A stretch of DNA of 20,405 nucleotides from a virus, in the IMG/VR virus record IMGVR_UViG_3300007541_000318, positions 1 through 20,405 of that record; one strand, 5' to 3'. Numbering within the stretch: position 1 is the stretch's first letter; every line of letters begins with the position of its first letter. The notes beneath the pieces were generated by a model, which saw nothing but the letters and a program-made list of their open reading frames with translations, was not told where the DNA came from and made no database searches. Of the stretch, positions 1-20,405 are shown one piece after another. A program made the position numbers and the translations under genes.

Positions 1-2
1 CC

Positions 3-194
3 GTACAGCATACAAGTCGTGTAAGAACATGGGTACAAGCTCAAAAGAGATATACTATTTCTGGTATGGACGGAACAGAACCAATCAAGCAGCCTAGTCG
101 GAGCGATTTGGAAGATGGCTTCCGTTCCTTTTTGGATAGTGGCGGCTTCCAAGGCAAAAGACCAGACAATGATTCACGAAAAACAGATGCCTAA
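3..194 (+). CDS. C-terminal fragment of unidentified protein upstream of terL (5' truncated)
   Basis: The frame is open from the window edge to a TAA at 192-194 and gives 63 residues, with the start outside the window. The visible tail is hydrophilic, with an aromatic patch near the beginning and a segment reading DLEDGFRSFLDSGGF, then a charged end. The stop shares its last base with the ATG of the terminase gene (TAATG), so the two are probably translationally coupled. In T4 the gene before the large terminase is the small terminase subunit gp16. That is a positional guess only, since nothing in these 63 residues identifies it. Confidence 0.6.
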   Translation, partial: VQHTSRVRTWVQAQKRYTISGMDGTEPIKQPSRSDLEDGFRSFLDSGGFQGKRPDNDSRKTDA

Positions 195-1777
195 TGGTTG
201 TACAATTAACCAAAAAAGAAATAATCAAAGAGGTAGTTAAATCTGGTAAAGACCCTGTTTATTTCATTAATAATTATTGTAGGATTTCCCATCCTCTTAA
301 AGGTTTAATTCCTTTTAAAACTTTTGATTACCAAGACGAGTTACTAGAAGATTTTAATGATCACCGCTTTACAGTAATTCTAAAAGCAAGACAGCTTGGT
401 ATTTCTACGATTGTTGCTGCCTATGTTGTGTGGCTAATGCTTTTCCACCGCGACAAGAATATTCTTGTCATGGCAACTAAATTCAGCACGGCAGCCAACT
501 TAGTTAAAAAAGTAAAGATGATTATGCGGAACTTGCCTGATTGGATTCGCATTGCAAACATCTCAATCGATAATAGAACAAGCTTTGAGCTTTCAAATGG
601 CTCTCAGATTAAAGCAACATCCACGTCAGGTGATGCTGGTCGTTCCGAAGCACTCTCACTTCTCGTCATTGATGAGGCTGCACACGTTGATGGACTAGAT
701 AAACTTTGGACTGGTTTGTATCCAACGCTATCAACAGGTGGCCGCTGTATTGCTCTATCCACCCCTAACGGTGTTGGTAACTGGTTTCATAAAACATATG
801 TTGAAGCTGAGCAGGAAGAGAATAAGTTCAAACCAATCTGTCTACCTTGGAATGTACACCCAGAGAGAGACCAAGCTTGGTTTGAAGAAGAAACAAAGAA
901 TATGTCTCGCAGACAGATTGCTCAAGAGCTTGAATGTAATTTCAATACATCAGGCGAAACTGTACTTCACCCTGATGATCTGGAAAGAATACAAAACAGC
1001 ATAGTAGATCCGAAACATAGAACTGGTTTTGATAGAAACTATTGGATCTGGGAAGAGTATCAAGCTGATAGTAATTACATGGTTGTGGCAGACGTTGCTC
1101 GCGGTGATGGAGCAGACTATTCTGTTTTTCATGTTTTCAAGCTTGAAACAATGGAAGTAATAGCGGAATATCAAGGAAAGCCTTCACTCGATATGTATGC
1201 CAATGTTCTTAACCAAGTTGGGAAAGAATACGGTGATGCTCTTATGGTTGTCGAAAATGTCGGTATTGGAATTTCTGTTTTAGAAAAACTCGTTGAGCTT
1301 GAGTATCCAAATATTTATTACTCTATAAAAGGTACTCATGAATATGTTGACCCCGCTTCAGCAAACTTAAGCAGGAATGCTGTAGCTGGTTTTACCACTT
1401 CTTCCAAAACAAGACCACTGATTGTTGCTAAGCTTGAAGAATTTATAAGAAATAAACTAATTAACACATATTCTGTTCGTTTGTTTAATGAGTTTAAGAC
1501 TTTTGTTTGGAATAATGGGAAGCCACAGGCGATGCGAACTTATCATGACGATCTAGTCATGTCTTTAGCTATCGGTTGTTGGGTAAGAGATACTGCATTG
1601 ACAGTTAATCAAAGAAATGTTAATTATAAGAAAGCATGCTTAGAATCTATCATATTTAGTAATACAAAAATCAATACACAGATACCGGGACAGCTTGGTT
1701 ATGATAAAGACTTCGCTCAAAAAATGAAAGAACAACATACTGAATATCAACAATATTCATGGCTCTTAAAAGGATAG
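194..1777 (+). CDS. terL: Terminase large subunit (T4 gp17-like DNA-packaging ATPase/nuclease)
   Basis: This is the motor that pumps genome DNA through the portal and cuts concatemers. It has 527 aa against about 610 in T4 gp17. The N-terminal ATPase shows a Q-like motif TFDYQDEL (43-50), a Walker A variant KARQLGIST (64-72), a Walker B with catalytic Glu LLVIDEA (156-162), and a coupling motif STPNG (189-193). The C-terminal RNase H-like nuclease has its acidic residues in VVADVARGDGADYS (D300), VVENVGIG (E354) and YHDDLVMSLAI (D452/D453). The ATG at 194 lacks a clear Shine-Dalgarno and overlaps the upstream stop by one base, which suggests coupling. The portal gene follows 4 bases after its stop. 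The identification is secure. Unlike T4, no sheath or tube genes stand between it and the portal. Confidence 0.97.
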   Translation: MVVQLTKKEIIKEVVKSGKDPVYFINNYCRISHPLKGLIPFKTFDYQDELLEDFNDHRFTVILKARQLGISTIVAAYVVWLMLFHRDKNILVMATKFSTAANLVKKVKMIMRNLPDWIRIANISIDNRTSFELSNGSQIKATSTSGDAGRSEALSLLVIDEAAHVDGLDKLWTGLYPTLSTGGRCIALSTPNGVGNWFHKTYVEAEQEENKFKPICLPWNVHPERDQAWFEEETKNMSRRQIAQELECNFNTSGETVLHPDDLERIQNSIVDPKHRTGFDRNYWIWEEYQADSNYMVVADVARGDGADYSVFHVFKLETMEVIAEYQGKPSLDMYANVLNQVGKEYGDALMVVENVGIGISVLEKLVELEYPNIYYSIKGTHEYVDPASANLSRNAVAGFTTSSKTRPLIVAKLEEFIRNKLINTYSVRLFNEFKTFVWNNGKPQAMRTYHDDLVMSLAIGCWVRDTALTVNQRNVNYKKACLESIIFSNTKINTQIPGQLGYDKDFAQKMKEQHTEYQQYSWLLKG

Positions 1778-1781
1778 TTAA

Positions 1782-3740
1782 ATGGCTGATCAAAAAAGAA
1801 ATCCAAGAAATGTAGAATCTAATTTATTTAGAAGGCTTACTAAGCTTTTCTCTGGTCCAATAACGAACTACCGTTCACAGATCACAAGAGACTATAAAAG
1901 ATCACAGTTAGATTATTACGCTACGAGATTTAAGAGTGCATCAGGGCAACAGTTTAAGAAAAGTGGTTATGATCCATTTTCACAAATTAACACTGCTGCT
2001 ATGGCCAACCAGAGAAGAGCAGAAAGGTATACTGATTTTGATCAGATGGAGTATACTCCAGAAATTGCATCGGCCCTTGATATATACGCAGATGAGATGA
2101 CAACACACTCATCTTTGCAGCCTATGCTGTCTATTAAGTGCTCCAATGCAGAAATAAAAGCAATACTAACAACACTTTATCAAAACATCTTAAATATTGA
2201 ATATAATCTGTTTGGTTGGTCTCGTACAATGTGCAAGTATGGAGACTATTTTTTGTATCTAGACATAGATGAGAAATTAGGAATTAAGAGCGTTATTGGT
2301 CTTCCATCTGCAGAAGTCGAGAGACTGGAAGGAGAAGATAAGACAAATCCAAATTATGTTCAGTTTCAATGGAACTCAGCCGGCATGACTCTTGAGAACT
2401 GGCAGGTCGCTCACTTCCGTATTCTAGGAAATGACAAGTATACTCCATATGGCACTTCTGTTCTTGAAGCTGCTAGGCGTATATGGAGACAGCTTATTCT
2501 AATGGAAGACGCAATGATGGCTTACCGAGTTGTCCGCGCACCAGAAAGAAGAGTATTTTATGTAGACGTTGGCAATATTCCTCCATCTGATGTTGAGCAA
2601 TACATGCAAAAAGTCATGACTCAGATGAAGCGAAATCAACTTGTAAACGCTCAAACTGGCCGTGTTGATCTTCGTTATAATCCGTCGAGCGTCGAGGAAG
2701 ATTATTTCATTCCAGTTAGAGGCGATACTTCTTCCAAGGTAGAGACTTTAACAGGAGGACAGAACACAGCAGCCATTGATGATGTTAAATATTTGAGAGA
2801 TAAATTGTTTTCTGCTCTCAAGATTCCTGCTGCATACTTGACGCAAGGCGATGCTGTCAACGAGGACAAGACAACACTTGCCCAGAAGGACATTCGTTTC
2901 GCAAGAACAATCCAAAGATTGCAAAGAGCAGTTGTTTCTGAACTAGAAAAGATTGGCATTATTCACCTGTATACACTTGGCTTTAGGGGTGACGATCTTT
3001 TGAACTTTAAGTTATTCCTCAACAACCCTTCAAAGATTGCGGAGCTTCAAGAACTAGAACATTGGAAAGCAAAATTTGAAATTGCAAGCAATGCAGTCGA
3101 AGGCTACTTCAGTCGTAGGTGGATTTCAGAACATCTTTTCAGTATGACAGAAGAAGAGTTCTTGAGAAACCAGAGAGAACTTTTCTATGATAAGAAATAT
3201 GACGCTCAACTCAATGCTGCGGCAGAAGCGGCTGGACAGGCAGAGGCCAATCGAATTGCGCCACCGTCTGACGGAGGCTTGTTTGGCGGTGGTGACCTCG
3301 GTGGTGCTCCACCGGAAACAGAAGCTGGAGGGGAGCTTCCGGGTGGCGCAGCTGGAGGAGGAGAACCAACTGGAGCAGACACTGGAGGCGCAGCAACTGA
3401 AGAGCCAGCCGGCGCAGAGGCTGGGACCGGCTCATCCTTACTGGCAGTACCGCCAGCAAAGAGAGATATTGATGAGGAGGATGGAAGAAAAACAGCTAAA
3501 AAACCATCTGGCTATGGGCGATCAAAGAGTATGCGCAACACAGCAACAGGAGAATTTGGTACTTCTAGAACAATAAATCTTGGTTGGAGTGGGGTAAATG
3601 GTATGAAACCCCTTTCTCAAGGGATTGTTGAAGAAGAAGCTTCTATTTATGAAAGAAGGCAACTTTTAGAAGAAAGGTCTATTCTGCAGACAAACGATGA
3701 AATCCAAAAGCTTTTAAAAGGCTTAGAAACAAAGGAATAA
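1782..3740 (+). CDS. gp20: Portal protein (T4 gp20-like) with low-complexity C-terminal extension
   Basis: The portal is a dodecamer at the special capsid vertex. It nucleates prohead assembly and is the DNA entry channel and terminase docking site. Residues about 25-470 carry the gp20-type core, including the region around WQVAHFRILGNDKYTPYGTS (207-226), RRIWRQLILMEDAMMAYRVV (232-251) and SALKIPAAYLTQG (344-356). At 652 aa it is about 130 longer than T4 gp20. The excess is C-terminal: residues about 478-556 are Ala/Gly/Glu/Pro-rich and disordered-looking, followed by a basic segment (560-586) and a short helical charged end. The ribosome site AAAAGGA overlaps the last codons of terL, 7-8 bases before the ATG. 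The core is certain and the role of the tail is unknown. Confidence 0.95.
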   Translation: MADQKRNPRNVESNLFRRLTKLFSGPITNYRSQITRDYKRSQLDYYATRFKSASGQQFKKSGYDPFSQINTAAMANQRRAERYTDFDQMEYTPEIASALDIYADEMTTHSSLQPMLSIKCSNAEIKAILTTLYQNILNIEYNLFGWSRTMCKYGDYFLYLDIDEKLGIKSVIGLPSAEVERLEGEDKTNPNYVQFQWNSAGMTLENWQVAHFRILGNDKYTPYGTSVLEAARRIWRQLILMEDAMMAYRVVRAPERRVFYVDVGNIPPSDVEQYMQKVMTQMKRNQLVNAQTGRVDLRYNPSSVEEDYFIPVRGDTSSKVETLTGGQNTAAIDDVKYLRDKLFSALKIPAAYLTQGDAVNEDKTTLAQKDIRFARTIQRLQRAVVSELEKIGIIHLYTLGFRGDDLLNFKLFLNNPSKIAELQELEHWKAKFEIASNAVEGYFSRRWISEHLFSMTEEEFLRNQRELFYDKKYDAQLNAAAEAAGQAEANRIAPPSDGGLFGGGDLGGAPPETEAGGELPGGAAGGGEPTGADTGGAATEEPAGAEAGTGSSLLAVPPAKRDIDEEDGRKTAKKPSGYGRSKSMRNTATGEFGTSRTINLGWSGVNGMKPLSQGIVEEEASIYERRQLLEERSILQTNDEIQKLLKGLETKE

Positions 3741-3746
3741 ATTATT

Positions 3747-4571
3747 ATGAGGCACAATAAAAAGAGAAATACTGCTTTTTTATTTGAAACTTTAATATGC
3801 GAGTTAACCAAAGCTATTGTATATGGGGACTTGCAGAAGCAGAAGGTTACAAGAAGCATTATCTCTAAGTACTTCTCCAAAGGCATGCCTCTGCATGAAA
3901 ACCTGTCTACATATATGACAATACTTGATACTAGAGGTGAAGAGAAGAACTTTGCAGAAAGAATTTTAAATGAGATGAAGTCGCAGAGAAAGTTCATTTT
4001 GGACGATACAGTGTTTGAAAGTCAGTCTGAGTTAATAAAAGATATGAATGTTGAGTATTCAAGAAATGTGTTTTCAAACTTTGTTCCAAATTATAAGAGC
4101 CTAGCAACAATCGCTCAGATGTTCAATCAAGAAATGCCAATAAAAGAAAAGGTTCTTCTTGAGACAAAGATTATAAATTTTATGTGCTCTGAACCGGAAG
4201 CAAGGAAAGAGGAAAACTTACAGCCTATAGATAATTTAGTTTACAAAACATTTGTTCAAAAGTTTAACGATAAATACTCTGATTCCCTCCTTAGCGAACA
4301 AAAAGTTCTTCTAAATCGTTTTGTTGGCTCGTTCCAAGATAATGGATTAGAACTCAAAATCTTTTTAAATAGTGAAGTTGGAAGACTAAAAGAAGCTATG
4401 ACTAAATGCTTGGAGGTGAGAGAGATAGTTGAAGATCAAGCGATGCTTCAGAATGCAAAAAGAATTATTGAAGAACTTAGCAGTTTCTCTACAAGAGAAA
4501 TAGATGACTCTATGATCAAATCAGTGTTGAAAATTCAAGAGCTAGTTAAGGAACTTGAGCATGGCAATTAA
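3747..4571 (+). CDS. Uncharacterised 274-aa protein between portal and protease
   Basis: I do not recognise an established function. The protein is soluble and predicted mostly helical, with no membrane segment or signal peptide. The N-terminus RHNKKRNTAFLFETLI followed by a Thr/Lys-rich helix looks like the conserved end of a family seen beside the portal in marine T4-like phages, but that is from memory. The C-terminal third is charged and helical, possibly coiled coil (about 205-272). AAGGAA at 3732-3737 lies 9 bases before the ATG. Its 3' end overlaps the next gene by 11 bases, so the pair is probably co-translated. In T4 the corresponding slot between genes 20 and 21 holds core proteins 67 and 68. 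A prohead role is possible by position only. Confidence 0.85.
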   Translation: MRHNKKRNTAFLFETLICELTKAIVYGDLQKQKVTRSIISKYFSKGMPLHENLSTYMTILDTRGEEKNFAERILNEMKSQRKFILDDTVFESQSELIKDMNVEYSRNVFSNFVPNYKSLATIAQMFNQEMPIKEKVLLETKIINFMCSEPEARKEENLQPIDNLVYKTFVQKFNDKYSDSLLSEQKVLLNRFVGSFQDNGLELKIFLNSEVGRLKEAMTKCLEVREIVEDQAMLQNAKRIIEELSSFSTREIDDSMIKSVLKIQELVKELEHGN

Positions 4572-5136
4572 AATAAAAGTAAGCTCTAAGAAGAGAGACG
4601 AAAAACCAAAAGAAGCCCAAAAGCCAAATATCAAGTTGCAACTTGATATAAGAAGAACACTTGATGATAATTTAATTATCTCGGATCATCCTGATGTTGA
4701 TATTGTTGTTTACATAAAAGAAAGTAAAATTGTTCTTTTTCCGAAGGAAGTGCTAAGTGAGGTTGTGTATGATACACAAGATCGCTTCTTTAAATTTATG
4801 GAAAAGAAAGGAATTGTTAATCCAGAAACAGTTAGAGGTGGAAACACGTATGGTTCAATGGAAGGCTTGTTTCTTTCTGGCGACGGTGGGAAAGAAGAAT
4901 CTTTGCCACTTGTTATTTTAAATATAGAAAATTTCATTGATCAAGAAAGGCCACATTTTGAGTATGTTGAAAAATATAAAAAGATGGAAGATGAAGAGCT
5001 TCTTGAGCCCAGCGAAGAAGATTCGACAAATCTAGGTGAAGTTCCACAAGAAGAGACAAAGGGAAGTATTCGACCCGGCTATGGTGGAACGCGATCATAT
5101 TATTTAAGTTATCTTTACGAGGCTCTTGGGTTGTGA
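4561..5136 (+). CDS. Uncharacterised 191-aa acidic protein downstream of the 274-aa gene
   Basis: Function not recognised. The start is taken as the ATG at 4561 rather than the in-frame TTG at 4555, because AUG is preferred and the product then begins AIKIKVSSKK. The N-terminus (to residue about 26) is Lys-rich and likely disordered. The middle (about 27-140) looks like a compact alpha/beta domain with strands such as VDIVVYIKESKIVLFP. The C-terminus has an acidic stretch (about 143-165) and ends in an aromatic SYYLSYLYEALGL helix. The gene overlaps its upstream neighbour by 11 bases, and its TGA overlaps the GTG start of the kinase-like gene. These three genes therefore form a translationally coupled run. 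Confidence 0.82.
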   Translation: MAIKIKVSSKKRDEKPKEAQKPNIKLQLDIRRTLDDNLIISDHPDVDIVVYIKESKIVLFPKEVLSEVVYDTQDRFFKFMEKKGIVNPETVRGGNTYGSMEGLFLSGDGGKEESLPLVILNIENFIDQERPHFEYVEKYKKMEDEELLEPSEEDSTNLGEVPQEETKGSIRPGYGGTRSYYLSYLYEALGL

Positions 5137-5825
5137 AGCTCTTACTTGAAAATTGGAAGAACTTCATAAATGAAACAATAACATTTGGGATCTCCAAAGA
5201 TATTGATAAAGATACGCTTGCTAAGATTTTTAAATGGGCAAATGTTTCAGACACTTCAAATATCGAGCATATAGGTTCTGCCTCTATGGGAAGTGCCTAT
5301 AGGATAGATCAAAACAAAGTTTTAAAGATAACAAATGATATGTCTGAAGCAAACAGCGCTGGGATTTTAATTAAATCTGGCTTATCGCACCCAAACGTTT
5401 ATCAAGTTTATAAAGTTGGTAAGTTTTTAGCAGATGGCAGACCAAGGTATGCTTTAGTGTTGGAGCTTTTACAACAGCCAACCGAACAGATGAAGTATGC
5501 AATGAGTTCTATTGATTCTCTAGTAAGACTAGGTAGATCTGGTGAGGGCCTATATTCTTGGGGCGGCTTTGGTAAAGATCCAAACTTAGATAAGAGAATA
5601 GATATTATAGCTATAGATGGCGAAAGTCGCCACGGCTACAATAAAGAGGAAATAAAATCCCACATTGATAAGCTAGCATCTGGTCTTACTTTTCTAAAAA
5701 AGAATGGAATAAGATTCTCAGATTTAAAAGCTTCCAACGTCCTGCAAAGAGATGGCGAGCCCGTGATCATAGATCTAGGAAGAGTTGGTCTTAGTAGGTA
5801 TGTTGATATCGAAACTATTGATTAA
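5133..5825 (+). CDS. Small protein-kinase-like protein with T4-CTS-like N-terminus
   Basis: Predicted Ser/Thr-kinase-fold protein of 230 aa. Visible kinase signatures: a glycine-rich loop HIGSASMGSAY (46-56), a VLKI lysine (K65), a candidate helix-C Glu (E72), a hinge-like ALVLELL (107-113), a catalytic loop SDLKASN (196-202, with D197, K199, N202), and a DFG equivalent DLG (214-216). The HRD His-Arg are replaced by Phe-Ser, and only 14 residues follow DLG. The activation segment, APE motif and most of the C-lobe helices are therefore absent, making this a minimal or atypical kinase. The first 14 residues end in ENWKNFINE, resembling the T4 internal-protein targeting peptide with an I-N-E site. 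The start is a GTG overlapping the preceding stop (GTGA), with GAGG about 13 bases upstream. The fold call is good; activity and targets are unknown. Confidence 0.85.
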   Translation: MKLLLENWKNFINETITFGISKDIDKDTLAKIFKWANVSDTSNIEHIGSASMGSAYRIDQNKVLKITNDMSEANSAGILIKSGLSHPNVYQVYKVGKFLADGRPRYALVLELLQQPTEQMKYAMSSIDSLVRLGRSGEGLYSWGGFGKDPNLDKRIDIIAIDGESRHGYNKEEIKSHIDKLASGLTFLKKNGIRFSDLKASNVLQRDGEPVIIDLGRVGLSRYVDIETID

Positions 5826-5837
5826 TCTGGAGTAATA

Positions 5838-6146
5838 ATGGATTTATTATACTTTGTGTTGGCTGCTTATGGAATGACGCAGCTAATAGTTTATGGCTCA
5901 ATCTTCAACAAGATAAGGCCAACAAAAGAATGGCTATATGGTTTTGGAGAGTTGTTTAATTGTCCAATGTGTATGGGTTTTTGGGTTGGGGTCTTTTTAT
6001 GTGGTTTAAATGGCTTCACAGAACTATTTAATTATGATCATACTTTAGCAAATTATTTTGTTTTGGGCTGCTTAAGTTCTGGAACTTCATACATTCTAAA
6101 TATGGTTTTTGATGATAGCGGAATTAAAATTAGGAGTTCACAATGA
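5838..6146 (+). CDS. Small integral membrane protein, DUF1360-like
   Basis: A 102-aa protein with three predicted membrane helices: about residues 3-23, 43-62 and 69-90. A conserved-looking CPMCMGFWVG motif (C42 and C45) sits at the start of the second helix, the hallmark of the DUF1360 family of small phage and bacterial membrane proteins of unknown function. GGAG at 5829-5832 is placed 5 bases before the ATG. It follows the kinase-like gene by 12 bases and overlaps a mini-ORF at its stop (ATGA). It is presumably in the host inner membrane during infection; a lysis or superinfection role is possible but unsupported. Family assignment is from motif and topology recall, not a search. Confidence 0.85.
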   Translation: MDLLYFVLAAYGMTQLIVYGSIFNKIRPTKEWLYGFGELFNCPMCMGFWVGVFLCGLNGFTELFNYDHTLANYFVLGCLSSGTSYILNMVFDDSGIKIRSSQ

Positions 6147-6244
6147 CACGCATTCTAGCAAAGAGAAGTTGGTTTCTGCGTCCTGTTGCGCGCTGTTGTA
6201 AGGGAGCGAGTATCGAGCGGGTTGCGCCCGCTAATATTAATTAA
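6143..6244 (+). CDS. Candidate 33-aa basic mini-protein
   Basis: A short ORF begins at an ATG overlapping the upstream stop (ATGA at 6143-6146), with an excellent Shine-Dalgarno AGGAG at 6132-6136, six bases before the start. It ends with TAA at 6242-6244, just before the next gene's AAGGAA ribosome site. The product is cationic, with two adjacent Cys, beginning MTRILAKRSWFLRP. No homology is recognised. Local base composition is clearly more GC-rich than the neighbouring genes, and a perfect 6-bp inverted repeat sits inside its 3' half. It could instead be an untranslated spacer or structured RNA. Placement and start signals favour translation. Confidence 0.5.
   Translation: MTRILAKRSWFLRPVARCCKGASIERVAPANIN
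6216..6232 (+). other. GC-rich hairpin (6-bp stem, 5-nt loop)
   Basis: AGCGGG (6216-6221) and CCCGCT (6227-6232) are perfect inverted copies around TTGCG. The following bases AATATTAATTAA are AT-rich but not a T-run, so this is not a convincing intrinsic terminator. It may be an RNA stability or processing element, or a coding coincidence within the 33-codon ORF. Confidence 0.4.
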
Positions 6245-6257
6245 GGAAACATAAACT

Positions 6258-6569
6258 ATGAAGATTACGAAATCACAACTAAAACAGCTTATCAAGGAAG
6301 AACTTACAGCAGTTATGGAAGGTGAAGAGCTTTCCATAGATGCTCAAAAAATAAAAAGTTATGATTGGCCACGAGGGAAAACAAGCTTTGATGATGAAAA
6401 AGATGTACGTCCGAAGATCCAAGATGTTATTGGAAGCTTAGAAATATCAGAACCCGGAATGCTTAACTGGGATCGTTCAAAAGATCAGATTGTTTATCTT
6501 GGAAGAGATAAAAACACTGCATATTTCAAGACTTCAAATTCTGGTCACTACTACAAACTGGATATTTAA
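6258..6569 (+). CDS. 103-aa protein with SQLKQLIKEE-type N-terminus, possible prohead core protein
   Basis: Function not recognised. The N-terminus reads KITKSQLKQLIKEEL, a short amphipathic Lys/Leu/Glu helix. The same kind of peptide starts the proteins encoded at 7186 and 9585. It contains L-I-K-E, matching the T4 gp21 protease rule (L/I)-X-E. The rest (about 25-103) looks like a small beta-rich domain, ending in a run of strands (QIVYLGRDKNTAYFKTSN, then GHYYKLDI). The ribosome site AAGGAA precedes the ATG by about 10 bases. The protease gene starts 2 bases after its stop. Position next to the protease and the shared N-terminus suggest a processed internal head protein. This is inference. 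Confidence 0.85.
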   Translation: MKITKSQLKQLIKEELTAVMEGEELSIDAQKIKSYDWPRGKTSFDDEKDVRPKIQDVIGSLEISEPGMLNWDRSKDQIVYLGRDKNTAYFKTSNSGHYYKLDI

Positions 6570-6571
6570 TT

Positions 6572-7189
6572 ATGGGAAAACAACTTTTACGAGAATATTA
6601 TGAATTATGTGATGGTGGAGTTTGTCAAGATCTACTGACTGAAGCCGAAAAAAAGTATGTGGCTGAAGGTGGTATGATTCTTTCTGGCTGCATGCAGAAG
6701 TCTAATACACCAAATGGTAATGGACGTGTATATCCAGACAAAATCCTTCGAAGAGAAATCGATAATTATATGAAGCTCGTAAAAGAAAGAAGAGCTTTAG
6801 GAGAATTGGATCATCCAGATGACTCAGTAATCAACTTAAAAAATGCCTCACACATGGTTACTGATATATGGTGGGATGGCGATGCAGTCATGGGCAAGGT
6901 TAAAGTTCTTAATACTCCGTCTGGAAAGATCCTGCAAGCGCTTGTTAACGATGAATGCAAGCTTGGGATATCCTCAAGATCTCTTGGTTCGCTTGATGAA
7001 TCAAAGGGTCACGCTATTGTGCAAGAAGATCTGCAATTGATTTGTTTCGACTTCGTTTCTGAGCCTTCAACACCGGGCGCATTTATGAGTCCAAATGCTA
7101 GGATTAGCGAAGGAAAACAGCCTAACATATTTACAAGAGCAGATAAAATTAATCGTTTGTTAAACAGCATTGTTGGTGACTTTAAATGA
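6572..7189 (+). CDS. gp21: Prohead core protease (T4 gp21-like, peptidase family U35)
   Basis: This is the serine-type maturation protease that sits in the prohead core and trims scaffold, internal and capsid proteins before DNA packaging. It has 205 aa, close to T4 gp21 (212). Family signatures are GMILSGCMQKSNTPNGNGRVYP (in two pieces, 33-40 and 41-55), ALGELDHPDD with the presumed catalytic His (H81), KLGISSRSLGS with the nucleophile Ser in the 134-137 region, and CFDFVSEPSTPGAFM (159-172) with a conserved Asp. The N-terminal 25 residues include LLTE, a possible self-cleavage site. The Shine-Dalgarno is weak (GGA upstream). The TGA overlaps the ATG of the next gene (ATGA). Confident identification. 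Confidence 0.95.
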   Translation: MGKQLLREYYELCDGGVCQDLLTEAEKKYVAEGGMILSGCMQKSNTPNGNGRVYPDKILRREIDNYMKLVKERRALGELDHPDDSVINLKNASHMVTDIWWDGDAVMGKVKVLNTPSGKILQALVNDECKLGISSRSLGSLDESKGHAIVQEDLQLICFDFVSEPSTPGAFMSPNARISEGKQPNIFTRADKINRLLNSIVGDFK

Positions 7190-7569
7190 AGAAAAGTCAA
7201 CTTGAAATGTTGGTCCGAGAAGCCCTAGAAGAGGGCTTTTTTTGGGATAAGCTTGTTCCAAGTCTTGTTCCAAATCCAGAAATTTATAGAAAGCATCGTG
7301 AACAGGCACTCATAGATCGTGGTTTTAAGAGGGCTCCACTGCGCGATCCTTTAGCGTTACCCGGTGGAGAAGAAATAGACAAAGATACTGGAAAGACATA
7401 CGCAGAACTTACAGCTATCTGGAAAGCCAACGGCGGCGAACTGGACTATAGAGGTCGACCAAAAGAGATCGTTTATTATATTGATATCGATGGCATACGA
7501 AAAGAAAGAGAGCAATCGATTCCAATTGGAAGTTTGTCTCAAAAATTGAGAGCAGCAAGGAAAGTATAA
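7186..7569 (+). CDS. 127-aa candidate prohead internal protein with processed-type N-terminus
   Basis: Function not recognised. It begins KKSQLEMLVREALEEGFF, nearly the same peptide type as the proteins at 6258 and 9585. A consensus cleavage site L-E-E lies before G-F-F. The rest is hydrophilic and charged, with a strand segment EIVYYIDIDGI (about 94-104) and a basic C-terminus. The start overlaps the protease stop (ATGA), so it is translated together with the protease, as expected for a core component. It is followed by a 42-base gap holding a candidate promoter. Assignment as an internal head protein rests on position and N-terminal peptide only. Confidence 0.85.
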   Translation: MKKSQLEMLVREALEEGFFWDKLVPSLVPNPEIYRKHREQALIDRGFKRAPLRDPLALPGGEEIDKDTGKTYAELTAIWKANGGELDYRGRPKEIVYYIDIDGIRKEREQSIPIGSLSQKLRAARKV

Positions 7570-7578
7570 TTTTTCAGC

Positions 7579-7586
7579 ACTATTTA
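7579..7586 (+). promoter_or_regulatory. ACTATTTA octamer, candidate late-promoter element
   Basis: ACTATTTA sits in the 42-base gap before the 658-aa gene, 25 bases before its ATG. It is one of six intergenic copies of ACTAYTTA in this window. Placement suggests a -10-like element of phage late promoters, analogous in role to T4's TATAAATA, but this is inferred from recurrence alone. Confidence 0.55.
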
Positions 7587-7611
7587 GCATATATAAGGGA
7601 GAGTTATTATA

Positions 7612-9588
7612 ATGTCAAGCATGAAAAGAGATTTAGAAATCCAGAGAATTGTTATTTCCGAAATTAAGATGGCAATTCTTGAGGAAAACATTCTTAATGA
7701 AGGTATATGGGACAGCCTTAAGAACGCATTCGCAAAGCTTGGCTCACTTGAGAAAGGCGGCTCAATGTTTGGAAAGTCAGAGAGATCCCAAAAAGCAAGA
7801 GAACAAGCAGAAGATGCTGCCTCGAAACTTGAAACCAAAGCAAGCGCTGCATCTAAAGCTCTTGTCACAAGGCTCCGTGGTGACTTTGTTAAATCAGGTT
7901 ACCCAAACCAAAAAGATAAATACGAATTTTTAGAGCAGACATATGAAATTGAAGCTTTATACGACTCCCTAAAGAAGTCTGTTGAAGATGGCAAAATGGA
8001 TAGCTCTCTTGCCAATGAGTTAATCGAAGAACTTAGAATTCTTGTTAAAAAGTTCTTAGATTACGATTTAGCAGATGTTTATAAACACTTTAACGAGTCA
8101 GAAGACCCACTTAATGAAGAAGAGATTTCTGGAAAAGATAAATCTTCCACAACTATGAAGGGCCTTGAAAGCAACATGCTTCCAGCTATCTTGGCAGCCC
8201 TTGGAACTACTGGTATTCTTGGAAACGTATTTTTAAATTCTGATATATTTAAAAATCTTACGACACAGATTGTAAAAACAGGTGGCTCGCCAGCACAAGT
8301 TGTGAAACAAATTAAGCAAAAGGCTTTACAAATCGGACCACAAGCCGGAGAGGGAATGACGCAGATGGTCTCTAGACTTAGTGGAGTCCCTCTAGATCCT
8401 AACTCTACACTAGATCAGTTTTTCCAAGCTGCTGGAAAGATTGGAATTACACCTAGCAATATTGAACAAATTGGCGTTAATCTTGGAGCTGACTCTGGAG
8501 CTTACGCAACAGCTGCAAAACAAGTCGGAAACGCCACACTTGGCAAGGTGTTTGGAACAAGACCAGAGTTTTTCCTTGATAAGGGTTCAGAAGTTACAAC
8601 ACAAGTTTTTGATACTGTAATGAAGAATATCCCCGGCATAGCGGCTAAGACTGCTGTTAAGACTACAACTGCTGGGAAGATTGGCGCATTGGTTGCTCCT
8701 TATTTGGGTGCTCTGGGTGTTAGTTTAGTAGCGGCGGCAGCCGGCGTTAAGGCATTGAGAGTTAAAGGACAGAAATCATCTAGAGCGCAAGTTCTCAATG
8801 ATCTTCTACAAAAGCTAGATTTTCTAAATGACAATGGTGGCGAAAGTGGTCCAAAGAAGCCGCCAATATTAGTAGATCCAACAAAAAAACCAAAAACAAC
8901 AGAAATAGATCCTACTGAAGAGCCACCACCAGAACCATCACCCTTGGAGCCTCCGGTTAGGGAGCCAGAGGATGATCAAAGACAAATTACTGGCCCCGAA
9001 GACGATCAGAGACAAATTACTGGCCCTGAAGACGATCAAAGACAAATTACTGGTCCTGATGATAAGCCAGAGAAACCATATGGCTTCCCACTTTATAATC
9101 AGGGTGGTGTTGAAGATATAGTTAAGAAGTTCTTTAAAGATAGGAAACAGAGAGTTAGCCCTAGAGAACTAGAGATCTTCCTTGGCGAGATAGAAGATTG
9201 GCTAATGAATGCACGCAAGAGAGGAGCAGATTATTACGACATTCAAGACAGAGATTTCATGAACCTCGCAGAAAAGAATAGTAGAGTTAAAAGCCCGAAC
9301 ATACCGATTAAACGAAATGTAGCAAGAGGCTCTAGGGGTAGATCTTTAGATCGTTTCTTAATGACATACCTCAAAAATGCATCTTCTGCAGGCAGAAAGC
9401 AGGGAGGCCTAGGTATGTTCAAAAAACTGAATCCAAAAGAGCTTGCCAAGCTTAGAAAAATGATTGTTAAGTATGTTTATGATTATCTAGATAAGCAGGG
9501 TGCTCCAGTTCAAGAGTCGGAGGAAGACAACCTCATGCTCGAAAGGTGGAGTAGGCTGGCCGGCATTACAAACAAGAAGGTGCTATGA
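7612..9588 (+). CDS. 658-aa putative prohead internal/ejected protein with two hydrophobic segments and RLAGIT tail
   Basis: Not recognised by name. Regions in order: a Leu/Glu N-terminus with L-N-E then G-I-W-D (28-34), a likely processing site; a helical charged region (40-170); a hydrophobic segment LPAILAALGTTGILGNVFL (190-208); a Gly/Gln-rich middle; a second hydrophobic Ala/Val-rich segment (356-382); a Pro-rich linker (415-450); three perfect EDDQRQITGP repeats (453-482); a helical C-terminal domain (495-625); and a final ERWSRLAGIT (644-653), matching the scaffold's C-terminus. The ATG at 7612 follows AAGGGAG by about 10 bases. The next gene overlaps its stop (ATGA). Size, hydrophobic stretches and tags fit an internal protein possibly ejected with the DNA. 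This is inference. Confidence 0.85.
   Translation: MSSMKRDLEIQRIVISEIKMAILEENILNEGIWDSLKNAFAKLGSLEKGGSMFGKSERSQKAREQAEDAASKLETKASAASKALVTRLRGDFVKSGYPNQKDKYEFLEQTYEIEALYDSLKKSVEDGKMDSSLANELIEELRILVKKFLDYDLADVYKHFNESEDPLNEEEISGKDKSSTTMKGLESNMLPAILAALGTTGILGNVFLNSDIFKNLTTQIVKTGGSPAQVVKQIKQKALQIGPQAGEGMTQMVSRLSGVPLDPNSTLDQFFQAAGKIGITPSNIEQIGVNLGADSGAYATAAKQVGNATLGKVFGTRPEFFLDKGSEVTTQVFDTVMKNIPGIAAKTAVKTTTAGKIGALVAPYLGALGVSLVAAAAGVKALRVKGQKSSRAQVLNDLLQKLDFLNDNGGESGPKKPPILVDPTKKPKTTEIDPTEEPPPEPSPLEPPVREPEDDQRQITGPEDDQRQITGPEDDQRQITGPDDKPEKPYGFPLYNQGGVEDIVKKFFKDRKQRVSPRELEIFLGEIEDWLMNARKRGADYYDIQDRDFMNLAEKNSRVKSPNIPIKRNVARGSRGRSLDRFLMTYLKNASSAGRKQGGLGMFKKLNPKELAKLRKMIVKYVYDYLDKQGAPVQESEEDNLMLERWSRLAGITNKKVL
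8968..9057 (+). repeat. Three tandem 30-bp repeats (EDDQRQITGP x3)
   Basis: Three in-frame 30-base units at 8968-8997, 8998-9027 and 9028-9057 differ at only a few silent positions and each encodes EDDQRQITGP. They lie at the end of a Pro-rich linker in the 658-aa protein. Near-identity at the DNA level points to recent duplication, and copy number is likely variable between relatives. Confidence 0.95.
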
Positions 9589-10004
9589 GAAAATCGGAAT
9601 TAAAAAAGATCATTAAGCCACTTGTTAAAGAGTGTATAAATGAATGCCTTATTGAAGAGGGCATTCTATCCTCTATTGTCGCAGAAGTTGCTAAAGGTAT
9701 GGGTGCTCCGCTTATACAAGAGCAGGCTGCACCCCGTCCACTTTCAAAGCCAGTTTTTAAAGCAGAAACTATTGCTAGAAAGCCATCTATGAATGAAAGC
9801 AAAAAGAAGCTTTTAGATGCGATAGGCAATAGTGCTTATGGTGGAGTTGATCTTTTTGAAGGAACAACACCAGATATTCCAGAACAAAGATCGGAAGCTT
9901 CTATGGGAAGCCCACTTTCTGATGTTGATCCATCCGATCCCGGTGTAGATATATCTGGTATTATTGCACTTGGTGGATCAAAATGGAAAGCTTTTATGGG
10001 CTAA
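9585..10004 (+). CDS. 139-aa candidate prohead core protein with processed-type N-terminus
   Basis: Function not recognised. It starts RKSELKKIIKPLVKECINE, the third member of the Lys-Ser-x-Leu N-terminal group. The peptide ends in L-I-E-E before G-I-L-S-S-I, again a (L/I)-X-E site followed by Gly-Ile. The mature part would be Ala/Pro/Ser-rich and probably largely disordered, with one helix (72-82) and a short hydrophobic GIIALGGSKWKAF end. The ATG overlaps the stop of the 658-aa gene (ATGA). It could correspond in role to the small T4 core proteins gp67/gp68, but no sequence match is claimed. Confidence 0.82.
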   Translation: MRKSELKKIIKPLVKECINECLIEEGILSSIVAEVAKGMGAPLIQEQAAPRPLSKPVFKAETIARKPSMNESKKKLLDAIGNSAYGGVDLFEGTTPDIPEQRSEASMGSPLSDVDPSDPGVDISGIIALGGSKWKAFMG

Positions 10005-10006
10005 TG

Positions 10007-10014
10007 ACTATTTA
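10007..10014 (+). promoter_or_regulatory. ACTATTTA octamer, candidate late-promoter element
   Basis: Second copy of the octamer, in a 30-base gap, starting three bases after the upstream stop and 20 bases before the ATG at 10035. The GAGGG ribosome site lies between motif and start. Promoter function is inferred from recurrence and placement. Confidence 0.55.
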
Positions 10015-10034
10015 AAAGAGCGAGGGATTTATTA

Positions 10035-10517
10035 ATGGGTGACTCATCAACATTCAGATATACTTCTGGATCTAGAAAATTTACAAGAACAAGAAACTCT
10101 TTAAAGAAGTTTTCTTTTGCGATACCTGCTGCAGCATCGGCAATCGATAACGGCTACGAAACTGATGAAGCTTTAACAGTGCAAGTCAAAGCAGCGGACG
10201 AAGAAGTTTATATCAAACCTGAGTATCTTGTTATAAAAGTTTCTGGAATCGATACTGGCGGAACACCTGCAACAGCTCTTACGATTAGAATAACAACCGA
10301 TGCTGCAGGAGACGATACTATTTTTCCAGACACACAAGCAACACTTTCTACAGGCGTTACCACCGCTACCACAGGCGTTGCAGCATATTCAATTGGTCTT
10401 CCTTTTGTAGATACAGCTAGTACAGCAACTACTTTTTATCTTTTCATAAAAACTGACGTAGCAGATCCCGTTGCTATTGAGTCAGCCGATCTTTATTGTA
10501 TAGTGGAAAGTTTCTAA
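10035..10517 (+). CDS. 160-aa beta-rich protein, candidate virion surface/decoration protein
   Basis: Not recognised. The N-terminal ~30 residues are basic and Ser/Thr-rich (FRYTSGSRKFTRTRNSLKKF), perhaps a capsid-binding arm. Residues 35-160 alternate hydrophobic and Thr/Ala/Asp residues in short strands with Gly turns, the pattern of a secreted or virion beta-sandwich. There is no signal peptide or membrane helix. GAGGG precedes the ATG by about 9 bases, and the next gene starts one base after its stop. Location between core proteins and scaffold/capsid genes, and its own upstream octamer, favour an abundant structural protein such as a head decoration subunit. This is inference. Confidence 0.85.
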   Translation: MGDSSTFRYTSGSRKFTRTRNSLKKFSFAIPAAASAIDNGYETDEALTVQVKAADEEVYIKPEYLVIKVSGIDTGGTPATALTIRITTDAAGDDTIFPDTQATLSTGVTTATTGVAAYSIGLPFVDTASTATTFYLFIKTDVADPVAIESADLYCIVESF

Positions 10518-10518
10518 G

Positions 10519-11514
10519 ATGGGTGTAGCAAGAATAGCAGTAGCAAGATCTGTTAAAAAGAATGCGACAGTTAGGCCGCCCTCTCCAACAGCTAGTTTTG
10601 TTTTAGCCGGCCAAACAATCAGTGCTAAAACATTTGACAAGTTTACTGATCGTGAAGGAATTATTAGAAGCTACGACGTTCTGCTAAGAACAAACGGATC
10701 TGCTACTGTCTCTGGCAGTGGCTTGGGACCGTATACGCTTTCCGGCACTGCTGATGGTGACAAAGGTGTTATTGCTCTAAGGGCCAAAGATGAAGACGGA
10801 AACACTGTTGCAACAGCAATCCATGTATGGGGTATCGAAAGTGGCGCATCTGGCGTAGCAACAGATGGGTCACAAGATTATTCAGCTTGGACCCTAATGT
10901 CGACTGATAATATTGTTTTATCACAAAATACCGGCCTTGCAACAAGTATTGGAATGAGCGGGAACGAAATCCAGTTTAGAGGCAGCGCAGCTTCAGCAGA
11001 TGACAATCCAGATGATGGCGCTCAATATGCTTTCCAAATCAAAGACCCGGCAGATGATTCCATTGTCGTGCCAAAAAACGGGGGGATTATTGGTGTTGAA
11101 TTTTACTTCAAGTTTGGCACTAATTTTCCAGACGCTGCAAATGAGTTTTTCTATTCTGGACTGTATAACGGCGGCGGCGGCTTTTTTGGAGGCTATAGGT
11201 ATGAAACCACTGGCAAAGTAGCAGCTGGCTCTTATACTCTAGCTTATTCAGCAAACCACACAAATGTAACTGGAAATGTTTTTCTAGTTAGAGTCAGTGC
11301 CATGGACAATGCCTCTACAGGCAACGCTTTGGTCGGTCCATCGGAAGTTACAGCATTTGACGATGCTGTAACTCCTGCGAAGCATGTAGTCAGATTTTCT
11401 TCTACTAGTGCTTCCGACTTAGATTTTACGTTGTATCTTCTGCTATCGTTTGCTGGAGATGTTGATGTAACAGTTTACTATCGCTTGATGAAGGCACCAA
11501 GCAACCCATTCTAA
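10519..11514 (+). CDS. 331-aa beta-rich, possibly Ig-like virion protein (candidate head fibre/decoration)
   Basis: Not recognised by family. After a basic N-terminus (1-20), residues about 25-110 read like an Ig-like or similar beta-sandwich (SYDVLLRTNGSATVSG, then YTLSGTADGDKGVIALRAKD). A second, longer beta-rich domain (120-331) contains a Gly/Phe-rich loop YNGGGGFFGGYRYE (216-229). The protein is very rich in Gly, Ser, Thr, Ala and Asp with few Lys, typical of exposed virion proteins. It is tightly coupled to the preceding 160-aa gene, one base away. A Hoc-like or fibre-like decoration of the capsid is a reasonable guess, but no T4 Hoc homology is visible. Confidence 0.82.
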   Translation: MGVARIAVARSVKKNATVRPPSPTASFVLAGQTISAKTFDKFTDREGIIRSYDVLLRTNGSATVSGSGLGPYTLSGTADGDKGVIALRAKDEDGNTVATAIHVWGIESGASGVATDGSQDYSAWTLMSTDNIVLSQNTGLATSIGMSGNEIQFRGSAASADDNPDDGAQYAFQIKDPADDSIVVPKNGGIIGVEFYFKFGTNFPDAANEFFYSGLYNGGGGFFGGYRYETTGKVAAGSYTLAYSANHTNVTGNVFLVRVSAMDNASTGNALVGPSEVTAFDDAVTPAKHVVRFSSTSASDLDFTLYLLLSFAGDVDVTVYYRLMKAPSNPF

Positions 11515-11526
11515 TAAAGAGGAATC

Positions 11527-11799
11527 ATGAGCTACAGAGATAATTATGATAGAAGAAGGCCTGTTACTAGAAAGGTCCAGATGCCGAGCAAGGATCCATG
11601 TCATGTTTCGGTAGAGCGTAAAGGCAATGAGCCAATTGAGAGAACTATAAAAAGATTTCTAAGAAAAGTTAAGAAAAGCTATATATTAGAAGAACTCAGA
11701 GACAGAAGGTACTATGAAAAGCCCTCTGTTAAAAAGAGAAAAAAGAGAAAGCGTAGAGAAAAAGTTCTTAAGAAACTTGCAGAAAAACAAAACGCCTAA
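11527..11799 (+). CDS. rpsU: Ribosomal protein bS21 homologue
   Basis: A 90-aa, strongly basic protein. Residues 28-80 align by eye with bacterial bS21: NEPIERTIKRFLRKVKK (34-50) corresponds to the NEP...ALRRFKR helix, and ILEELRDRRYYEKPSVKKRK (53-72) to the LAEVRRREFYEKP-type segment with the basic tail. Bacterial bS21 helps the 30S subunit engage mRNA near the Shine-Dalgarno region. Phage-encoded bS21 is known, including in marine T4-like phages. Here about 27 extra N-terminal residues precede the conserved part. An AGAGGA site precedes the ATG. Unusually for a translation factor, it sits inside the head-gene cluster between a virion-like protein and the scaffold. Confidence 0.88.
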   Translation: MSYRDNYDRRRPVTRKVQMPSKDPCHVSVERKGNEPIERTIKRFLRKVKKSYILEELRDRRYYEKPSVKKRKKRKRREKVLKKLAEKQNA

Positions 11800-11829
11800 C
11801 TAAACAAGTGGAATTTAAATATTCTTTGT

Positions 11830-11837
11830 ACTACTTA
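11830..11837 (+). promoter_or_regulatory. ACTACTTA octamer, candidate late-promoter element
   Basis: Third copy, with C at the variable position, in the 72-base gap before the scaffold gene and 34 bases before its ATG. A weak GAAGA/TCTTC inverted repeat lies between motif and ribosome site. Function is inferred from recurrence. Confidence 0.55.
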
Positions 11838-11871
11838 CTTGTGAAGAAATCTTCTTTTGGAGAAAATGTTA

Positions 11872-12930
11872 ATGTCAACATTATTAGAACAAGCCATTAT
11901 AGATGCGGCTGCACTCAAGGAAGCAGCCCTTAAGAGTGCTGAAAAATCAATTCTTGATAAGTATGCACCAGAAGTCCGTGAAGCTGTCACATCACTCCTA
12001 GAACAGGAGGAAGATGAGCTAGGGATGGGCCTAGAGGACGAAGGCGATGATGAGAGTGTAATCCCTTTAGGCGCAGAAGAGGGTGAAAAGCTCTGTCCTT
12101 GTCCAGACGATGATGAAGAAATTTATGTTGATCTTATTAATGTTTCCGATCTTGCAAAGAAGTTATCATCTGAAACTGAAACACCGGAAGATATTGCTGA
12201 TCAAGTTACAGATGGTGGCGGAGAAGGTGAAGAAGAGATGCTTGAGTTAACCGAGGAGATGCTGGATTCTCTTGAGGAAGACGAACTCAATGAAGCAAAG
12301 AAGGCTAAAGACGGGATGGATGAAGAGATTGAAATTACGGAAGAAAATCTAGACTCCATCATGGAAGAACTGATTGTAGATATTAGACCTCAAAAGAGTG
12401 GTTGGGCTGGAACGCCTACTTCTACAATGGATTATTATGCGGAGCTTGAGCTAGCACGCCTCGCCTCAACAGAGGCTCAAGAAGAGATTGAGACTATGAA
12501 AAAGGCTCTCTCTAATATTAAGAAGGACTATGCTCAACTAAGCGAGAGCTTTGATTCTGTCAATGGCAGAAATAAAAAGCTCACCCAAACAGTTTCTAGC
12601 TTGAAAGATAAGCTTGAAGAAGTAAATCTTACAAATGCTAGATTATTTTACACGAATCGTGTGCTGAATAGCGACTCCTTGAATGAGCGGCAAAAGTCTA
12701 AAATTGTCGAAGCTATTTCAGAATCTCGTTCTGTAAATGAAGCGAAGATTGTATTTGAAACGCTTCAAAACGCAGTGGGTTCACATTCTACAAGAATGTT
12801 GCCAAAATCACTGAGTGAGGCGGTCAATAGAACTTCGACTTTGATGGCTCGTAGAGAACCATCAAGCAGTGCTGACACGTCTGCAGTCGAGCGTTTGCAA
12901 AGACTAGCAGGCATAACCAAACTTAATTAG
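11872..12930 (+). CDS. gp22: Prohead scaffold (core) protein, T4 gp22-like
   Basis: This protein forms the inner core on which the capsid shell assembles, and is then degraded by the gp21 protease. I use the ATG at 11872 (352 aa, starting STLLEQAIIDAAALKEAALK) because GGAG lies 9 bases upstream. In-frame TTG 11857 and ATG 11866 are too close to that site. The protein is highly acidic (about 43-165) with many (L/I)-X-E sites. It then has a coiled-coil region (about 188-260) and the conserved-looking gp22 segment FYTNRVLNSDSLNERQKSK (259-277) continuing to FETLQNAV. It ends VERLQRLAGITKLN, sharing its last motif with the 658-aa protein. It lies directly before the capsid gene, as in T4. T4 gp22 is about 269 aa. 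Confidence 0.9.
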   Translation: MSTLLEQAIIDAAALKEAALKSAEKSILDKYAPEVREAVTSLLEQEEDELGMGLEDEGDDESVIPLGAEEGEKLCPCPDDDEEIYVDLINVSDLAKKLSSETETPEDIADQVTDGGGEGEEEMLELTEEMLDSLEEDELNEAKKAKDGMDEEIEITEENLDSIMEELIVDIRPQKSGWAGTPTSTMDYYAELELARLASTEAQEEIETMKKALSNIKKDYAQLSESFDSVNGRNKKLTQTVSSLKDKLEEVNLTNARLFYTNRVLNSDSLNERQKSKIVEAISESRSVNEAKIVFETLQNAVGSHSTRMLPKSLSEAVNRTSTLMARREPSSSADTSAVERLQRLAGITKLN

Positions 12931-12942
12931 GAGATTAACAAA

Positions 12943-14751
12943 ATGTCTATTTTAGAGAAACTAACAGAAGGTATTGTTAATCGAGATCTCCGTCAAGAAG
13001 GTGCTGCTCTTCTCTCCAAGTGGGAAAGAACAGGGCTTCTGGAAGGTCTCGGTAGTGATCGTACCAAGCATACAATGGCTAGATTACTAGAGAATCAGGC
13101 TAAGCAGCTACTCAAGGAGGCAGCGGGTTCATCCATGGCCGCTGGCGACGTTGAGGGCTTTGCTGCTGTCGCCTTCCCGATTGTTCGCCGTGTTTTCGGT
13201 GGACTTATTGCTAACGATCTCGTTAGCGTTCAGCCGATGAGCCTTCCATCAGGTCTCATCTTCTTCCTCGATTTCACCTTCGGTGACACTCGTCTCGGTC
13301 AGACCGATGGCGATTCCCTCTACGGTGGTGGTGTCGTTGGTCAGGCTCTAACAGGTGGTGTTTCCCTAACGGGCGATGCTGCTGATGTTGGTCCTTACAA
13401 CCTCAACAACGGCTTCTCCTCCGCGACTGGCTCAATCAGCATTAAAACTGGTTTTGTTGTAGAGGCTTCTGGTGTCGTTCAGAACCCATCTGACGCTACT
13501 TATCCTCTAACAACAGCACAGTCCGATAAGCTTAGCCGTCTTGTCCGTTATGATCCAGATCTTTCTGGCTCTACTGTTGTTGTCGTTTCTATGACCGGAT
13601 CTTCAACCCTTACACAGCTTAATACTCAAGATCTTGTTGCTATTTCAGCTGGTGATGCGAAGGCTGTTAGAACTGGTCGTCTTGTGCGCCATCTAACCCA
13701 GCTTTCTTCTGGCTCAACTGGCGATCAGGCTCCGGGTCAGGCTGGTTACAAGGTTACGATGGTCTTCGAAACCACGGGTACAATGGGCATCGGTGGACCG
13801 GGCTCTGGGCTTGCTGTGGACAGCACAGACAACCTCTTGCAGCTTCTCACTGGTTCTGGTGTTAAGTCTTTTGATTTCCCAATCGTTGATAACTTTAACG
13901 GCACTGCGACTGCAGGTGCTTCACAGGCTATCGGCGCTGTCAGAGCTACTGATACATGGGGCCTTGAAGATAATGCAGATATCCCTGAGATTGATATCAA
14001 GGTTGATTCTGTCTCGGTCACGGCTATCACCAAGAAGCTCAAGGCTAAGTGGACACCAGAGCTTGGTCAGGATCTAAACGCCTACCACAACCTCGACGCC
14101 GAGGTTGAGCTAACCAGCATTCTCTCCGAGCAGATTGCTCTAGAGATTGACCGTGAGATTCTTGAGGATCTCATCAAGGGTGCTACAGCTGGCACCTTCT
14201 ACTGGTCACGCTCACCGGGCCTCTTTGTGGATCGTGCAACTGGTGCTGAGGTCGGCGCATCTGCCAAGGCTCCTGACTTCACTGGCACGGTCAGCGAGTG
14301 GTACGAGACGCTGGTTGAGACAATCAACGATGTGTCCGCTCAGATCCATCGTAAGACGCTCCGTGGCGGCGCGAACTTTATTGTTACATCCCCAGAGATG
14401 GCTAACATCCTTGAGTTCACTGCCGGCTTCCGCGCTAGCGTTACTCACGATGCTGACCGTGGCACAATTGGTGCTGTCAACGTTGGCTCACTTTCTAAGA
14501 AGTTCGATGTTTACATCGATCCTTACTTCCCACGTAACCTCGTGCTCGTCGGTCGTAAGGGTGGCAGCTTCCTAGAGAGCGGCTATGTTTACGCTCCATA
14601 CGTTCCACTACAGGTCACACCAACGATCTTCGGTGTCGAGGACTTCGTACCTCGCAAGGGCGTCATGACACGCTACGCCAAGAAGATGGTTCGTCCAGAC
14701 ATGTATGGTCTTGTTATCTGCCGTGGTCTCCTTGGTGAGTCTGGAGCCTGA
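12943..14751 (+). CDS. gp23: Major capsid protein (T4 gp23-like, HK97 fold)
   Basis: This is the main shell subunit, 602 aa against 521 in T4. The N-terminus has the gp23 pattern: LLSKWERTGLLEGL (23-36), then QAKQLLKEAAGSS (52-64). Prohead cleavage probably falls after E59 in L-K-E, comparable to the T4 cut after residue 65. The mature part begins near FAAVAFPIVRRVFGGLIAND (73-92), the conserved gp23 start. The C-terminal region with KKFDVYIDPYFPRNLVLVGR and APYVPLQVTPTI is also typical. AGGAG lies about 8 bases before the ATG. Codon use differs from neighbours: Arg is mainly CGT/CGC rather than AGA, and third positions are C-richer, as expected for the most highly expressed protein. A strong terminator follows. 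Confidence 0.96.
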   Translation: MSILEKLTEGIVNRDLRQEGAALLSKWERTGLLEGLGSDRTKHTMARLLENQAKQLLKEAAGSSMAAGDVEGFAAVAFPIVRRVFGGLIANDLVSVQPMSLPSGLIFFLDFTFGDTRLGQTDGDSLYGGGVVGQALTGGVSLTGDAADVGPYNLNNGFSSATGSISIKTGFVVEASGVVQNPSDATYPLTTAQSDKLSRLVRYDPDLSGSTVVVVSMTGSSTLTQLNTQDLVAISAGDAKAVRTGRLVRHLTQLSSGSTGDQAPGQAGYKVTMVFETTGTMGIGGPGSGLAVDSTDNLLQLLTGSGVKSFDFPIVDNFNGTATAGASQAIGAVRATDTWGLEDNADIPEIDIKVDSVSVTAITKKLKAKWTPELGQDLNAYHNLDAEVELTSILSEQIALEIDREILEDLIKGATAGTFYWSRSPGLFVDRATGAEVGASAKAPDFTGTVSEWYETLVETINDVSAQIHRKTLRGGANFIVTSPEMANILEFTAGFRASVTHDADRGTIGAVNVGSLSKKFDVYIDPYFPRNLVLVGRKGGSFLESGYVYAPYVPLQVTPTIFGVEDFVPRKGVMTRYAKKMVRPDMYGLVICRGLLGESGA

Positions 14752-14777
14752 TAGCTTCTAGCTTAATCAAATAAGCT

Positions 14778-14810
14778 GGCCACCCTCATTTGAGGGTGGC
14801 CTTTTTATTT
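14778..14810 (+). terminator. Strong intrinsic terminator after the major capsid gene
   Basis: A 10-bp perfect stem GGCCACCCTC / GAGGGTGGCC (14778-14787 and 14792-14801) with a 4-base ATTT loop is followed at once by TTTTTATTT. It lies 27 bases after the capsid stop and should end the capsid transcript. Confidence 0.94.
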
Positions 14811-14817
14811 ATAAAAT

Positions 14818-14825
14818 ACTACTTA
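14818..14825 (+). promoter_or_regulatory. ACTACTTA octamer, candidate late-promoter element
   Basis: Fourth copy, 8 bases after the T-run of the capsid terminator and 19 bases before the ATG at 14845. A terminator immediately followed by this motif supports it being a promoter that restarts transcription. Confidence 0.6.
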
Positions 14826-14844
14826 TAGTGAAGGAGCTTATAAA

Positions 14845-15054
14845 ATGAAAGCATCTAAGTTTTTTAAACTGCAGAGAAGAAGAGCAGAGCAGGAAGCTGC
14901 TGCGGTCCCAACGCCTGTTGTCGAGGAGCCTGTTGTCGTGCCAGAGCCTGTTGTCGTAGAGAGCGAAACACCAGTTTTAAATGAGGCCGAGGAAGAAATA
15001 AATCCTAAGCCAAAGATAAGAAAGTCTAGAAGAAAGACAACTTCTGATAACTAG
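14845..15054 (+). CDS. 69-aa Pro/Val-rich small protein with basic ends
   Basis: Function not recognised. The N-terminus KASKFFKLQRRRAEQ is basic and helical. The centre is a Pro-Val-Glu low-complexity stretch (about 22-45) built from repeated PVV units, and the C-terminus is Lys/Arg-rich (KIRKSRRKT). There are no membrane segments. AAGGAG (14831-14836) precedes the ATG by 8 bases, and it has its own upstream octamer after the capsid terminator. T4 has gene 24 after 23; this protein is far too small to be gp24. It could be a short extended linker or a DNA/capsid-binding peptide, which is speculative. Confidence 0.75.
   Translation: MKASKFFKLQRRRAEQEAAAVPTPVVEEPVVVPEPVVVESETPVLNEAEEEINPKPKIRKSRRKTTSDN
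14914..14956 (+). repeat. Three copies of CCTGTTGTCG encoding PVV units
   Basis: CCTGTTGTCG occurs at 14914-14923, 14929-14938 and 14947-14956, spaced 15 and 18 bases apart, in frame, each giving Pro-Val-Val. It makes the low-complexity centre of the 69-aa protein. Confidence 0.85.
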
Positions 15055-15075
15055 AGCTTTTTTATCTTTCATTTA

Positions 15076-15083
15076 ACTACTTA
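15076..15083 (+). promoter_or_regulatory. ACTACTTA octamer, candidate late-promoter element
   Basis: Fifth copy, in the 50-base gap before the gp13-like gene, 21 bases before its ATG. It extends to ACTACTTACTGTG, close to the scaffold copy ACTACTTACTTGTG. A T-run (15058-15063) lies just upstream. Confidence 0.58.
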
Positions 15084-15104
15084 CTGTGTTAGGAGGGTTT
15101 ATGC

Positions 15105-16382
15105 ATGGCTATCCCAAAGTTAAGTCCGGTAAGTCAAACAAGCGCAGTTGTTTTGCCTTCGACTGGCTCGACTTATGATGTTCCATATGGCTGCCCTCTA
15201 GGTATTTACACTGGATCTATAGACTTCCTTTCTGGGGCGGCAGATCAAGTTGCCTATACTTACCAAAAGCTTGGCGGAGATATCTTAGATATTGAAGTTA
15301 CTTCTGGTTCTGTTTATGCTAACTACGAAGAAGCTTGTTTAGAGTATTCTTATATTATAAACACTCATCAAGCAAAGAATATACTTGGTGATGTTCTTGG
15401 ACAATCTACAGCAAGCTTCGATCATAACGGAGTGATAAAGGGTGGAGACGCTTTAAGTGGTAGCCACGTTGAACTAAGATATACAAAGTTTGACCTACGT
15501 TATCCAAAGAGAGTTGGCCCTTCGATTTCTCAGTATGCCGGTTTTGGTGGAACAAAGGAATATTATTCAGCTTCTGTAGACCTTGTAACTGGACAGCAAG
15601 ACTATGATTTGCAATCTATAGTTTCTAGCTCAGCTGCCATTTCAGACTCTGGCCATCCATATGCTCTCAAGGTTGGTAATAATAGAATTACAATCGAAAG
15701 AGTATTTTACAAGACACCACAATCCATGTGGCGTTTCTTTGGATATTATGGTGGCCTTAATGTTGTTGGAAATGGTTCAATCTATGGATACGGTCAATAT
15801 ACTGATGATTCAACCTTTGAGGTAGTTCCTGTATGGCAGAATAAGATGCAAGCCATGGCCTATGAAGACCATCTTTACACAAGATTATCACACTATTCAT
15901 ACGAGATTCATAATAATAAAATCAGAATCTTCCCAGAGCCTGATGCTAATTTTGTAGAGAAGATGTGGTTTAACTTCACAATCGATAATGACGAGAACTC
16001 TTGGGAGGATCAAGAAAATCAAGAGACAGGCGTAAGGGGTATCAATAACATGAATAACCTCCCGTTCACAAATATACCTTATGATTCTATAAATGCCATT
16101 GGGAAACAATGGATTAGAAGATTTGCGCTTGCTCTCACAAAAGGTACTTTAGGCCAAGTCAGAGGAAAATTGGCTTCAATCCCAATACCGGGAGAAAGTG
16201 TTACTTTAAATGGTTCTGATTTGATCAACCAATCAAAAGAAGAGCAGCAAGCTCTTAGAGATGAGTTAAAGACAATATTGGATGATATGACTTACTCCAA
16301 GATCGCAGAGCAGGAAGCTGCCCTCTTAACAAGCGTTAACACTAGCAATAAATACGTACCACTATTTATTTATCAGGGGTAG
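15105..16382 (+). CDS. gp13: Neck / head-completion protein (T4 gp13-like)
   Basis: Predicted head-closure protein joining portal and tail, 425 aa against 309 in T4 gp13. Notable parts are an N-terminal segment with YANYEEACLEYSYIINTHQA, a middle region with many aromatic residues (RFFGYYGGLNVVGNGSIYGY), and a C-terminal stretch WIRRFALALTKGTLGQVRGK followed by LASIPIPGESVTLNGSDLI. That last part is a conserved block I associate with the neck protein family of T4-like phages. The C-terminus ends PLFIYQG. A perfect AGGAGG (15091-15096) lies 8 bases before the ATG at 15105. Position before gp14- and gp15-like genes supports the assignment, but sequence similarity to T4 itself is not obvious. 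Confidence 0.7.
   Translation: MAIPKLSPVSQTSAVVLPSTGSTYDVPYGCPLGIYTGSIDFLSGAADQVAYTYQKLGGDILDIEVTSGSVYANYEEACLEYSYIINTHQAKNILGDVLGQSTASFDHNGVIKGGDALSGSHVELRYTKFDLRYPKRVGPSISQYAGFGGTKEYYSASVDLVTGQQDYDLQSIVSSSAAISDSGHPYALKVGNNRITIERVFYKTPQSMWRFFGYYGGLNVVGNGSIYGYGQYTDDSTFEVVPVWQNKMQAMAYEDHLYTRLSHYSYEIHNNKIRIFPEPDANFVEKMWFNFTIDNDENSWEDQENQETGVRGINNMNNLPFTNIPYDSINAIGKQWIRRFALALTKGTLGQVRGKLASIPIPGESVTLNGSDLINQSKEEQQALRDELKTILDDMTYSKIAEQEAALLTSVNTSNKYVPLFIYQG
16361..16368 (+). promoter_or_regulatory. ACTATTTA octamer at the end of the gp13-like gene (possible promoter)
   Basis: Seventh copy, 17 bases before the ATG at 16386 but inside the last codons of the upstream gene (Leu-Phe-Ile-Tyr). It could be a coding coincidence, although the spacing to the next start matches the intergenic copies. 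Confidence 0.35.
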
Positions 16383-16385
16383 TAA

Positions 16386-16877
16386 ATGTCCACTAACAAT
16401 AAATGGCTTCAGCCTGCACAACCTCCTCCTCCGCTTTTCACGGGGGAGAAGGAACGTGATCTTGTAAAGCAAATAAATGATGAACTAATAGAAAAAGTAA
16501 TTGGACAAGCTGTTGTTTATTATCCTATAGATTTTGAAAGAACAAATTTTCATCAACTGTATGGCGAAGCAATACAGAAGACATTCCTGCCACCTATTCG
16601 GGTTATGGCTCTCATTGAGCTGAATAATTACAATTCAACCTATACAGAGAACATTGGAATAGACTTTGAATCAAACATAACAATACATTTCCACAGAAGA
16701 AGACTCACTGAGGATCAAGACCTTTTTGTAAGGCAAGGTGATTTTGTTTTGTATGGAGATATATTTTATGAAATTACACAGCTATCCGAATCCAGACTCT
16801 TCGGTCAGATTGACAACAGAATGGAAATAGCAGCTAAGTGTGTTGCAGTAAGGGAGGGCACTTTCAATGCCGAGTGA
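16386..16877 (+). CDS. gp14: Neck / head-closure protein (T4 gp14-like)
   Basis: A 163-aa protein, shorter than T4 gp14 (256). After a Pro-rich N-terminus (10-17) comes a helical segment, then VYYPIDFERTNFHQLYGEA (44-62) and KTFLPPIRVMALIE, followed by strands and HFHRRRLTEDQDLFVRQGDF (101-120). This block with a conserved YGE and RRxLTEDQD is what I recall for gp14-type neck proteins in marine T4-like phages. It begins 3 bases after the gp13-like stop, with AGGGG as ribosome site, and overlaps the gp15-like gene by 11 bases. Order 13-14-15 as in T4 supports the call. It could alternatively be named a generic head-closure (connector) protein. Confidence 0.65.
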   Translation: MSTNNKWLQPAQPPPPLFTGEKERDLVKQINDELIEKVIGQAVVYYPIDFERTNFHQLYGEAIQKTFLPPIRVMALIELNNYNSTYTENIGIDFESNITIHFHRRRLTEDQDLFVRQGDFVLYGDIFYEITQLSESRLFGQIDNRMEIAAKCVAVREGTFNAE

Positions 16878-17733
16878 TGAAACTATAGTTGGTAAAAGCA
16901 ACCCACTTGTACGTGAGACAACACTAATGCCATCAGATACTGAGACTATAGACTTTGCTCTATATGATTGGATAAATGAAACAGTAAATCCATTTACAAC
17001 AACTAATAAGGGATGGGAAAAAGTCCTTGTACGTTGGGTTAGTGGTGAAAGAAGTTGGCAGATAAAATCTGATAAAAATATAAGAGATGATAGTGGAAAG
17101 TTGATTCTTCCACTTATAACTTTGGGTAGAAATAGCATTCAGAAAGATCCTAATATGAAAGGTGTTGCTTGGGCACATATTGCCAATACTAATGACGCAA
17201 AAGGCGGTGCAAGTTCTTTAACAGTGTCAAGGCAGATAGGTCAATATAAGACTTCAAATTTTGCGAACGCAACAGCTAGAAAGCTCTATAATCAACAGAC
17301 TTATCCGTTCAATAATAAAAAAGTTGTTTATGAAACAGTGACAATGCCAATACCTGTATATGTTGTTGTTAACTATACTATGTCAGTTCGGACGGAGTAT
17401 ATTCAACAGATGAATGAAATAATGAGACCATTCTTAACAAAAACAGGACAAATAGACAACTTCTTTATAACAAGAGATGGTCATAAATTTGAAGGTTTTC
17501 TCCAAGGTGATCTTTCAATGGAAAATAATGCAACAAATCTAGGAGATGATAAGAGATATTATATTAATAATTTAAATATAAAAATACTTGCTTATCTTAT
17601 TGGTGAAGGTAAGAATGATCCTAGACCAAAAATTGTTGTCAGAGAAAATGCAGTTGAAGTAAAAATACCAAGAGAGCATGTTATTTACGGAGATATAAAC
17701 GAATACCTAAAGAAAGGATTTTATAGAGACTAA
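16867..17733 (+). CDS. gp15: Tail completion / sheath-stabilising protein (T4 gp15-like)
   Basis: Predicted ring that caps the sheath and tube and binds the neck, 288 aa against 272 in T4. Shared features with T4 gp15 are the early strand block WEKVLVRWVSGERSWQIK, a central ILPLITLGRNSIQKDP-type segment, MPIPVYVVVNYTMSVRTEYI (158-177), and QQMNEIMRPFLT (178-189), comparable to the T4 IVEQILPYF region. A GGGAGGG ribosome site (16853-16859) lies 7 bases before the ATG. The gene overlaps the gp14-like gene by 11 bases. It is followed by a 78-base gap and the sheath gene, fitting its partner role. Confidence 0.75.
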   Translation: MPSDETIVGKSNPLVRETTLMPSDTETIDFALYDWINETVNPFTTTNKGWEKVLVRWVSGERSWQIKSDKNIRDDSGKLILPLITLGRNSIQKDPNMKGVAWAHIANTNDAKGGASSLTVSRQIGQYKTSNFANATARKLYNQQTYPFNNKKVVYETVTMPIPVYVVVNYTMSVRTEYIQQMNEIMRPFLTKTGQIDNFFITRDGHKFEGFLQGDLSMENNATNLGDDKRYYINNLNIKILAYLIGEGKNDPRPKIVVRENAVEVKIPREHVIYGDINEYLKKGFYRD

Positions 17734-17755
17734 AGAGAGATTCAGTTTATAATAT

Positions 17756-17763
17756 ACTATTTA
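17756..17763 (+). promoter_or_regulatory. ACTATTTA octamer, candidate late-promoter element for the sheath gene
   Basis: Sixth intergenic copy, in the 78-base gap before the sheath gene and 48 bases before its ATG, inside an AT-rich run (TATAATATACTATTTACT). The overlapping TATAAT at 17749-17754 could also be a host-type -10 box. Confidence 0.55.
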
Positions 17764-17811
17764 CTAACGAAACTAGAATCTTCGAAACAATCCTAAAGGA
17801 GAAAAGAAGTA

Positions 17812-20405
17812 ATGTCAGATGCAAGAAAGTTTAAATTTGTTTCACCCGGTATCTTTCTAAGAGAGATCGACAACTCGCAGCTTCCTGCGATTGCCCCACA
17901 AGTTGGACCAGTCATTATTGGTCGTGCAAGAAAGGGGCCTGCTAATAGACCGTACAGAGTTCAGTCTTTTAGCGAATTCATTGATGTTTTCGGCGAACCA
18001 GTTGCTGGTGGCGCTGGTGGCGACTACTTCCGTCAGGGCAACATTGCTGGCCCTACCTATGGAGTTTACGCCGCTCAGGCTTATCTGGATGCACAGGTTG
18101 GCCCTGTTACGTATATTAGAACACTTGGTGAGCAAAACCCAGATGCTGATTCAAATGTTGTAGATGCACTCGCTGGTTGGCAGACAGCACAGGAGTTCTC
18201 TGGAGATCAGAACCTCAATGTAAGAATGCAGAAGGGTGGTGCATATGGCCTATTCATTGTTGGATCTGGCTCCAACCTTACTAACCTTACACAAACAGCT
18301 ACTTCTGGAACACTTGCAGCTGTTTGGTATTGTAACTCTGGGTCCAGTCTTGTACTTTCTGGTAACTGTCGTCCACAGGATCACTCGACAACACCGTTCC
18401 CAGTATCAGGAGCGGCTATTATTATTGCATCTGACAGCACTTCTACTTTTACAGCAGAGGTTGTCGGCGAGAATACATCACTTTACAAGACAGAGTTTAA
18501 CTTTAATAGAAACAGTGACAAATACATTCGAAAGGTATTCAATACCAATCCAACAACTGTCAATGGCACAGTAACCAACCAAGCTCTTCTTAAGAAGGGC
18601 GAGTCAAGATATTGGCTTGGAGAAACATACGATTCTTTCCTATTTGATACTGTAGGCTCTGACACTGGTACAGTTTACGGCTTTATTGCTGCCGTTAACT
18701 CTGGCTCTTCTGACTATGATACGGCTGGAACTACGCATTACGGAGATAGAAAAACAAGCTTTATTAACCCAAGAACCGGCTGGTTCTTCTCGCAAGATCT
18801 TGAGAATGTCGGCGGCGCTGGTAACCCAAATTACGATGCTACCAACATGACTAAGCTTTTCCGTTTCCATGGCCGCGATGGAGGAGAATACATCCAAGAG
18901 AGCTTTAAGATCTCTATCCAAGATATTAGATCTACACCAAACTCTTTTAGTGATTATGGTTCCTTTACAGTTGTTATCCGTTCCGCAAACGATTCGGATG
19001 CAAGACCAGTTGTTATCGAAAGATTCTCAGAATGTAACCTTGACCCACAGTCACAAAACTACATTGCTCGCAAGATCGGTGACCGTTATGTTGAATGGGA
19101 TTACGTTGATGGTCGTGTCAGAGAGTATGGCCAGTTCGATAACCAATCGGAGATTGTGCGAATCGAAATGAATCCTGATGCAGCTGGTGCTGATCCAAGG
19201 CTTGTTCCATTCGGCGTATTCGGTCCCGTTAGAACTAAGGGCTTTATGATTCTTTCTGGTTCATCTTTGGGTCAGGGTGGCGCTGGAAAAACTAGAAATA
19301 TTGTTCCTCTACTCGGTGGAACTTATTTCAACGGCGACACACAGACAAAAATTATTACTGGCTCTGTAGCACAGGCACAGGCTAGCTTTACTTTCGCAGA
19401 GGGCTCTGGTTCCGTAGCTTCTCCATGGTCGGCCACACAGGGTCTATACATTGAAACGGATACACAAGGCATGGAAATCCAGACAAACTGTGGTGGGACA
19501 GCTTGGGATGACGGTATGCAGTTTACTGCTTCTGTTTACTACCCGACAACTCTCACTCGTCTATCTGCCTCAGATCATGGAGTATCTAGACCAGCCGATG
19601 CTTACTGGGGCCTCCAAACTAACTACTGGACTTCCGATAGATCATCGACAACGTTCGATAGAGGCTATAGGGATTACCTAAGAGGTCTTCCTGTTGATGA
19701 GGATTCTAGATTTGACAGCCTTACTGGAGCACCAACTAATAGAGAGTACTCTTGGATCTTTACTCTAGATGATCTTGTTGTACCGAGTGGTAAGGTTGGC
19801 AAGGCATATTGGGCTTCTGGTTCAAGAAACGGTGTACCAGCTGGTGTTTCTACTGGCGATTCTGTTACCTCTGCTTCTTACCAAGCTGTCATCGACGCCG
19901 GCCTCGCTAAGTTTACTACCCCTCTATACGGAGGCTTCGACGGATTTAATATCACAGAGAAGGATCCATTTAGAGATGGTTTCCTAACACAGGCAACGTC
20001 TCAGAATTCTCTCAACAACTATGCTTTCAACACAATTGAGAAGGCGATCAACACAGTATCTGACCCAGAGTTTGTTGAAATGAATATGCTTTCTGTTCCC
20101 GGTGTTGTTAACGAGCAGCTAACCGAGAGAGTTATAAACACATGTGAGGATAGGGCAGATGCTCTAGCTGTTATTGATCTAAGAGGTGTTTATCAGCCTG
20201 CAACTGAGAACTACAATAGCTTCAAGGATCGTGTCAACGCTACTTCACTCGACGGTGTTGTTACTGCTTTGAGAGACCGCTCCATCAACTCAAGCTATGC
20301 TTGTACTTACTACCCTTGGGTTCAGATTAGAGATACGATTTCTGGACAGTTCCTTTGGGCTCCGCCATCTGTCGCCGCAATCGGAACCTTTGCGTCTTCC
20401 GAGAG
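17812..20405 (+). CDS. gp18: Contractile tail sheath protein (T4 gp18-like), 3' truncated by window
   Basis: This is the main sheath subunit that contracts to drive the tube into the cell. The frame is open from ATG 17812 (AAGGAG upstream) to the window edge, 864 full codons. The N-terminus FVSPGIFLREIDNSQ, then VGPVIIGRARKGP and FSEFIDVFGEP, is the sheath family start. Later come NLDPQSQNYIARKIGDRY (410-427) and YGGFDGFN, both sheath signatures. The last visible residues (YYPWVQIRDTISGQFLWAPP, then SVAAIG) are the conserved C-terminal domain. T4 gp18 has 659 residues, so this protein is at least 200 longer. The extra length falls in the Gly/Ser/Thr-rich middle, consistent with inserted surface domains. 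Codon use is C-richer than in the accessory genes. Confidence 0.95.
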   Translation, partial: MSDARKFKFVSPGIFLREIDNSQLPAIAPQVGPVIIGRARKGPANRPYRVQSFSEFIDVFGEPVAGGAGGDYFRQGNIAGPTYGVYAAQAYLDAQVGPVTYIRTLGEQNPDADSNVVDALAGWQTAQEFSGDQNLNVRMQKGGAYGLFIVGSGSNLTNLTQTATSGTLAAVWYCNSGSSLVLSGNCRPQDHSTTPFPVSGAAIIIASDSTSTFTAEVVGENTSLYKTEFNFNRNSDKYIRKVFNTNPTTVNGTVTNQALLKKGESRYWLGETYDSFLFDTVGSDTGTVYGFIAAVNSGSSDYDTAGTTHYGDRKTSFINPRTGWFFSQDLENVGGAGNPNYDATNMTKLFRFHGRDGGEYIQESFKISIQDIRSTPNSFSDYGSFTVVIRSANDSDARPVVIERFSECNLDPQSQNYIARKIGDRYVEWDYVDGRVREYGQFDNQSEIVRIEMNPDAAGADPRLVPFGVFGPVRTKGFMILSGSSLGQGGAGKTRNIVPLLGGTYFNGDTQTKIITGSVAQAQASFTFAEGSGSVASPWSATQGLYIETDTQGMEIQTNCGGTAWDDGMQFTASVYYPTTLTRLSASDHGVSRPADAYWGLQTNYWTSDRSSTTFDRGYRDYLRGLPVDEDSRFDSLTGAPTNREYSWIFTLDDLVVPSGKVGKAYWASGSRNGVPAGVSTGDSVTSASYQAVIDAGLAKFTTPLYGGFDGFNITEKDPFRDGFLTQATSQNSLNNYAFNTIEKAINTVSDPEFVEMNMLSVPGVVNEQLTERVINTCEDRADALAVIDLRGVYQPATENYNSFKDRVNATSLDGVVTALRDRSINSSYACTYYPWVQIRDTISGQFLWAPPSVAAIGTFASSE

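Follow-up and report, generated by a model that had tools for sequence, protein, structure and literature searches.

A truncated kinase gene among the head genes

To our knowledge, little has been described of what marine T4-like phages inject besides DNA. The locus described here raises the question of whether a small kinase-like protein, encoded among head genes, is carried in the phage head and delivered with the genome. The window analyzed is the whole IMG/VR record IMGVR_UViG_3300007541_000318 (positions 1-20,405; 20,405 bases). It comes from a T4-related virus of marine bacteria, and its T4-type head genes, all on the + strand, stand in a T4-like order: gp17, gp20, gp21, gp22-like, gp23. 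The large terminase gp17 (194..1777; PF03237, E 6.6e-11) and the portal protein gp20 (1782..3740; PF07230, E 4.6e-79) are followed by a gp21-type prohead protease of the Peptidase S77 family (6572..7189; PF03420, E 2.2e-31) and, further downstream, by the major capsid protein gp23 (12943..14751; PF07068, E 3.1e-72), whose propeptide is likely cut at LL[KR]E near residue 59. The gp22-like scaffold gene (11857..12930) had no scaffold match in the Pfam search and was assigned by its position before gp23 and a C-terminal RLAGI motif. A (W/R)xxLAGI C-terminus ends both this protein and a second one encoded near gp21 (7612-9588), and occurs in relatives as well (e.g. L147:15981-17051).

The kinase-like gene (5133..5825, +) encodes 230 amino acids and lies in a slot between two flanking genes, both on the + strand: directly upstream, a conserved DHPDxDIV protein gene (4555..5136), whose order is kept in relatives, and downstream a small membrane-type DUF1360 protein (5838..6146; PF07098, E 5.1e-6), likewise placed by synteny. 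Its GTG start and the stop codon of the gene before it overlap in GTGA (5133-5136); we take GTG-5133 as the start because the leader alignment described below supports it. The gp21 gene begins about 1.44 kb from this start, in agreement with the preliminary description of this DNA, which had placed a gp21-type protease 1.4 kb downstream.

A conserved short form of the kinase fold

That description had also read a Gly-rich loop, a VLK lysine, an SDLKASN loop and a DLG motif from the protein, and had noted a missing HRD His-Arg and the loss of most of the C-lobe. These features were found as described: the beta-3 lysine is K65 (5325..5327), the catalytic loop is D197-L-K199-A-S-N202 (5721..5738), the metal-binding motif is D214-L-G216 (5772..5780), F195-S196-D197 occupies the place of HRD, and 14 residues follow G216. 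The Gly-rich loop alone needs qualification; it is present but imperfect, reading GSASMG where relatives have GSGTMG. The Pfam Pkinase profile (PF00069) matches residues 167-217 only, with an E value of 2.2e-6 and 27.7 bits against a cut-off of 31.7. By its sub-cut-off score, its lack of the HRD His-Arg and its lack of a full C-lobe, the protein thus departs from a canonical PF00069 kinase.

Scans of IMG/VR returned four diverged relatives, L002 (296 aa), L167 (302 aa), L168 (315 aa) and L169 (302 aa), which are 35-38% identical to the window kinase in a five-row alignment (33% for L002 aligned alone). Seven positions are invariant in all five sequences: K65, E72, D197, K199, N202, D214 and G216, corresponding to the beta-3 Lys, the helix-C Glu, the catalytic Asp, the D+2 Lys, the D+5 Asn, and the D and G of DxG. 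F-x-D replaces HRD throughout. All five proteins end 13-15 residues past DxG, and no C-lobe motif was found in any forward frame of the 400 bases downstream of any of them. Since this end point is shared by all four relatives, the truncation reflects a conserved design rather than damage. The window protein keeps the ATP-binding lobe, helix E, the catalytic loop and the DxG site, and is without the activation segment and the remaining C-lobe. Leader-bearing kinases of a second group, L170 and L171 (353 aa), stop three residues past DxG. One further scan match, L003, was rejected as a relative, being an ordinary full-length kinase of bacterial type. INPHARED phages held no relatives of the window kinase and weak matches only for L002, and one scan of cellular genomes with the kinase alignment found no relative. 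Flavobacterium phage immuto has a kinase-like ORF of 146 aa (L164:18367-18807) that ends I-D-V and has Ser at the catalytic Asp position; the genes around it have other repeated N-termini in common (MENxFDLKKFLVENKLT).

Modeling of the window protein with AlphaFold2 gave a weak result (pLDDT 61), although Foldseek matched it to kinases, and the claim of a kinase fold therefore rests on the model of L167 (pLDDT 79, pTM 0.79). The best PDB match of the L167 model is the PKR kinase domain (Z 11.3, rmsd 3.2, 138 residues, range 37-296), and its top Z-ranked rows are protein kinases. The N-lobe, helix E, catalytic loop and DxG stand in kinase arrangement in this model and less clearly in that of the window protein. 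In L167, pLDDT is below 50 for residues 1-28, a stretch that closes with a second L-x-E (L-T-E, 26-28). In the Foldseek rankings, APH(2'') structures head the list for the window model and stand near the top for L167; the profile search and the Z-ranked matches favor protein kinases. Judged from these models, the window protein very probably has a kinase fold. Neither the lack of such a fold nor the loss of the catalytic residues in relatives, which the preliminary description had named as grounds against its hypothesis, was found: the fold search returned kinases, and D197, K199, N202 and D214 are kept in 5/5 sequences.

A leader peptide that recurs on unrelated proteins

The first 14 codons of the gene (5133..5174) encode MKLLLENWKNFINE. 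We searched IMG/VR with a DNA pattern for MKxLxExWxx[YF][LIVMF]xE and with a control of equal information in which the same codons were permuted. The leader pattern matched at least 120 stretches and the control 7; scan counts are lower bounds and include redundant contigs, and all carriers are uncultivated viruses. Among the matches listed, open frames of at least 50 aa follow in 156 of 164, and the leader-stripped proteins of at least 60 aa number 154 in 87 unrelated clusters. The survey of the N-terminal peptide proposed in the preliminary description thus finds it recurring, and in gp21-bearing phages. The consensus is MKLLxENWRx[YF][LI]xE, in which positions left free by the pattern are also conserved (L3 71%, N7 82%, R9 68%). 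Information falls from 4.3 bits at the pattern-fixed E14 to 1.1 and 0.6 at the pattern-free positions 15 and 16. Conservation falls right past E14, and the leader therefore ends in L/I-x-E, the published cleavage motif of T4 gp21 (PMC9026906). In the window protein, this is I12-N13-E14 (5166..5174), the I-N-E pointed out earlier and a predicted gp21 site with the cut after E14.

When leaders were collected with only the head MKx(L)xExW, L-x-E stood exactly at residues 12-14 in 198/237 cases; in 27 more of the 237 it lay close by, frequently one residue off (YLLTE, FLMNE). L/I/V/M-x-E falls inside residues 11-20 in 225/237, a fraction open to bias because the loci had been fetched by the full pattern. 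The kinase relative L169 has V-L-E at 12-14, not L/I-x-E, and L-A-E at 26-28. Codons vary at the conserved leader residues and the upstream bases carry almost no information, which argues for selection on the peptide and rules out a promoter or a shared-DNA origin. The leader stands directly after the start codon in 32 of 41 occurrences gathered without requiring ATG, and at the start codon in 199 of 205 ATG-ascertained matches. Together, these data indicate that the leader is almost certainly a real shared tag.

Association with the prohead protease

In T4, gp21 cleaves behind L/I-X-E, and the ten N-terminal residues of IPIII suffice for packaging (PMC9026906). Among the matches listed, an S77 gp21-type protease was present in 12/12 leader contigs of at least 150 kb. 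It was absent from two permuted-control contigs of that size, a control that is thin because large marine contigs are often T4-like. The isolates immuto and Mel-JY01 have the protease and no leader; the leader is also absent from LR756508, and a search of INPHARED with two leader cargoes gave no informative isolate. The gp23 N-termini of ten leader-carrying phages share a conserved LL[KR]E at the point where the propeptide is expected to end. We do not claim the leader as a copy of the gp23 propeptide (LLENQAKQLLKE), since 48 of 2000 shuffles score as high.

The preliminary description had likened the first 14 residues to the T4 targeting peptide. The likeness holds for construction and for recurrence on unrelated proteins. 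In sequence, the similarity is not significant: T4 IPII and IPIII both begin MKTYQEFIAE (T4 record), the leader scores 18 against this peptide, and an unrelated T4 N-terminus scores 21. The case for a capsid tag consequently rests on construction and distribution rather than homology. On these features of the sequences, we consider it quite likely that the leader is a tag for the capsid.

Leader-bearing proteins and a second leader

Upstream of the L002 kinase gene lies one for a SAM-lyase-family protein (PF23780, E 5.3e-8) that begins MKQLMESWNKYINES; since this protein carries the leader, the peptide is not kinase-specific. SAM lyases are SAM-consuming enzymes that counter restriction in other phages. 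Two leader-bearing members of the family (L002:576-1133; L172:4354-4665, E 1.3e-3) are candidate injected anti-restriction enzymes. Other domains found behind the leader are methyltransferase, NUDIX, HAD, zeta-toxin/AAA-type kinase, HD, GDSL, amidase, M23 peptidase, ParB-like, nucleotidyltransferase, phosphodiesterase, guanylate kinase and DnaQ-type. The guanylate kinase, DnaQ-type exonuclease and NUDIX proteins look like nucleotide or nucleic-acid enzymes and less obviously like injected effectors. An assignment of YHYT-type cargo as ADP-ribosyltransferase was dropped for want of a Pfam match.

Large contigs carry 1-10 leader genes each, whereas the reversed pattern gave none. Operons at a distance from the head genes contain most of the leader genes. 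L168 has seven consecutive genes with the leader or a close variant, the kinase in their middle (L168:4150-8626); nearly all overlap start to stop, and they encode phosphodiesterase-like, kinase, HAD-like, guanylate-kinase-like and unknown proteins. L169 also lies in a leader operon away from head genes, as seen via G052. The window, a 20-kb fragment, has one gene of this leader. The slot between the DHPDxDIV gene and DUF1360/gp21 that holds the window kinase is filled by leader proteins of 182 aa in genome G020 (L147) and of 164 aa in G036 (L155), and has no leader gene in several further genomes. Across genomes other than the window's, its occupants are unrelated proteins, or it has none.

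A second leader, MKITKxQLKxIIKEE, was matched in at least 120 IMG/VR stretches, with none for its control, and stands on 167 proteins in 133 clusters among the matches listed. The S77 protease was found in 5/5 second-leader contigs of at least 150 kb, again among the matches listed. Ten cargoes of the first leader have homologues with the second; in the clearest pair, 64% identical over 210 residues, homology begins just behind the leaders. Neither leader sequence was found in the open-access PMC literature searched. Three window genes start with variants of the second leader (6258-6569, 7186-7569 and 9585-10004). From these sequence patterns, it appears reasonably likely that uncultivated T4-like phages have at least two interchangeable leaders with a prohead-protease motif at their ends, which mark dozens to more than 100 unrelated enzyme families, including truncated kinases and SAM lyases, for packaging and injection.

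Alternative explanations

The main alternative to capsid targeting is that the leader is a real shared address for a structure other than the capsid, such as a membrane site, a replication site or a multi-enzyme complex, and that the kinase acts late in the producing cell. The metabolic look of many cargoes (guanylate kinase, HAD, NUDIX, DnaQ-type) and the distance of most leader operons from the head genes would fit such an address. However, the leader ends at a gp21-type motif where conservation stops, gp21 accompanies it in all 12 large carriers among the matches listed, and leader genes adjoin gp21 in three genomes, the window included. Distance from the head genes is also a feature of T4 itself, where ipI, ipII and ipIII lie away from the head gene cluster, with nudE and denV among the genes nearby (T4 record). 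We regard this account as unlikely. That the artefact of a frameshift-truncated kinase with a chance N-terminal resemblance could underlie the observations, as the missing C-lobe and the single leader gene of the window might suggest, is already refuted by the common end point of four relatives with no C-lobe downstream and by leader counts (at least 120 stretches) far above the control (7).

Two further explanations concern what the kinase does. It might be a packaged structural or regulatory part of the prohead core, either a pseudokinase or an enzyme acting on head proteins during assembly rather than on the host. The T4 small core genes lie between gp20 and gp21, as the kinase gene does, and the degenerate Gly loop and missing HRD would suit a pseudokinase; yet all catalytic residues are invariant across diverged relatives, the slot elsewhere holds unrelated proteins or none, unlike what an essential core part would show, and the relatives L168 and L169 sit in leader operons away from head genes. 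Such a role seems improbable, and we give a similarly low probability to an enzyme that phosphorylates a small molecule or nucleotide, in the manner of aminoglycoside-phosphotransferase-type kinases, rather than proteins. The APH(2'') structures at or near the head of the Foldseek matches speak for it, as does the missing C-lobe surface that binds protein substrates, whereas D-x-K-x-x-N is the Ser/Thr protein kinase form, and the profile search and Z-ranked matches point to protein kinases.

Proposed mechanism and implications

Returning to capsid targeting, the kinase is probably injected cargo because its leader is built like the T4 head-packing tag; it would be one cargo of a packaging route like that of the T4 internal proteins, leaving the head with the DNA to act on the host. 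From the available data, we infer its packaging, cleavage, ejection, catalysis and targets as follows. The leader would bring the kinase into the scaffold core at head assembly, and the gp21-type protease encoded 1.4 kb downstream would cut after I-N-E, leaving the mature kinase inside the head. This form would be ejected into the host together with the DNA and may phosphorylate host factors or the first-line defence at the start of infection. T4 internal proteins likewise probably act on first-response defences (PMC9391042). For activity of the ejected kinase on host molecules, we judge the chances to be even. The interpretation put forward in the preliminary description is, as a whole, partly supported.

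Should the leader prove to be a packaging tag, injected proteins could be predicted by sequence search, one for each gene that carries it; the first such predictions include truncated kinases and SAM lyases. The concept known from T4, in which diverse internal proteins share a capsid-targeting sequence (CTS), would then extend from three small proteins plus Alt to whole enzyme operons, and candidate tags for loading proteins into phage heads would be at hand. If the modular address system is real, sequence alone could suffice to read the injected protein set.

Comparison with known systems

Short phage kinases such as those of Ralstonia phage RSB1 (224 aa) and T7 (gene 0.7) are similarly compact, and RSB1 and others are among the fold matches. 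The T7 gene 0.7 kinase is made after infection, whereas the window kinase is proposed to be packaged. We know of no shared 14-residue leader in the DarA and Hdf proteins of phage P1. Those counter-defence proteins are likewise tied to the head and to infection (PMC12810830), but they are unrelated to the window kinase. The Kinase-PolyVal kinases of polyvalent proteins lost the C-terminal subdomain, kept the active-site residues and were proposed to be delivered with DNA and to modify host proteins (Iyer et al. 2017, PMC5512222). The window kinase likewise has its active site without the C-terminal subdomain. It differs in lacking the insert between the conserved His position and the catalytic Asp and in being small with a leader, whereas polyvalent proteins are large and multidomain; the PF18762 (Kinase-PolyVal) profile gave 12.8 and 15.1 bits, far below its 27-bit cut-off.

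What is proposed here resembles T4 Alt: an enzyme carried in the head whose N-terminus is trimmed at L/I-x-E and which acts early on the host. Alt is an ADP-ribosyltransferase and the window protein has the kinase fold, with no ADP-ribosyltransferase domain in the Pfam search; its packaging is predicted. The likeness to T4 IPI, IPII and IPIII lies in a short N-terminal peptide starting MK, which in IPII and IPIII ends in aromatic-I-x-E, in T4-type head genes with gp21, and in unrelated cargo with only the leader in common (PMC3012670, PMC9026906). Indeed, the T4 internal proteins are diverse defence proteins that share only the CTS (PMC3012670). The window leader, in contrast, has 14 residues with conserved L4, E6 and W8 and is not significantly similar in sequence, and its carriers, known from sequence alone, have up to ten leader genes per genome with enzyme cargo of many kinds.
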